A DNA stretch of 64,000 nt from Thiothrix sp. UBA5583. GTDB lineage: Bacteria; Pseudomonadota; Gammaproteobacteria; Thiotrichales; Thiotrichaceae. The DNA lies in the NCBI GenBank assembly GCA_002425225.1, contig DILV01000007.1:62001-126000 (forward strand), read 5' to 3'. Below, piece by piece: positions 1 to 64,000 of the stretch. The notes below the pieces were generated by a model. It worked only from the letters and a program-made list of their open reading frames with translations. It ran no database searches and was not told the origin of the DNA. Position numbers and translations under genes: made by a program. Numbering within the stretch: position 1 is the first letter of the stretch; every line of letters starts with the position of its first letter.

Positions 1-722
1 ACTTCACGCATTCCCTGCATCAGTTGTTCAATGCGTTCCAGCATGGAATTTAGCACCCGGCTGAGGCGGTCGAATTCGTCGTTGCGGCTGGTGACTGGCA
101 TCCGTCGTGCCAGATTGCCGCTGATGATGTCATTGGCGGTTTTACCGACTGCATTAATGCGTCGCAGCACGTTGTAACCCATGAAGCTGCCGCCTAGCAG
201 TGCCAGTGCCACAATGGTGGCAATCGCGGCAATCACGGTCTGGAGCAGGCGATCCAGCAGGGTATGCTGTTCTTTCAGGTCAGTAACAACCAGCAACTGG
301 TAGCCGCCGGAAAGTTGCGTCCACAACAGACGCACCGGTTGGGTTTGCTGGCTGGAGCCGGTAATCTTACCCAGTGGTACGGTGGCAAATGCCTGGGTAT
401 GGTCACCACTGAGGGTCTCGAAATCGAGTTCTCGGGTCAAATCCTGTTGTTGGCGGTGTACCAGATTGGAAATCAAGAAACCCGAACCACCTTCACTGTT
501 GCGGATCTGGATGATTTGTACCAGACCTTCTACTGCTGACGTGCGGTAACGGCTCAGCAGGACATCGGTTTCCAGTTGCAAACGGGTGTCGGTTTGCTGC
601 TGCATTTGCGCTTTCGCCATCCAGTAAATGAAACCGAGTGCACCCGCCGCTACCATGCTGAACAGCAGGGCGTACACCAGTGACAAGCGGAAAACCGAGG
701 TTTCAAACAGTTTGCGGATCAT
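1..722 (-). CDS. Sensor histidine kinase, N-terminal part (cut by window edge)
   Basis: Reading the minus strand from an ATG at 722 gives about 240 residues that run off the left edge. The start reads MIRKLFETSVFRLSLVYALL. There is a membrane segment near residues 12-34, a periplasmic loop of about 115 residues, a second membrane segment near 155-180, then a HAMP-like stretch containing NAVGKTANDIISGNLARRMP. This is the usual layout of a two-component sensor; the kinase core would lie outside the window. Its first 20 bases overlap the end of the upstream OmpR-type regulator gene, so the two are almost certainly one operon and a cognate pair. The signal sensed cannot be told from the sequence. 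Confidence 0.88.
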   Translation of the reverse strand, partial: MIRKLFETSVFRLSLVYALLFSMVAAGALGFIYWMAKAQMQQQTDTRLQLETDVLLSRYRTSAVEGLVQIIQIRNSEGGSGFLISNLVHRQQQDLTRELDFETLSGDHTQAFATVPLGKITGSSQQTQPVRLLWTQLSGGYQLLVVTDLKEQHTLLDRLLQTVIAAIATIVALALLGGSFMGYNVLRRINAVGKTANDIISGNLARRMPVTSRNDEFDRLSRVLNSMLERIEQLMQGMRE

Positions 723-1386
723 GCAGCAAGTACCCCGCGCCCCGGATGGTGTGTAGCAACGGTGTGTCGAAATCCTTGTCGATCTTGCTGCGCAAGCGGC
801 TGATGTGTACGTCGATGACATTGGTTTGCGGGTCGAAATGGTAGTCCCACACTTTTTCCAGCAGCATGGTACGGGTCACGACCTGCCCAGCATGGCGCAT
901 CAGGTATTCCAGCAGGTTGAATTCGCGGGGTTGCAGGGGAATGGGGACACCGTTGCGAGTCACACGCCGCTTGAGCAGATCCATTTCCAGGTCACGTACC
1001 TTGAGGAAGGTCTGTTCCTGCGTTGGCTGGGTGCGGCGCAACAATGCCTGCAAGCGTGCCAGTAGTTCACTGAAAGCATAAGGTTTGACCAGATAGTCAT
1101 CCCCTCCGGCACGCAAGCCTTCCACGCGGTTATCGACTTCGCCGAGGGCACTGAGGATCAGCACCGGGGTCTGCATCCCTTGCGCCCTGAGGGTCTGGAT
1201 CAGGGAAAGCCCATCCCGTCTGGGAAGCATCCGGTCGACGATCAGGGCATCGTAGTGACCTTGCAGAGCCAGATGCAGGCCATCCTCGCCGTCGGCAGCG
1301 TGGTCAACAACATAGCCACTTTCCATCAGCCCTTTCTGGATGAAACTGGCAGTTTGGCGGTCATCTTCAACGATCAGTATGTTCAT
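703..1386 (-). CDS. OmpR/PhoB-family response regulator
   Basis: A 227-residue two-domain regulator. The receiver domain (about 1-115) has the acidic pocket IVEDD, phospho-acceptor D51 in IVDRMLPRRDG and conserved K101 in YLVKPYAFSELLAR. The C-terminal winged helix (about 130-222) has the OmpR-type ending with VWDYHFDPQTNVIDVHISRL and TIRGAGYLL. It should be phosphorylated by the sensor kinase whose gene overlaps its 3' end, and then bind DNA. Spacing to the divergent hybrid-kinase gene is about 100 bases. The family resembles QseB/PmrA/CopR-like regulators; the exact regulon is unknown. Confidence 0.93.
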   Translation of the reverse strand: MNILIVEDDRQTASFIQKGLMESGYVVDHAADGEDGLHLALQGHYDALIVDRMLPRRDGLSLIQTLRAQGMQTPVLILSALGEVDNRVEGLRAGGDDYLVKPYAFSELLARLQALLRRTQPTQEQTFLKVRDLEMDLLKRRVTRNGVPIPLQPREFNLLEYLMRHAGQVVTRTMLLEKVWDYHFDPQTNVIDVHISRLRSKIDKDFDTPLLHTIRGAGYLLHDPQTV

Positions 1387-1485
1387 GGTTTACAAGCATA
1401 AACCAACAAGCGGATTTGGGAAGTGACGGATTGTTAATGTTGCCTGTTTTCCGCAAGTCATGGGCTTTTGTGTAAAATGACAGAC

Positions 1486-4263
1486 ATGAAAACACAACAG
1501 GATGTAATGCAAATAATGTTGTTGCATAAAGGTTTGTTGCGGGTAGTGACATGGATGATGTTGGCCTGCTTACTGCCTGCTAGCGGGTTGGCTTCCCAGC
1601 CAGTACTGGAGAATGTGACCCTGCAACTGAAATGGTGCCACCAGTTCCAGTTTGCCGGTTATTACGCTGCCCAGGAAAAAGGCTTCTTTCATGAGGAAGG
1701 TCTGAATGTCAGCCTGCTTCCCGGTGGGCCAGCGATTGCGCCCCTAACCGAGGTGATGGAAGGGCGGGCGCAATACGCTATTGACGCAGGCGAACTGGTG
1801 TATTACCGCTTGCAGGGTAAACCGGTGGTGGCGCTGGCAAGCATTTTCCAGCATTCCCCGGCAGTGTTGATGACGCTGAGCAATTCCGGTTTGCGCACCC
1901 CGCACGACCTTGCATACAAGCGGGTCGGTATTCTGGTGGGCGGCAAACCCATCGTGGAAATGGCTGCCATTTTTGTCAACGAGGGCGTCAAGTTGGATGC
2001 CTTGGCGTTGCATTCCAATGCGGTTGGTATGGATGCCCTTGCCAAAGGGGAGCTGGATGCCGACTACGGTTACATGACCACGGATCCTTTCCGCAACCAG
2101 CAGGCAGGACGTGAGATACATTACATCCAGCCAATCAACTACGGGGTCGATTTCTATGGCGACACCCTGTTCACCACCGAACGGCATATACAGGAATATC
2201 CCGAGCAGGTGGCTGCCTTGCGCCGTGCGGTGGTGCGCGGCTGGCAGTATGCACTGGATAACCCGGATGAAATCATCAATATCATGCTGGAGCGTTATCC
2301 CGACCTTGAGCGTGATGCGCTGAATTTCGAGGCTGAAAAAATCCGCGAACTGGTTAGGCCAGACATTGTGCAAATCGGGCACATGAACCGGGAGCGCTGG
2401 CGGCGTATGGCGGATACCTTTGTAAAACTGGGTATGGTGAATGACACCACTTATCTGGACGGCTTTCTGTATGACAACGGGCAAAAGCCGGATTATGCCT
2501 GGGTATGGTGGACACTGGGGGTGCTGGGTATTGCGGTTGCTGTCGGTTTCTTTGTCAGTGGTGTGGTTGGCTGGCTGAATGGGCGTTTGCAGGAAAAGAA
2601 TGCCTTGTTGCAACAGGCCATACAGGCGCAGCAGGAGACCGACCAGCGCTTGCAGGAAAGCCAGCGTTCCCTGCAAAGTCTGGTCGGCAATTTGCCGGGC
2701 ATGGCTTACCGTTGCCGTCATGACCGTGACTGGAGTATGGAATTTGTCAGTGAAGGCTGCGAATCCCTGACCGGGTATCCGCCAGTCATGCTGACGGGTA
2801 CGCACAGGCTGGATTATGCCAACCTGATTCACCCGGACGATATGGATCGGGTCTGGCAACTTGTTGATACGGCAGTCACTGCGCGACAGCCTTTCCAGCT
2901 AACCTACCGTATTCGCCACCGTTTGGGCGAATGGCGTTGGGTGTGGGAACAGGGGCATGGTGTGCAATGGGATGCAGCAGGTGTACCGCAATTGCTGGAA
3001 GGCTTGATCATGGATATTACTTCACAGGTCGATACCCAGCAAAAACTGCAACAGGCCAAGGACCAGGCGGATGCGGCCACCCGCGCCAAATCCATTTTTC
3101 TGGCGAATATCAGCCATGAAATCCGTACCCCCCTGAATGCTGTTACCGGGCTTGCCCAGTTGTTACAACAGGCTGGGCTGGATGGCAGGCAGCGTGATTA
3201 CGTTGAGCAGCTTTACAGCTCTTCGCGGCTGTTGATGGGGATTGTGGAAGATGTCATGGACTTTTCCTGTATCGAAGCGGGGGAAGTGGTGTTGCGTCCG
3301 GCAGCATTCAATTTGCAGGGTATTCTGCAAAGTGTCGGGCATATGATTCAGGGGCAGGTGCAAGCCAAGGGACTGTTGTTTCATCTGGAGCTGGATACCA
3401 GCATACCGCCGGTACTGGTGGGCGACCCTTTGCGTTTGAGTCAGGTGCTAAACAATCTGTTGGGCAATGCGGTCAAGTTTACCCGGCAGGGCAGCGTGTT
3501 GCTGCATGTCAGCCAGCAAGCGGCAACCGATGGTCAGATCCGTTTGCAGTTCAGCGTGCGGGATACCGGCATAGGCATTTCTGCCAGCCAGCGGGAACGT
3601 TTGTTCGAGCCGTTTGTGCGGTTGGAATCAGGGCATCCGGGCACGCAAGGGGCGGGGTTGGGGCTTTCCATCAGCCGTCGCCTGATTGAACTGATGGGGG
3701 GCAGCATCCGGGTGGAAAGCATTCCCGGTGTGGGGAGCGAGTTTTCGTTTTGCGCCGATTTCGGCGTGGAAGCCCGGCATACTACGCTGACAAACCGGCC
3801 AGTGGTCAGGTCTGAAAGTATGGCATCAGGTCTGGCAGGCAAGCGGATTTTGCTGGTGGATGATGAGGCATTGAACCGTATGCTGGCTCAGGAGTTGCTG
3901 CACATTTTCGGTTGTCAGGTACAGAGCGCCAGCAGCGCGGCTGAAGCCCAGGCAATACTGGAGCAGGCAACGTTTGATGCCGTGCTGATGGACGTTGAAA
4001 TGCCCGGTATGAAAGGTGACGAGCTAACCCGGCAATTGCGTAAGGATTCGCGTTGGCAGACCCTGCCAATTATTGCCCTGACGGCTCATGCCACTACAAC
4101 AGTCCGTGACCAGTGTCTGGCAAGTGGCATGAGTGATTATCTTGCCAAACCGTTTGAAGTGGCGCAGTTGCAGGCAATCCTGTTGCAGTGGGTAGACAAG
4201 CCGCTCAGCCAGCATCCGGTGCTGGCTTTTTCGCAGGTGGCAGTGGCGCAAGATAGCCAATGA
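1486..4263 (+). CDS. Hybrid sensor histidine kinase with NMT1/THI5-like periplasmic domain
   Basis: A protein of about 925 residues (in-frame starts at TTG 1468, ATG 1477, 1486 and 1507; the last has a weak AGGA). Residue numbers here are from 1468. Order: signal segment near LACLLPASGLA; NMT1/THI5-like solute-binding domain (about 50-330) opening with LQLKWCHQFQFAGYY; membrane segment about 345-370; coiled coil; PAS domain with PAC (about 400-520); dimerisation/phospho-acceptor box SHEIRTPLN with H550; ATPase domain with the N box (LLGNAVKFT) and G boxes (DTGIGI, GAGLGLSISR); receiver domain with D842 in LMDVEMPGMKG. The periplasmic domain is of the kind that binds thiamine-pyrimidine-like or related small molecules in ABC uptake, so here it probably senses a ligand. 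No Hpt domain follows. It overlaps the convergent DUF2339 gene by 59 bases. Confidence 0.92.
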   Translation: MKTQQDVMQIMLLHKGLLRVVTWMMLACLLPASGLASQPVLENVTLQLKWCHQFQFAGYYAAQEKGFFHEEGLNVSLLPGGPAIAPLTEVMEGRAQYAIDAGELVYYRLQGKPVVALASIFQHSPAVLMTLSNSGLRTPHDLAYKRVGILVGGKPIVEMAAIFVNEGVKLDALALHSNAVGMDALAKGELDADYGYMTTDPFRNQQAGREIHYIQPINYGVDFYGDTLFTTERHIQEYPEQVAALRRAVVRGWQYALDNPDEIINIMLERYPDLERDALNFEAEKIRELVRPDIVQIGHMNRERWRRMADTFVKLGMVNDTTYLDGFLYDNGQKPDYAWVWWTLGVLGIAVAVGFFVSGVVGWLNGRLQEKNALLQQAIQAQQETDQRLQESQRSLQSLVGNLPGMAYRCRHDRDWSMEFVSEGCESLTGYPPVMLTGTHRLDYANLIHPDDMDRVWQLVDTAVTARQPFQLTYRIRHRLGEWRWVWEQGHGVQWDAAGVPQLLEGLIMDITSQVDTQQKLQQAKDQADAATRAKSIFLANISHEIRTPLNAVTGLAQLLQQAGLDGRQRDYVEQLYSSSRLLMGIVEDVMDFSCIEAGEVVLRPAAFNLQGILQSVGHMIQGQVQAKGLLFHLELDTSIPPVLVGDPLRLSQVLNNLLGNAVKFTRQGSVLLHVSQQAATDGQIRLQFSVRDTGIGISASQRERLFEPFVRLESGHPGTQGAGLGLSISRRLIELMGGSIRVESIPGVGSEFSFCADFGVEARHTTLTNRPVVRSESMASGLAGKRILLVDDEALNRMLAQELLHIFGCQVQSASSAAEAQAILEQATFDAVLMDVEMPGMKGDELTRQLRKDSRWQTLPIIALTAHATTTVRDQCLASGMSDYLAKPFEVAQLQAILLQWVDKPLSQHPVLAFSQVAVAQDSQ

Positions 4264-6907
4264 ACAGCAGCAGGATGCCCACACTCAGGAAAGACGCAAT
4301 CCGTGCTAGCGTGCCAGACGAGGCGAAATCCACCACAAACAGTTTCAGTACTACCGCTGCCAGCAAGGTAGCCCCGCTACTCCACAACAGACGGCTTCCG
4401 GTGCGGTTGCCACGCCAGGTCAGCACCAGCCCTGTGAGTGTCCACAAGATAGCCAGCCCGGTCTGGGTACTGGGTTCCGCCAGCAAATCCGGGAATACCC
4501 ACGGCAAGCCACCCCAATGATGCTGGACACGCAGCCAGACAACATTGAGCCATAGGAAAGCCAGCACCAGCAACACTTGCAGCACCGTCTTGCCGCTTGC
4601 GCCATCCACTGCCAGTGCCGGGAATATCTGTTGCCGGGTAAAGGTGCGGTACAGTGACAGGCAGGTGACACCCAGCAGCAAGGCCACCGCATCCAGCGGG
4701 TTCAGCAACGGCAACCACGGCAACGGGCTGCTGTCACCAGCAAAGCGCAGTGATGCCAGCAGCCAGAGTGCCAGCAAGCCCGCCAGCGGAATGCCAACCC
4801 CCAGCAGCAAACCAGACTGGTAAGCCGGAACAGGCCACCACTTGCCACGCATCAGCCACCACAGGCCAGCAATACCTGCCAGTGGCAGGCTGGCGACATA
4901 CCAGGCATTGGTGGTCACAAAATGTGCCAGCATCTGCACATGGGTTTCATGGCTCAGCAACAGGAGCACCAGCCACATAACGGCTACCTGCATGAATACC
5001 AGCCACTCGCCCAGCCAGCCACGTTGCTGATAGCGGAACAACACTGCGTACAGGCCAGCGATGTTGGCAGGCCACAGCCACCAGCCCTGCGCCAGCAGCA
5101 ATGATTCCTCGCGTGTCGCCAACTCCAGCAGCGCCATACCTGCCAGCAACACTGGCAACAGCAGCAGGATGCGCAACAGGCTCCATTCCGCCAGCCAGCC
5201 CATTGCCAGCAGCAGGAGGCAAACCAGCAATGCATAAGCCAGATGCAGGTCGATAAACTGCGTATCCAGACTGAAACGCACAATCTGTAGCTCAAACAGC
5301 GCGGTCAGGAACAACAAGCCACTCAACAGCAACACAATGGCCAGTGGTTGTTCATAGCCCCGTTTGCCCACAAAATGGGCTGACAGCAAGCGGCTGGATA
5401 CCAGCATGGCAAGCGCGACCAGCAGCATGGTCAGGAAATGCTCGTTGAAAAACGCCATCGCCCCGGCAGGCAGTGGTTTGAATGCCATGCCCCACAGCAG
5501 CGCCAACAAGGCTGCATAATGCAGCAGGATGGCAAACAGTCGCCGTAACCATTGCTGCTGGCGGATACTGATCCACAGGATACCAGCCCCTTCCAGCGCC
5601 CAGGCTGAGGAAGTGGCAACCCCATCTACCGCAAACGGAATGGCCAGCGTCAGGAAAATGACCCCCAGTGCCAGGAAGGTATCCGCCAGCAATTGCTGCG
5701 CCTTGCCAAAACGCAGCCGAATTCCCCACCTCGCCAGCAGGTAGAACACACCAACGACCGCTGCACTGATGGCGATGCCGTATTCAAACTGCTGTACCAG
5801 CGCCACCTGCATTCCAAAGCCCAGCAAGGGTGTGCCGAATACCAGTGTGCCATCCACCTTGTCCTTGAAGCTGACCGGGGTACGGGTGGCAAACAGCACT
5901 GCAATCGCCACATAAAATACAAAGAACAGGATCAGGAAGGGTTCGGTGGTGTTGAAATTTTCCGGCTGATAGCTGTGCCAGCCCCACAAGCTGGCAATCA
6001 CGAACGTGAACACAAACCCCAGCAGGTTCAGCAAGCGCCACGAGCGGAACCAGGCAATGCCGACAATTCCAGCGTTGAGGATGGCATAAAAGCTGAACAG
6101 GCCAATGTAATTGTTGCTGTCGGTTGAGGTTAGCAGCGGCGCAAGAAACCCGCCCACCGTGGCATAAGCCGCCATTGGCAGACTGTTTTGCATGACCGCC
6201 AACCCAGCGGCTGCGGCAACAATCACCACCAGCAAGGCAAACGCAGGGGTAGCGGGTAACAGGTGATATAGGCTGAATGCGCCAAACACGGTCAGGTACA
6301 GCAGCCCAACCCCGCCTGCTTGCAAAATCAGGCCGTATGACCCGGCACGCTCCCGCAGTTTCCAGCCATAGGCCAGCAAGGCCAGTGCTCCGGCAGCGGC
6401 TCCGGCTAGGCGCATTTCCACCGGAATCAGGTTGTGTTCCAGTGAGTAGCGCAGCAGGAACACCACGCCTATGAACAGCAGCACGATACCTGCTCGCACA
6501 AACGGGTTGCCGCCGACCAGCCAGTCCCAGGCGGCAGTGAATGCCTTGTCCAACACTGTTCCTTGCGGTGGTGCCGGTTGCCGCTCGGGTTGTGGGCGGG
6601 TTGGCGCTGCTATCCACTGTTCGCTGTCGCCATCTGGCTGGATGCTGCTGTGTGTAGGTGTCGCTGTTATGGGGGCAGGTTCTGCGACATGTTCATGGCT
6701 GGTACGGGTAATCACAGGTGTTGTGGCTTGGTGGGGAATCTCGCTGGTTTGCGGGCTATGCGTCAGCCGTTGTTGCAGATGCCTGACCTGTTCGGACAAC
6801 TGGTAAACCCAGGCCAGCAACAGGCCAAGCAGCCCGCCAGTGATGGGGGATTCGTCAAAAGCCGTAAACAGGGCGGCTCCAGCAATCAGGCTGAACAGTA
6901 CAAGCAT
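4205..6907 (-). CDS. DUF2339 multi-spanning membrane protein
   Basis: A very hydrophobic protein of about 900 residues. After one N-terminal membrane segment and a short coiled-coil/proline-rich linker (about 30-130) there is a long series of more than 20 predicted membrane helices to the C-terminus. The pattern (single helix, polar linker, FVRAGIVLLFIGVVFLLRY, then continuous helices) is that of the DUF2339 family, whose function is not established. The frame stays open to an ATG at 6970, but the ATG at 6907 has a better ribosome site (AGGTGA six bases ahead), so I prefer it. The 3' end overlaps the convergent hybrid kinase. Confidence 0.85.
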   Translation of the reverse strand: MLVLFSLIAGAALFTAFDESPITGGLLGLLLAWVYQLSEQVRHLQQRLTHSPQTSEIPHQATTPVITRTSHEHVAEPAPITATPTHSSIQPDGDSEQWIAAPTRPQPERQPAPPQGTVLDKAFTAAWDWLVGGNPFVRAGIVLLFIGVVFLLRYSLEHNLIPVEMRLAGAAAGALALLAYGWKLRERAGSYGLILQAGGVGLLYLTVFGAFSLYHLLPATPAFALLVVIVAAAAGLAVMQNSLPMAAYATVGGFLAPLLTSTDSNNYIGLFSFYAILNAGIVGIAWFRSWRLLNLLGFVFTFVIASLWGWHSYQPENFNTTEPFLILFFVFYVAIAVLFATRTPVSFKDKVDGTLVFGTPLLGFGMQVALVQQFEYGIAISAAVVGVFYLLARWGIRLRFGKAQQLLADTFLALGVIFLTLAIPFAVDGVATSSAWALEGAGILWISIRQQQWLRRLFAILLHYAALLALLWGMAFKPLPAGAMAFFNEHFLTMLLVALAMLVSSRLLSAHFVGKRGYEQPLAIVLLLSGLLFLTALFELQIVRFSLDTQFIDLHLAYALLVCLLLLAMGWLAEWSLLRILLLLPVLLAGMALLELATREESLLLAQGWWLWPANIAGLYAVLFRYQQRGWLGEWLVFMQVAVMWLVLLLLSHETHVQMLAHFVTTNAWYVASLPLAGIAGLWWLMRGKWWPVPAYQSGLLLGVGIPLAGLLALWLLASLRFAGDSSPLPWLPLLNPLDAVALLLGVTCLSLYRTFTRQQIFPALAVDGASGKTVLQVLLVLAFLWLNVVWLRVQHHWGGLPWVFPDLLAEPSTQTGLAILWTLTGLVLTWRGNRTGSRLLWSSGATLLAAVVLKLFVVDFASSGTLARIASFLSVGILLLFIGYLAPLPPAKKPAPDAG

Positions 6908-7031
6908 GGCAGTCACCTGCGGGTTGATCACGGGCTCAAGTATAGGGAGCTTGCAGGCGGTGGGCAGCAATAGCAGGATAGGTGGAGATTTTTGGCGCTG
7001 TCAGTAGCGAATATCGCTACTTTGGGCAAAG

Positions 7032-7055
7032 AAAAAGGGAGCGCAGTGCGCTCCC
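7032..7055 (-). terminator. Rho-independent terminator of the pstS gene
   Basis: On the minus strand GGGAGCGCACTGCGCTCCC forms a near-perfect hairpin (9-base arms) followed directly by TTTTT. It lies about 40 bases beyond the pstS stop codon. Confidence 0.88.
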
Positions 7056-7095
7056 TAACTCCTTTATTGGTATTCTCAGCGGAGAATGCTATTGC

Positions 7096-8139
7096 TTATT
7101 TCAAATCATCGCCGGTCATTGGGGTCAGGGCAGTCGCATTCTTGGCGATGTCTGGCAGTTTGTCTGCCGCGACTGTTACCAGACCTTTGTCAGCCAGATA
7201 ACCATCCACGCCCATTGCATTTTCGCTGACGTATTCAGCAACAAATTCCTTGATGCCTTTTACTTGATCAACGTGGGCGTTTTTCACGTAAACGTACATG
7301 GAACGGGACATCGGGTAGCTTTTGTCGATCACGGCTTCGGCGGAAGGTTTCACCCCATCAATACCCAGACCGTTGAGCTTGTCTTCGTTTTGCTCCAGGA
7401 AGCTGAAACCAAATGCGCCCAGTGCATCAGGGTTGGCTTCCAGTTTTTGCACGATCAGGTTGTCGTTTTCGCCTGCTTCGATGTAAGCACCATCTTCACG
7501 GATAGTTTGGCAAGCCGCTTTGAAGGCTTTTTCGTCTTTTTCTTTCAACGCTTTCAGGGAGTCGATTTTCTTGCAACCGCCTTCCATGCCGAGTTCGTTG
7601 AACGAGTCACGAGTACCGGAGGTTGGTGGCGGACCGAGAACTTCGATCTTGACAGCAGGAAGCTCAGGATTGACATCTTTCCAGGTTTTGGCGGTGTTGG
7701 GTACGAGCTCGCCCTTGTCGTTAGGCACGTCTTTTGCCAGCGCCATGTACAGGTCTTTCAGGCTGAAGTTTTTGAACTCCTGGCCTTTTTTGGATTGTGC
7801 AATGGTCAGGCCATCGTAACCCATGTGGATTTCAGTGATGGCATCAACGCCATTTTTTTTGCAGTCTTCAAACTCGCTTTTTTTGATGCGGCGGGAAGCG
7901 TTGGTCAGGTCTGGTGTTTCGATGCCAGCGCCTGCACAGAACAGCTTCATGCCACCGCCAGTGCCGGTTGCTTCAACTTTAGGAGCCGGGTTGCCGGTTT
8001 TCTTGGCAAACTGTTCAGCAACAGCCGTGGTGAATGGATAAACGGTGGAAGAACCAACGATTTCGATGTTGTCACGTGCCTGAGCAGCAGTAGCAGACAG
8101 CGCCAGAGCGGCAGTGATTGCCAGAACAATTTTCTTCAT
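7096..8139 (-). CDS. pstS: PstS-family phosphate ABC transporter substrate-binding protein
   Basis: A 347-residue periplasmic protein with a clear signal peptide (KKIVLAITAALALSATAAQA, cut after A-Q-A) and the PstS start of the mature part, NIEIVGSSTVYPFTTAVAE. The phosphate-binding features GSSTVYP and GPPTSGTRDSFNEL are present. It would deliver inorganic phosphate to a PstCAB transporter, but no pstC, pstA, pstB, phoU or phoBR is in the window, so it is an orphan copy here. A Pho box with a fitting -10 lies upstream and a strong terminator downstream, so it appears to be a single-gene unit induced by phosphate starvation. The ribosome site TTGGAGA precedes the ATG at 8139. Confidence 0.92.
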   Translation of the reverse strand: MKKIVLAITAALALSATAAQARDNIEIVGSSTVYPFTTAVAEQFAKKTGNPAPKVEATGTGGGMKLFCAGAGIETPDLTNASRRIKKSEFEDCKKNGVDAITEIHMGYDGLTIAQSKKGQEFKNFSLKDLYMALAKDVPNDKGELVPNTAKTWKDVNPELPAVKIEVLGPPPTSGTRDSFNELGMEGGCKKIDSLKALKEKDEKAFKAACQTIREDGAYIEAGENDNLIVQKLEANPDALGAFGFSFLEQNEDKLNGLGIDGVKPSAEAVIDKSYPMSRSMYVYVKNAHVDQVKGIKEFVAEYVSENAMGVDGYLADKGLVTVAADKLPDIAKNATALTPMTGDDLK

Positions 8140-8206
8140 TTGAAAATCTCCAAAATTTGCATGTCGAATTCTTTGTCAACCATTTTCGGCTGAACTGTGG
8201 TGTACT

Positions 8207-8237
8207 CTACGGTGCAAATATGACAGCTTTGTGACAA
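8207..8237 (-). promoter_or_regulatory. Pho box with overlapping promoter for pstS
   Basis: The minus strand reads TTGTCACAAAGCTGTCAT at 8220-8237, two 7-base TGTCA-type repeats separated by AAAG. It matches 15 of 18 positions of the PhoB consensus (CTGTCAT-AAAA-CTGTCAT). About ten bases further is TAGAGT, a plausible -10. The box replaces the -35 as in PhoB-activated promoters and lies about 80 bases ahead of the pstS ATG. Confidence 0.75.
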
Positions 8238-8318
8238 TCGGAAAAATATTGCGTTGCAGACTTTTGCTTGCCAGCATAGGCAGATAATGTCGGCAGAACC
8301 CATAAAAAGGAGCAAGTA

Positions 8319-9068
8319 GTGAAGCCAATTCGCCGAATTTTTCGCCTAATCCGTTTGGTACTGCACATTTTGAACGGGGTTTTCCTGACTCTGTTGTTTG
8401 CGGGATTGTTGCGTATGTCATTTGATACCCCCTTTTTCAAACGTCTGGTTGGTTGGTGGCTGGGGCGAATTCCGCACCTGATGGGCATACGGGTCAGTGT
8501 GACCGGTGAACCGGCAGGACAGGCGGTGCTGATGGTTGCCAACCACATTTCCTGGCTGGACATCGCGGTGCTGGGGGGCGCTGCCAACCCGCGTTTCCTT
8601 TCCAAGCAGGAGGTGCGGCACTGGCCGGTGATTGGCTGGCTGGCAGCTAAATCCGGTACGCTATTCATCACGCGTGGGCAAGCAGGGGCGGCGGCACAAG
8701 CGGCTTCCACCATCCTGCAAGCCTTGCAGTCGGGCAGGGGGGTGCTGCTGTTCCCGGAAGGCACGACCACGACTGGCAACGATGTGCGTACTTTCCATGC
8801 GCGTCTGTTTGCCCCGGCGTTTGATGCGGCAGTGCCGGTACAGCCGGTGGCGTTGCGCTATCCCGGGGCGGATGGTCTGACCCATCCGCTGGTTCCTTAT
8901 GTGGATAACCAGTCGTTGATGGATAACCTCAAGGCAGTGCTGGGGGAAACGGGGCTGCGGGCAGAGGTGCATTTCCTGCCACTGGTGGAAACCAGCGGCA
9001 TGGATCGCAAGAGCGTGGCTGCCCGCTGTGAACAACAGATCCGGGCAGCGGTACGCAGCGAGGGTTAA
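8319..9068 (+). CDS. Lysophospholipid acyltransferase (PlsC-like)
   Basis: A 249-residue protein with an N-terminal membrane anchor (about 10-40) and the acyltransferase motifs: NHISWLD (the NHx4D catalytic motif, near residue 72), FLSKQEVRHWPVIGW, and FPEGTTT (near 147). It should transfer an acyl chain to a lysophospholipid or 1-acylglycerol-3-phosphate at the inner membrane. The start is the GTG at 8319, preceded by AAGGAGC. It could equally be an ornithine-lipid (OlsA-like) or AGPAT enzyme; the sequence alone does not decide. It is divergent from pstS, but no Pho box faces it. Confidence 0.88.
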   Translation: MKPIRRIFRLIRLVLHILNGVFLTLLFAGLLRMSFDTPFFKRLVGWWLGRIPHLMGIRVSVTGEPAGQAVLMVANHISWLDIAVLGGAANPRFLSKQEVRHWPVIGWLAAKSGTLFITRGQAGAAAQAASTILQALQSGRGVLLFPEGTTTTGNDVRTFHARLFAPAFDAAVPVQPVALRYPGADGLTHPLVPYVDNQSLMDNLKAVLGETGLRAEVHFLPLVETSGMDRKSVAARCEQQIRAAVRSEG

Positions 9069-9071
9069 GGG

Positions 9072-9617
9072 TTAGTGGCTGTCGCGCTGGTTGGTCTGGT
9101 TGCCATGACCGCTGTGGCTGTGGTGGCTGATTTTGTCCATGACTGCATACAGCACGCCGGAAACTACAAAGGTCAGGTGGATGCCAATCATCCAAGCCAT
9201 GTGACGGTCGGTATAGTTGTCAACACCCATGAAGGTTTTGAGTAGCTCCACCCCGGAAATGGCAACAATAGAGCCGATCAGTTTCAGCTTCAGGTCGGTG
9301 AAGCCGATGTGCCCCATCCAGTCCGGTCGGTCGGCGTGCCCGTGCAGGTCTTCCATCTTGGAGACGAAGTTTTCATAGCCGCTGAAAATGATGATGACCA
9401 GCAGGTTCATGACTAGGGAGATGTCAACAAGGGAAAGCACCCCCATAATGATTTCATTATCGGAAGCGGTGAACAGGTTGGAGAGCAAAAACCATAACTG
9501 CTTGCCTGCCTTGACCAGCAGGACGACCAGCGAAAGCACCAATGCAAGGTAGACCGGGGCAATCAGCCAGCGGCTGGTAAACAGGAAGTGTTCAAAGTGG
9601 TTTTCCAGTTTTTTCAT
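9072..9617 (-). CDS. YqhA/UPF0114 family membrane protein
   Basis: A 181-residue protein from the ATG at 9617 (MKKLENHFEHFLFTSRWLI); the frame continues upstream for 23 residues that do not look coding. There are four predicted membrane helices, with the family features FLFTSRWLIAPVYLALVLSL and a cytosolic segment FTDLKLKLIGSIVAISGVEL. It ends in a short His-rich tail (HHSHSGHGNQ). The function of the family is not established. It converges on the acyltransferase gene with a 3-base gap. Confidence 0.86.
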   Translation of the reverse strand: MKKLENHFEHFLFTSRWLIAPVYLALVLSLVVLLVKAGKQLWFLLSNLFTASDNEIIMGVLSLVDISLVMNLLVIIIFSGYENFVSKMEDLHGHADRPDWMGHIGFTDLKLKLIGSIVAISGVELLKTFMGVDNYTDRHMAWMIGIHLTFVVSGVLYAVMDKISHHSHSGHGNQTNQRDSH

Positions 9618-9745
9618 GTGGGGAATCTTCTTGGGGTAGCTAAAAACCGGGCAATCATAGCGGTCGCATGGGTTGCCAGCAAGCAACCACCCAATCTTCT
9701 GAACCCGGCAATGGACAATACGACAGGTGGGAACTGGGTGAATTG

Positions 9746-12700
9746 TTAGCCCTCACCATAACCCCCGCCACCCGGTGTAGCCACCGTCAACACATCCCCC
9801 GCTGCTACCTCCACCTGCGCAATGCCTTCCAGCGTTTGCAAATAGCCATCGGCACGTAATACACGATTCACGCCGCACTGCCCATTCCTGCCGCCCGCCA
9901 TCCCATACGGCGCAACCTTGCGATGCCCCGACACAATGCTCACGGTCATTGGCTCCAGAAACCGGGTTTTGCGCACCACACCATCGCCGCCGCGCTGTTT
10001 GCCTTTACCGCCAGAATGCGGGCGAATGTGGAACGCTTCCAGCCGCACCGGAAAGCGCGTTTCCAGAATTTCGGGGTCGGTCAGACGTGAATTGGTCATG
10101 TGGGTATGCACCGCGCTTGCACCGTCTGCTTTAGCCGTTGCTCCCGCGCCGCCGCACAGGGTTTCGTAATATTGGTGTTGTGCATTGCCCCACGTCACGT
10201 TGTTCATCGTGCCTTGTGCCGCACCCATAGTGCCGAGTGCGCCGAACAGCGCGTCGACTACGTATTGCGAGGTTTCCACATTGCCCGCCACCACTGCCGC
10301 CGGGTATTGCGGGTTCAACATTGAGCCGGGGGGAATGATGATGTGCAACGGTTTCAAGCAGCCTTCGTTGAGCGGGATATTGTCTTGCACCAGACAGCGG
10401 AATACGTACAGCACCGCAGCGCGGGTAATCGCAGTTGGCGCATTCAGGTTGCCGGGGTGTTGCGGGCTGGTTCCGCTGAAATCCAGCGTAGCGGAACGAT
10501 TTGCCGCATCCACGGTAATTTGCACGCAAATGCGGCTGCCATCGTCCATGTCATACTGGAAACTGCCATCTTTGAGATTGCCAATCACACGCCGCACCGA
10601 GGCTTCTGCGTTGTCCTGCACATGGCGCATGTAGACTTGCACCGTTGCCAAACCCATTTGTGCAATCATGCCGGTAAGCTCGGTTTCACCACGGGTACAC
10701 GCCGCCAGTTGTGCCTTCAAATCGGCGATGTTGTAGTCGATATTCCGCGCCGGGTACGCACCCGATGCCAGCAATGCACGAATTTCAGCTTCGCGGAAAT
10801 GCCCACGCTCCACCAGTTTGACGTTGGTGAGGAGGATGCCTTCTTCGTCAATCGTGCGGCTTTGCGGGGGAATCGAGCCGGGGGTAATGCCGCCCACATC
10901 CGCATGATGCCCACGGGTGGCGACGTAGAAAATGATGGTGTTGCCACTTGCTTCAAACACTGGTTTGACGACGGTGATGTCGGGCAAGTGCGTGCCGCCG
11001 TGATACGGGTCGTTGAGGACGTAGGCATCGCCTGCTTGCATTTGCCCCGCGTTAGCACTGATGACGGCTTTGATGCTTTCGCTCATGCTGCCCAGATGCA
11101 CCGGCATGTGCGGCGCGTTTGCCACCAGATTGCCGGAAGGGTCGAAGATCGCGCAGGAAAAGTCCAGCCGTTCCTTGATATTTACCGATACTGCCGTTTG
11201 TTCCAGTACGAAGCCCATTTGTTCAGCGATGGACATGAAGAGGTTGTTGAAGATTTCCAGGCGGATGGGGTTGGGGGTATCGTGCCTGTGGCTCCCCCCC
11301 ATCCCCAGCCCTTCCCCCGCAAGGGGGGCAGGGAGTGAAGAGGAGGAGGGGAGAGAGCACATCTCAAGATTGCCGAGTTCGGTTAGTTGAACTTTCCAAT
11401 TAGGTTCAACTACCACCGTCCCGGTACTTTCCAGAATTACTGCTGGCCCTGTAATTATTTGTCCAACACACAAATGATCCCGTTGATAAAATGGCGTATC
11501 CCGCCATTCCCCGCGCATAAACACCTGATGCGAAGTGATGTACTCTTCGCTCCCTGCCCCCCTTGCGGGGGAAGGGTCGGGGAAGGGGGAAAGTCGGGCT
11601 TCAGCCCGACCCACAGCAATCCCCTCCACCTCAACACTCGCCACCACCACCGCTTTTTCGGCCGCAGTAAATCCAAATCGCTGCCGATGCCCCCCCTCAA
11701 ACGCTGCCCGAATCCCCGCCGCATCCTCACCAACCCATGCCACCAGCAAGCTCGAATCCGATCCCGCATATCGGCAATGCAAGCGCGTTTCATGTCGTAT
11801 GTGCGCCGTGTTGACACCTTGGCTACGAATATGCGCCGCCGTTTCCGCCACCAATTCTACCTGTCGTTGCTGCAAACCCACCAGCAGCGCATCATCCAAC
11901 ACCGTTTCCACACTGCGCGTCACAATATGGCGCACATCCGCCAGCCCCATGCCATACGCTGACAAAACGCCCGCCAACGGATGCAAAAACACCTTGCGCA
12001 TTCCCAACGCTTCCGCCACCAGACACGCATGTTGTCCACTCGCTCCGCCAAAGCAGCACAGCGCGTATGCGCTCACGTCATAACCGCGTTGTACCGAAAT
12101 CTTTTTAATCGCATTTGCCATATTCTCAACAGCAACGCTGATGAAACCTTCGGCGACTTGTTCGGGTGTGAGGCTGCGGCTGCGTTCAGCCAGTCTGGTG
12201 AATTTTTCTCGCACTACCGTCACATCCAGCGGTTCATTGCCTTCGCGCCCGAAGATATGCGGGAAATAATTCGCCTGCAATTTACCCAACAACACATTGC
12301 AATCGGTGATGGTTAATTCGCCACCACGCCGATACGCCGCAGGCCCCGGATTGGCTCCGGCAGAATCGGGACCAACGCGGAAACGTTGCCCATCGAAATG
12401 CAAAATCGAACCGCCACCCGCAGCAACAGTATGAATCAACATCATTGGCGCACGAATCCGCGCCCCGGCAATGTGGCTTTCCAGCGTGCGTTCGTATTCG
12501 CCTGCAAAGTGGCACACATCGGTGGATGTGCCGCCCATATCAAAGCCAATCAGCTTGTCGAAACCCGCCGCCTGTGCGGTTTGCACCATGCCGACCACGC
12601 CACCTGCTGGCCCTGAGAGAATCGCATCCTTGCCCGCAAAGTGATCCGCATGGGTCAAGCCGCCGTTGGATTGCATGAAAAACAGTTTCGTATCCGGCAA

Positions 12701-13390
12701 TTCCCGCGCCACTTGCTCCACATAACGGCGCAACACCGGGGAGAGGTACGCATCCACCACCGTGGTATCGCCGCGCCCGACGAATTTGATCAGCGGGCTG
12801 ACCGTGTGGCTGGTGGAAATCTGGGTGAAACCAATGTCGCGGGCAATCGCTGCCACCAAGGTTTCGTGCTGCGGGTAGCGGTAAGCGTGCATAAACAGAA
12901 TCGCTACTGAGCGCAAACCCTTGGCGTAAGCGGCTTGCAGGGCAGGGCGGATTTGCGCCGCATCCGGTGCTTGCAGGATTTCACCGTCAGCAGTAATGCG
13001 TTCGTCGATTTCCAGCACGTCGGTGTAGAGCATTTGCGGCAATGTAATGTCAAGCGCGAACAGATCGGGGCGTTGCTGATAGCCAATCCGCAAAGCATCG
13101 CCGAAACCGCGCGTCGTCACCAGCAGCACGGGTTCGCCTTGATGTTCCAGCAGGGCGTTGGTGGCAACGGTCGTACCCATCCGCACCGTGTCGATGTGTG
13201 CGGTGGGGATGGCTTGCCCAGCCTCCAGCCCCAGCAAATCGCGAATGCCTTGAATCGCCGCATCGGGGTAGCGTTCCGGGTTTGCGGATAGCAGTTTGTG
13301 GGTGCGTAATGTGCCGTCCGGGGTGTGCGCCACGATGTCGGTGAATGTGCCGCCACGGTCGATCCAGAATTGCCAGCGGGCTTGGGTCAT
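9746..13390 (-). CDS. Fused hydantoinase A/B (5-oxoprolinase-type) protein
   Basis: A 1214-residue protein. The first half (about 1-680) is the HyuA/oxoprolinase ATPase-fold part, starting [19 protein letters not shown] and carrying [15 protein letters not shown]. The second half (about 710-1214) is HyuB-like ([36 protein letters not shown]). The fusion and length match bacterial and eukaryotic ATP-dependent 5-oxoprolinases, which open 5-oxoproline to glutamate; a hydantoinase role is also possible. Two REP-like repeats lie inside the frame, coding for about residues 593-615 and 680-699 (the latter in the domain linker). Both give Pro/Ser/Gly-rich peptides unlike the rest. Transcription is divergent from the TPP enzyme. 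Confidence 0.92.
11292..11351. repeat. REP-like palindromic repeat inside the oxoprolinase gene (copy 1)
   Basis: The core CCCTTCCCCCGCAAGGGGGG is flanked by CCCATCCCCAG and CAGGGAGTGAAGAGGA. It is almost identical, in the opposite direction, to the copy at 11544-11611. It codes in frame for part of the linker between the HyuA and HyuB halves. Confidence 0.8.
11544..11611. repeat. REP-like palindromic repeat inside the oxoprolinase gene (copy 2)
   Basis: The reverse complement has the same order of blocks as copy 1 (CCCTTCCCCCGCAAGGGGGG, then CAGGGAGCGAAGAG). An extra hairpin GTCGGGCTTCAGCCCGAC sits next to it. It encodes the peptide [16 protein letters not shown] within the HyuA half without a frameshift. 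Confidence 0.8.
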
Positions 13391-13468
13391 GGGGATGCTC
13401 CAGGGGTTTGAGGTTGCCTATTTCGCCGGATTATATCAGCGTTATGCTGCACGGCTTTGGTTCAGGGT

Positions 13469-13474
13469 TATAAT
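13469..13474 (+). promoter_or_regulatory. -10 box (TATAAT) for the TPP enzyme, very close to its start
   Basis: A perfect TATAAT ends only eight bases before the ATG at 13483, and no Shine-Dalgarno sequence lies between (ATCACCCCCC precedes the ATG). If used, transcription would begin at or next to the start codon, giving a leaderless message. The -35 region is weak. Confidence 0.45.
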
Positions 13475-13482
13475 CACCCCCC

Positions 13483-15156
13483 ATGAAAATCCAGGTCAGC
13501 CAACTCATCGTCAGATTCCTGCAACAACTGGGGATCGACACCATTTTCGGAATGCCGGGGGCGCACATCCTGCCGGTATACGATGATTTATACGATTCAG
13601 GCATCCAGACCGTGCTGGTCAAGCACGAACAAGGGGCGGCCTTCATGGCGGGTGGCTATGCCCGCGTGAGTGGGTGCATCGGTGCGTGCATCACCACCGC
13701 AGGGCCGGGGGCAAGCAACCTGATTACCGGCATTGCCAATGCCTACGCCGACAAGCTGCCGATGATCGTGATTACCGGCGAAGCCCCCACCCACATCTTT
13801 GGGCGCGGTGGCTTGCAGGAAAGCTCCGGCGAAGGCGGCAGCATCGACCAGACCGCGCTGTTTTCCGGCGTCACCCGCTATCACAAGCTGATCGAACGCA
13901 CCGATTACATCACCAATGTACTGAACCAGGCTGCCCGCCAACTGGTGTCGGATGTACCCGGCCCGGTGGTGTTGAGCATCCCGGTCAATGTGCAAAAGGA
14001 ATTGGTGGATGTGTCGATTCTGGACAAATTGCCCACCCTGAAGCCGCCGCCCAAGCTGCAAATTCCACCGCAATTGCTGGAACAGTGCGCCGACATGATC
14101 CGCCAAGCGCAACGTCCGGTGGTGTTGGCGGGCTACGGTTGCGTGCAATCTGCCCAAGCCCGTGCCGAATTGCGCAAATTCAGTGACCACCTGCACATCC
14201 CCGTTGCCACCAGTTTGAAGGGCAAGGGCGCGATTGATGAGCGTTCCGACTTGTCACTAGGCAGTCTGGGCGTGACCTCCAGCGGTCATGCCATGCACTA
14301 TTTTCTGCAAGAAGCCGACCTGATTATCCTGCTCGGCGCGGGTTTCAACGAACGCACCAGCTATGTGTGGAGCAATGGTATCCTGCACAACAAGAAAATC
14401 ATCCAGGTTGACCGCAATGTGGCGCAACTGGAAAAGGTGTTCAAGGCGGATTTGGCGATCCAGTCCGATCTGGGCGATTTCCTACGCTCCATCAATGCCT
14501 GTTGTGTCCCGCAAGGGCTTGAGCCGAAACCGCGCCCGGATTTGGCAGCCTTCAAACAGCGCATCGACCAGCACAATGCCCACAGCGGGCAAATCATTTT
14601 CAACGAAAAATTCGATCTGGTGAAAACCCTGTTTGCGCATCTGGAGCAGCATTTCCAGCAAGGCATTGTGCTGGTGGATGACAATATCATTTTTGCGCAG
14701 AACTTTTACCGGGTGAAAGACGGCGACAACTTCGTGCCGAATACCGGGGTATCGTCGCTGGGTCATGCAATACCCGCCGCGATTGGCGCACGTTTCACGC
14801 AAGCTATGCCGACTTTCGCCATTCTCGGTGACGGCGGTTTCCAGATGTGCTGCATGGAAATCATGACGGCGGTGAATTACCAGATTCCGCTCAATATCGT
14901 GCTGTTCAATAACCAGACGCTGGGTTTGATCCGCAAAAACCAGCACCAGCAATATCAGGCGCGTTTCCTCGATTGCGATTTTCAAAACCCCGATTATGCA
15001 CTGCTGGCAAAATCTTTTGGCATTAACCATTTCCGGGTGGAAACGGCTGCCGATTGCCAACAGGTGTTTGCGCAAGCCGATTTCCAGCGCGGCATCAACC
15101 TGATTGAATTGCTGGTTGACCGCGACGCTTACCCGAATTATTCCTCACGCCGTTAA
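13483..15156 (+). CDS. Thiamine-diphosphate-dependent enzyme, acetolactate synthase-like
   Basis: A 557-residue protein with the three-domain plan of ThDP enzymes. The N-terminal PYR domain has the catalytic Glu in VKHEQGAAFMAGGYAR (near E49); the central domain (about 190-330) is of the kind that binds FAD or is vestigial; the C-terminal PP domain has the ThDP motif GDGGFQMCCMEI ending in NN. Length and order fit acetolactate synthase large subunits, but there is no small subunit (ilvN/ilvH) and no other ilv gene nearby. The next gene, a glycosyltransferase-like protein, begins one base after the stop. A biosynthetic side role (a C-C ligase or decarboxylase for a surface or secondary metabolite) is therefore as likely as branched-chain amino-acid synthesis. 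Confidence 0.85.
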   Translation: MKIQVSQLIVRFLQQLGIDTIFGMPGAHILPVYDDLYDSGIQTVLVKHEQGAAFMAGGYARVSGCIGACITTAGPGASNLITGIANAYADKLPMIVITGEAPTHIFGRGGLQESSGEGGSIDQTALFSGVTRYHKLIERTDYITNVLNQAARQLVSDVPGPVVLSIPVNVQKELVDVSILDKLPTLKPPPKLQIPPQLLEQCADMIRQAQRPVVLAGYGCVQSAQARAELRKFSDHLHIPVATSLKGKGAIDERSDLSLGSLGVTSSGHAMHYFLQEADLIILLGAGFNERTSYVWSNGILHNKKIIQVDRNVAQLEKVFKADLAIQSDLGDFLRSINACCVPQGLEPKPRPDLAAFKQRIDQHNAHSGQIIFNEKFDLVKTLFAHLEQHFQQGIVLVDDNIIFAQNFYRVKDGDNFVPNTGVSSLGHAIPAAIGARFTQAMPTFAILGDGGFQMCCMEIMTAVNYQIPLNIVLFNNQTLGLIRKNQHQQYQARFLDCDFQNPDYALLAKSFGINHFRVETAADCQQVFAQADFQRGINLIELLVDRDAYPNYSSRR

Positions 15157-15157
15157 G

Positions 15158-16666
15158 ATGCCAATGTCTGCCACCTTTGATTTTATCCTCAGCATCCCGG
15201 TCGCTGACCGCCCCGCGCATTTGCGCCACTGTCTGGAAAGCATCCAGCAGCAACGCGCATTGTACGGCTACCCCGGCAACATCACGGTGGTGGTCGCCGA
15301 AGACAGCCGCGAACCGCGCCACATCGCCGCGCACAAAGCCCTAGTGGCGGAATACCGTGCACAAGGGCTGGCGGTGATTCACTTTGATTTGCCGGAACAA
15401 TATCGGGTGTTGCAAAGCATTCCTGAATCGCAACGGCAACAGTTGGGCAGGTTATTGACGACCCAACCCGCCGAACACTTTTACCGCAAAGGGCAAGCAG
15501 CCAACCGCAACCTCAGCTACCTGAAAATGCTGGAGCTGACCGAGGATAAAACCCGCACCCTGTATTATCTGGTGGATAGCGACCAGTTGTTTTTGCCGGA
15601 ACTGGATTATTTCCACACCATCAACCGCATTTTCCAGACCACCAACACCACGATGTTGACCGGGAAACTGGTGGGCGACCCGCCGGTATCGCCTGCGGTG
15701 ATGGCGGCAAATTTTCTGGATGATGTGGGGGCGTTCCTGCATGAAATCGGCGGTTATGCCGGGCAGGGCGAATGCCAGTTCCACCGTGATACCCCATTAC
15801 CGGGCGATGCGGCTTATCACGACATGGCGCCACTGTTTGGTTTGGGGCAACAGGTGGATCATTTCGCTTACCGTTGCCCTTTGCACGGCGAACATGACCA
15901 TGCGGCTTGTCTGGCGCATTTTGCCGTGCGTTTGTCCGCGTTCTTTTCGGGCGAACATTTGACCCGCAAAACCGCGTTCCAGCCCGCTGCGGATGTGCTG
16001 CAACTCTCCCCGGCGCGGACAGTTTACCCCGGCAATTACATCGTCAATTTCGACGGGCTGAAATACATCATCCCGTTCGGGCATTTGCGGTTGCGGATGT
16101 CAGGGCCGACGGCGGGGCGCTTGATTCAAGCGGAAATCGGCGCACGCTTTGCCTCCGCCAACCTGCCGATGCTGCACAAGCGCACCACGGATGAGGATGA
16201 CGGTTTCCGCCCCGGTGTGGAGCAACAGCACGACGCGGCGATTGATATTTCCGATGAATTCGAGCGGCAGTTTTTCGGCGATTTGATGCTGTTTTCGGTG
16301 GTGGAGTGGTTGAAAACGTACCACCTTGACCAACTCAGTGACACTGATTTACTGACGCAAGTGCTGGCAAAAGTCGAAGCGGAATTGCTGACCTTGTATG
16401 CCAGCAAACACGCGGCGGTGAATGCGCGACGGCTGGAGCTGGAACAGTGGGTGCAACAGCCGCACCATTGGTGGCACGGGACGCCAGCGATGCAGCAGGT
16501 GTTGCAATTCCTCGGCAATATCGGGCGGAATTTCAGTGACCAGTCGCCTGCGTGGGGGCAAATCCAGTCGGTCGCGCATCGGCAACAGCGCAAGCAGCAG
16601 ATTCTGGATGCGTTGATGAATTACCGGGCGGAGCGGGCAGTGTGGGATCAGTTGTTTGCCTGGTAA
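15158..16666 (+). CDS. Glycosyltransferase-like protein of unknown specificity
   Basis: A protein of about 502 residues from the ATG at 15158 (MPMSATFDFILSIPVADRP). The first 220 residues look like a GT-A fold: an opening beta strand with SIPVADRPAHLRHCLESIQ, VVVAEDS, and a DxD-like motif in YYLVDSDQLFLPELDYF that would bind the sugar-nucleotide metal. The remaining 280 residues do not match anything I recognise. The gene starts one base after the ThDP enzyme stop, so the two are probably translated together. Its 3' end overlaps the convergent sulfotransferase by 19 bases. The donor and acceptor are unknown. Confidence 0.65.
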   Translation: MPMSATFDFILSIPVADRPAHLRHCLESIQQQRALYGYPGNITVVVAEDSREPRHIAAHKALVAEYRAQGLAVIHFDLPEQYRVLQSIPESQRQQLGRLLTTQPAEHFYRKGQAANRNLSYLKMLELTEDKTRTLYYLVDSDQLFLPELDYFHTINRIFQTTNTTMLTGKLVGDPPVSPAVMAANFLDDVGAFLHEIGGYAGQGECQFHRDTPLPGDAAYHDMAPLFGLGQQVDHFAYRCPLHGEHDHAACLAHFAVRLSAFFSGEHLTRKTAFQPAADVLQLSPARTVYPGNYIVNFDGLKYIIPFGHLRLRMSGPTAGRLIQAEIGARFASANLPMLHKRTTDEDDGFRPGVEQQHDAAIDISDEFERQFFGDLMLFSVVEWLKTYHLDQLSDTDLLTQVLAKVEAELLTLYASKHAAVNARRLELEQWVQQPHHWWHGTPAMQQVLQFLGNIGRNFSDQSPAWGQIQSVAHRQQRKQQILDALMNYRAERAVWDQLFAW

Positions 16667-17382
16667 TGTGCCAGTGCATTCGCCACGAGTTGCTGGCGGC
16701 ATTCCTGATAAGCCTGTCTGGCTTGCGCCAGTAATCCGGTTTCCAGCACGACATCGGGATAGGGGTTGGCTGTACTGAGCACCGTACCGCTTTTGATCGC
16801 AGGTGAGGTATCGCCCGCGCCCGCTACCCCGGTTTTGCTGAAATGCTGGTAGTTGGCGGACAGCGGTGTATTGAGCCGCAGCCATTGCCCCAAGGTCGCC
16901 AGCATCTTGCCGGTATCCATGCGGATCAATTCAGCATCGAAATAGTAATAACGCTGCGGGTATCGGCAGGCAAAGGCTGCCAACTGTTCCAGCCGCCGGA
17001 TGTAATAGTGCGTGGCTTCTGCCGGGTCGGCATACAAGGCGTTGGTATTTTTGTCCGCAAACAGCTTGATGATGCTCTTGATGGCCGCTTCTGGTTGGCG
17101 CAGGGCGAGCAGGATGGTGACATCTGCCAAGGACAGTGTTTCCAGCTTCAGGGGGTAACCGTTGTGCAGCAACTTGTCGAACAGGTAGCTGCTACCGGGC
17201 TTGAGCGCATCGTGGCGGGCGTATTCCTGTTCTTGCCGCGTCAAATCATCCACCGAGGTGTAGCCCTGCTGCATTTCGTAATAGCCGTTGATCTGCGGGT
17301 GTGAGCCAAGGATATGCCCCAGCAAGCTGGTGTAGGCACGCATGTGGCTGAGCAGGAAAATCCGGGAAAGTGACTGGGACAT
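16648..17382 (-). CDS. Sulfotransferase family protein
   Basis: A 244-residue protein. The N-terminus has the strand-loop-helix expected for binding the 5'-phosphosulfate of PAPS (FLLSHMRAYTSLLGHILGSH), followed by an acceptor-side segment YYEMQQGYTS. The second half contains QPEAAIKSIIKLFADKN, fitting the 3'-phosphate-binding region. The canonical Lys of the PSB loop is not obvious, so the assignment is to the superfamily only. It is convergent with and overlaps the glycosyltransferase-like gene, so any link to it is by position only. Confidence 0.68.
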   Translation of the reverse strand: MSQSLSRIFLLSHMRAYTSLLGHILGSHPQINGYYEMQQGYTSVDDLTRQEQEYARHDALKPGSSYLFDKLLHNGYPLKLETLSLADVTILLALRQPEAAIKSIIKLFADKNTNALYADPAEATHYYIRRLEQLAAFACRYPQRYYYFDAELIRMDTGKMLATLGQWLRLNTPLSANYQHFSKTGVAGAGDTSPAIKSGTVLSTANPYPDVVLETGLLAQARQAYQECRQQLVANALAHYQANN

Positions 17383-17447
17383 GGGGCGTTATCCTCCGCA
17401 AGATCAGTTTGGCTGTCAAGTATGCTTTTACGGGTGTTGTTGTTTCT

Positions 17448-17476
17448 CTGCCAATCCTGCCTCACTGGGCTATAAT
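17448..17476 (+). promoter_or_regulatory. Sigma-70 type promoter for sucA
   Basis: CTGCCA, 17 bases, then a perfect TATAAT at 17471-17476. The likely transcript start near 17483 leaves a leader of about 70 bases before sucA. Confidence 0.55.
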
Positions 17477-17554
17477 GCTCCAGCACACACATAACAAACA
17501 CTAAAGCATCACGGTTGGGTAAAATTTCCCCCAACAGGCTGGAGAATAAAACGC

Positions 17555-20314
<2,760 letters not shown>

Positions 20315-20348
20315 GCAGGTTGTCAGCCGCTGCAACGCGGGAAGTTGT

Positions 20349-23300
20349 TCATCCATGATGCAATTTCCCGCGCACCTTCCTGAATCCCACCAAAATATCA
20401 TCAATAAACGTAAACACCACTGGAATTACCAGCAAGCACAAGAACGTCGAAGCCATCAACCCACCAATCACCACAATTGCCATCGGCTGGCGGAAGCTGG
20501 GGTCAGCCGCCAGCCCCAGCGCGGTTGGCATCATCCCCGCACCCATGGCAATCGTGGTCATCACAATCGGTCGCGCCCGTTTGTGGCAAGCATCCAGCAA
20601 GGCTGGGATGCGCCCGCTCTGGTCACGTTCCCGCGCCATCACCGCATAATCCACCAGCAGAATCGAGTTCTTGGTCACAATCCCCATCAGCATCAGCAGG
20701 CCAATCACCGCAGGCATCGAAAAGCTGCTGCCAGTAATCAGCAAGGCCACAAATGCCCCGCCCACCGACAACGGCAATGCCGCCAGAATCGTGATCGGTT
20801 GCAAAAAGTCGTGGAACAGCAGCACCAGCACGATGTAGATGAACATTACCCCGATCAGCATCGCTCCACCGAAGCCGCCGAACAGTTCCGCCATGCGCTC
20901 GGCATCGCCGGAACTTTGCCGTTCCACACCGGGCGGCAGGGTCTTCAGCGCAGGCAGTTTGTCCACCATCGCCGTCACCTGACCCACCGGCAAACCATTC
21001 AGTTCCACATCAATGCTCACATTGCGCTTGCGGTCGAAACGGTCAATCCGCGCCGGGCCGCTGCCGAGGCTCACATCTGCCACCGCCGCCAGCGGTACGG
21101 AGCCATTGCGCCCCGGAATCCGCAACTGGCGGATGGTGTCGAGGTCGGCACGCACCGCTTCGTCAAATTGCACGCGGATCGGGATTTGCCGTTGCGGCAA
21201 ATTCAGCTTCGGCAAGCGGGTGGAAAAGTCGCCGCTGGTGGCGACCCGCACTGCTTGCCCTAGGGTTTCGGTGCTGACGCCCAGTTCGGCAGCGCGGGCG
21301 TAATCCGGTGTGATGTGGATTTCCGGGCGTTGCAGGCTTGCGCCTGACACCACATTGCCGATGCCCTGCACGGTGCGCAGGTCGCGTTCAGCCGCTTGTG
21401 CCGCTGCAATCAGCGTGTCGCCGTCGTCACTCGCCAGTACCACCTGCATCTTGTCGCCCGCCCCGCCGGAACCCACAGTGAAACGCACCCCTGGTAGTGG
21501 CTTGAGGGCAGCGCGGATGTCGGCTTCCACTTCGGTCTGTTTGCGTGAACGCTCTTCGCGGGTGGTCAGTTGCAGGGTCAGAGTCGCCTTGCGGGAATCC
21601 GTGCCGCTGGCTTCCGCAAACGGACCGCTGCTGACCCCGCCACCACCGCCGACCACGGTGAAGACTTTCTTCACGTCAGGCAACGGTGCAAGCAACTGGC
21701 GGGCTTGTTCGGCAACAGCGTAAGTTTCTTCCAGTGGCGTCCCCGGCTGCATTTCCATTGACACGGAAGTCAGAGCGGTATCGGCAGGTGGCACGAAACC
21801 TTTTGGCAGCAACGGCACGATTTGCAGCGAAGCGACAAAAATCGCAATCGCGGCAAACAGGGTGATGAAACGGTGCTTTAAACACCATGCGGCGGCTGCC
21901 ATGTAATTGCGCATGAACCAGCCGTCTTTTTGCTCCTTCTCCGGGTGCGGCTTGAGGAAATAAGCCGCCATCATCGGCGTGAGCAAGCGTGCGACTGCCA
22001 GCGAGAAAAACACCGCTACCGCTGCGGTAATGCCGAACGATTTGAAAAATTTGCCCGGCACGCCACCCATGAATGCGGTGGGCAGGAACACGGCGACCAG
22101 TGTGAAGGTAGTGGCAATCACCGCGAGGCCGATTTCGTCGGCGGCTTCCATTGCTGCCTGATACGGGGTTTTGCCCATACGCAGGTGGCGCTCAATGTTT
22201 TCCACCTCGACGATAGCGTCGTCCACCAGTACACCAACCACCAGTGCCAGCGCCAGCAGGGTGAGGATATTGAGCGAAAATCCGAAATACTGCATCGCTA
22301 GGAAGGTGGGGATGATCGCCAGTGGCAGCGCAGCGGCGGATACCAGTGTGGCGCGGATATTGCCTAGGAACAGGAACACCACCAGGATGGCGAGGGCAGC
22401 GCCTTCGTACAGCAGGTGCATGGAGCCGGTGTAGTTGGCCTGGATACGCTCGATGGTGTCGTAGGCTTCGTCAATCTGCACCTGCGGGTGATCGGCGGAG
22501 AATTTGGCAACAGCGGCACGTACCCCGTTTACCACGTCGATTTCACTCGCGCCGCGTACTCGTGTGATCTGGAAACCGACCACGGATTTGCCGTTGAACA
22601 GGGCATGGGTGGAACGTTCAGCGATGGTGTCCTTGATTTGGGCAATTTGGTCAAGGCGCACATGCCGTCCGTTGGACAGCGGAATGTCGATAGCGCCCAG
22701 TTCCGCCGCTGTTTCGACCCGCCCCAAGGTACGCACGGACTGGATGCCACCGCCTACGTCGCCGCGCCCACCGGGTGCATCCTGTTGCATTTGCCCCAGA
22801 CGATTGGATACGTCAGCAGCGGTGACACCAAGGCCAGCCATCAATGCGGGATTGAGGTCGATGCGTACTTCGCGGTTGACTCCGCCAACCCGAGCTACTT
22901 TGCCCACGCCCTTGACGGACATGAGGGCACGTGTGATGTCGTTGTCGACGAACCAGGACAGGGCCTCCTCGTCCATACTGGCGGAAGCCACCGTGAACGT
23001 GACCAGCGGGCTGCCTGCGGTGGTGATTTTCGACACGATCGGGTCGTTCATCTGCTGCGGCAGGTTGGCGCGGATGGTGTCGACCGCGTTGCGTACCTCG
23101 TTGAGGGCGACTTCGGTATCTTTTTCGATAGCGAATTCGGTGGCAATGCTGGCGCTGCTATCGGTCAGGGTGGTGCGGATGTGTTTGACGCCGGTGATGG
23201 TGGCAAGCTGGTTTTCGATCTTACGGGCGACTTCGCTTTCCAGTTGTTCCGGGTCAGCGCCTTCTAGCGAGGCGGTGACGACAATGGTTGGCAGGTCAAT

Positions 23301-23417
23301 GTCAGGGAAGTTCTGAATGCCGAGTGCTTGGAAACCCTTGATGCCGAGGAAGGTCAGCAGCGCGAACAGCAGGATGGCGGGAACCGGGTTGCGGATCGAC
23401 CAGGCGGAAACGTTCAT
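20349..23417 (-). CDS. RND efflux transporter, inner-membrane pump (HAE1/AcrB type)
   Basis: A 1022-residue pump subunit with the two-fold RND plan: one helix (about 10-30), a large periplasmic loop, six helices, then the same again. Typical features are IRNPVPAILLFALLTFLGIK, FPDIDLPTIVVTASLEGADP, the proton-relay helix LLALALVVGVLVDDAIVEVE, and the late helix motif GIVTKNSILLVDYA. It uses the proton gradient to export drugs or other amphiphiles through a TolC-type channel, which is not in the window. Its ATG overlaps the adaptor stop (ATGA), so it is translationally coupled to it. Confidence 0.95.
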   Translation of the reverse strand: MNVSAWSIRNPVPAILLFALLTFLGIKGFQALGIQNFPDIDLPTIVVTASLEGADPEQLESEVARKIENQLATITGVKHIRTTLTDSSASIATEFAIEKDTEVALNEVRNAVDTIRANLPQQMNDPIVSKITTAGSPLVTFTVASASMDEEALSWFVDNDITRALMSVKGVGKVARVGGVNREVRIDLNPALMAGLGVTAADVSNRLGQMQQDAPGGRGDVGGGIQSVRTLGRVETAAELGAIDIPLSNGRHVRLDQIAQIKDTIAERSTHALFNGKSVVGFQITRVRGASEIDVVNGVRAAVAKFSADHPQVQIDEAYDTIERIQANYTGSMHLLYEGAALAILVVFLFLGNIRATLVSAAALPLAIIPTFLAMQYFGFSLNILTLLALALVVGVLVDDAIVEVENIERHLRMGKTPYQAAMEAADEIGLAVIATTFTLVAVFLPTAFMGGVPGKFFKSFGITAAVAVFFSLAVARLLTPMMAAYFLKPHPEKEQKDGWFMRNYMAAAAWCLKHRFITLFAAIAIFVASLQIVPLLPKGFVPPADTALTSVSMEMQPGTPLEETYAVAEQARQLLAPLPDVKKVFTVVGGGGGVSSGPFAEASGTDSRKATLTLQLTTREERSRKQTEVEADIRAALKPLPGVRFTVGSGGAGDKMQVVLASDDGDTLIAAAQAAERDLRTVQGIGNVVSGASLQRPEIHITPDYARAAELGVSTETLGQAVRVATSGDFSTRLPKLNLPQRQIPIRVQFDEAVRADLDTIRQLRIPGRNGSVPLAAVADVSLGSGPARIDRFDRKRNVSIDVELNGLPVGQVTAMVDKLPALKTLPPGVERQSSGDAERMAELFGGFGGAMLIGVMFIYIVLVLLFHDFLQPITILAALPLSVGGAFVALLITGSSFSMPAVIGLLMLMGIVTKNSILLVDYAVMARERDQSGRIPALLDACHKRARPIVMTTIAMGAGMMPTALGLAADPSFRQPMAIVVIGGLMASTFLCLLVIPVVFTFIDDILVGFRKVRGKLHHG

Positions 23418-24583
23418 GATTTGTCCCCGCTATTACCCCCCATCCCCGACCCTTCCCCCGCAGGGGGGGAAGGGAGCGAAGAGGTAGGAGCGGAAGGGGC
23501 GTCTTGTTCCCTCACCCCTTGCGGGGGAGGGTTAGGGAGGGGGGTAATTTCCACAGTGTCGCCGTCGTTGAGGAAGCCGCCACCGGTGACGACCACGCGG
23601 GCAGAGGCGTCGACGCCATCGGTGATTTCAGTCTGGCCTTGCGCTGTCCTGCCGACTTTGACCTGACGCTGGGCTACCTTGTTTTCTGTGCCGATTTCAA
23701 ACACGTAATAGTTGCCATCACGCAGGATCACCGCTGACTGTGGCAGGGTCATGGCCTTGGCAGAGCCGGTGAGGATGGCACCTTCCGCAAACATGCCAGC
23801 CTTGGCAGGGCTGTCGCTGGGCAGGCTGATGTAAACGATGGCGTTACGGGTATTGGGGTCGAGGGTGGGGGAAACCATGCGCACTTCGCCGCTGACGCTT
23901 TCGCCGCCGGGCAGGGTCAGGTGTGCCTGTTGGCCTGGCTGGATGCGGGAAGCGTCACGTCCGGCAATTTCTGCCCGCCATTCGAGCTTGTTTTGGCGCA
24001 CCATGCGGAACAGTTCCGTGCCGGTTTGCACCACCGCACCGAGGGTGGCAGTGCGGGCGGCGATTACGCCGTCATCGGGGGCAAGAATACGGGTTTGCGC
24101 GAGGCGGATTTGCTGGGCTTCGAGTGCGGCTTGCGCCACCGCTTCGCCGGTCAGGTACTGGTCGATCTGCTGGGCAGGCAGTGCGCCGCTGGTTTTGAGG
24201 CTGCGGGCGCGGGTGGCATTGGCGCGGGCTTCGTCCAGTCTGGCTTGCGCCTGGGCGACATCGGCCTTGACCGAAGCTTGCGATAGTTTGGCGAGTTCCT
24301 GTCCCTTTTTGACTTCTGTACCAACATCAACCAGCACATCGGTGATTTTCAGACCACTGATTTCAGAAGCGATAATGGCTTCTTGCCAGGCAGTCAGTGC
24401 GCCACTGGCGGTAATGGTGCTGTTCCAGTCCTGCGTCTGTGGGCTGGCAACCGTGACAGCCAGTGCGGCTTTGGTTGGGGGAACATCAGCCGGTTTGTCT
24501 TCGGCATGGGAGAGCGGCAGGGATACTATCGTTGCCAGTGATAGGGCAAGCATGAGGGTAGCGAGCGAGAGGGTATTCTTCAT
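23414..24583 (-). CDS. RND efflux periplasmic adaptor (HlyD/AcrA type)
   Basis: A 389-residue membrane-fusion protein with a signal peptide (about 1-27), a lipoyl-like half motif ASGALTAWQEAIIASEISG, a helical hairpin about 95-160, a second lipoyl half (ILAPDDGVIAARTATLGAVV) and a beta-barrel domain. It bridges the RND pump to an outer-membrane channel. The last 45 residues (from about 344) are encoded by two facing REP-like repeats. They give a Pro/Gly/Ser-rich tail (TPLPNPPPQG and SLPSPPAGEGSGMGG) not expected in this family, ending in the ATGA overlap with the pump gene. A promoter overlapping a palindrome lies upstream. Confidence 0.93.
   Translation of the reverse strand: MKNTLSLATLMLALSLATIVSLPLSHAEDKPADVPPTKAALAVTVASPQTQDWNSTITASGALTAWQEAIIASEISGLKITDVLVDVGTEVKKGQELAKLSQASVKADVAQAQARLDEARANATRARSLKTSGALPAQQIDQYLTGEAVAQAALEAQQIRLAQTRILAPDDGVIAARTATLGAVVQTGTELFRMVRQNKLEWRAEIAGRDASRIQPGQQAHLTLPGGESVSGEVRMVSPTLDPNTRNAIVYISLPSDSPAKAGMFAEGAILTGSAKAMTLPQSAVILRDGNYYVFEIGTENKVAQRQVKVGRTAQGQTEITDGVDASARVVVTGGGFLNDGDTVEITPLPNPPPQGVREQDAPSAPTSSLPSPPAGEGSGMGGNSGDKS
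23437..23552. repeat. Inverted pair of REP-like repeats in the 3' end of the adaptor gene
   Basis: One copy runs 23437-23486 (CCCATCCCCGACCC, CCCCCGC, AGCGAAGAGG) and the second, in the opposite direction, 23507-23552 (CCTCACCCCTTGCGGGGGAG). Together they code in frame for the C-terminal tail of the RND adaptor. Confidence 0.8.
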
Positions 24584-24588
24584 GTTAA

Positions 24589-24644
24589 TGACTGCCAGTC
24601 AATTGTTTGTCGGCAAGATTAGATGACCATTGGTCAGTTGTCCA
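24589..24644 (-). promoter_or_regulatory. Promoter and two TetR-type palindromes ahead of the efflux operon
   Basis: On the minus strand TGGACA (24639-24644), 17 bases, then TAATCT (24616-24621) form a good promoter for the adaptor-pump operon. Inside its spacer is a perfect 13-base palindrome, TGACCATTGGTCA (24624-24636). A second, TGACTGCCAGTCA (24589-24601), lies 35 bases away, between the promoter and the adaptor ATG. The shared TGACY...RGTCA form is typical of TetR-family operators; no tetR gene is in the window. Confidence 0.62.
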
Positions 24645-24682
24645 GTTTGACATGGAAAGAGCGCTGTTGCTAGCGGGGTGAC

Positions 24683-24731
24683 ACGGTGAATTTGGGCTAG
24701 GCAATAATCCTGCGCAAGGATATTTCACCGT
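24683..24731. repeat. Nested inverted repeat between the efflux operon and cas13a
   Basis: Outer arms ACGGTGAA (24683-24690) and TTCACCGT (24724-24731) enclose an inner hairpin ATCCT-GCGCA-AGGAT (24707-24721). It ends ten bases before the -35 of the cas13a promoter, so it may bind a regulator or act as a bidirectional barrier. Confidence 0.5.
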
Positions 24732-24740
24732 CAAGCTGTC

Positions 24741-24769
24741 CTGACAATCGGTGTGTTTTTTAGGATAAT
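24741..24769 (+). promoter_or_regulatory. Sigma-70 type promoter for cas13a
   Basis: CTGACA (24741-24746), a 17-base spacer, and GATAAT (24764-24769) each match five of six consensus bases. Predicted transcription starts near 24776, about 23 bases before the cas13a ATG. Confidence 0.65.
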
Positions 24770-24798
24770 GGAAACGTTTTATCGTTGAATGGACATGC

Positions 24799-27700
24799 AT
24801 GATGCAAATTATCAAGCCTTATGGACGTAGTGTTGTAGACACCGGTACAGGTGAACCAACCCAGCGCAAGCTACAGGATAAAAACCAGCAGCAACATGAT
24901 ATTTCGCAGTTTGTTCATGAACATGCCGAACTGGTTGTTGCCCAGTGGATTTCAGTGATTGACAAGATTGCGCGAAAGCCTCATGCCAATGGCAAGAATG
25001 CAGGTAAGTGCGGTCTGCCAACGGCAGGGCAGTACCAGTTGCGCGACATATTGGGAACAGCGGCCTGGGTCGAAGTTCTCAAACATTTGTCACCGGGTAT
25101 GGATGCACAGCGGCAACAGTATCTGGAAACATTGTGGTACTCGAAGATTCATCCCTACGGTAAACAAACACAAGAACAGGAAAAAGCAATACCTCTGCAA
25201 GGGCGTTGGTATCAACGGTTTGTAGGTGATGTTCTACCGGAAAATGTTGATGTTGCTTTGGCAAAGCAAGTGGCAGAACGTATCCACCTACATTTGTATG
25301 AAGCAGCACTGCGTATCAATCCCGAAGTTAGTGCACGTCGCAAAGGCAGTATTCAGGCGCAGGCAGAAACGATTACGAATAATACTTTGCACCCGGTAGT
25401 GCCACCAATGACATGGAGCAAGGCCGATTGGTCGGCCTACAACCGTTATGATGTAGCAGAACGTATCTATCTTGAAGCCAAGTACCGGCTTGAACAAAAG
25501 CAGGATGCACGCCAAAAGAAACAACCCATACAGCCCGAATGGCGCATTGACGGCAGCCTGGCAGGCAAGCTCCTGTTTGAACATTGGGCACAAGTGTTCA
25601 AAGGCAGTGATGGCAAGTCACGTATCAGTGAGGCCAAAACCCATGCCGCAGGATTATTTGCCTTACATATGGCTGTAAAGGATTTTTATACCCGCCTGTT
25701 TGATAGCAACAGAAAAGAAGAAACCTTGGTCAAGTTTCTGTTACCCCAGAAGAAAAAGGCATTACAGGAAAAACTGACGCAGAAATTACAAAATACAGAT
25801 GTCGCTGCCCGTATCCGTTTAGGCAAAATCCAGTATTACCGTAAAGCACAAGGGGAAGTGGTTCCTTTGGCAAACAGCCGTTTTTGGGGTAGTGATGGGC
25901 AGGCAGAAATCAAACGGGCAGAAGCCTTTGTACGTGTATGGCGGCATGTTTTGGGGCAGGCAAATTTAACGTTGGCGAATTGGGCATCACTGGCTTCGCC
26001 CGCTGATTTGTGGGGAGGTGACAGTTTCTTTGGTCACTTTTCTACTCATATAAATGGCAAGCTGTTTGCGACGGATATAGGTCTGGATAGTCGCCGCACT
26101 GTATTTGATCAAAATCTTCATTTGTTGTTTGGTGATGCTGCTGGTTTGTTCCAGAGTGATGATGAGACCCGCAAGGCAAGCATTTTACTGGCACATAAGT
26201 GTGGTGGTGCACTACGCAATGCCGCTTTCCACTTTAAAGGACGCGCCAAGTTTTTACAGGCACTGGAAAATGACCTGCCACAAGCTGCGCAATCGGGTTT
26301 GCAAATGCAGTTGTCCAAGCTGTGGGATGAAGCTCAAAACCAACAGGGTTCACGTTTACTGAAGATTTTGGAAGGGGCACATGTTTTTCATGTGTGCACA
26401 CAGGAACAAGTACAGCAGTTGGTCAATACTTTGGGTAATGTATCAGCGGGGGAGTTGCCATTACCACGTTTTGGCAGGGTTATCGAGCGTAATCATCATG
26501 CCCGGTTGGGTACAAACTTGCCAGTACGGGGCAACCGTCAGGCAATGGAGCAACACCCGGCACGCAAGTGTCAGTATGTGATGCTAAAGCTGTTGTATGA
26601 ACGGGCTTTCCGTGTATGGCTGGAAAATACTACCGATGAGGTGTTCAGTGTCTGGTTGGAGACAGCACTGGAACGTACTACCAATGCAGCACGCAACAAC
26701 CCGAATGTACAGGGAAAGTCGCAACATGAGCGTGAGTTGGTAATGGCGCGGGCAGCCAAGTTGCCAATTTCCATGCGGAGCAAGGGCGGGAAGGGTAAGG
26801 AAAAAAGTATCCGCCAGTTTTTTTATGATTTGTCGGCAGCCACAGCAAGTGAAATGCGTGTTCAGCGTGGTTATGCCAGTGATGCCGGGAAAGCACGGGA
26901 ACAGGCTGAATACATTGATGAGTTACTGCGTGATGTGGTGGCACTGGCGTTCAGGGAGTTTATCCGTGCCAATGGTTTTGACTGGTTGCTGGATATTGAT
27001 CCACAGCAGGAATTACGGGAAACCCGCTGTTGCTTGATGGAACATATCCGTTTTCCTGCGATAGCTCCTCGGTCAAACGCTTGGCAACCCGTCTTGTATT
27101 TCCTGTTGCATTTGATGCCAGTGGGAGAGGTATCGCAATTGCTGCACCAATTGGCAAAGTGGGAAATTCTTGCCAAGCCGGAACAGGCGCGGACAGATGA
27201 AGAAGGGATGCGTCTCCACGCATTGCAGCAGACACTTAAACTGTATCTGGACATGCACGACAGCCACTACACGGGGGCAGAATCCATGCCAGCAGTGGAA
27301 CGTGCAGTGTTGGATACTTTTGCCACCTTTTATGAAACACGCAATGGGCTGGACAAGGTATTTGAAGATCAGGGCAACGGGCGTGATGGTGCTCGTTATT
27401 TGCCACAGCGGGGGTTGCGTGAAATCCGGCGATTTGGGCATGTCCCTGTTTTGCAGGCACTGGTGAAGGATAAAATCACGGCACAAGATGTGACGCATTG
27501 TTTGCAGCAGGAAACTGTGCCTGCCAATGGCAAACTCTCGCCTGTTGCACAAGCACAACAGCGCCGTGAAACGTTGCACGGAGAATGGGTGAAGGAGCGT
27601 AAACAGTTCAAAGCATACCGTGATTATGCGGCAGCTTTGCAAACAGTGGTGGTGCATCGCCAGCTTTCCAATCATATTCGTCTGGTAGATCATGTGGCTG

Positions 27701-28464
27701 CACACCGTATTGTGATGAAAGTACTGGCGCGGCTGGCAGATTTTTCTGGCCTGTTTGAGCGTGATCTTACATTTGTAACACTGGCAGCCTTGCATGAGCA
27801 TCAATTGCAGCCCGAAGATTTCTTTGTGATTGATAATCCACCCAGGTACAACAATAGAGGTGAGCTAGAAAAAGACGGTTTGACCTTGTTCAAGAATGGT
27901 CAAGTTATCGAGGCTTTGGGCAAAGTGCAGGCATGTAGGGATGCACTAAAGCATCAAATTGTGGGACAGGTCAATCTTGATGTGCACCGTTCTGTTCGTA
28001 ATGATTTTGCCCATTTCAATATGCTGTATGGTAAACAACGTACCACTGAAAGTGCCACCAACAGGGTCATTAAATGTCCGGCTGCCCAAGGGTTAAACTT
28101 AACCTGTTGGGTTAATTGTGCTCGTAATCTCATGTCTTACGACCGCAAACTCAAAAATGCCGTGAGCCAATCCATCATTGAATTGATGGAGCGAGAGGGA
28201 TTCATTCTTACATGGGAAATGGACACGAACCACCAACTGTGTAGTCCAAAGCTGCAATCCCGTCAGGTTGAGCATTTGGGTGGACAGCGTTTCCCGTTGG
28301 TTAAGGATGAGCGCAAGAAATTGACAATCCGCGAAAATCTGCACTCAGTGGGAATGGTAAAACTGTTGGCACATGCATTTGGTGCAGTTGCAGAAGACGT
28401 GAAAGACATCAGTACGCTGGATTTGAATACGGTCAAGTGGGTGAAAAAGGATGCAACATTATAA
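24799..28464 (+). CDS. cas13a: Type VI-A CRISPR RNA-guided RNase Cas13a (C2c2)
   Basis: A 1221-residue protein beside a CRISPR array, with two HEPN RNase motifs: RNAAFH (R473, H478) and RNDFAH (R1067, H1072). Length and motif spacing fit Cas13a, where HEPN1 is internal and HEPN2 near the C-terminus; Cas13b carries them near its ends. The region after the second motif, NLMSYDRKLKNAVSQSII and then a segment ending REGFILTWEMD, closely follows the known Cas13a HEPN2 tail. Family knowledge: Cas13a processes its own crRNA, cuts complementary target RNA, and then cuts bystander RNA through the joint HEPN site. The N-terminal 300 residues (crRNA-binding lobe) are basic and not otherwise recognisable. 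Base composition is visibly poorer in G+C than the neighbours, suggesting transfer. It has its own promoter; the start is ATG 24799 with a weak ribosome site (another ATG follows at once). Confidence 0.95.
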   Translation: MMQIIKPYGRSVVDTGTGEPTQRKLQDKNQQQHDISQFVHEHAELVVAQWISVIDKIARKPHANGKNAGKCGLPTAGQYQLRDILGTAAWVEVLKHLSPGMDAQRQQYLETLWYSKIHPYGKQTQEQEKAIPLQGRWYQRFVGDVLPENVDVALAKQVAERIHLHLYEAALRINPEVSARRKGSIQAQAETITNNTLHPVVPPMTWSKADWSAYNRYDVAERIYLEAKYRLEQKQDARQKKQPIQPEWRIDGSLAGKLLFEHWAQVFKGSDGKSRISEAKTHAAGLFALHMAVKDFYTRLFDSNRKEETLVKFLLPQKKKALQEKLTQKLQNTDVAARIRLGKIQYYRKAQGEVVPLANSRFWGSDGQAEIKRAEAFVRVWRHVLGQANLTLANWASLASPADLWGGDSFFGHFSTHINGKLFATDIGLDSRRTVFDQNLHLLFGDAAGLFQSDDETRKASILLAHKCGGALRNAAFHFKGRAKFLQALENDLPQAAQSGLQMQLSKLWDEAQNQQGSRLLKILEGAHVFHVCTQEQVQQLVNTLGNVSAGELPLPRFGRVIERNHHARLGTNLPVRGNRQAMEQHPARKCQYVMLKLLYERAFRVWLENTTDEVFSVWLETALERTTNAARNNPNVQGKSQHERELVMARAAKLPISMRSKGGKGKEKSIRQFFYDLSAATASEMRVQRGYASDAGKAREQAEYIDELLRDVVALAFREFIRANGFDWLLDIDPQQELRETRCCLMEHIRFPAIAPRSNAWQPVLYFLLHLMPVGEVSQLLHQLAKWEILAKPEQARTDEEGMRLHALQQTLKLYLDMHDSHYTGAESMPAVERAVLDTFATFYETRNGLDKVFEDQGNGRDGARYLPQRGLREIRRFGHVPVLQALVKDKITAQDVTHCLQQETVPANGKLSPVAQAQQRRETLHGEWVKERKQFKAYRDYAAALQTVVVHRQLSNHIRLVDHVAAHRIVMKVLARLADFSGLFERDLTFVTLAALHEHQLQPEDFFVIDNPPRYNNRGELEKDGLTLFKNGQVIEALGKVQACRDALKHQIVGQVNLDVHRSVRNDFAHFNMLYGKQRTTESATNRVIKCPAAQGLNLTCWVNCARNLMSYDRKLKNAVSQSIIELMEREGFILTWEMDTNHQLCSPKLQSRQVEHLGGQRFPLVKDERKKLTIRENLHSVGMVKLLAHAFGAVAEDVKDISTLDLNTVKWVKKDATL

Positions 28465-28643
28465 GAAAAAAGGCAGAATGGCGGGCATCAACTCCGATTG
28501 AGGAAGCTGAATGGTGAGCTTTGTTTTCAATGATTTGGCTATCTGTATTTGAGATGGAAATGCTAACTCGGCATATCTCTTTTGATATAGATAGAAAAGT
28601 CATGCAACTTGTTGATCCTGAAGGCGATTCTTGACAGGTTGGG
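28465..28643 (+). promoter_or_regulatory. Leader region between cas13a and the CRISPR array
   Basis: The 179 bases between the cas13a stop and the first repeat are A/T-richer than the surroundings and hold no convincing ORF or terminator. A weak promoter-like pair (TTGTTT, 17 bases, TGTATT, 28521-28549) is present. With no terminator the array may also be transcribed by read-through from cas13a. The leader position is deduced from repeat orientation and from the degenerate repeat at the far end. Confidence 0.5.
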
Positions 28644-29237
28644 GTTTGAATACCACCCCCACATGACGGGGGACTGCAACAATCGCTTTATCGGATCGAA
28701 TTGATGACTTGAGTTTGAATACCACCCCCACATGACGGGGGACTGCAACCAATTGTATATTATTCAGCCAAGTTTTAATGGTTTGAATACCACCCCCACA
28801 TGACGGGGGACTGCAACATTCTGATACCTCGCTTGCGCCTGATGTGTCTGTTTGAATACCACCCCCACATGACGGGGGACTGCAACCCACTTCCTATGTC
28901 ACTGTTTTGGTCGCGCAGGGTTTGAATACCACCCCCACATGACGGGGGACTGCAACCATATTGGTCTCGTCGTTAACAGCGTATGATACGTTTGAATACC
29001 ACCCCCACATGACGGGGGACTGCAACTGCCGTATCCAACAACATTTTGAATTCCGTTGTGTTTGAATACCACCCCCACATGACGGGGGACTGCAACCGGT
29101 TTTTTCCGCTACATCCTGAATCGTTCCCGGTTTGAATACCACCCCCACATGACGGGGGACTGCAACCTAACAACGCGGCTCGACGACGGACGCGGCGTTC
29201 GTTTGAATACCACCCTCTCATGGCGGGGGATTGCTTG
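28644..29237 (+). CRISPR. Type VI-A CRISPR array, 9 repeats and 8 spacers
   Basis: Eight identical 37-base repeats start at 28644, 28713, 28781, 28850, 28920, 28990, 29060 and 29130, with a ninth degenerate one at 29201. The repeat begins GTTTGAATACCA and ends GGGGGACTGCAAC. Positions 13-17 (CCCCC) pair with 25-29 (GGGGG) around the loop ACATGAC. Spacers are 32, 31, 32, 33, 33, 33, 33 and 34 bases, all different. The stem followed by ACTGCAAC at the 3' end is the Cas13a type of repeat, which forms the 5' handle of the crRNA, so the array is read on the plus strand, the same way as cas13a. The ninth repeat differs at positions 16, 18, 23, 31 and 35-37, as expected of the trailer end. Confidence 0.98.
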
Positions 29238-29241
29238 AACC

Positions 29242-29284
29242 GGTGAGGTTGATCACCTAAACTTGTCTGCAAGATAGGACAAGT
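29242..29284. promoter_or_regulatory. Inverted repeats ahead of the yefM/yoeB operon (likely operator)
   Basis: A perfect inverted repeat ACTTGTC (29261-29267) / GACAAGT (29278-29284) lies 11 bases before the antitoxin ATG, and GGTGA/TCACC (29242-29246 and 29253-29257) just before it. YefM-YoeB complexes repress their own promoter through short palindromes, so this is the natural operator candidate. Confidence 0.5.
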
Positions 29285-29295
29285 CAGGATAATTC

Positions 29296-29550
29296 ATGCA
29301 AGTCGTTACCTTTTCCGAAGCCCGCAACAACCTGAAAGCAGTGCTCAACCGCGTGGTTGAAGATGCCGATTGCACCATCATCACCCGTCGTGACGCGGAG
29401 GATGCCGTGGTCATGTCGCTGGATTACTACAACAGTCTGATGGAAACCCTACATCTGCTGAAAACACCCGCCAACGCTGCCCATCTCCAACAATCCATCG
29501 AACAGTTCCGCCGGGGTAAAATCACCCCACGGGATTTGTTGCATGAATAG
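29296..29550 (+). CDS. yefM: YefM/Phd-family antitoxin
   Basis: An 84-residue protein matching YefM (83 residues in E. coli). The N-terminal dimer and DNA-binding fold is seen in VVTFSEARNNLKAVLNRVVE and ITRRDAEDAVVMSLDYYNSL; the C-terminal 30 residues (QSIEQFRRGKITPRDLLHE) are the segment that wraps the toxin. It binds YoeB and, with it, represses its own operon. AGGAT precedes the ATG. It starts 58 bases after the last CRISPR repeat, and its 3' end overlaps the toxin gene by 8 bases. Confidence 0.93.
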   Translation: MQVVTFSEARNNLKAVLNRVVEDADCTIITRRDAEDAVVMSLDYYNSLMETLHLLKTPANAAHLQQSIEQFRRGKITPRDLLHE

Positions 29551-29809
29551 GAAGTTGGCTTGGACAGATGCCGCTTGGGCAGATTATCTTTACTGGCAAT
29601 CGCAAGATAAAAAAACGCTCAAGCGCATCAATAAACTGATCGAAGAAAGCAAACGCACGCCTTTTGAAGGTATCGGCAAACCTGAGCCGTTGCGCCACAA
29701 TCTGGCAGGCTTCTGGTCGCGTCGCATAGATGACGTCAATCGTGTGGTTTATGCCGTTGACGATGAATACCTCACTATCATTGCCTGCTGCTACCACTAC
29801 GAAAACTGA
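29543..29809 (+). CDS. yoeB: YoeB-family mRNA interferase toxin
   Basis: An 88-residue protein of the Txe/YoeB family (84 in E. coli). Conserved features are LAWTDAAWADYLYWQSQDKK, KPEPLRHNLAGFWSRRI, an Arg in NRVVYAV, and the catalytic tail CCYHY (H85, Y86). YoeB enters the ribosomal A site and cuts mRNA there; YefM neutralises it. The 8-base overlap with the antitoxin gene indicates coupled translation. All residues expected at the active site appear present, so the toxin should be functional. Confidence 0.93.
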   Translation: MNRKLAWTDAAWADYLYWQSQDKKTLKRINKLIEESKRTPFEGIGKPEPLRHNLAGFWSRRIDDVNRVVYAVDDEYLTIIACCYHYEN

Positions 29810-29864
29810 CCGTGCACCACCGCAACCACGACCATGACCACAATCCACCGGATGGCAGCAATAT

Positions 29865-30857
29865 TTACGGCAGTGTCGCCACGCCTGCCGCTTCCAAAGC
29901 CTTGAGATAGGCATCGACGACCCGTGCCTGTTCTGCCGTGCTTTCCTGCGCATACATGGTTTGGCGGAAAGTATTGCTGTTGTGCAGACCATTGGTATAC
30001 CAGGCAATGTGCTTGCGGGCGATGCGGCAACCGGAATATTCACCATAAAACTGGTACAAGTCGTCCAGATGCTGGAGCAAGACAGCGTGGATTTCAGCCA
30101 CATCAGGTGGTGGCAACGTTTCTCCGGTTTGCAGGTAATGCCTGATTTCACGGAAAATCCACGGTCGCCCTTGCGCAGCACGCCCGATCATGATGGCGTC
30201 TGCACCGGTAACATCCAGTACCTGTCTGGCCTTTTGTGGGCTGTCGATGTCGCCGTTGGCGATAATGGGGATGTGCACGCTGCGTTTGACTTCACCGATC
30301 AGTTCATGGCGTGCCTGCCCGGTGTACATCTGTTCGCGGGTACGCCCATGAATTGCCAATGCGGCAATGCCTGCCTGTTCTGCCATCGCGGCCACCCGCA
30401 GGATGTTTTCCTCACCGTTGACATAGCCCAGCCGGGTTTTCAGGGTGACAGGCACATCGACCGCTGCCACCACGGTATTCAGAATCCGTTTGACCAGTTC
30501 TTCATCTTGCAACAAGGCAGAACCAGCCAGTTTGCGGCAGACTTTTTTCGCAGGGCAACCCATGTTGATGTCAACGATCTGTGCGCCGTTGGCAACCTGA
30601 TAGCGGGCGGCTTCCGCGAGTATTTCCGGTTCGGAACCGGCAATCTGTGCAGAAACAGGGGCGAGTTCACCGTCAAAGTTGGCGCGGTACAGAGACTTCT
30701 TTTGTGCATACAGGGTCATGTCCGCCGTCATCATTTCACTGATGGCGTGGCCTGCGCCAAAATGTTTGCACAGAGTGCGGAACGGGCGGTCAGTGACCCC
30801 CGCCATCGGGGCAACGATCAACGGATTATCAAGGGTGTAAGGGCCAATCTTTATCAT
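29865..30857 (-). CDS. dusB: tRNA-dihydrouridine synthase B
   Basis: A 330-residue flavoenzyme from the ATG at 30857 (MIKIGPYTLDNPLIVAPMAG); the 68 residues upstream in frame lack family similarity. It reduces uridines in the tRNA D-loop (U17 for DusB) with FMN and NADPH. Visible motifs are APMAGVTDRPFR, the catalytic Cys in INMGCPAKKVCRKLAGSALL, LKTRLGY and GRAAQGRPWIF. E. coli dusB is 321 residues and is followed by fis; no fis is seen here, and the downstream neighbour is the convergent yoeB gene. Confidence 0.94.
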   Translation of the reverse strand: MIKIGPYTLDNPLIVAPMAGVTDRPFRTLCKHFGAGHAISEMMTADMTLYAQKKSLYRANFDGELAPVSAQIAGSEPEILAEAARYQVANGAQIVDINMGCPAKKVCRKLAGSALLQDEELVKRILNTVVAAVDVPVTLKTRLGYVNGEENILRVAAMAEQAGIAALAIHGRTREQMYTGQARHELIGEVKRSVHIPIIANGDIDSPQKARQVLDVTGADAIMIGRAAQGRPWIFREIRHYLQTGETLPPPDVAEIHAVLLQHLDDLYQFYGEYSGCRIARKHIAWYTNGLHNSNTFRQTMYAQESTAEQARVVDAYLKALEAAGVATLP

Positions 30858-30941
30858 GGTGTAGCAGTTTACCACAGCAAATTTGCCTGCTTGTGGTAAA
30901 GTATCTGCCCACTGAATAAACCATCTGCACGGAGAACAAGT

Positions 30942-31790
30942 GTGCGTCTGAGCGTAGAGCAATACCGCAACTGGGAAAACAAACGAATCACCCTGCTGGG
31001 CATGTCTGGCGTTGGTAAAACCTATATTTCCAGCATGTTGCGCAACCATAACTGGTTCCATTATTCCGGCGACTACCGTATCGGTACGCGCTATCTGGAC
31101 GAGGACATCCTTGACCTGATCAAGGAACAGGCCATGAAAGTACCGTTCCTGCGCGAGCTGCTGCGCAATGACTGGATTTACATCCGCAACAACATCCGTG
31201 TCAACGATCTGGGGCCAGTGCTGTCTTTCGTTGGCAAGCTGGGCAACCCGGAACTGGGCGGCGTAGCGCTAGATGATTTCATGCGTCGTCAGGCCATGTA
31301 CCGCGAAGCCGAAATTGCTGCCATGCACGATGTACCCGAATTTATCCGCAAGGCGCAACTGATCTACGGCTATTCCCACTTCGTTAATGATGCCGGGGGG
31401 AGTCTGTGTGAACTGGAAGACCCTGCCGTCTTCGACACCCTGGCGGAAAACACCCTGATCCTCTACATCAAGGTGACAACCAAGGAAGAGGAACAGAAGC
31501 TGATTGACCGCGCCCGCAGCGATCCGAAACCGCTGTATTACCGCCCAAATTTCCTCAAGGAACATCTGGCGGTGTACTTGCAGGAAAAAGCCTTGCAATA
31601 CGCAGCGGAAATGGAGCCGGACGAGTTTACCCGTTGGGTGTTTCCACGTCTGTTCCATTCACGTTTGCCACGCTATGAAGCGATTGCCCGTGACTACGGT
31701 TATACCGTAACGTCTGAGGAAGCCGCGCAGGTGCGTAACGAAGATGATTTCAACGCACTGATCGAAATGGCGATTGCCCGCCATGCTTGA
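30942..31790 (+). CDS. P-loop ATPase of unknown role, upstream of metA
   Basis: A 282-residue protein from a GTG at 30942 behind GGAGAA. It has a Walker A motif GMSGVGKT (G20-T27) right after a short N-terminal strand, in the style of shikimate-kinase-like small-molecule or nucleotide kinases. There is no clear Walker B. Other segments include HYSGDYRIGTRYLDEDILDL and NPELGGVALDDFMRRQAMYR. The closest idea is a cytosolic ATPase/kinase; the substrate is unknown. It is 60 bases ahead of metA with a REP-like repeat between. Confidence 0.6.
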   Translation: MRLSVEQYRNWENKRITLLGMSGVGKTYISSMLRNHNWFHYSGDYRIGTRYLDEDILDLIKEQAMKVPFLRELLRNDWIYIRNNIRVNDLGPVLSFVGKLGNPELGGVALDDFMRRQAMYREAEIAAMHDVPEFIRKAQLIYGYSHFVNDAGGSLCELEDPAVFDTLAENTLILYIKVTTKEEEQKLIDRARSDPKPLYYRPNFLKEHLAVYLQEKALQYAAEMEPDEFTRWVFPRLFHSRLPRYEAIARDYGYTVTSEEAAQVRNEDDFNALIEMAIARHA

Positions 31791-31796
31791 TGTTTT

Positions 31797-31836
31797 GTCC
31801 CTCTCGTTCTTGGCGGGAGAGGGGCTACAGGGGAGG
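31797..31836. repeat. REP-like repeat between the ATPase gene and metA
   Basis: On the reverse strand CCCCTCCCCTGTAGCCCCTC then CCCGCCAAGAACGAGAGGG, the same block order as the other copies in this window. It fills most of the 60-base gap. Confidence 0.7.
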
Positions 31837-31850
31837 GGTAGAAACACACC

Positions 31851-32936
31851 ATGCCATTAGTCGCACATACGGCATTGCCGACATTCGCACGCTTGCGAGA
31901 GGAGGGTCAGACTGTCCTGAGTGAGGATTACGCTTTCAATCAGGACATCCGCGAGCTGCATATCGGTTTCCTCAACATGATGCCGGATGCTGCGCTGGAG
32001 GCTACCGAACGGCAATTTTTCCGGCTGGTAGGTGAATCCAACCTGATTGCACAGTTTCACCTTCACCCTTTCACGCTGGATGGTTTGCCGCGTGGTGACA
32101 AGGCGCAGGCGCATGTCAGCCAGTATTACGATACCTTTGCCAACCTCAAGGAGCAGGGGCTGGATGCGCTGATCATTACCGGCGCAAACCCGGTAGCACA
32201 GCATCTGGAAGATGAGCCGTTCTGGGATGGTTTGTGCGAAGTGGCAGCCTGGGCGCAGGAAAATGTTACTTCCACCCTGTGTTCCTGTTTGGCAAGCCAT
32301 GCCTTGGTGCAGCATTTGTGGGGTATCCGCCGCCGCCCGTTGGGTTTCAAGCGCTGGGGCGTCTACAGCCATGCTGTCACCATGTCGGAGCATCCTCTGG
32401 TCAAAGACCTTAATACCCGTTTCGATGTACCGCATTCGCGTTTCAACCAGATCGACCGTGAGCTGCTGGAAGCCGTTGGCGTGCAGGTACTGGTGGAAAG
32501 TGCTGAAGCCGGGGTGCACATGGCGGTCAGCCCCGACCTGTTCCGCATGGTATTCATGCAAGGCCACCCGGAATACGATGCGGTCAGCCTGCTGAAGGAA
32601 TACCGGCGTGAAGTGACCCGCTGGTTTGATGGCACGCGGCTGGATTATCCGCCATTCCCGGAAAACTACTTGCGCCCCAAGGCCAAGGCAGTTCTCAACG
32701 AATACCGGCTTGCACAAGAGCTGGGCAAACGTCAGGGCAAACCCATGCCGGAATTCCCGGAAAAGTTGCTGTTGCCCATGCTGCACAATACCTGGCGCGA
32801 TACCGCAAAAGTGTTCTACAGCAACTGGATTGGCAAGGTTTACCAGATCACCAACAATGACCGGCGCAGGCCTTTCATGGACTGGGTAGACCCTGATGAC
32901 CCATTGGGGCTGCGCAAACAGGCGGAAATGGACTAA
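31851..32936 (+). CDS. metA: Homoserine O-acyltransferase, MetA type
   Basis: A 361-residue enzyme of methionine synthesis that activates homoserine with succinyl-CoA or acetyl-CoA. The class-I glutamine-amidotransferase-like fold is visible: DIRELHIGFLNMMPDAALEA, a nucleophile Cys in CLASHALVQHLWGI (C146), RFDVPHSRFNQI, and MQGHPEYD giving H239 and E241 for the catalytic set. It is about 50 residues longer than E. coli MetA (309), mostly at the C-terminus, and the nucleophile motif is divergent (CLASHA for CW-AQA). The acyl donor cannot be assigned with certainty from this. Confidence 0.9.
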   Translation: MPLVAHTALPTFARLREEGQTVLSEDYAFNQDIRELHIGFLNMMPDAALEATERQFFRLVGESNLIAQFHLHPFTLDGLPRGDKAQAHVSQYYDTFANLKEQGLDALIITGANPVAQHLEDEPFWDGLCEVAAWAQENVTSTLCSCLASHALVQHLWGIRRRPLGFKRWGVYSHAVTMSEHPLVKDLNTRFDVPHSRFNQIDRELLEAVGVQVLVESAEAGVHMAVSPDLFRMVFMQGHPEYDAVSLLKEYRREVTRWFDGTRLDYPPFPENYLRPKAKAVLNEYRLAQELGKRQGKPMPEFPEKLLLPMLHNTWRDTAKVFYSNWIGKVYQITNNDRRRPFMDWVDPDDPLGLRKQAEMD

Positions 32937-32946
32937 GCTCGTGGGC

Positions 32947-33972
32947 ATGAGAATCTGGAACCTTACCTTGTTCGTTGTATCGGTGCTGCTGCTGGCGGGC
33001 AGCATCAAGGCATTGCTGGATTACTGGCAATATGACGAAATCGCCCCGGATGTAGCTCAGATGATGCTGCATCAGGTCAGTGCTGAGCAGATTCACCAGC
33101 AAGTGGAAGAATCCATTGCCAAGGATAATCCGGCAGATGCCCGCATGTATTTGCGGCTTGCCCAAACCTTTGGCTACCCGCTGGATACTGCCGCTTATGA
33201 ACCACGCTTGCAGGAGCTCGAATCCCCCCTGAACAGCGCACGCCGTAGTGTCAGCGAATTTGCCAGTGGTTTCGTGGATGGTACGGCAGAAAGTGGTGCA
33301 GGTGTGGCGGGAGCGATTACCTCTGACTTCACGGTGGTCGGTGACGTGCGTGACTTGTGGGAGCAATACCAGCTTTATGCTAAAAACGAACCTGTCAACG
33401 AACTGATCGTGACATTGGCAGGCGTTGGGGTGGGTTTGACTGCTGCTACGCTTGCCAGTGCTGGAACGGTAACACCCGCCAAGGGTGGGGTTTCCACCAC
33501 CAAGCTGGCGGCGCGGGCAGGCAAACTGACACCCGATTTCCAGCGTTACCTGCTCAAGCAGGGCAGTGATGTGTTTGATTACAAGGGATTCATGCTGGCA
33601 GCACGGGCTGAAAAAAGTCTGGATGGCGTTGGCAAGGCTGCTACCAAAGCCTACAACCCACAAGCCGTGAAAGCACTGACCCAGACAGCGGAACAGGTTA
33701 ACAACATTCGCAAGGCCAGTTCTACGACAGACGTGGTGCATATGCTAAAATACGTTGATAGTGGCGAGGATTTGATGCGACTGGAAAAACTCAGTCTTAA
33801 GTATGGTGCTGAGACCAAGGGCGTGCTCAAGTTTTTGGGTAAAAGTGCGATTGGCTCCATGCGTGTGTTACGTAAGACAGTAGAATTATTAATCAGTTTA
33901 ATTGCGACATTTGTTTCATTTCTGGCAACATTGGCATCACTGGGGAATTTCCGCCGGATTTTTACCACCTGA
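32947..33972 (+). CDS. Unrecognised protein with N-terminal membrane anchor
   Basis: About 341 residues from the ATG at 32947, ten bases after metA; a GTG at 32941 is also possible. There is one membrane segment near residues 3-22, an extracytoplasmic-looking stretch with DVAQMMLHQVSAEQIHQQVE, a Gly/Ala/Thr-rich central part that could insert in membranes (VAGAITSDFTVVGDVRDLW; LAGVGVGLTAATLASAGT), a charged region, and a hydrophobic C-terminal helix (LLISLIATFVSFLATLASLG). I do not recognise the family. The glycine-rich hydrophobic middle recalls pre-toxin or pore-forming regions, but this is only an impression. Confidence 0.7.
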   Translation: MRIWNLTLFVVSVLLLAGSIKALLDYWQYDEIAPDVAQMMLHQVSAEQIHQQVEESIAKDNPADARMYLRLAQTFGYPLDTAAYEPRLQELESPLNSARRSVSEFASGFVDGTAESGAGVAGAITSDFTVVGDVRDLWEQYQLYAKNEPVNELIVTLAGVGVGLTAATLASAGTVTPAKGGVSTTKLAARAGKLTPDFQRYLLKQGSDVFDYKGFMLAARAEKSLDGVGKAATKAYNPQAVKALTQTAEQVNNIRKASSTTDVVHMLKYVDSGEDLMRLEKLSLKYGAETKGVLKFLGKSAIGSMRVLRKTVELLISLIATFVSFLATLASLGNFRRIFTT

Positions 33973-34038
33973 TTCATTAAGCCTTCAGGTTTGGTCGGTT
34001 AATAATGCCCGTATGTCGTCGATGGGCTTGAGGAATGT

Positions 34039-35331
34039 ATGTCAGTTCTCACCTTTGCAGAAGCTTCCCACTTGGTTTCTCGCACCGGGTTTGGTGCGGA
34101 ATGGCAAGTGATTAAACAGCTTGAAGGTAGAAATCGTCAGGATGCGGTTGAGCATATCCTGAACGTTACCCCTTCTCCGCTCAAACCACCGCCCAACATG
34201 ACACCATGGTACAAGCTGGAGCCAATGCGTCTGACGGATGCGGAAAGCCGCAAGCGGGCATGGATGATTTCCCAGGGAGAAGGCAAACGCTTGCAGGCAT
34301 GGTGGCTTGAACAGATGCTGGCAACCCGCTCGCCCTTTATCGAGCGCATGACTTTGTTCTGGCACAGTCATTTCACGTCTTCCATCCAGAAAACCCTGCA
34401 ACCCAGCCTGTTGCACAAACAGAACCTGTTGATCCGCCAGCACGCATTGGGTAATTTTTCTACTTTCCTGAAAGCCATCGCCAAGGATCCAGCCATGCTG
34501 GTGTACCTAGATGGTTATCTGAACGTCAAGGATCACCCCAATGAAAACTTTGCGCGTGAGTTGCTGGAGTTGTTTACTCTCGGGCGTGGTCATTACAACC
34601 AAGCAGACATCAAGGCGGCTGCCAAGGCATTTACTGGCTGGAATGTAGACAATAGTAACGGTCAGTTTGTCACCAGAGCGGATTTGCATGACAAAAGCAC
34701 GGTGACATTTTTGGGCAAAACCGGCAGTTTCAATGGTGACAGTATCATCGACATCCTGTTGGCGCATCCCCGCACGGCAGAACGCATTTGCGAGAAAGTG
34801 TGGAATGGTTTTATCAGCAGCAGCCCGCCGAATCCGGCAGTCATCCAGAGTTGGGGGCAGTCTTTCCGCGCTTCTGGTTACGACATCAGGGGCTTGATGC
34901 GCACGGTGCTGAATAGCGAGACATTTTGGGATGTGCGTAACCGGGGAACCTTGGTCAAATCCCCTATCGACATTCTGGTCGGTACGGTGCGGATGATTCC
35001 TTACCCGCGTGAATCCACCACGGAATTGTTGAACCTGTGCCGCTTGCTGGGGCAAGAATTGTTTGATCCTCCCAATGTCAAGGGTTGGGTCGGTGGCGAT
35101 CACTGGGTCAGTACGCAAACCTTGTTGATCCGCCATTCCTATTTGTCCAAACTTTCACGTGGCAATCTCAACGAGCGTGTTGAGACAGGTCTGAATTTGC
35201 CCGATGTGCCTCCGGCTCAGCTAATGGAATGGCTGTTGCCGGTCAAACCTTTGCGGTCATTGCCGGATATTCCGGGCGACCGTCGGTTAGTCAGGGCATT
35301 GCTGCTGGATCCTGCTTTTCAGGTGACCTGA
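34039..35331 (+). CDS. DUF1800 domain protein
   Basis: A 430-residue protein with the DUF1800 features FAEASHLVSRTGFGAEWQ, FIERMTLFWHSHFTSS, ENFARELLELFTLGRGHYNQ and AAKAFTGWNVD. DUF1800 proteins are typically encoded next to a DUF1501 (Tat-exported) partner, as here, with 34 bases between the genes. The biochemical role of the pair is not established. No signal peptide is visible on this protein. Confidence 0.9.
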   Translation: MSVLTFAEASHLVSRTGFGAEWQVIKQLEGRNRQDAVEHILNVTPSPLKPPPNMTPWYKLEPMRLTDAESRKRAWMISQGEGKRLQAWWLEQMLATRSPFIERMTLFWHSHFTSSIQKTLQPSLLHKQNLLIRQHALGNFSTFLKAIAKDPAMLVYLDGYLNVKDHPNENFARELLELFTLGRGHYNQADIKAAAKAFTGWNVDNSNGQFVTRADLHDKSTVTFLGKTGSFNGDSIIDILLAHPRTAERICEKVWNGFISSSPPNPAVIQSWGQSFRASGYDIRGLMRTVLNSETFWDVRNRGTLVKSPIDILVGTVRMIPYPRESTTELLNLCRLLGQELFDPPNVKGWVGGDHWVSTQTLLIRHSYLSKLSRGNLNERVETGLNLPDVPPAQLMEWLLPVKPLRSLPDIPGDRRLVRALLLDPAFQVT

Positions 35332-35365
35332 ATACGGGTCTTGCGATTTTTTGAGTTGAGGGTGT

Positions 35366-36505
35366 GTGCAAGTGAATCGACGCGAGTTTTTGGGAGTGGC
35401 AGCCGCGCTGCCGTTCATGGGCCTGTTGCCGGAACAGGCACTTGCTGCCGCAGGCCAGCGGGTGCTGGTGCTAGTCAAGCTGGCGGGTGGCAATGATGGC
35501 TTGAATACACTGGTTCCATATACTGATCCGCTGTATTACCAGTATCGCCCACGTGTGGCAGTCCCCAAGCATCAGGTGCTAGACATTGGGCAGAACATGG
35601 GGCTGAATCCCTACATGAAAGCGCTCAAACCAGCCTGGGATGCGGGAGAACTGGCTTTTGTCCAGGGCGTAGGCTACCCAGGCAGTGATTTGTCCCACTT
35701 CCGCTCCTCTGATATTTGGGAGGCAGGTTGTGGGGCAAACGAATATGCGAGCGAGGGCTGGCTGGCTCAGGTCATGCCGGGATACAAATCCGGCTTGCAC
35801 GGCATTATCCTCGGCGAAAGCATGGGGCCGCTGGCAGGCAAGGATTGTCATACGGTTGCCATGCAAAGCCCGCAGGTATTCCTGAGCCAGATTGATTTAG
35901 TTGATAATATTACACCCAATCGGCAAACTCCCGCACTTGCCCACCTGACCAATATCCAGCAGCAATTGTATGATGCAGGCCAGCAATTGCGCAGCAAACT
36001 GGCACGTCCGGTTGCGCTGGGCGTCAACTTTTCAACCAGTGACTTGGGGCGTGATCTGGAATCTGTTGCCAAAATGATTCTCAGCGGTGTGGACGCAGCG
36101 GTTTACATGGTAACACTGGATGGTTTTGATACTCACGCTAGTCAGGTCAATACCCAGGGCAACCTGCTCAACCGTCTGGGTGTGGCGCTGGATTCGTTTG
36201 CCCAGGCCATGAAGCGGGGTGGTCGCTGGAATGACGTGCTGGTTGTTACCTATTCCGAATTCGGGCGGCGTGTGCAGGAAAATCATGCCGGGGGAACAGA
36301 CCACGGTACGGCTTCCGTGCAAATGGTCATGGGTGGCAAAGTACGTGGCGGCCTGTACGGCGAAGCACCACGCCTGCGAGAACTGGACGCAGATGGCAAT
36401 TTGCATCATACACTCGACTACCGGGCAGTCTACGGTACGTTGACGCAAAACTGGTTGCGTCAACGCAACCCTTGGTCATCATTTGGCACAGTGCCGTTTG
36501 TTTGA
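35366..36505 (+). CDS. DUF1501 domain protein with Tat signal
   Basis: About 379 residues; starts are GTG at 35366 or 35372. The N-terminus carries a twin-arginine signal (NRREFLGVAAALPFMGLLP ending in A-L-A-A-A), so it is probably exported folded. The body belongs to the sulfatase/alkaline-phosphatase-like DUF1501 family: LVKLAGGNDGLNTLVPYTDP, SHFRSSDIWEAG, YSEFGRRVQENHAGGTDHG. It forms a two-gene unit with the DUF1800 gene. The activity is unknown. Confidence 0.9.
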   Translation: MQVNRREFLGVAAALPFMGLLPEQALAAAGQRVLVLVKLAGGNDGLNTLVPYTDPLYYQYRPRVAVPKHQVLDIGQNMGLNPYMKALKPAWDAGELAFVQGVGYPGSDLSHFRSSDIWEAGCGANEYASEGWLAQVMPGYKSGLHGIILGESMGPLAGKDCHTVAMQSPQVFLSQIDLVDNITPNRQTPALAHLTNIQQQLYDAGQQLRSKLARPVALGVNFSTSDLGRDLESVAKMILSGVDAAVYMVTLDGFDTHASQVNTQGNLLNRLGVALDSFAQAMKRGGRWNDVLVVTYSEFGRRVQENHAGGTDHGTASVQMVMGGKVRGGLYGEAPRLRELDADGNLHHTLDYRAVYGTLTQNWLRQRNPWSSFGTVPFV

Positions 36506-36564
36506 GTTTGGTTGGCGGTTTCCGGCATAATCCGCCTTCCAGTTATCAATAAAAAGGCCGTGCC

Positions 36565-37488
36565 ATGTGGTTCAAAAACCTCTACCTGCTGCGTTTCAGT
36601 AGCGAATTCGCCATGTCCCCCGAAGAGTTGCATGATGCTTTGTCATCCCGCCCGTTTCTGGGTTGTGGCAAGGAGTTGCGTGAGGCGTCCGGCTGGGTAT
36701 CACCACTGGGGCGCAACAGTGAACAACTGGTACATGCTGCCAATGGCTACATCCTGCTGACGCTGGCGCATCAGGAAAAAATGCTGCCTGCTTCGGTTAT
36801 CCGCGAAGAGCTGGAAGCCACGGTTGCAGAAATCGAGGAAAAAGAAGGGCGCAAGCTCGGCAAACGCGAAAAGCAGGATTTGCGTGACGAAATCGAATTT
36901 GAACTATTGCCCCAAGCCTTCACCCGCACCAAAAAAATTGACGCCTGGATTGATCCGCAGCACGGCTGGATGATCATCAACACTTCTTCCAGCACCCAAG
37001 GCGAACGCTTGACCCACCTGTTGCGCAACACCATTGGCAGTTTGCCGGTTGTACCACCCAAAACCGATGTCACCCCTGTCACCCTGATGACCCAGTGGCT
37101 GGCTGATGAAAGCAGCCTGCCTGCACCGTTTGCCTTGGGTGAAGATTGTGAATTGCGCAGTCAGGGGGAAGAGCAAAGCGTGGCTGTATTCAAGCGTCAC
37201 GAGCTGACGGCAGAAGAAGTGCAAGCCAATCTGGCCGCAGGCAAAACCGTTTCCAAACTGGGGCTGGTGTGGGATGAAAAGATCAGTTTCATCCTGAGTG
37301 AAGATCTGGGCATTCGCCGGGTACGTTTCCTCGATGTGTTGGAAGACAGCCTCAAGGATGCTGACCCACAGTCACACGCCGAAAAACTGGATATTGAATT
37401 CAGCCTTATGACCGGCGAAGTCAGCAAGTTGCTGGCTGACCTGATGAAATGCTTTATTGCCGACCAGCCCGAAGCAACCAAGCCTTAA
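36565..37488 (+). CDS. rdgC: Recombination-associated protein RdgC
   Basis: A 307-residue protein (303 in E. coli) with family features: the start MWFKNLYLLRFSS, RPFLGCGKELREASGWVSPL, QEKMLPASVIREEL and the charged segment EIEEKEGRKLGKREKQDLRD. RdgC forms ring-shaped dimers around DNA and modulates RecA activity. AAGG precedes the ATG. It converges with the DUF349 gene with only five bases between the stops. Confidence 0.95.
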   Translation: MWFKNLYLLRFSSEFAMSPEELHDALSSRPFLGCGKELREASGWVSPLGRNSEQLVHAANGYILLTLAHQEKMLPASVIREELEATVAEIEEKEGRKLGKREKQDLRDEIEFELLPQAFTRTKKIDAWIDPQHGWMIINTSSSTQGERLTHLLRNTIGSLPVVPPKTDVTPVTLMTQWLADESSLPAPFALGEDCELRSQGEEQSVAVFKRHELTAEEVQANLAAGKTVSKLGLVWDEKISFILSEDLGIRRVRFLDVLEDSLKDADPQSHAEKLDIEFSLMTGEVSKLLADLMKCFIADQPEATKP

Positions 37489-37493
37489 ACGTA

Positions 37494-39743
37494 TTACAGG
37501 GCAGCCCTGATTGTTTCGATCCGGGCTGTCTGGCTGGCAAGAGCACTTGCTGGCATCCCCCCCAAAGCAAGCCACTGTTTCAGCAACGGCATGGCTTGCT
37601 CTGTCGGGCTGCGGGTTTCCTTGCGGCTGAGCATGGCTTCCGATAGGTGGGCAAGCTGGTATTGCATCCGTACTTGCTGGAATTCTGCCGGGCTAGATAG
37701 TTCCAGCAGGATTTCCAGTTGCAGACACAGGCTTTCACCGGTCGACTGGTTGGCTGCTTGGGTAGCCGTGTCGGTTTCGACCTGTTTGTTCAGGTCAGAC
37801 TGGGTAAACAGTGCGTCCAGCTCAGCCTGTTTCTGTTGCTTGCGTTCCTGTTCGCGCTGGCGCTGTTCTGCTTCCTGTCGGGCAGTTTCGGCCTGACGTG
37901 CCTGATATTCATCGCGTTTCTGCTGACGCTCTTCGCGGGAACGGGCAAATAGGGCATCAATCGGTTCACGGAACTGTTTCCACAAACGTTGTTCATCGGC
38001 AGGGCGTGCGGCAAGCGTAATTTGCCAGCGAGCTTGCAATGGCTTGACCTGTTCTATGGCTTGGGCAGCATCAGGGTATTCCAGCAGGGTTTTGGCTTCT
38101 TCCACCAGTTGAACTCGTTCTTGCCAGTTGCGTTGGCGCTCACTCTGGAAGTGGGTTTCCAGCGCGTCCATCGCAGCATTGAAGCGCTGGTTGACGGTTT
38201 TCCAGTCCTTGTGGCTGATTGTGCCGGTTTCTTTCCACTGGGTGCGCAACCGGTTGACTTCAGCCTGTTGCTGCCGCCAGTCGACTACATTTGCCCAGTC
38301 GGTGGTGCTTTCCATGCTTTCCAGTTGGGCACAGAGGGCATTGCGCTGGGCAAGGTTGGTTTCACGCTGTTGGGCTTGTTCGTTGAAATGCTGCTTGCTG
38401 GGTTCGTAGGCAGCCGTTACGCTGGCATCGAAGGTTTTCCACAAGGCGCGTTGCTGCCCCGGCTCCATGTGGGCGAGTTTGCGCCATTCGTCACGCAGGG
38501 ATTGTACCTTGCGGGCGCGTTCCTGTGGGTCAAGCTCTGCGTCATTACGCAAATGGTCGGCTGTTTCGATCAACTGCTTGCGTACTTGATCTGTTCCCCA
38601 ACGTCGCCAGTCTTGCAGCTCGCGGATATAAGGTGTAAGTGCCTGCAAGCGGTTGCGGCAGAAAGCCAGTTGCTTGTGGGGAATGCCCGTGGTTTCTTTC
38701 AGGCGCTGGTGCAGGGCATGGTAGATGTCAATTGCTTCGCCGTATTGCTCGGCTTCCAGGTGCTTGTCCAGGGTTTGCAAGCCGTCTCGCAGGTGCTGGA
38801 GTGTTTCTTCCAGATGAGCCTGTTGCTGTTGTTGTTGCTGGCGTTCCCTGGTTTTGGCTTGTTGCTCGCGTTCCTGCTGTTCGCGTTCGTTTTGGGCGAC
38901 CTGTTCGGCAAGGGCGGCGGCTTCAGCTTGTAATCGAGCCTGTTCGGCTGCCTGAGTTGCCCGTTCCTGTGCCAGTTGCGCCTGTTCCGTTTCATAGATG
39001 GCAAGTTGCTGCTGGAAGGTGCTCAGGGCATTCTGAAAGCGTTCCTGTTGTTCAGTGGATACTTGTGTAGTGATGCTGGCCCAGCTTTGTTGGAGGACGC
39101 GGGAACGGGTCTTTTCCTGTTCCCATGAGGCGTTTTTCCCTAGAGATACAGCTTCGGCACACAGTTTTTCAATATGTTGCTGACGTTGTTGTTCCTGTTG
39201 GAGTTGTTCGCTGCGTTCCTTGAACAACTGGCGCAGACGTTTGTTGTTTTTGCCGTGGCTTTTTTCCAGTGTTTTCAGCTTTTCAATATCGCTGATCCGG
39301 CTGGCTGCCAGAAACTGGATTTCCTTGGAAGGATCCGTATTGGCGATGTCAAACAACATGTCTTCGTCGTTGAGAGAACCAATAGCCTGATGGCGCAGTT
39401 TGACACCCCGCATGAAGTCACGAGCAATGCTGCGTAGCAGGGTAGGGTTTTGCAACCAGTGGAACACGTCTGCCAGCAGATGGTCGTGATGGTGGTCAGT
39501 TGCTGCCAGCCCAACCAGGCGCTGGCGGGCACGCTCACCGATAGAGCCGGACGTATGCCCCAGTTGCACCAGGGTCGGCAGATGTGCAAGGCGCACAACG
39601 GCTTCCATCCGCACTGACATGTCGGGGTCGGTCTGTGCCAGCTTGATCAGTTCCACACTGTCGCCCGCCAGACTGTTTATTGCCTGAATACGGACTTTGG
39701 CGTCCTTGTGCAGCCATTTTGGCTTGAAAAAATTCCCTAACAT
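37494..39743 (-). CDS. DUF349 coiled-coil protein
   Basis: A 749-residue, very Gln/Glu/Arg/Ala-rich protein. The first 180 residues are HEAT-like repeats (LAGDSVELIKLAQTDPDMSV). A long coiled coil (about 180-320) follows, then repeated DUF349 units each with a W near the start and R.LW..F near the end (EWRKLAHMEPGQQRALWKTF; RWQITLAARPADEQRLWKQF), and a second coiled coil about 620-665. The family function is not settled. Being predicted soluble, it probably has a scaffolding or nucleic-acid-related role. Confidence 0.87.
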   Translation of the reverse strand: MLGNFFKPKWLHKDAKVRIQAINSLAGDSVELIKLAQTDPDMSVRMEAVVRLAHLPTLVQLGHTSGSIGERARQRLVGLAATDHHHDHLLADVFHWLQNPTLLRSIARDFMRGVKLRHQAIGSLNDEDMLFDIANTDPSKEIQFLAASRISDIEKLKTLEKSHGKNNKRLRQLFKERSEQLQQEQQRQQHIEKLCAEAVSLGKNASWEQEKTRSRVLQQSWASITTQVSTEQQERFQNALSTFQQQLAIYETEQAQLAQERATQAAEQARLQAEAAALAEQVAQNEREQQEREQQAKTRERQQQQQQQAHLEETLQHLRDGLQTLDKHLEAEQYGEAIDIYHALHQRLKETTGIPHKQLAFCRNRLQALTPYIRELQDWRRWGTDQVRKQLIETADHLRNDAELDPQERARKVQSLRDEWRKLAHMEPGQQRALWKTFDASVTAAYEPSKQHFNEQAQQRETNLAQRNALCAQLESMESTTDWANVVDWRQQQAEVNRLRTQWKETGTISHKDWKTVNQRFNAAMDALETHFQSERQRNWQERVQLVEEAKTLLEYPDAAQAIEQVKPLQARWQITLAARPADEQRLWKQFREPIDALFARSREERQQKRDEYQARQAETARQEAEQRQREQERKQQKQAELDALFTQSDLNKQVETDTATQAANQSTGESLCLQLEILLELSSPAEFQQVRMQYQLAHLSEAMLSRKETRSPTEQAMPLLKQWLALGGMPASALASQTARIETIRAAL

Positions 39744-39789
39744 CGCTACTTCACTTCTGCTTTTGTCCGCAAGGTTCGGTTTTTTATAC

Positions 39790-41823
39790 TTATTTCACGC
39801 GCATTCCGGGTGTTGCGCCGTTATCCGGGGTGAGAATGAACAAATCCTTGCCGCCGGGGCCTGCCGCCAGCACCATACCTTCCGATACACCGAAGCGCAT
39901 TTTACGGGGGGCAAGATTGGCGACCATCACTGTCAGGCGACCTTCAAGATCGGCAGGATCATACGCTGATTTTATGCCCGCGAATACATTACGGGTTGCG
40001 CCCCCCAAATCCAGCGTCAATTGTACCAGTTTGTCCGCCCCCTTGACGTGTTCTGCCTTGATGATTTTGGCGATACGCAGGTCGATTTTGGCAAAGTCGC
40101 CGTATTCAATCACCGGACTGATCGGGTCATCCACCAGCGGGCCGGTGGGTTTGGCAACTTCTGTCGGGGCAGGTATAGCCTGTTTGTTGTCTTCGAGCAT
40201 GGCTTCTACCATTGCAGGTTCCACTCGTGTCATCAGGGCTTTGAAGGTGGCAATTTCTTGGGTTAGCAACGGCTGGGAAATACTGTTCCAGTCCAGTTCA
40301 CCAGCATTCAGGAAACTTTCTGCGTCTGCTGCCAGTTGGGGCAATACCGGCTTGAGGTAGGTGATAATGGCGCGGAACATGTTGATGCCTTGCGTACAAA
40401 CCGTTTGCACATCGCTAAGGCGTTCAGGGTCTTTTGCCAATACCCACGGTTTTTGTTCGTCAACGTACTGGTTAGCTTTGTCAGCTAACGCCATGATTTC
40501 ACGCATGGCCTGATTGTAGCGGCGGGTTTCGTAAAGCTCGGCAATACGTTCGGAAGCGTCGCTAAATTCCTGATATAAAGCGGCATCTGGTAGCGCCTCT
40601 GCCAGCTTGTTGTCAAAACGCTTGTTGATGAAACCAGCACATCGTGAAGCAATATTCACAACTTTGCCAACCAGATCACTGTTGACCCGTGCTACGAAAT
40701 CTTCAAGGTTGAGGTCGATGTCATCCACGCCGTTGCTGAGTTTGCTGGCGAAATAGTAACGCAGCCATTCCGGGTTCAGGTGCTTGAGGTAGCTTTCTGC
40801 CTGAATGAACGTGCCGCGTGACTTGGACATTTTCGTGCCGTTAACGGTCAGGAAACCGTGGCAGTTGACAGCAGTCGGCGTGCGGAACCCTGCCCCGTGC
40901 AACAACGCAGGCCAAAACAAGGTGTGGAAATAAGCAATATCCTTGCCGATGAAATGGTAGACCTCGGCATCAGAACCCGGTTGCCAGAATGCATCGAAAT
41001 CCAGGCCAGTGCGATTGCACAAGTTCTTGAAGCTCGCCAGATAGCCAATCGGCGCATCCAGCCACACGTAGAAATATTTATCGTCTGTATCCGGGATTTT
41101 AAAACCCCAGTAAGGCGCATCGCGGGAAACGTCCCAGTCGCTCAGGCCATTGTCAGATTCAAACCATTCCATCTGCTTGTTGGCGATTTCTTTCTGTACT
41201 GCGCCGCTGGACAAAAACTCGCGCAGGAACGCCTCGAAGTGCCCCAGTTTGAAGAAATAGTGCTCGGTTTCTTTCTCGACAGGTTTGGTTCCTGAAATTG
41301 CCGATACCGCATTTTTCAGGTCGGTCGGCGAATAGGTTGCACCACACACCTCACAGTTGTCACCGTATTGGTCTGCTGCCCCACAGCGAGGGCATTCACC
41401 CTTGATGAAACGGTCAGGCAGGAACATTTTCGCTTGTTCATCGTAAGCCTGGCGGATGGTGCGCTTTTCGATATGCCCGTTGTCACGTGCTGCCTTGTAA
41501 ATAAACTCGGCAAAATAACGGTTTTCGTCGGAATGCGTGCTGTAATAGTTGTCAAAGCCAACCTTGAAACCGGCGAAATCACGCTGGTGTTCTTCACCAA
41601 TGCGGGCGATTAGCTGTTCCGGGGTAATGCCTTCCTGCTGCGCACGCAACATGATCGGTGTGCCGTGGGTATCATCGGCGCATACGTAGTAGCATTCATT
41701 ACCACGCAGACGCTGGAAACGTGCCCAAATGTCAGTCTGTATGTATTCCACCATGTGACCGATGTGGATCGGGCCATTGGCATAAGGTAGGGCACTGGTG
41801 ATGAGGATTTTTCTTGTCTTCAT
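39790..41823 (-). CDS. metG: Methionyl-tRNA synthetase
   Basis: A 677-residue class I synthetase from the ATG at 41823 ([20 protein letters not shown]). It has the HIGH motif in [13 protein letters not shown], zinc ligands in [26 protein letters not shown], and a C-terminal tRNA-binding/dimer domain (about 575-677, [20 protein letters not shown]). Length equals the full E. coli-type enzyme with its C-terminal extension. It charges both initiator and elongator tRNA-Met. Confidence 0.97.
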
Positions 41824-41881
41824 GGCAATATTCGGCATTCCTTGATGAGCCGGAAAGGGTAGCAGGTTGCAGGGTGTTTCG

Positions 41882-42247
41882 CTACATGGATGAATCCGGT
41901 AACAAGCTGATTCGGGTCATTCCGGTGAGGCGATTTATCCTGACTTCCACTTCACAGTATTCGGTTTGTTCGCACAGGGGTGTGGGGTCATCGGCACAGC
42001 AGCTCCCGGCGATGACGCCTGCATAGAAAATTCCAGCCTTGATTTGCAGCAAACTGGCGGTTGCCGTGGTTTGCAGGACAATGACCCGGCGCGGGCTATC
42101 ACTGACATGGCTGCTATGAGCCAATGCCTGTTGCAGGGGCAATTCAGCAACATCGAGTTGCTGAACGGCTTCTGCGAAGACGCGGGAAAAATCAGGTGTT
42201 GCCCATGCCTGCAAAACTTGGGGCAAGGTAATCACGGTTTTTCCCAT
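41882..42247 (-). CDS. Small hypothetical protein with clustered cysteines
   Basis: A 121-residue protein. Its second half has four cysteines in [17 protein letters not shown], compatible with a metal site, followed by an [11 protein letters not shown] strand. The first half is helical. The start (ATG 42247) lies 16 bases inside the DUF1772-like gene, suggesting coupled translation in an operon with it and purH. I do not recognise the family. Confidence 0.6.
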
Positions 42248-42768
42248 TCAGGTTTGCGCATGACGTATTTGGACGGTGCTGCAACTTTTTCCCACATGAC
42301 CACCAGTATCAGCGAGGCAAGGAAACAAACCAGTTCAGCCAGTGTGCGTACCCCGTTGCTGTTGACCCAGCTATCACGCAGGCTTTGCCAGTCAGACGGT
42401 GGTACTGAGGGATTCCACGCCAGCATTTCCTGATGCAACGGAATGATGGTGATAACACTTACCCAGTACACCCCCACAAAGTGGAGCAGGGCAACAAATA
42501 GCCAATACATGGCCATACGCCGACAGCTTTGCCATGCTGCCATCGCAGCAGAGAGGAAGAGAAAGATAACTGCGCCAAAAAACAGCAGGGCAAAACCGTA
42601 ATTACTGATGGTCTGATTCAGCTTTTGTTGTAGCTGGATATAGGTGGACGCATCCAGTTGTTGCATGGCAGGTGCAAGATCCAGCGTATTACCAAGGAAT
42701 ACGCCGGACAGCAGACCAGTCATGATGACCGCAGCAATTTGGGGAATGATGAGAAATTTGGGTGTCAT
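42232..42768 (-). CDS. DUF1772-like membrane protein
   Basis: About 178 residues from the ATG at 42768 ([20 protein letters not shown]); a TTG at 42780 would extend it by four. There are four predicted membrane helices (about 5-25, 55-75, 85-110, 145-165) with a short periplasmic loop containing [20 protein letters not shown], the arrangement of DUF1772 (anthrone-oxygenase-like) proteins. Function unknown. It begins nine bases after the purH stop. Confidence 0.68.
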
Positions 42769-42776
42769 GATTGCAC

Positions 42777-44363
42777 TCAATGGCGGAAGTGGCGCATTCC
42801 GGTAAACACCATCGCCATGCCATGCTCGTTGGCGGCGGCAATGGTTTCTTCGTCACGCATGGAGCCACCTGGCTGGATCACGGCCTTGATGCCTGCGGCT
42901 GCTGCGTTGTCGATGCCATCACGGAACGGGAAGAAAGCATCGGAAGCCATCACGGAACCCGGCACTTCCAGACCCGCGTGTTCGGCTTTGATACCTGCAA
43001 TCCGCGCTGAATTCACCCGGCTCATCTGGCCTGCACCTACCCCGATGGTCATGTCATTTTTGGCGTAAACAATGGCGTTGGATTTGACGAACTTGGCAAC
43101 TTTCCACGCAAATTGCAGGTCACGCAGTTCTGCCTCGGTTGGCTGGCGGGTAGTGACTACTTTCAGGTCGTCCAGCAAAGCGATGTCGGCAGTTTGCACC
43201 AGCAGGCCGCCGTTGACACGTTTGAAATCCAGCCGGTTGGCGTCACCCGCACCCCACATGTCCACCGTCAGTAGGCGCACATTCTTTTTCGCCGCCACCG
43301 CTGCCACTGCTTCGGGGGAAACGCCCGGTGCAATGATCACTTCCACAAACTGGCGGTCAACGATGACTTTGGCGGTTTCACCATCCAATGGCTGGTTGAA
43401 GGCGATGATGCCGCCAAACGCTGATTCCGGGTCGGTGCTATAGGCGCGGTTGTAGGCTTCCAGCAGGTTTGCACCCATTGCTACCCCGCACGGGTTGGCG
43501 TGCTTGACGATCACGCAAGCTGGAACACCATCAAACTGCTTCACGCATTCCAGAGCGGCATCGGTGTCGGCGATATTGTTGTAGGACAGTTCCTTGCCCT
43601 GAATCTGGGTAGCGGTAGAAATGCTGCCAGCGGGGGCGTTGTATTCGGCATAGAACGCACCGGCCTGATGGCTGTTTTCACCGTAACGGCAGTCCTGTTT
43701 CTTTTGCACTTGCAGGCTGAAGGTGCGCGGGAACTGGGTCGGTTGCTCGTGGCTTGCGCCATCCACCCGTGCGCCGAAGTAGTTGGCAATCATGCCGTCA
43801 TAGCGGGCAGTGTGCTCGAATGCCTTGATGGCGAGGTCGAAACGGGTTGCCGGGCTGATGCAGTTGCCGTCGGCTTCCATTTCGGCCTGGATGCGTGCGT
43901 AATCACCCGGTTCGGTGACGATGGTGACGTGGGCGTGGTTCTTGGCGGAAGCACGCACCATTGTCGGGCCGCCGATGTCGATGTTTTCCACGGCGTCTTC
44001 AAACGAGCAGCCGGGTTTGGAAACAGTGGCTTCAAACGGATACAGGTTGACCACGATCAGGTCGATGCGTCCGATGCCGTGTTCTGCCATCACGGCGTCG
44101 TCCGTGCCACGTCGCCCGAGGATGCCGCCGTGGATTTTCGGGTGCAGGGTCTTGACGCGCCCGTCCATCATTTCCGGGAAGCCGGTGTGGTCGGACACTT
44201 CGGTGACAGCCACGCCGTTGTCTGCCAGCAGTTTTGCCGTACCGCCGGTGGAGAGGAGTTGCACACCTTGTGAATGCAGGAAGCGGGCAAATTCAAGGAC
44301 GCCGGATTTGTCGGAAACGCTCAGCAGGGCGCGGGTTACGGGCAGGTTGGATGCAGTGGTCAT
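42777..44363 (-). CDS. purH: Bifunctional AICAR transformylase / IMP cyclohydrolase
   Basis: A 528-residue enzyme (529 in E. coli) for the last two steps of IMP synthesis. The N-terminal cyclohydrolase domain is seen in [20 protein letters not shown] and [19 protein letters not shown]. The transformylase domain has [29 protein letters not shown] and the catalytic region [20 protein letters not shown]. It ends in a short His/Arg tail. Confidence 0.97.
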
Positions 44364-44511
44364 CGTGTGTGAATCCTGGGGCGAAAAACGCGCTATTGTA
44401 GCGGTTTGCGGGCAAGCACGGAATAGCCGCCATCAGTGGTGTTGTTTAGTCGCGGCTTGCCATCTGTTACACTGCGGCGCTTTCAACCCGACCGTTGACA
44501 AGGAGAGACGC

Positions 44512-44763
44512 ATGGCGGAAATGAGTTTGCTGACCTATATCCTGAGCCACCCACTGGTATGGTTTGGCTGTGGCCTATTCATGGTGGCAAGCCTGCTAGT
44601 GCTTTCTGGCAAGTTCAGCAAGCGCGACCCTGCGCTGCTGTACACCTTTGTGGCTGCGGTGCTGATCGTGCTGATGGGGGTGGCCTCGGCCATGACCCGG
44701 ATGCAGCAGGACAAGCTGGAGGCGCAACCGCCAGCAGCAGCGGAGCAGGTTGCGCCAAAATAG
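44512..44763 (+). CDS. Small two-helix membrane protein, unknown
   Basis: An 83-residue protein with a strong ribosome site (AGGAGAG, four bases ahead of the ATG at 44512). There are two hydrophobic segments (about 13-32 and 41-60) and a Gln/Ala/Pro-rich tail (LEAQPPAAAEQVAPK). The longer frame upstream is antisense to purH and not coding. I do not recognise a family. It stands alone between divergent purH and convergent proS. Confidence 0.7.
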   Translation: MAEMSLLTYILSHPLVWFGCGLFMVASLLVLSGKFSKRDPALLYTFVAAVLIVLMGVASAMTRMQQDKLEAQPPAAAEQVAPK

Positions 44764-44795
44764 TAAGTTGATGTGAAGAGGGGGAGGGTTTTCTT

Positions 44796-46508
44796 CTACA
44801 ACTTCCCCTGAATAAACCCAACAATTTCCGCCACCGGCACTTTCACCGCATCGCCGCCACTACGCGCCTTGTACTCCATCTCGCCAGCCTGCAAGCCACG
44901 CTCAGAGATAATGACCCGATGCGGAATCCCCAGCAGTTCGTGGTCGGCAAACATTGCCCCAGGCCGCAGCGCCCGGTCATCCAGCAGCACATCCACCCCG
45001 GTGGCTTGCAGTTGTGCGTACAGTTCTTCCGCTTTTGCAGCCACATCGGGCGATTTCTGCATATTCAGCGGGGCAATCACCACGGTGAACGGCGCAATCG
45101 CCGCAGGCCAGCGGATACCGAATTCGTCGTTGTTTTGTTCGATGGCAGACGCCACCACGCGGGAAACACCGATGCCGTAGCAACCCATGGTCATGACTTG
45201 CGCCCGCCCGCTTTCGTCCAGCACGGTGGCATTCATTGCTGCGGAGTATTTCTTGCCCAACTGAAATATATGACCGACTTCGATACCGCGCACGATGGAG
45301 AGTGTGCCGCAACCATCCGGGCTGGGGTCGCCTTCCATCACGCTCCGCAGGTCGGCAATCTGGGGCAAGGCGACATCGCGTTCCCAGTTGATGCCGAACA
45401 GGTGTTTGCCATCGACGTTTGCGCCAGCACTGAAGTCGGACATGTTCACCACGGTGCGGTCAGCGATGACCGGAATCTTCAAGCCCACCGGGCCAAGCGA
45501 ACCAGGGCCAGCACCGATCAGTTCACGGATTTCGTCTTCGCGGGCGAAGCGCAAGGGGGCAGCGACTTCCGGCAGTTTTTCCGCCTTGATTTCGTTGAGG
45601 GTGTGGTCGCCACGCACCAGTAGGGCGATAAAGTCGGCTTCACTGTCTTCCGCCGCTGCCACGATCAGGGTTTTGACGGTCTGTTCAATCGGCTGCTTGA
45701 ATTGCGTTACCAGTTCTTCAATGGTTTTGGCGTTGGGGGTATCGACTTCGCGCATGGCTTCGGTTGGTGCAGCACGTTCCGCAATCAGGCAAACGGCCTC
45801 CGCCAGCTCGATATTGGCGGCGTAGTTGCTGCCAGAGGCAAAGGCAATCGCGTCTTCACCCGAATCTGCCAGCACATGGAATTCGTGGGAGGCATTGCCA
45901 CCGATGGAGCCGGTATCGGCTTGTACCGGGCGGAAATCCAGCCCCAGCCGCTGGAAGATACGTGAGTAAGCGGCATACATCGCGTCGTAGGTTTCCTGCA
46001 AGGATTCCTGGGTCAGGTGGAAGGAGTAGGCATCCTTCATCAGGAATTCCCGCGCCCGCATCACGCCGAAACGTGGGCGCACTTCATCGCGGAACTTGGT
46101 CTGGATTTGGTAGAAATTGATCGGCAACTGCTTGTAACTGTTCAGTTCCTTGCGGGCGTAGTCGGTGATGATTTCTTCATGGGTTGGACCATAGCAGAAA
46201 TCGCGCTGGTGGCGGTCGCGGATGCGCAGCAGTTCTGAGCCGTATTTTTCCCAACGACCGGATTCCTGCCACAGTTCGGCGGGTTGTACCGATGGCATTA
46301 GTACTTCGATTGCACCGGCATTGTTCATTTCTTCGCGCACGATGGCTTCGACCTTGCGCAATACCCGCAGGCCATACGGCATCCAGGTGTACAGGCCGGA
46401 AGCGAGGCGGCGGATCATGCCTGCCCGCAGCATCAATTGGTGGCTGATGACTTCAGCGTCTGCCGGGGTTTCGCGCAGGGTGGTGAGGGGGAATCGGGAA
46501 ACTCGCAT
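44796..46508 (-). CDS. proS: Prolyl-tRNA synthetase
   Basis: A 570-residue class II synthetase (572 in E. coli) from the ATG at 46508 ([20 protein letters not shown]). It has the class II motifs (motif 2 in [20 protein letters not shown]), the inserted editing domain for mischarged Ala-tRNA (about 225-400, with [20 protein letters not shown]), and the anticodon-binding domain. The frame continues 75 codons further upstream, but that stretch lacks similarity and contains a promoter-like TATAAT. Confidence 0.97.
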
Positions 46509-46541
46509 GGTGGTATCTTTATCCGGTATGGGAAACCAGCG

Positions 46542-46547
46542 ATTATA
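46542..46547 (-). promoter_or_regulatory. -10 box (TATAAT) for proS
   Basis: A perfect TATAAT on the minus strand, 34 bases before the proS ATG. The -35 is weak (TTCCGA at 17 bases). Confidence 0.45.
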
Positions 46548-46600
46548 GGATTGACCAGGGTTTTTCGGAACCCCTGATAGACTGTCTGTTGAGGGATGTT

Positions 46601-46647
46601 GCCAGTGCAGCACGGTACGCTTTGACAGGTTGTACCGTGCTGCTGGC
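46601..46647 (-). terminator. Strong hairpin after phaC (possible terminator)
   Basis: The arms GCCAG-TG-CAGCACGGTAC (46601-46618) and GTACCGTGCTGCTGGC (46632-46647) pair over 16 bases with a two-base bulge, loop 13 bases. It begins about ten bases beyond the phaC stop. No U-run follows on either strand, so it may be a structural 3' end, a protein site or a Rho-assisted terminator. Confidence 0.5.
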
Positions 46648-46656
46648 GGAAAGGGT

Positions 46657-48444
46657 CTAGATTTTTGCCCGCACGTAAGTGCCTGGGGCGTCACCGATAG
46701 CTGGCAACTTACCAGAACCGGGGATGCGGGCATCGACTTCTTCGCTTGAGAACGTGCCTACCCAGCGGTTCCAGTCATGCCACCATGACAAATCCACTTT
46801 GGTGGCATCAAACAGCCAGTCATCTGCATCGGCTTCCAGCGTATCATTCACCCAATGCCCGTATTTGTTGGCAGCAGCAGGGTTGACGATACCGGCAATG
46901 TGACCTGATTGCCCCAGGATAAAGCGTACCGGCCCAGCGAACAGTTTTGCACCTGCATAAGTGCTGCGCCATGGGGCGATGTGGTCATCATGGGTGGAGA
47001 CAAAATAGACCGGAGTGTCGACTTTGCTCAGGTCAATTGGCGTGCCAGACAGGGTTATACCATTGGGTTTGCACAGACAGTTGTTCAGGTACATGTTGCG
47101 CAGGTAGTAGCTGTGCATCGCCGCAGGCATCCGCGTACTGTCTGAGTTCCAGTACAGCAGGTCGAATGGCATCGGGTCATTGCCCAGCAAATACAGGTTT
47201 ACAAAGAATGACCAGATCAGATCATTGGCACGCAACATGTTGAAGGCAGTGCCCATATCCTTGCCATCAAGGTAGCCACGTTTATCCATGCGTTTTTCCA
47301 GTGAGCCGACTTGTTGTTCACTGAGGAAAACGCCGATTTCGCCGGGTTCGGAGAAGTCCAGCAAGGTCGTGAAGAAGGTGGCGCTTTTTACCCGGTCATC
47401 GCCGTTGGCTTTCAGGTAGGCAAGGGTGGCAGCGGTCAGCGTACCGCCGAGGCAATAGCCTATCAGATTGAGGTCACGTTCGCCTGTCGCAGCCTCGACG
47501 GCATCCATCGCGGCAATAGCGGCTTGCATGTAGTCTTCAAAGTTCAGGTCGCGGTGCTGGCTGTCCGGGTTGACCCATGAAATCATGAATACGGTGTTGC
47601 CTTGATCAACTGCCCATTTCACAAACGAGTTCTTTTCGCGCAGGTCGAGGATGTAATACTTGTTGATCCAAGGTGGCAGGATCAGAATCGGGCGCTGACG
47701 TACTGTAGCAGTCGTGGGAGTGTACTGGATCAGTTCCAGCAGTTCGTTTTTGAATACCACTTTGCCGGGGGTGGTGGCAATATCGCGCCCCAGTTCAAAC
47801 GCTTGCATATCCGTCATGCGGATGCGTAGCTGACCATCCTGGAAATCATCCAGCAGGTTGCGCATCCCTTTCACCAGATTTTCACCATTGCTATCGAGGA
47901 TGGCTTGCCATACCTGCGGATTGGTATGGGAGTAATTGTTGGGGGCAAGTGCGTCAATCATACTGTTGATGAAGAACTCGGCTTTTTTCGCATCCTGCTC
48001 AGACAGACCGTTGGCGGTTTGTGCCAGGGTTTTCCAATATGTCGACAAGTTCAGGTAAGACTGAATCAATACTTCGGTGAACTGGTGTTCTTGCCATGCG
48101 GGGTGTTTGAAGCGTTTGTCCGTCACAGCTGGTAAATCAGGTGACAAGTGGCGGAAACCAAGCCAGCGGGCAGTCGTATGCTGCAATAGGCTGGTCTGGT
48201 TTTTGAACAGTTCCAGGTTGGCTTGCATGACGGCATTGGGGTGCAGGAACAGGTTCATGCCCCACTTGGTCATTGCCTTGGTAAAGCTGGTGTCGCTGGG
48301 CGCGGCAGCATCTTTGGCATTGTTGCTGGCAGTCACCAGAAAGCGGGCAATGAATTGTTGCCACAGCAATAATGCCGTCATGACATTGGTTTGTAACAAC
48401 ACCGGATCGGTTGAATGTGTCGGTTTTTGCGCAAGCTGTTGCAT
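46657..48444 (-). CDS. phaC: Polyhydroxyalkanoate synthase, class I
   Basis: A 595-residue enzyme (589 in Cupriavidus necator) from the ATG at 48444; a further 35 in-frame codons lie upstream. It polymerises (R)-3-hydroxyacyl-CoA to polyester at granule surfaces. The lipase-like box is GYCLGG with the nucleophile Cys; other family features are [53 protein letters not shown] and the catalytic His in [12 protein letters not shown]. No phaA, phaB or phasin gene is in the window. Confidence 0.96.
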
Positions 48445-48568
48445 AGTCAGGGATTCCGTAAGTGCAAGCTGGGGTAAATGATAGGTATGTGACAATAACC
48501 ACTTTATGGGGTGATTGTCGACAATTTTATAGAGATGTATCGTTGGCAAGCGCAGCGTAGGTAGCTCT

Positions 48569-50206
48569 TCATTTTTCGCCTGCTCGTGATTTACCGATGG
48601 AGCGGCTTAAAATAATCACCGGAATAATCCCCGCTGCCACGATCATCAGCGACGGCAAACCAGCATCCGCCAGACGTTCGTCCGACGCCAGTTCATATGC
48701 CCGCACAGCTAGCGTATTAAAATTGAACGGGCGCAAGATCAGGGTGGCAGGCAATTCTTTCAGTACATCCACGAACACCAGCAGCAGGGCAGTCAGCAAT
48801 GTGCCTTTCATCAGCGGTAAATGCAGTTTGTGCAACACCCCAAAGGCACTCAAGCCTAGCGAACGTCCGGCATTATCCACAGTCGGTTTGATCTTGCCCA
48901 AACCGGCTTCCACCGTTTGCAGCGACACCGCCAGAAAACGCACATTGTAAGCAAACAGCAGGGTAAACAGTGTACCGCTTAGCAGCAGCCCGACACTGCT
49001 TCCTAGCCATTGCTTGCTGAGGTGGTTCAGTTGGGTATCTAGCCAGGCAAACGGGATCAGCACCCCAATCGCAATCACGGTTCCCGGTACGGCATAACCC
49101 ATTGCCGCCACCCGCACACTCAGGCTGGTCAACGGGTCATTGTTCAGGCGTTTGCCATAACCCAGAATCAATGCCAACAGTAGTGCAAACAAGGAAGCAA
49201 GGCTTGCTAGCATCAGGCTGTGCCACACCAGATTAATGAAATCGCCATCCACCCCATCTTTGGCAACTGTCACGCTCCAATACAGTAATTGCCCAACTGG
49301 AATGACAAAACCCAGCAGCAAAGGCAGGGCGCAAACCAACACCGCTAGCCATGCCATGCTCCCCGTCAGACGGTATTTGGGGATGCGCGAGTACTTGCTG
49401 GATGTATGGTGATACCGCGCCCGGCTGCGTGACCAGCGTTCCAACAGGATCAGCACGAACACAAAGCCCATCAGCAATGCTGCGAGTTGCGAAGCCGCCG
49501 CATGATCACCCAGCCCGAACCAGGTGCGGAAAATGCCGGTGGTAAAGGTGGAAACTCCGAAATATTGCACCGTGCCAAAGTCCGCCAGTGTTTCCATCAA
49601 TGCCAGCGACAAGCCGGTAATAATCGCCGGGCGTGCCAACGGCAAGGCAACCCGGAAGAAACTTTGCCACTGGTTTGCCCCCAATGTACGGCTGACTTCC
49701 AGCACACAAATCGACTGTTCCAGAAACGCGGCGCGTGCCAGCAAATATACATAGGGAAACAGCACCAGCGACAGCATGGTGACTGCCCCACCGAGTGAAC
49801 GCACATTCGGGAAGTAATAATCGCCATATTTCCAGCCCGTTACCTCACGCAACAGGCTTTGTAGCGGGCCGGAAAAATCCAGCATCCCGGTGTAGGTGTA
49901 CGCGATGATGTAAGCAGGCATCGCCAGCGGCAGCAGCAATGCCCATTCAAACAGACGCTGCCCTGGGAAGCTGCACATGCTGTTCAGCCATGCAGCGGGA
50001 AGACCCAGCAGCAATACGCCAAAGCCGACACCTAAGACCAGCCACAGCGTATTCAGCAGGTAATCGGTCAATACGGTATCGCGCAAGTGCTGCCAAACTT
50101 CAGGTGCAGGCACAAACACATAGCCAAACACGGCAAGGATAGGCAGGGCAGTAAGCAGCGCCATGCCCAACAGCACGGCGCGCCACAACAACGGTTTTAT
50201 TTCCAA
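48569..50206 (-). CDS. fbpB: Fe(III) ABC transporter permease (FbpB type)
   Basis: A 545-residue inner-membrane permease with two fused sets of about six helices, each with a BPD-transport motif (EVSRTLGANQWQSFFRVALP and the second DNAGRSLGLSAFGVLHKLHL), the plan of the FbpB/SfuB family. It should move iron released by the FbpA-type binding protein encoded just upstream; the two genes overlap by 10 bases. No ATPase gene (fbpC) follows; after this gene comes phaC. Confidence 0.92.
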   Translation of the reverse strand: MEIKPLLWRAVLLGMALLTALPILAVFGYVFVPAPEVWQHLRDTVLTDYLLNTLWLVLGVGFGVLLLGLPAAWLNSMCSFPGQRLFEWALLLPLAMPAYIIAYTYTGMLDFSGPLQSLLREVTGWKYGDYYFPNVRSLGGAVTMLSLVLFPYVYLLARAAFLEQSICVLEVSRTLGANQWQSFFRVALPLARPAIITGLSLALMETLADFGTVQYFGVSTFTTGIFRTWFGLGDHAAASQLAALLMGFVFVLILLERWSRSRARYHHTSSKYSRIPKYRLTGSMAWLAVLVCALPLLLGFVIPVGQLLYWSVTVAKDGVDGDFINLVWHSLMLASLASLFALLLALILGYGKRLNNDPLTSLSVRVAAMGYAVPGTVIAIGVLIPFAWLDTQLNHLSKQWLGSSVGLLLSGTLFTLLFAYNVRFLAVSLQTVEAGLGKIKPTVDNAGRSLGLSAFGVLHKLHLPLMKGTLLTALLLVFVDVLKELPATLILRPFNFNTLAVRAYELASDERLADAGLPSLMIVAAGIIPVIILSRSIGKSRAGEK

Positions 50207-51210
50207 CCGGCTTTATCCATGATCTTGACTGCTTCGGCGTTGTTTTTGCCGAGTTCGCTGAGGTTTACGCTATCCGCTTTGAATTCCCCCCAGCTCTTGA
50301 GCATCTCGCTGGCGGCAACACCGGCTTTCACCGGGTATTCCTGATTGGCTTCGGCGTACCATTTCTGCGACTCGTCGCTGACGAGGAATTCCATCAGTTT
50401 GACGGCGTTATCCTTGTTTTTGGCAACCTTGGTGACAGCCGCGCCGCTGATATTGACATGGACGCCACGGTCTTGCTGGTTAGGCCAGAAAATCGCAACT
50501 TTTTCCGCAGCAGCTTTGTCTTCTGCTTCTTCACCTGTCAGCATCTGCCCGTAGTAATAGGTGTTGGACAAGGCAATGTCGCATTGTCCAGCCGCTGCTG
50601 CCTTGATCTGGTCACGGTCGCCACCTTCGGGTGGGCGGGCAAAGTTTCTGACGAAACCCTCTGCCCACGCCTGGGTTTTTTCCACCCCGTTGACCGCAAT
50701 CATCGAACCTAGCATGGACTGGTTATAAATATTGTCGGATGAGCGTACACAGATACGACCCTTCCATTTTTCGTCAGTCAGGGCTTCGTAAGTGGAAAGT
50801 TCTTCCGGTTTTACCTTGTCTTTGACGTAGAAAATCGGGCGGGCGCGGGAGGTCAAGCCAAACCATTGGTTGGCAGGATCACGCAGCGTTGCGGGAATGT
50901 CTTTTTTCAGGGTTTCGGATTCCACTGGCTGGGTTAGACCCATTTCCACCGCACGGTGTAAACGACCCGCATCAGCAGTCATCAGCAGGTCAGCAGGGGT
51001 ATTTTCACCTTCGAGTTTGAGGCGTTCCAGCAGAGCATCGTCTTTGCCGGTGACAAGGTTGACCTTGATGCCGGTGGATTCGGTGAATTTGTCAAACAGT
51101 GGCTTGATCAGTTGCTCCTTGCGGGAAGAGTAGACATTAACTTCGCCATCGGCAAAGGCAGGGGCAGCAAGGCTGGCAACCAAAATAGCTAGTGTGATTT
51201 TTTTCAGCAT
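50197..51210 (-). CDS. fbpA: Fe(III) ABC transporter substrate-binding protein (FbpA/FutA type)
   Basis: A 337-residue periplasmic protein from the ATG at 51210 (MLKKITLAILVASLAAPAFA signal). The mature start is EVNVYSSRKEQLIKPLFDKF. The paired tyrosines expected for ferric iron are in SNTYYYGQM, and FARPPEGGDRDQIKAAAAGQ is family-typical. It overlaps the permease gene. A Fur-box-like motif lies 66 bases upstream. A paralogue of very similar sequence is at 61429-62436. Confidence 0.94.
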   Translation of the reverse strand: MLKKITLAILVASLAAPAFADGEVNVYSSRKEQLIKPLFDKFTESTGIKVNLVTGKDDALLERLKLEGENTPADLLMTADAGRLHRAVEMGLTQPVESETLKKDIPATLRDPANQWFGLTSRARPIFYVKDKVKPEELSTYEALTDEKWKGRICVRSSDNIYNQSMLGSMIAVNGVEKTQAWAEGFVRNFARPPEGGDRDQIKAAAAGQCDIALSNTYYYGQMLTGEEAEDKAAAEKVAIFWPNQQDRGVHVNISGAAVTKVAKNKDNAVKLMEFLVSDESQKWYAEANQEYPVKAGVAASEMLKSWGEFKADSVNLSELGKNNAEAVKIMDKAGWK

Positions 51211-51275
51211 TTGAGAGTTCCTATGGTCTAAGAATGCAAACAAGATGGATTTGCATTATCTACAAAATCATCTTG

Positions 51276-51294
51276 AATGCAAGTATTTCTCATT
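51276..51294 (-). promoter_or_regulatory. Fur-box-like motif upstream of fbpA
   Basis: AATGCAAGTATTTCTCATT on the plus strand, matching the motif before the MauG gene at 17 of 19 positions. It is like proteobacterial Fur sites of the form TGCAA..TTCTCATT. It sits in the gap between lbtU and fbpA. Confidence 0.6.
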
Positions 51295-51302
51295 ACCAAG
51301 GG

Positions 51303-52235
51303 TTAAAATGCGTAAGACAGTTGTGCGGTGAGGGTTCTGTCTTGTTCACCCTGATAGCTTTTGGAACGGATTAGTTCGACTGCCCCGGAAATGTCCTTGT
51401 AGATAGGCTGCCGGTAAGCAGCACCGTAGTATTCTTTGGGCAAACCGATGTCTTCGGCTTCCTTGGTCTGGTTCCATGCAAGCGCGACCGTGCGGTCATT
51501 GTTCAGATCAAAATTAGCTTCCAAATGAGTGGCAGAGGGCTTGGCATCAGTAGTGATGCTGCCATCCAAGTCACCTGCCTTAAATGATTTGCTGGCAGTG
51601 ACATGTTCGCCCAGCAGGGTAACGCGCCCAAGCTTGACAGAGCCGTTGAGGCCAATGGCAGGAACCTCAGAATCCATTAGGCTGGAAAGATAGTCAACGC
51701 CAACACTAGCCTTTTCTGTGCTGTAGCCAACCCGTGCGCCGTAGCCATTTTCTGCTTCGCCTTCAAACCCATAAATGCTGGCATGGATGTTGCCGTTTTT
51801 GCCGGAGGCTTCCAATACTTTGTCGAGACGGGTTTCGCTTAAATCCAGGGTCAATGGGTCAGAAACCATAGCGCTTTCAAACTTGCCAAACGGCAAGTAT
51901 TTTTTACCGGTCGTTATGTCCAGTTTTTCATCGGGCAGGGCGTGCCATGTAACGAAGGCTTCGTCGATTTCCAGCGGTGTTTCTACTTCGTGCAAACCTT
52001 CTTCGTATAGCCATGAGGTTGTGATGTCGAATTTGTCATTTGGCTTTATCACTGCACCCAATGCGCCTGTTGCTAGGGCAGTGCCATAATCATTGCCCGA
52101 GTCGCCCCGGTTTGCGCCGTATTCCAGCTCGATTGTGCCGAATACTTCCAGTTGGTCGCTGACCTCGACGGCGAGTGCAGGAGTAGTCAGGGCTGTTGCT
52201 ATCAGGGTTGTAAGTAGTTGTTTTTTCATCATCAT
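51303..52235 (-). CDS. LbtU-family siderophore porin
   Basis: A 310-residue outer-membrane beta-barrel protein with a signal peptide (KKQLLTTLIATALTTPALA) and a mature part of alternating strands with aromatic ends, finishing in the C-terminal Phe signature (TLTAQLSYAF). Segments such as IDEAFVTWHALPDEKLDITT and KKYLPFGKFES match LbtU, the Legionella legiobactin uptake porin. It would let iron-siderophore cross the outer membrane without TonB. Its neighbours are the imelysin cluster upstream and fbpA downstream. Confidence 0.82.
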   Translation of the reverse strand: MMMKKQLLTTLIATALTTPALAVEVSDQLEVFGTIELEYGANRGDSGNDYGTALATGALGAVIKPNDKFDITTSWLYEEGLHEVETPLEIDEAFVTWHALPDEKLDITTGKKYLPFGKFESAMVSDPLTLDLSETRLDKVLEASGKNGNIHASIYGFEGEAENGYGARVGYSTEKASVGVDYLSSLMDSEVPAIGLNGSVKLGRVTLLGEHVTASKSFKAGDLDGSITTDAKPSATHLEANFDLNNDRTVALAWNQTKEAEDIGLPKEYYGAAYRQPIYKDISGAVELIRSKSYQGEQDRTLTAQLSYAF

Positions 52236-52280
52236 GCTCTATAAATTGTCGGTTAAAAGGTTAGATCGGTTGATGCTTTT

Positions 52281-53417
52281 TTATGCCAGTACCAGATGAT
52301 TGTCCCAAAGCTTGTCCTGGAACTGGTGTAACAGGCTGGCAGAACTAGCCAGTGTTTGTGAGGGAAAGGTATGAATACCACCGGTCGCATCTGATACCAA
52401 AAACTGGCGATGATTGGGCAGAAAGGCAATGCCACTCGGCTCTGGTAGTGGGTGGGCGTGCAGAAAGCGGCGTTCGCGGGTACTCCAGAAACTGGTGTGG
52501 TTGCCGCGCGGTGACGATACCGCAAGTATTTGTTGTTGCGGGTCATACGCCAAATCTGCCATATAGCCGTTGAAGCGGGCAACATCCGTTGTACTGATGT
52601 CAAGCAGTTGCAAATCGCCGCCCTGTTCCTGCCAAGCTACCAGCGAGGCCGGTTGCTTACGGTACAAGTCGCCTTCGTATTGCAACGCCACCCCAACACA
52701 GCCATCAGCAGTAGCAATCAGGTGGCGGATACTCAGGTGGTGGTCGGGCAAGCGGTATTCGTCGATTTTCTTGCCGGTTTGCACATCAATGTAGACCAGT
52801 GAGGGTTGCATGGTATCGAGGTTGAGTTTGCGCCGCCCGAAATCGGGGTGTTGCTCGATACCGCCATTCGCAACCACCAGGGTTTTACCGTCGGGCATCA
52901 ACTGTAGATCGTGAGGATCAAGCCCGTAAGTGTCGTATTCACCGATAGGTTGGAAGGTGTGGCTGTCGCGGATACCGAGTACCCCGCGCTTTTCGTCGTA
53001 GGCATTTTCAGTGGTGAAGAGTACATCACAATTGGTTGAGAAGCAGCCGTGACCGTTGAAATGCCGCCCCGCTGTCGCGGAGATAGTCCTCACCCCCGTG
53101 CCTTCTCCCTCAGGGGAAGAGAGGACGAATTCTACCACGGCGCATTCAAAAGCAGGTCGTCTCCCAAATAGCAAGGCACTGTTGTTCGTCAATGGTAGTA
53201 CCGCATGACCCCGCACCGGCACAGCAACCGTCTGCACCTGTCCGCTTGCAAGTTCCACACGGCTGAGAAAATGCCCACCTGCCGGGTTATCGTTGGCGGA
53301 ATACAGCCGTTTGGGGGCAGGAGGGGCGGCAGTAGCACGTTTCATTAGTTCATTGACGGCAATGGCTGTGCCTAAGACTCCGGCAGTGGTCAGCCACAGG
53401 AAAGTGCGGCGGTTCAT
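52281..53417 (-). CDS. DUF1513 domain protein (iron-cluster partner)
   Basis: A 378-residue protein with an N-terminal export signal that has a twin arginine (NRRTFLWLTTAGVLGTAIA). The body is a beta-propeller-like DUF1513 domain (SANDNPAGGHFLSRVELASG, YGLDPHDLQLMPDGKTLVVA, SSPRGNHTSFWS). Genes of this family occur with imelysins and di-heme oxidoreductases, as here; the role is unknown. About residues 97-110 (SSPEGEGTGV) are encoded by a REP-like repeat. It begins three bases after the imelysin stop. Confidence 0.85.
   Translation of the reverse strand: MNRRTFLWLTTAGVLGTAIAVNELMKRATAAPPAPKRLYSANDNPAGGHFLSRVELASGQVQTVAVPVRGHAVLPLTNNSALLFGRRPAFECAVVEFVLSSPEGEGTGVRTISATAGRHFNGHGCFSTNCDVLFTTENAYDEKRGVLGIRDSHTFQPIGEYDTYGLDPHDLQLMPDGKTLVVANGGIEQHPDFGRRKLNLDTMQPSLVYIDVQTGKKIDEYRLPDHHLSIRHLIATADGCVGVALQYEGDLYRKQPASLVAWQEQGGDLQLLDISTTDVARFNGYMADLAYDPQQQILAVSSPRGNHTSFWSTRERRFLHAHPLPEPSGIAFLPNHRQFLVSDATGGIHTFPSQTLASSASLLHQFQDKLWDNHLVLA
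53088..53125. repeat. REP-like repeat inside the DUF1513 gene
   Basis: CCTCACCCCCGTGCCTTCTC then CCTCAGGGGAAGAGAGGA, the same block order as the other copies. It is in frame and codes for a Ser/Pro/Gly-rich loop. Confidence 0.7.
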
Positions 53418-53420
53418 GCT

Positions 53421-54557
53421 TTAATCCCCGTCATTGTCGTTGAAGCCGAGGTTTACCCCGAGGATTTTTGCCAGTTGCAACTTGACCCCGTTGAGTATGT
53501 CGTTGCCCAGAAAATAGTAGCCTTCCAGTTCTTTGCTTTGCCCGGTGCTGACCAGCGTGAACGGGTCTGTCTGGGGTTGTGGCAGCTTGAGATAGTTGTC
53601 CAGACGTTGTTCCATCGCGTCGGCGACAAATTTTTCCGCCCCGCTACGGTTATGTTCGCGTAGCCACTGTAGCAAGCCGCCATCACGCAGGATGCGTTGC
53701 ATACCTTCCACATTGGCGCGTATCACCTGGATGGAATAGCCGCTGCGCCAGGCTTCCAGTTGGTAGGCGTTGGAAGTGTTGATGACTTCCTGTTTGCCAC
53801 CGGTATTGAGGTCGACACCCTTGCCCAGCGGGTTGCCGATACGGTTTTTGGTGGTTTTCTCGGCAGACTGGTATAACTTACCCACCAGCAGGTCAATCAC
53901 TTGTTGCGCATTGGCGAAGGTGGCATTGCCAGGTGTGCGGAAGGCGGTAGCGTAACCCTTGCTGTCTTTCAGCCAGCCATCGGCAATGGTGCTGATGTCC
54001 TGGTGCAGCAGTTGGCTGGCAGCTTGCACATAGGCGCACCGGCGTTTGCCTGCCTCACCTTGAAAGGCGGAGAGTTGCTCGGTTTCGGTTTTGTCACGGT
54101 CAAACAACAGAAACTCCAGCGTGCCCAAACCTTGCCCGCCAACCCCGGATTTATCGACCAGTTCCGGCGTCATGGGCAAGTCATCGGTCAGCAGACGGCT
54201 GATGATCAACTTTTTAGGTGGATTGAAGTTGATGCGGAAATCCACTTGCTCTTCGACTGCCGGGCCAAACAGCAGGGCATCTGTGCGATGCCAGGCCAGC
54301 AGAGTTTCACCCCAGCCTTCACGCAACACCTTGAATTTTTCCGCGTTTGGCTCGCTACAAAAGGCTTTGCTGCGTTGCTCTAGGGTGTTGGCAGTGACTT
54401 GCAGTTCGCGGTACAGCGGGATGATGGCGTTATTCACCAGTCTGCCTAGTAATACCTCGGTATCTGTTAGGGGTACTGCCGGGTTGGGGGTGGTTTCTGC
54501 TGCAACAAGAGTGGGCAGGAATAGCAAGCAGAATAAAAGTTTTTTCAACATCGTCAT
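53421..54557 (-). CDS. Imelysin-family protein (DHOR-linked subtype)
   Basis: About 378 residues (starts at GTG 54563, ATG 54557 or 54551) with a signal peptide (KKLLFCLLFLPTLVAA). It is a helical imelysin-type protein: LAWHRTDALLFGPAVEEQVD, a central GLGTLEFLLFDRD, and LLHQDISTIADGWLKD. The GxHxxE motif of classical imelysins is here GLGTLE, lacking the His, so metal binding may differ from that of IrpA in the same cluster. It starts two bases after the oxidoreductase stop. Confidence 0.86.
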   Translation of the reverse strand: MTMLKKLLFCLLFLPTLVAAETTPNPAVPLTDTEVLLGRLVNNAIIPLYRELQVTANTLEQRSKAFCSEPNAEKFKVLREGWGETLLAWHRTDALLFGPAVEEQVDFRINFNPPKKLIISRLLTDDLPMTPELVDKSGVGGQGLGTLEFLLFDRDKTETEQLSAFQGEAGKRRCAYVQAASQLLHQDISTIADGWLKDSKGYATAFRTPGNATFANAQQVIDLLVGKLYQSAEKTTKNRIGNPLGKGVDLNTGGKQEVINTSNAYQLEAWRSGYSIQVIRANVEGMQRILRDGGLLQWLREHNRSGAEKFVADAMEQRLDNYLKLPQPQTDPFTLVSTGQSKELEGYYFLGNDILNGVKLQLAKILGVNLGFNDNDGD

Positions 54558-54559
54558 TC

Positions 54560-55852
54560 TCACAGGGAATTCAGGAAACGCAGCAGCGCTTCCCGTTCGG
54601 GTTTGCTCATGGATAGTACGTTCTGTTTCGTGCTTTCGGCTTCGCCACCGTGCCAGAGAATGGCTTCCAGCAGATTGCGGGCGCGTCCGTCATGCAGGAA
54701 ACGGGTGTGTCCGCTGATTGTTGCGGTCAAGCCAATCCCCCACAGTGGCGGTGTGCGCCATTCACTGCCACTGGCGGCAAATTCCGGGCGGTTGTCTGCC
54801 AAACCTTCGCCCATGTCATGCAGCAACAGGTCGGAATAAGGCTGGTGCGGCTGGTTTGCTAACGCCGGGAAGTCGGGGATATGGCAAGCGGCACAACCGG
54901 CTTGCTGAAACAGTTTCTGCCCTTGCAACACTTGCGGGTCATTCACTTCGCGGCGTGGTGGCACAGGCTGGTGGGTCACGTGGTACACCACGGTTGCCAG
55001 CAGGTCGTCAGGGATTTCGGGTTTACCGCCTTCCGGCAGTTTCAGGCAATCACGTTGCGCAATAGTGCAGGGCTGCACAGGGAACAGGCTAGAGGTAATA
55101 CCAATGTCATTACGGAAGGCATCGGCACTTTGCTGCTGGATGCTTGGCTGATTGGCTTTCCAGCTAAACCGCCCCAACACGGTTTTCTGCGCGGCTATAT
55201 CCCAAATGTGGTTGGGTTTGCCGGAAATGCCGTCAGCGTTGCGGTCGTCAGGGTCGGCATTGGCAAGGATCTCTGCTGCCGGGATACTTTCCAGCAAGCC
55301 CATCCCCGCCAGTGGCGGGGCAACGCGGGCAGAAAAACGGGTATCAGCGGCAAATGCACCGTAGTTGGGCTGTTCAATGTGCAATTGTGGCTTCAGCAGG
55401 GTATAGCTTTCACCATCCCGAAATTGCCCGTGCACTTCGGTATGGGTGAAGCGTGGTGTACCTTCCCCCGGCAAACCTTTAATCCCGAAGGGCTGCAAAT
55501 GGTCGCCATATACCGGGTCAGGTGCAATACCCAGTGTTTTAGCTTGTGTCTGTTGTTCGGCGCTTTGTGGTGGAATACCCAGTTTCACGATGGTTGAGAT
55601 AAAAGGCTCGGTATCTGTCAGGGGTGGATGCCCGCGCCCGTGCCCGATGTGACAGGCAAGGCAGCTATTGGCTTTGAACAGTGGCCCCAAACCATCCCGT
55701 GCGCTGGTTGAGGCAGGCGCAATCACCCACGGTTGCTGGAAGAATGCGCCGCCAACGGCGAAATCTTCGTGCTGCTGAGGTTTGTCACCGCTATTGGCTA
55801 GCCCTGGCAGCATGAACAGGCTGCTCAGGGCAATGGCTATTGTTGATCTCAT
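54560..55852 (-). CDS. Di-heme oxidoreductase (DHOR/DUF1111 family)
   Basis: A 430-residue periplasmic protein with a signal peptide (about 1-20) and two c-type heme sites, CLACH near residue 68 and CAACH near 319. The family features NADGISGKPNHIWD, AGCAACHIPDFPAL and FLHDGRARNLLEAILWHGGE are present. It was once annotated as a thiol oxidoreductase; in imelysin operons it probably handles electrons for iron reduction or oxidation in the periplasm (inference). Confidence 0.9.
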   Translation of the reverse strand: MRSTIAIALSSLFMLPGLANSGDKPQQHEDFAVGGAFFQQPWVIAPASTSARDGLGPLFKANSCLACHIGHGRGHPPLTDTEPFISTIVKLGIPPQSAEQQTQAKTLGIAPDPVYGDHLQPFGIKGLPGEGTPRFTHTEVHGQFRDGESYTLLKPQLHIEQPNYGAFAADTRFSARVAPPLAGMGLLESIPAAEILANADPDDRNADGISGKPNHIWDIAAQKTVLGRFSWKANQPSIQQQSADAFRNDIGITSSLFPVQPCTIAQRDCLKLPEGGKPEIPDDLLATVVYHVTHQPVPPRREVNDPQVLQGQKLFQQAGCAACHIPDFPALANQPHQPYSDLLLHDMGEGLADNRPEFAASGSEWRTPPLWGIGLTATISGHTRFLHDGRARNLLEAILWHGGEAESTKQNVLSMSKPEREALLRFLNSL

Positions 55853-55863
55853 AGTTATCCTTG

Positions 55864-55997
55864 AAGAAACCCCTCACCCCCTAACCCCCTCTCCCTCAAG
55901 GGGCGAGGGGGAACAAGAATGATGACCTCTTAGCCCCTCTCCCCTTGAGGGACGACCCCTCAGGGGGCTGGGTGCGGGGTTGGGGTGAGGGGTTCTT
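55864..55997. repeat. Inverted pair of REP-like repeats between irpA and the oxidoreductase gene
   Basis: Outer arms AAGAAACCCCTCACCCC (55864-55880) and GGGGTGAGGGGTTCTT (55982-55997) with two internal copies in opposite direction (CCCCTCTCCCTCAAGGGGCG; CCCCTCTCCCCTTGAGGG). It fills nearly the whole intergenic gap. Confidence 0.85.
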
Positions 55998-55998
55998 T

Positions 55999-57234
55999 TC
56001 ATCCACCAAATGAGTCGCTGCTCTCCGGGTTGAGGTTGTCAATGCCCAGCACTTTGGCAGCCGCTTCAATGTCACCGGTCTGGCTGCGCAGTGCCGCAAT
56101 CGCTGTCTTGATGCGTTTGTTGCCATCCTTGTTGTCGGCAGTAATTTGCTGGTCGAAATGTTCGCCGTTTTTCGCGGCGGTTACAATCGCTTCGACCTTT
56201 TGTTGGGTGTCGGCAAGTTTCCCCACCAGGGTTTCGCTGACTTTGGCATCCTTGGCGGCAAGCAGTTGGGCAAGGCTTGTGCCGGTTACTGTTGTGCCGT
56301 TGGTGCGGGTGTAAGTGCCGTTGAAAATATTTTGGATGCTGCGGGCATTTTCGGCGATGTCGTGGTGGGTGTTGTCGCTGAAACAGGAATGTTCGTCTTC
56401 CTGTGAACGTGCCAGCAACGCTACGTTCATGCGCTCACCAGCCAGTTCGCCGAGGCTGAGGCTGCCCATGCCAAACAACATGCGGCGCACGGCTTCCTGT
56501 TCGTCGATGGCGAGGAAGGCTTTGCGGTAGTTTTCTTTGCCGGATGCCCAGTCATCCGCCATGGTTTGCAGGTCGGCAACCAGCAGGTCGGTGGCGGCTT
56601 TCAGGTATTCCGCGCGGCGTTCGCAGTTGCCGTTGGTGCAGGCATCAGCCTTGGCGTAGTCGGTGTGGGGGCGCTTGCCAGCATCCTGTGGGTTTTCGTT
56701 GAAATCCTGACCCCACAGCAGGAATTCGATGGCGTGGTAGCCAGTGCCGACATTAGCTTCGGAACCGCCTTTTTCATTCAGGGATTTCAGCAGTTCAACA
56801 TTGATCGGGTCTTTGCCAGCGATGATGTTGGCGCTGGCAAACGGGTTGCCTTCCTCGTGGTCGTAACTGTCCTGCTTGACGTAATCAATCAAGCCTTCGT
56901 CCAGTGGCCAGGCGTTGACCTGACCTTCCCACTCATCCACGTTTTTGTTGCTGAAGCGGAAGGCTTCGGTTTGCCCGTAAGGTATCCGTGCTGCCAGCCA
57001 GGCGTCTTTGGCTGCTTGGTGGGTTTCAGCACTGGGGTTGGCGATAAATGCATTGATTTTGTCCTGCAAGATTTTGGCGGTTGCTAGGGCATCGTCAAAG
57101 CTGGCATGGGCAATATTGACGTAAGTTTCCATGACCGCTTTGGTGCTGATGGTATCGGCTTGCACAAGGGGCGCAGTGGTGGCTAACAGGCTTCCGAACA
57201 GGGCAGCAGATACAAGCTGGCGAATACGTTGCAT
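55999..57234 (-). CDS. Imelysin-family iron-regulated protein (IrpA-like)
   Basis: A 411-residue protein with a signal peptide (about 1-26). It has the imelysin features AKDAWLAARIPYGQTEAFRF and the GxHxxE motif in GTGYHAIEFLLWGQDF, plus the paired repeat MLFGMGSLSLGELAGERMNV. Cyanobacterial IrpA and related imelysins are periplasmic or outer-membrane proteins needed for growth in low iron. It leads the oxidoreductase/imelysin/DUF1513 block and follows hemP by 81 bases. Confidence 0.9.
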   Translation of the reverse strand: MQRIRQLVSAALFGSLLATTAPLVQADTISTKAVMETYVNIAHASFDDALATAKILQDKINAFIANPSAETHQAAKDAWLAARIPYGQTEAFRFSNKNVDEWEGQVNAWPLDEGLIDYVKQDSYDHEEGNPFASANIIAGKDPINVELLKSLNEKGGSEANVGTGYHAIEFLLWGQDFNENPQDAGKRPHTDYAKADACTNGNCERRAEYLKAATDLLVADLQTMADDWASGKENYRKAFLAIDEQEAVRRMLFGMGSLSLGELAGERMNVALLARSQEDEHSCFSDNTHHDIAENARSIQNIFNGTYTRTNGTTVTGTSLAQLLAAKDAKVSETLVGKLADTQQKVEAIVTAAKNGEHFDQQITADNKDGNKRIKTAIAALRSQTGDIEAAAKVLGIDNLNPESSDSFGG

Positions 57235-57315
57235 AAGTTGGTTTTCCGGGCTGGTAAAATAAAGGTCTGGCTGGGGCAGAGGAGGCTGGCTGGCTTGACC
57301 GAATGCATTGAAGGG

Positions 57316-57513
57316 TTATTGGTTGCGCGGGGATTCAGACAGGTCGTCAAGCGTTGGCTGTTTGTCTGCGTCATCATCAGCGGAGGTCAGGATCAGATTG
57401 CCCCGGCGGGTAATGGTCAGACAATAAGGACGCTTGCCGTGCTGAAGGATGATCTTTTTGCAACCACGCATCAATTCTTCCAGATTGATCCGTTTGGGTT
57501 CTACATCCGACAT
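57316..57513 (-). CDS. hemP: Hemin uptake protein HemP
   Basis: A 65-residue protein from the ATG at 57513, which has GGAG at ideal spacing; an ATG at 57534 overlapping the bfd stop is the alternative. HemP features: INLEELMRGCKKIILQHGKR then YCLTITRRGNLILT. HemP proteins are small factors encoded with Fur-controlled heme or iron uptake genes and in some species activate a heme receptor gene. The C-terminal tail (about 20 residues, acidic) is longer than usual. Confidence 0.85.
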   Translation of the reverse strand: MSDVEPKRINLEELMRGCKKIILQHGKRPYCLTITRRGNLILTSADDDADKQPTLDDLSESPRNQ

Positions 57514-57530
57514 TCTCAAGGCTCCAGTCA

Positions 57531-57737
57531 TCATGCGAATGCACCTTGCATCAGGTTGAAGTCAAAGGTTTCAGGGTTGAGGGTTTCGTCGATTACTTCG
57601 CGGGCATGGTGTTTGCAGCGTCCGCAACACGTGCCGACTTTCAGCTCTTGCTGGATGGCCTCCAGTGTGTCGTGGCCTTGTTTGACCGCTTTCTTGATGG
57701 CTTTGTCGGTCACGGAATGGCAAATGCAAACGTACAT
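57531..57737 (-). CDS. bfd: Bacterioferritin-associated ferredoxin
   Basis: A 68-residue [2Fe-2S] protein with ligands C4, C6, C38 and C41 (MYVCICHSVTDKAIKKAV and GTCCGRC). Bfd reduces the ferric core of bacterioferritin through its heme so that iron can be released. It is first in the minus-strand iron block, just after two Fur-like boxes, and overlaps the longer hemP frame by four bases. Its Bfr partners are encoded 2 kb away on the other strand. Confidence 0.96.
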   Translation of the reverse strand: MYVCICHSVTDKAIKKAVKQGHDTLEAIQQELKVGTCCGRCKHHAREVIDETLNPETFDFNLMQGAFA

Positions 57738-57798
57738 ACACTTCCCCTAAACAGTAATCATTCTTAAAACAAGGCGGATGATAACCATCCCTATTTAC

Positions 57799-57846
57799 AA
57801 ATGCAAGTGGTTCTCAGTGCATTTGTGAAAATGAGAAAAATTCTCA
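57799..57846. promoter_or_regulatory. Two Fur-box-like sites between bfd and the divergent gene
   Basis: Site 1 is AAATGCAAGTGGTTCTCAG followed by TGCATTT (57799-57824), with AAATGCA and TGCATTT as 7-base arms. Site 2 is the perfect palindrome TGAGAA-AAA-TTCTCA (57832-57846). They lie 62-109 bases before the bfd ATG and 155-205 before the ATG at 58005, so could control both directions. Confidence 0.68.
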
Positions 57847-58004
57847 AAAAAATTCTTGAATCAAAAACAGGGATCATTATCATTTAGTCCATCGAACAGG
57901 TTTTGCCTCTCCTCAAAACGGCAACCAAAGTAGTCAAGCCATGTGTACCGTAACTCCACGCTAGCCAGACTCACTTTTCGCAAATACAGACGCGGAGGTG
58001 CGTG

Positions 58005-58340
58005 ATGACGTTTTACATCAATGCTTGGCTGGATCGGGTTGACCCCTTCATCAGCCTGCATAACCGCCACACGGGTGAAGTAGTGGCGCGGTTTGACAAG
58101 GATGAAGTGCGGGAATGCCTGGAACAAGGCGATTTCTGCGTGAATGAATTGTGTAACCCCAGCCAGCGGGTACAGCAGGAACTGGTCAAGTGTTTGTTGC
58201 TGGCACAATGTTCCCAGCAGGTAAGGCAACAATTGGAGAGCATTTACCGCAGCTTTTTCCCACCACCTGCTAGTGCGGAGATCATTCCTTTCAGGGCGAA
58301 GCAGTCTGCCATGCTAGCGTATGAGCAGGGTTACGCCTGA
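58005..58340 (+). CDS. Small hypothetical protein divergent from bfd
   Basis: A 111-residue protein from the ATG at 58005 (a GTG at 58002 is also in frame) with GGAGG at 57994-57998. No signal peptide or membrane segment. N-terminal part TFYINAWLDRVDPFISLHNR, then three cysteines (VRECLEQGDFCVNELCN) and a helical C-terminus with FFPPPASAEIIPFRAKQ. I do not recognise the family. Its location opposite bfd behind shared Fur-like sites suggests a role under iron limitation. Confidence 0.75.
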   Translation: MTFYINAWLDRVDPFISLHNRHTGEVVARFDKDEVRECLEQGDFCVNELCNPSQRVQQELVKCLLLAQCSQQVRQQLESIYRSFFPPPASAEIIPFRAKQSAMLAYEQGYA

Positions 58341-58356
58341 GTTAAAGTGTGTACAA

Positions 58357-58399
58357 CCTGTCAGGTTAGCCTTGATAAAAATAACTCTGACCTGACAGG
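58357..58399. terminator. Strong inverted repeat after the 58005 gene
   Basis: Perfect 10-base arms CCTGTCAGGT (58357-58366) and ACCTGACAGG (58390-58399), with more pairing inside. It begins 17 bases after the stop codon. There is no U-run on the plus strand, so termination is probable but not certain. Confidence 0.45.
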
Positions 58400-58486
58400 A
58401 ATCCTGGTTCCTCTAGGAATTTTGAAACATCGTTGGGGGCGCAAGCCCCTTTATTTCTTGTCAGTCTGTTGACCTGCATCAATTGT

Positions 58487-58505
58487 AATGCAAGTTGTTC
58501 TCATT
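58487..58505 (+). promoter_or_regulatory. Fur-box-like motif upstream of the MauG gene
   Basis: AATGCAAGTTGTTCTCATT, 42 bases before the ATG at 58547, matching the fbpA motif at 17 of 19 positions. Confidence 0.62.
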
Positions 58506-58546
58506 TATATTGCGAAACTCCTGAACTGTTGCGGATAGCTCAACCC

Positions 58547-59692
58547 ATGCGTGCCGTCATTCCCTGCCTGCTGTTATTGCCCCTCGCTGCCAATCCCTTG
58601 CTGGCTGAGGACAAACCCGTCGCCACCAAGGCCGAACTGGGCGAAAAACTGTTTTTTGATGTCAACCTGTCGAAAAACCGTACCCAGTCCTGCGCTACCT
58701 GCCATAACCCGGAACACGGTTTCGTTGATAACCGTTCCACTAGTGTCGGCAAGGCGGTGTCACTGGGGGATGATGGCAAATCACTGGGCGACCGCAATGC
58801 GCCAACGGCGGCTTATGCCAGTCTCAGCCCGGATTTCCACCAGAACAAACAGGGCAAGTATGTGGGCGGACAATTCCTCGATGGGCGGGAAAAGGACTTG
58901 GCAGGGCAGGCAGGTGGCCCACCCACCAACCCGCTTGAAATGGGGATGCCCGACAAACCAGCCGTGGTGGAACGGCTCAAGGAAAATGCGGCTTACGTCA
59001 GCGCTTTCAAACAGTTGTTCGGCGACACCGTGTTTGAGCAGCCGGAAGTCGCCTATGCCGCGATGGCGGAAAGCCTTGCCGCGTTTGAAAAAACCGACCG
59101 TTTTGCCCCGTTCGATTCAAAGTATGACCGTTACCTGCGTGGTGAGGTGGACTTGACCGATCAGGAATCCTTGGGGGAATCACTGTTCTTTTCCAACCAG
59201 TTCACCAACTGTAATCGTTGCCACCAGTTGAAAGCATTCCCCGGCAGTGAGGGTGAAACCTTCAGCAATTACGAGTACCACAACCTTGGTGTGCCAACCC
59301 ATCAGGCGGTGCGTGAGGCTAATGGCAAGGGCAAGGATTTTGTGGACAAGGGACTGCGGGAACACCCGGATGTCAAGGATGACAAGGAAACAGGCAAGTT
59401 CAAGGTTCCCACCCTGCGTAATGTGGCGATTACCGGCCCTTACATGCACAACGGGGTATTCAATGACCTGAAAACGGTGGTGCTGTTTTACGACCAGTTC
59501 AACAACAGCGAACGCAAGCTCAACCCGGAAACCGGCAAGCCGTGGGATGCGCCGGAGGTGGATGAAAATCTGGCGTTAAAGGAAAAGGATTTCCAAGCCC
59601 CGGCATTGAAGGATAGTGAAGTGGATGCACTAGTGGCTTTTATGCAAACCCTGACTGACCAGCGTTATGAGCATCTGCTGGAACAGGATTGA
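58547..59692 (+). CDS. MauG / di-heme cytochrome c peroxidase family protein
   Basis: A 381-residue periplasmic protein from the ATG at 58547, with a signal peptide ending near A20. Two c-heme sites: CATCH (C49, C52, H53) and CNRCH (about 222-226). The body has the family features LGEKLFFDVNLSKNRTQSC, FLDGREKDLAGQAGGPPTNP and VPTLRNVAITGPYMHNGVF. It reduces peroxide or oxidises protein side chains using electrons from small cytochromes. The Fur-like site ahead and iron genes around suggest a link to iron handling (inference). Confidence 0.9.
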   Translation: MRAVIPCLLLLPLAANPLLAEDKPVATKAELGEKLFFDVNLSKNRTQSCATCHNPEHGFVDNRSTSVGKAVSLGDDGKSLGDRNAPTAAYASLSPDFHQNKQGKYVGGQFLDGREKDLAGQAGGPPTNPLEMGMPDKPAVVERLKENAAYVSAFKQLFGDTVFEQPEVAYAAMAESLAAFEKTDRFAPFDSKYDRYLRGEVDLTDQESLGESLFFSNQFTNCNRCHQLKAFPGSEGETFSNYEYHNLGVPTHQAVREANGKGKDFVDKGLREHPDVKDDKETGKFKVPTLRNVAITGPYMHNGVFNDLKTVVLFYDQFNNSERKLNPETGKPWDAPEVDENLALKEKDFQAPALKDSEVDALVAFMQTLTDQRYEHLLEQD

Positions 59693-59776
59693 CACAAGCG
59701 TAATATGTTGGAGTGAACTCACCGGGCGATGGGCGTAAGATGATGTTTCCTGATACATCCAATAAAGGAGACGCCT

Positions 59777-60247
59777 ATGAAAGGAAACCCCGACATCAAC
59801 CGTTCGCTCAATCTAGCGCTACGCAGCCAGTTGACCGCGATCAACCAGTATTTCCTGCACGCCCGCATGTGCAAAAACTGGGGGCTGGAAAAGCTCAACA
59901 GCAAGGAATACAAGCGTTCGATCAAGGCCATGAAACAGGCCGAGGAGCTGATCGAACGCATCCTGTTCCTTGAAGCCCTGCCCAATCTGCAAGACCTTGG
60001 CAAACTTTACCTCGGTGAAGACGTGCCAGAAATCATCGCCAACGACCTGCGCCTTGCCGGTGAAGTGGTGGCGGAATTGCGCAAGGTCATCGGTGAATGC
60101 GAACAGGCGCAGGACTACGTTTCCCGCGATATGTTGCAGGAAATTCTTGAAGAGGAAGAAGAGCAGATCGACTGGCTCGAATCCCAGCAGTGGGCGATGG
60201 ATAACGCCGGTCTGCAAAATTACCTGCAATCCATGATGAACGATTAA
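59777..60247 (+). CDS. bfr: Bacterioferritin subunit, heme-binding type without ferroxidase centre
   Basis: A 156-residue helical ferritin (158 in E. coli) with a good ribosome site (AAAGGAG). Heme ligand M52 is kept (IKAMKQAEELIERILFLEAL). The di-iron ligands are mostly lost compared with E. coli Bfr: E18 is Q, E51 is A, H54 is Q, E94 is A and H130 is Q, with only E127 kept. It would thus supply heme sites but not ferroxidase activity. The next gene, 12 bases on, encodes the complementary subunit. Confidence 0.95.
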   Translation: MKGNPDINRSLNLALRSQLTAINQYFLHARMCKNWGLEKLNSKEYKRSIKAMKQAEELIERILFLEALPNLQDLGKLYLGEDVPEIIANDLRLAGEVVAELRKVIGECEQAQDYVSRDMLQEILEEEEEQIDWLESQQWAMDNAGLQNYLQSMMND

Positions 60248-60259
60248 GGAGCAAATAAT

Positions 60260-60727
60260 ATGAAAGGAAAAGACCGTGTAATCGACGTACTGAAAACCCT
60301 GCTGGCAGGTGAACTGGCGGCGCGTGACCAGTATTTCATCCACTCACGCATGTGTGACGACTGGGGTTTGAGCAAGCTGTACGCACATTACGAACATGAA
60401 CGGCAGGAAGAAAGCAGCCATGCTGACGCCATCATCCGCCGTATCCTGTTCCTCGAAGGTGTGCCTGACCTCAACAATCAGGACAACCTGAATGTGGGTT
60501 CCGATGTACCCAGCATGTTCAAAAACGATCTGGCACTGGAATACCATGTGGTGGGTGCGCTGAAAGCCGCGATGAAAATCTGTGAGGAAGAGCAGGATTA
60601 CGTCACCCGTGAAATGCTGCGGGCGCAACTGGATGATACCGAACAGGATCACGCCTACTACCTGGAAAAGCAGCTTGGTTTGATTGACAAGATCGGCTTG
60701 CAGAACTATTTGCAGTCACAGATGTAA
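60260..60727 (+). CDS. bfr: Bacterioferritin subunit, ferroxidase type without heme ligand
   Basis: A 155-residue subunit with a full di-iron centre: E18, E51, H54, E94 and the ExxH pair E128/H131 (shifted by one residue). The heme Met52 is Ser here ([20 protein letters not shown]). Together with the preceding subunit it should form a mixed 24-mer in which one chain oxidises iron and the other holds heme, as described for paired bacterioferritins in Neisseria, Pseudomonas and Magnetospirillum. AAGGAGC precedes the ATG. Confidence 0.95.
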
Positions 60728-60856
60728 CCCTTCCCCCAATCCTCTGTTCAGGCACACGCGGTCGTCACGATGCAGCGCATTACCCAGACAGGGATTCTTC
60801 ACTAGACATGGCTTCGCGTCTTTGTTTGAATCAGCCCCTTTTGCGGGATATTCACT

Positions 60857-61420
60857 GTGGAAGCCTTTCTTGTTTCAACCGGCATCGTTGCCCTCGCTGA
60901 AATCGGCGATAAAACCCAACTGCTCTCGCTGGTGCTAGCCGCCAAATTCCGTAAACCCGTTCCCATTATCCTCGGCATTCTGGTTGCCACCTTGCTCAAC
61001 CATGCGGGCGCGGGTGCAATCGGCGCGTGGGTCACAACCTTGCTGGGTGAAAATGTTTTACGCTGGATTCTGGGTTTGTCGTTTCTGGCGATGGCGGTGT
61101 GGATCATGATCCCCGACAAGCTGGATGACGATGATGTCAAAGTGGATGCGACGCATTACGGTGTGTTCGGTGCAACGGTGGTGGCGTTTTTCCTCGCGGA
61201 AATGGGCGACAAGACGCAAATTGCTACCGTGGCATTGGCGGCACAGTACGCATCCCTGTTCTGGGTAGTGGCAGGTACGACGTTGGGGATGATGATTGCC
61301 AATGTCCCGGCGGTGCTGCTGGGCGACAAGATGGCGCACAAGCTGCCGCTGAAGCTGGTACATGGCATTGCAGCGGCAATTTTTGCGGTGTTGGGTGTGT
61401 TGGCGTTGCTGGGGGGATGA
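60857..61420 (+). CDS. TMEM165/GDT1 family cation transporter (UPF0016, Mn export type)
   Basis: A 187-residue inner-membrane protein with six helices and the two signature motifs EIGDKTQ (15-21) and EMGDKTQ (115-121) in inverted halves. Family members export or exchange Mn(II) or Ca(II). The start is the GTG at 60857 without a clear ribosome site; 129 bases separate it from bfr. Located among iron genes, it may balance Mn against Fe. I looked for a yybP-ykoY-type Mn riboswitch upstream and could not support one. Confidence 0.9.
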   Translation: MEAFLVSTGIVALAEIGDKTQLLSLVLAAKFRKPVPIILGILVATLLNHAGAGAIGAWVTTLLGENVLRWILGLSFLAMAVWIMIPDKLDDDDVKVDATHYGVFGATVVAFFLAEMGDKTQIATVALAAQYASLFWVVAGTTLGMMIANVPAVLLGDKMAHKLPLKLVHGIAAAIFAVLGVLALLGG

Positions 61421-61428
61421 AAGTTGGC

Positions 61429-62436
61429 TTATTGCCAACCCACCTTGTCCATGATCATGACGGCTTGGGCATTGTGCTTGCCCAGTGCTGACAGGTTCAG
61501 CGCATCGCTTTTGAAGTTGCCCCAGCTTTGCAGTTCCGGGCTGGCTGCAATGCCACGCTTGGCAGGATATTCACCGTTGGTGTTGGAATACCAGCGTTGC
61601 GCGTCATCCAGTACCATGTATTCCAGCAATTTTACGGCGTTCTCCTTGTTTTTGGCGGATGCTGTCATACCTGCGCCACTCACATTAATATGCGTGCCCC
61701 GATCCGCTTGATTGGGGAAGAATACTTTTACCTTGCTGGCAGCGGCTTTTTGCGCAGTATCGCCACCGTAAAGCATTTGTGCATAGTAATAGGTGTTGGC
61801 AATCGCCACGTCACATTGTCCCGCTGCTACTGCTTTGATCTGGTCACGGTCGCCACCGCTGGGTGGCTTTGCCAGATTTGCCACCAAGCCTTGCGCCCAC
61901 TGTTCGGCTTGCGCCGCGCCTTTGGCAGCAATCAGGGAAGCCAGCAGCGATTGGTTATAAATACTACTGGAGGAACGCACACAAACACGCCCATTCCATT
62001 TTGGGTCAGCCAGGTCTTCGTAGGTGGAAAGTTCGTTGGCTTGCACTTTTTCCGGGTTGTAGAAAATTACCCGCGCACGGTAGGTTAGCCCGAACCATTG
62101 ATTGCCGGGGTCACGCAAATTGGCTGGAATCGCTTGGTTCAATTTAGCGGACTGGGTTGGCTGCAATGTGCCCGCCTCTACAGCACGGTGCAGACGCCCA
62201 GCATCGGCGGTAATCAACACGTCAGCGGGGGAGTTTGCGCCTTCGCGTTTGAGGCGTTCCAGTAGTGGGTCATCATCGCCGGTAATCAGGTTGACTTTAA
62301 CGCCAGTGTCTTTGCTGAACGCATCCAACAGTGGTTTGATCAACTGCTCTTCACGGGCGGAATACACATTCACTTCATTAGCCAAAACTTGGGTGCTACA
62401 TAGCAACAGCAGGCTGGCGATCATCTTTTTCAACAT
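61429..62436 (-). CDS. Second Fe(III) substrate-binding protein (FbpA type)
   Basis: A 335-residue periplasmic protein from the ATG at 62436 (AAGGAG nine bases ahead) with signal KKMIASLLLLCSTQVLA and mature start EVNVYSAREEQLIKPLLDAF. It keeps the ferric ligand tyrosines in IANTYYYAQM and the segment PSGGDRDQIKAVAAGQCDVA. It parallels fbpA at 50197 throughout, so the two arose by duplication. No permease or ATPase lies beside it; it would have to share FbpB at 48569. Confidence 0.93.
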   Translation of the reverse strand: MLKKMIASLLLLCSTQVLANEVNVYSAREEQLIKPLLDAFSKDTGVKVNLITGDDDPLLERLKREGANSPADVLITADAGRLHRAVEAGTLQPTQSAKLNQAIPANLRDPGNQWFGLTYRARVIFYNPEKVQANELSTYEDLADPKWNGRVCVRSSSSIYNQSLLASLIAAKGAAQAEQWAQGLVANLAKPPSGGDRDQIKAVAAGQCDVAIANTYYYAQMLYGGDTAQKAAASKVKVFFPNQADRGTHINVSGAGMTASAKNKENAVKLLEYMVLDDAQRWYSNTNGEYPAKRGIAASPELQSWGNFKSDALNLSALGKHNAQAVMIMDKVGWQ

Positions 62437-62452
62437 AAAATACACTCCTTCT

Positions 62453-62500
62453 TACTCCCCTCTCCCCTTGAGGGAGAGGGGTTGGGGGTGAGGGGGTAAA
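62453..62500. repeat. REP-like repeat between the piuC-like gene and the second fbpA
   Basis: CTCCCCTCTCCCC-TTGAGGGAGAGGGG then TTGGGGGTGAGGGGG; a near-perfect hairpin with the same flanks as other copies. It may also act as a 3' structure for the upstream hydroxylase gene. Confidence 0.8.
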
Positions 62501-62501
62501 A

Positions 62502-63185
62502 CTAAGTATCCGCCCAACGGCGAACCAGATTGTGGTAAATCCCGGCGAGTTTGACGGTTTGCGGATGCCCTGCACCGAGTTCCAGTGACAATTCCTGTAT
62601 GCTCTGGTCAAGGTCGTAGAGCAGGGTACGTTGCCCGTCATCACGCACCATGCTTTGCATCCAGAAGAAGGATGCAAGCCGTGCGCCGCTTGTCACCGGG
62701 CGGACTTGATGCAGGCTGGTGGCAGGGTAAAGCACCATGTCACCTGCCGCGAGTTTGACCTCCTGTGCACCGAAGTTGTCTTCGATCACCAGTTCGCCGC
62801 CTTCGTATGCTTCGGGTTCGGCTAAAAATAGGGTGGCGGAAACGTCAGTGCGTACCCTAACGCTGGTTCCGGGTACAGTCATGACCGAACCATCGGTATG
62901 GATACCAAAGTGCCCACCATTTTCATAACGGTTAAATAACGGTGGAAAAATCTTGAGAGGCAGAGCGGCAGAAATGAATTGCGGCTTGTTCGCCAGTGCG
63001 TCAAGGATCACATTCCCCAGCTCATGTGCAACAGGTGAGCTTTGAGGAATTTGCACATTGCTTTTGACGGTAGCAGGTTGTGTGCCTGTGGTGGCTTTGC
63101 CATCTATCCACTCTGCTTGATTCAGTTTATTTCGGCAAAAAGCGACTTGTTCTTTGGTGAGAACATTGGGTATACAAATCAGCAT
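62502..63185 (-). CDS. piuC: PKHD-type Fe(II)/2-oxoglutarate hydroxylase (PiuC/YbiX)
   Basis: A 227-residue enzyme with the full metal triad H96, D98 ([11 protein letters not shown]) and H159 (YPATSLHQV), and R169 for 2-oxoglutarate. E. coli YbiX has the same positions. Genes of this family sit beside TonB-dependent siderophore receptors and are Fur-controlled, as the context here suggests (receptor gene just upstream on the same strand). The substrate is not known. Confidence 0.94.
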
Positions 63186-63273
63186 TGCCTATGCTCCTAA
63201 AAAAATATTACCCCCTAAACCCAACCCCGCGACTCATGACCACGGGGCGGGAACCAGGACTTAAACTGTCAGA

Positions 63274-63999
63274 TTAAAAGTCATAGGTGAGACTGACGTT
63301 GGTCGTGCGACCGGGTGCAATGTAGGTAAAACCGCTAGGATAAGAAGCATCAATGATGGTTTTATCGGTTGCGTTTTTCACATTTAATTGCGTACTCAGT
63401 TTTTTGTTGATTTTGTATTCTGCCATAACATCTAAACGGTTGGATACAGGAATAACGCGGGCATCGTTAGCGGCAAAGTTACTGCCATCAGAGCCTTTAA
63501 ATTTCCCGGTATGAACGACAGTGCCGCCGAGTGCCAGTTTTGGTGTGGCTTGGTATTTGGCTTGGATGCTCGCACTTTTTTCAGCAATTGACCCTAGCTT
63601 TTTCCCAATATTAGAAGCGGTTGCTGAGTTGGTAATTTCAGTATCCATATACACGATGCCACCGGACAAACTCAGTTTTGGTGTCACGTTGCCAGATACT
63701 CCAAGTTCAACCCCATCTACTCGTACCTCACCTGTTTGCATTGGCGTATTGCTGACCACTTCAATCTTGTTCTTTTTCTCCGTGCGGAAGATAGCGGCAC
63801 TGAGCGCAAGATCATCGTTGGCTAAGTTCCATTTAGTACCAAGCTCGAAACTTTTGTTCTTTTCTGGTGCAGTGTCTTTGGTGACGACATTAATCCCACC
63901 GTAGTTAGGATTGGTTGCATCCAGTGCTTCGGATGGAATATTGGATGAGGTACTGATTGAGCCGTAGATGCTGCCATTTTCTTTTGGTTTATACACAAG
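63274..63999 (-). CDS. TonB-dependent siderophore receptor, C-terminal part (cut by window edge)
   Basis: The last 240 or so residues of an outer-membrane beta-barrel, open at the right edge (the codon before the apparent GTG at 63996 is Leu, so the frame continues). It has typical barrel strands and turns: YKPKENGSIYGSISTSS, KNKSFELGTKWNLAND, VDGVELGVSGNVTPKLSLSG, and the receptor ending IAPGRTTNVSLTYDF with terminal Phe. The form resembles catecholate-siderophore receptors of the Fiu/FepA kind. It is upstream of piuC on the same strand. Confidence 0.92.
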   Translation of the reverse strand, partial: LVYKPKENGSIYGSISTSSNIPSEALDATNPNYGGINVVTKDTAPEKNKSFELGTKWNLANDDLALSAAIFRTEKKNKIEVVSNTPMQTGEVRVDGVELGVSGNVTPKLSLSGGIVYMDTEITNSATASNIGKKLGSIAEKSASIQAKYQATPKLALGGTVVHTGKFKGSDGSNFAANDARVIPVSNRLDVMAEYKINKKLSTQLNVKNATDKTIIDASYPSGFTYIAPGRTTNVSLTYDF

Positions 64000-64000
64000 A

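Follow-up and report, generated by a model that had tools for sequence, protein, structure and literature searches.

Does a gammaproteobacterium carry an intact RNA-targeting CRISPR system, and if so, from what are the memories in its array drawn? We analysed a 64,000-nucleotide stretch of DNA (the window) whose host, gammaproteobacterial as a preliminary description had supposed from the letters, belongs to the genus Thiothrix. The locus at its centre is a type VI-A Cas13a CRISPR system with, as read from its sequence, a complete interference module. We consider it very probable that this module was transferred in, that its spacers are supplied in trans from mobile-element DNA, and that one of them derives from an integron attC site. 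The features on which the argument draws are as follows.

20315..29864, no strand assigned: insert of ~9.55 kb between the convergent genes sucA and dusB
24741..24769, + strand: weak promoter-like match (CTGACA-17-GATAAT, 10/12) upstream of cas13a
24799..28464, + strand: cas13a open reading frame, 1221 aa, ATG start, type VI-A effector
28465..28643, + strand: leader-side intergenic stretch between cas13a and the array, 179 bases
28644..29237, + strand: CRISPR array of eight identical 37-nt repeats (GTTTGAATACCACCCCCACATGACGGGGGACTGCAAC), a degenerate ninth repeat and eight spacers of 31-34 nt
29167..29200, + strand: spacer 8, adjoining the degenerate repeat and matching an attC site in a sister Thiothrix
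29201-29237: degenerate terminal (ninth) repeat
29296..29550, + strand: YefM-like antitoxin gene (PF02604, 82.3 bits)
29543..29809, + strand: YoeB-like toxin gene (PF06769, 132.4 bits)

The locus is assigned to type VI-A, as first proposed, because the Cas13a profiles of both NCBIfam and PADLOC match the 1221-residue protein end to end: NF038188 scores 708.8 bits (cut-off 150; profile positions 1-1190 of 1192) and the PADLOC Cas13a profile 705.3 bits. Using phmmer, we found the closest solved structure to be the Cas13a 7os0 (E 3.7e-79), which we take to be the alphaproteobacterial enzyme of Rhodobacter capsulatus; its alignment with the window protein is gapped and falls into two stretches. 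Two HEPN motifs had been reported at R473/H478 and R1067/H1072, and we confirmed them as RNAAFH (473-478) and RNDFAH (1067-1072). Both lie where the Cas13a family has them: R473 aligns with its counterpart in 7os0, whose HEPN1 RN...H motif coincides with that of the window protein, and R1067 with its counterpart in 9mvs_A, another solved Cas13a chain. Three further RxxxxH strings (922, 954 and 1047) do not begin with RN. An AlphaFold2 model built from an alignment with only 3 sequences reached a mean pLDDT of 38.9. Promoter-like matches are not commoner in the region than in shuffles (4 found, against a shuffle mean of 6.1).

The array that the preliminary description had seen near the gene does contain eight spacers, measuring 32, 31, 32, 33, 33, 33, 33 and 34 nt in order, and begins after a gap of 179 bases (28464 to 28644). 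As in other type VI-A loci, it adjoins the effector gene and has a short-stem repeat, with the crRNA orientation inferred from the form of that repeat. The CCCCC/GGGGG stem (5 pairs, -9.8 kcal/mol) is hardly stabler than shuffles (z -1.21); over four repeats its pairing is intact in 20 of 20 cells, with one two-sided change, a result equalled by 128 of 500 shuffles. The form of the repeat and the degenerate last repeat together point to transcription of the array in the + direction. The competing reading that survives best is that the type VI-A locus has decayed or fallen silent, no longer acquiring spacers and keeping its array as a fossil. It would account for the lack of a Cas1 alongside, for a recognisable source in one of the eight spacers only and for the degeneracy of the last repeat. 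However, the eight remaining repeats are letter-identical, the frame is intact through 1221 codons with both catalytic motifs present, and arrays commonly finish, on their older side, in a degenerate repeat. We regard a fossil locus as unlikely and prefer an intact interference module.

The G+C content of cas13a is 48.3%, compared with 54.5% in the whole window, bearing out the contrast with the surroundings noted earlier. The insert that holds cas13a and the array also contains genes for an RND-type transporter (named by eye) and a HlyD-family protein as well as the toxin-antitoxin pair, while the same sucA-dusB site measures merely ~0.05-0.2 kb in three sister genomes. Because of this low G+C and the 9.55-kb insert, acquisition by horizontal transfer into a variable site, already suggested in the preliminary description, is supported. 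Other defence-like genes were seen at the sucA-dusB site in the four sister genomes scanned. A phage or plasmid origin of Cas13a was rejected, as tblastn at E<=1e-5 gave no match among plasmids (72,556 records) or phages (50,697 records). The YefM-like/YoeB-like pair is probably a neighbour outside the CRISPR system; its membership is unsupported because the corresponding locus of Thiothrix fructosivorans has different immediate neighbours.

The locus is a fresh case of a known type that is rare in Gammaproteobacteria; among 369 sampled genomes of the host's class, one had a Cas13a above the cut-off, namely its own. The T. fructosivorans ATCC 49748 locus (NZ_JAFMPM010000008.1) encodes a Cas13a 68% identical to that of the window and likewise has cas13a followed by an array, with no cas1 or cas2 seen by eye in the list of open reading frames; its repeat shows two differences in 37 positions. 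It occupies another genomic site, near uvrA, PhdYefM/PIN toxin-antitoxin genes and a TnpB-like gene, its HEPN1 motif is RHAAFH rather than the RNxxxH of the window protein, and its array of 14 repeats and 13 spacers (32-35 nt) shares no spacer with ours (best pair, 18 identities). Those 13 spacers had no convincing source in 16 genomes of the genus. The PhdYefM/PIN pair lies ~2 kb upstream of the locus. Aligned between the two species, the stretch from cas13a to the array is conserved in patches only, and the region upstream of cas13a shows little conservation. More distant is the Cas13a of Micavibrio sp. UBA6147, a metagenome-assembled genome that is presumably alphaproteobacterial: it is 42% identical to the window's (NF038188, 808.5 bits) and has the same gene-array order and a similar repeat of 36 nt as against 37, but all seven spacers before the contig end are 30 nt long, whereas those of the window are 31-34 nt. 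In the main text of Toro et al. 2019 (PMC6753606), type VI-A clade 1 comprises proteobacterial Cas13a loci with or without an adaptation module, from Alphaproteobacteria and one spirochaete; 'gammaproteobacteria' and words beginning 'Thio' are absent from that main text. Literature searches found no paper joining Cas13a with Thiothrix, nor Cas13a with Gammaproteobacteria and type VI-A, and nothing relevant on Cas13a and gammaproteobacteria at the level of titles and abstract openings.

A Cas1 profile search found no Cas1 adjoining cas13a. Genome-wide, Cas1 matches occur nowhere but in a separate type III-B locus, as a pair of neighbouring frames of which one is a divergent variant; this locus also has Cas10, Cmr1 and Cmr3-6, and an array with 36-nt repeats of its own. 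The two VI-A arrays of Thiothrix are uneven in spacer length (31-34 and 32-35), and so is the III-B array, where all but one of the 23 intervals measure 30-36 and the exception is a gap of 395 bases. Since no Cas1 stands beside the Cas13a locus, its spacers are probably added in trans by the III-B Cas1. A different supply would be RNA-phage memory, in which a reverse transcriptase lets spacers be taken from RNA, a route put forward for certain VI-A loci of Alphaproteobacteria that carry RT-Cas1. The closest solved structure, from what we take to be an alphaproteobacterium, is in keeping with such a supply. So is the occurrence of RT-Cas1 in some clade 1 loci of the alphaproteobacterial lineage, as given in the main text of PMC6753606. 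Unlike those clade members, however, the Thiothrix genome has no RVT_1 match at E<=0.001, the 332-aa III-B Cas1 frame matches Cas_Cas1 alone in Pfam, and spacer 8 matches an integron DNA site; RNA-derived spacers are highly improbable here. With Cas1 confined to the III-B locus and no reverse transcriptase detected, the memories of the Cas13a array probably come from DNA. Of the defence targets first envisaged, RNA phage or phage transcripts, the RNA-phage half is thus the less likely, because no reverse transcriptase was detected and the sole identifiable target is a DNA element.

That target is matched by spacer 8, probably the oldest spacer of the array because it adjoins the degenerate repeat. 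Without gaps, it shares 32 of 34 positions with an integron attC site in a sister species of Thiothrix (E 1.1e-7 in that genome). The surroundings of the match have repeated AAC...GTT-type boxes, a cassette array and an integron integrase. Allowing up to 4 mismatches to the core, we count 52 attC-like sites in four stretches, of which 37 carry AAC and GTT boxes, 14 TAC and GTT, and one no GTT; 41 are 89 nt end to end, and 12 have six-base boxes that are complementary throughout. TIGR02249 integrases lie near the site arrays (G054:C4:4562097 and G056:C1:1559678). We also considered whether spacer 8 and attC, both G+C rich and hairpin-like, could resemble each other by chance. Searched singly, spacer 8 finds weak matches dispersed over 39 plasmid and 32 phage records, with scores of up to 39 bits among unrelated plasmids of high G+C (best E 0.07) and up to 34 bits among phages, and the matched site folds, as DNA, no more stably than shuffles (z -0.61). 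Yet in the same 75 kb, on both strands, 300 dinucleotide shuffles of the spacer reach at most 24 identities and the other seven spacers at most 21, so that coincidence appears extremely improbable and spacer 8 seems to record an integron attC site, a DNA element. In the open-access literature on CRISPR spacers or protospacers and attC, such a pairing was not found among the matches listed, and the portions of PMC4119200 available report no attC-derived spacer.

For spacers 1-7, no convincing target was found in 16 genomes of the genus. With the whole array as query, phage records gave no match and plasmid records 22 weak ones (best E 0.6). The IMG/VR search, which used one exact 18- or 20-mer per spacer, an 18-mer for each of spacers 1-7, and misses targets mismatched in that stretch, returned 1, 0, 4, 1, 1, 9, 1 and 0 exact-match stretches for spacers 1 to 8, respectively; extension of those for spacers 1-7 reached 24/33 at best, with no convincing target. 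By eye, the first III-B spacer (L007:16923-16956) resembled an attC, but we claim no such origin for it: among the plasmids searched it matched a Rhizobium 'strawberry notch' gene best (E 0.02), and it had no second copy in the loci compared.

Finally, that the effector is a HEPN ribonuclease of another family merely resembling Cas13a can practically be dismissed: Pfam assigns it no family and RxxxxH motifs alone are common in many HEPN families, but the protein adjoins a Cas13a-type array, nothing besides Cas13a matched in NCBIfam or PADLOC, and the very high, end-to-end NF038188 and PADLOC scores, with the 7os0 match, rule out a non-Cas HEPN protein.

How, then, might this type VI-A system work? 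Processing of crRNA, guided RNA cutting and a joint HEPN site are known from characterised members of the Cas13a family. By analogy, Cas13a would bind the repeat hairpin and then process the array transcript, and each spacer would guide it to complementary RNA. Target binding would join the two HEPN motifs as one predicted RNase site, and the activated enzyme would cut the target along with other RNA and so halt either the cell or the invader.

Spacer 8 is oriented in the cassette sense; its guide would therefore bind antisense RNA only, not ordinary cassette mRNA. The attC arm that it matches is common to dozens of cassettes, so one spacer could react to many, and self-toxicity of the guide would not be expected, as the host genome shows no attC sites of this type. 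It is conceivable, though we think it rather improbable, that the RNA-guided RNase polices integrons, with antisense transcription through the attC of an incoming element or cassette block tripping Cas13a.

An attC-derived spacer ties RNA-guided immunity to integrons. For the Cas13a family, an intact locus, together with a second of 68% identity, now stands in gammaproteobacterial Thiothrix, outside the mostly alphaproteobacterial clade of 2019. Moreover, because an RNA-targeting CRISPR system occurs here together with a III-B Cas1 in a genome where no reverse transcriptase was detected, the origin of type VI spacers becomes testable.

The window protein matched curated Cas13a models end to end, scoring 708.8 bits against the NCBIfam profile NF038188 (cut-off 150 bits; positions 1-1190 of 1192 covered) and 705.3 bits against the PADLOC Cas13a model, while a Pfam search matched no family. 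The closest solved structure was the Cas13a 7os0 (E 3.7e-79), followed by six more chains named as Cas13a, of Leptotrichia type or other, and by two matches at chance level. Its first HEPN motif aligned to the RN...H of 7os0 and its second to that of 9mvs_A; a structure model, built from three sequences only, had a mean pLDDT of 38.9, too low to show a joint HEPN site. The preliminary description had proposed a Cas13a with two RNxxxH motifs and an eight-spacer array near the gene, and nearly all its points of sequence proved correct.

Features of the window and of the host genome
20315-29864: insert between sucA and dusB, 9.55 kb between matched gene ends
24799-28464, + strand: cas13a, ORF of 1221 codons with an ATG start
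Cas13a residues 473-478: HEPN RN motif 1, RNAAFH
Cas13a residues 1067-1072: HEPN RN motif 2, RNDFAH
28644-29237: CRISPR array, eight letter-identical 37-nt repeats and a degenerate ninth, with eight spacers of 31-34 nt
L007:885-18900, host contig C27: type III-B locus, including an adjacent pair of Cas1 genes
G000:C21:18555-19493, host contig C21: integron integrase, 426.2 bits

The array starts 179 bases past the Cas13a stop. Characterised Cas13a systems process the array transcript and use it to direct RNA cleavage at a joint HEPN site; by analogy, the window Cas13a would do the same. We regard this as a genuine type VI-A locus, probably functional, which is known in kind and not itself new, and is rare in the class of its host. 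Its contig spans 201,607 bases of a 3.55 Mb genome. The locus accounts for one of the two genomes with Cas13a above the cut-off among 63 of the order, and for the only one among 369 sampled from the class and 398 from the phylum. Two more genomes of the class sample gave partial matches (66.7 and 20.4 bits), the former lying close to a contig edge in another gammaproteobacterial family (L065, G174:C35:94-558) and spanning profile positions 1-163.

Scanning genome contigs with short peptides of the window Cas13a, a method that misses distant relatives, recovered only the proteins of Thiothrix fructosivorans, a gammaproteobacterium of the order Thiotrichales (68% identity over the full alignment), and of a MAG of Micavibrio (42%), both confirmed as Cas13a; plasmid and phage records gave no match. 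The T. fructosivorans protein (L003:8004-11624) differs in HEPN1, which reads RHAAFH rather than RNxxxH, with R and H retained. Directly upstream of its gene lies a TnpB-like gene (Cas12f1-like_TNB, OrfB_IS605; L003:6752-7852). Pairwise scores, together with the origin of 7os0 in Rhodobacter capsulatus, would place the window protein near clade 1 of type VI-A. Toro et al. 2019 (PMC6753606) describe that clade as mostly Alphaproteobacteria, and the word 'gammaproteobacteria' is absent from the main text.

We compared the insertion site across 15 sister genomes, fetching 15 kb from each. Both sucA and dusB fell within this stretch in ten, and were not seen together in G048, G050, G054, G058 and G062. 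The gap between matched gene ends was ~0.05-0.2 kb in G049, G056 and G057, 0.7-0.9 kb in G052 and G053, and 2.9-5.2 kb in G051, G055, G059, G060 and G061, making it a variable site in Thiothrix. Besides cas13a and the array, the window insert holds YefM-YoeB, an HlyD-family gene and an RND-type transporter gene (named by reading the ORF). Ten selected ORFs were scanned from four of the five larger sister inserts (G051, G055, G059 and G060), and each of the four contained defence-like genes. The G060 insert encodes a 1531-aa helicase/nuclease matching the PADLOC PDC-S37 and Hhe models, and the other three encode TIR proteins. The site therefore behaves like a hot spot for defence genes. Fourteen sisters had matches to the HlyD gene as well as to the gene beyond dusB (G048 had no HlyD match at the threshold used); in all of them the two lay >100 kb apart or on separate contigs, so the window insert also seems to include a piece moved from elsewhere. 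In G059, a likely diversity-generating retroelement (L094:8752-12677) adjoins a TIR gene and comprises an FGE-sulfatase-fold protein, a reverse transcriptase and two copies of a 134-nt repeat. The copies differ at 13 positions, and at 12 of these the copy that follows the reverse transcriptase has A.

Cas1 is absent beside the window locus. The Cas1 matches of the host genome are two adjacent frames in the type III-B locus, one of them matching the PADLOC model 'diverged variant, second in the loci'; this locus also carries Cas10, Cmr1, Cmr3, Cmr4, Cmr5, Cmr6, a CARF-HEPN protein and a separate array with 24 repeats. Spacer lengths vary in both Thiothrix VI-A arrays (31-34 in the window, 32-35 in T. 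fructosivorans) and in the III-B array (30-36 in 22 of 23 intervals, the remaining one being a 395-base gap), which is loosely consistent with shared adaptation machinery; by contrast, each of the seven available VI-A spacers of Micavibrio is 30 nt long. No spacer of the window array recurs in the III-B array or in that of T. fructosivorans (at most 18 identities in any pair). RNA-derived spacers are unlikely, because no reverse transcriptase was detected in the host genome. The first III-B spacer (L007:16923-16956) resembles, by eye, an imperfect palindrome whose arms are attC-like; in the plasmid collection it matches best to a Rhizobium gene (E 0.02).

One spacer preserves a surprising memory. 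A search of 16 genus genomes with the native array produced a single strong outside match to a spacer, that of spacer 8 to G054 (E 1.1e-7), with weaker matches to this spacer region in 12 more sister genomes (E 0.01-0.7). Nine of the 16 match loci inspected had at least 22 of 34 identical bases ungapped, and the G054 site 32 of 34. Four stretches of G054 and G056 hold 52 sites within four mismatches of a shared core; these carry end boxes AAC and GTT (37), TAC and GTT (14) or lack GTT (1), measure 89 nt end to end in 41 cases and have integron integrases nearby, and we read them as attC sites, the recombination sites of integrons. Over the same 75 kb, the other seven spacers reached 19-21 identities and 300 shuffles of spacer 8 at most 24.

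Spacer 8 has the sense of the cassettes (AAC-to-GTT direction), with same-strand ORFs ending just before a neighbouring site and the integrase on the opposite strand, and its guide would thus be complementary to antisense RNA alone. Yet the 77-aa ORF that immediately precedes the matched G054 site, and has no Pfam family, itself runs antisense to the cassette array. Box pairing is fully complementary in only 12 of the 52 sites, and the matched site folds no better than shuffles; together with the cassette sense, this argues against a simple reading. No attC-like core of this type was found on the 21-kb contig of the host integrase. Allowing three mismatches, the 18-base core has only one other site in the host genome, with three mismatches, against nine matches for a reversed control pattern; the guide is therefore not obviously self-targeting. 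Phages are reported to carry attC sites (PMC9892861), which offers a route for a CRISPR system to meet an attC.
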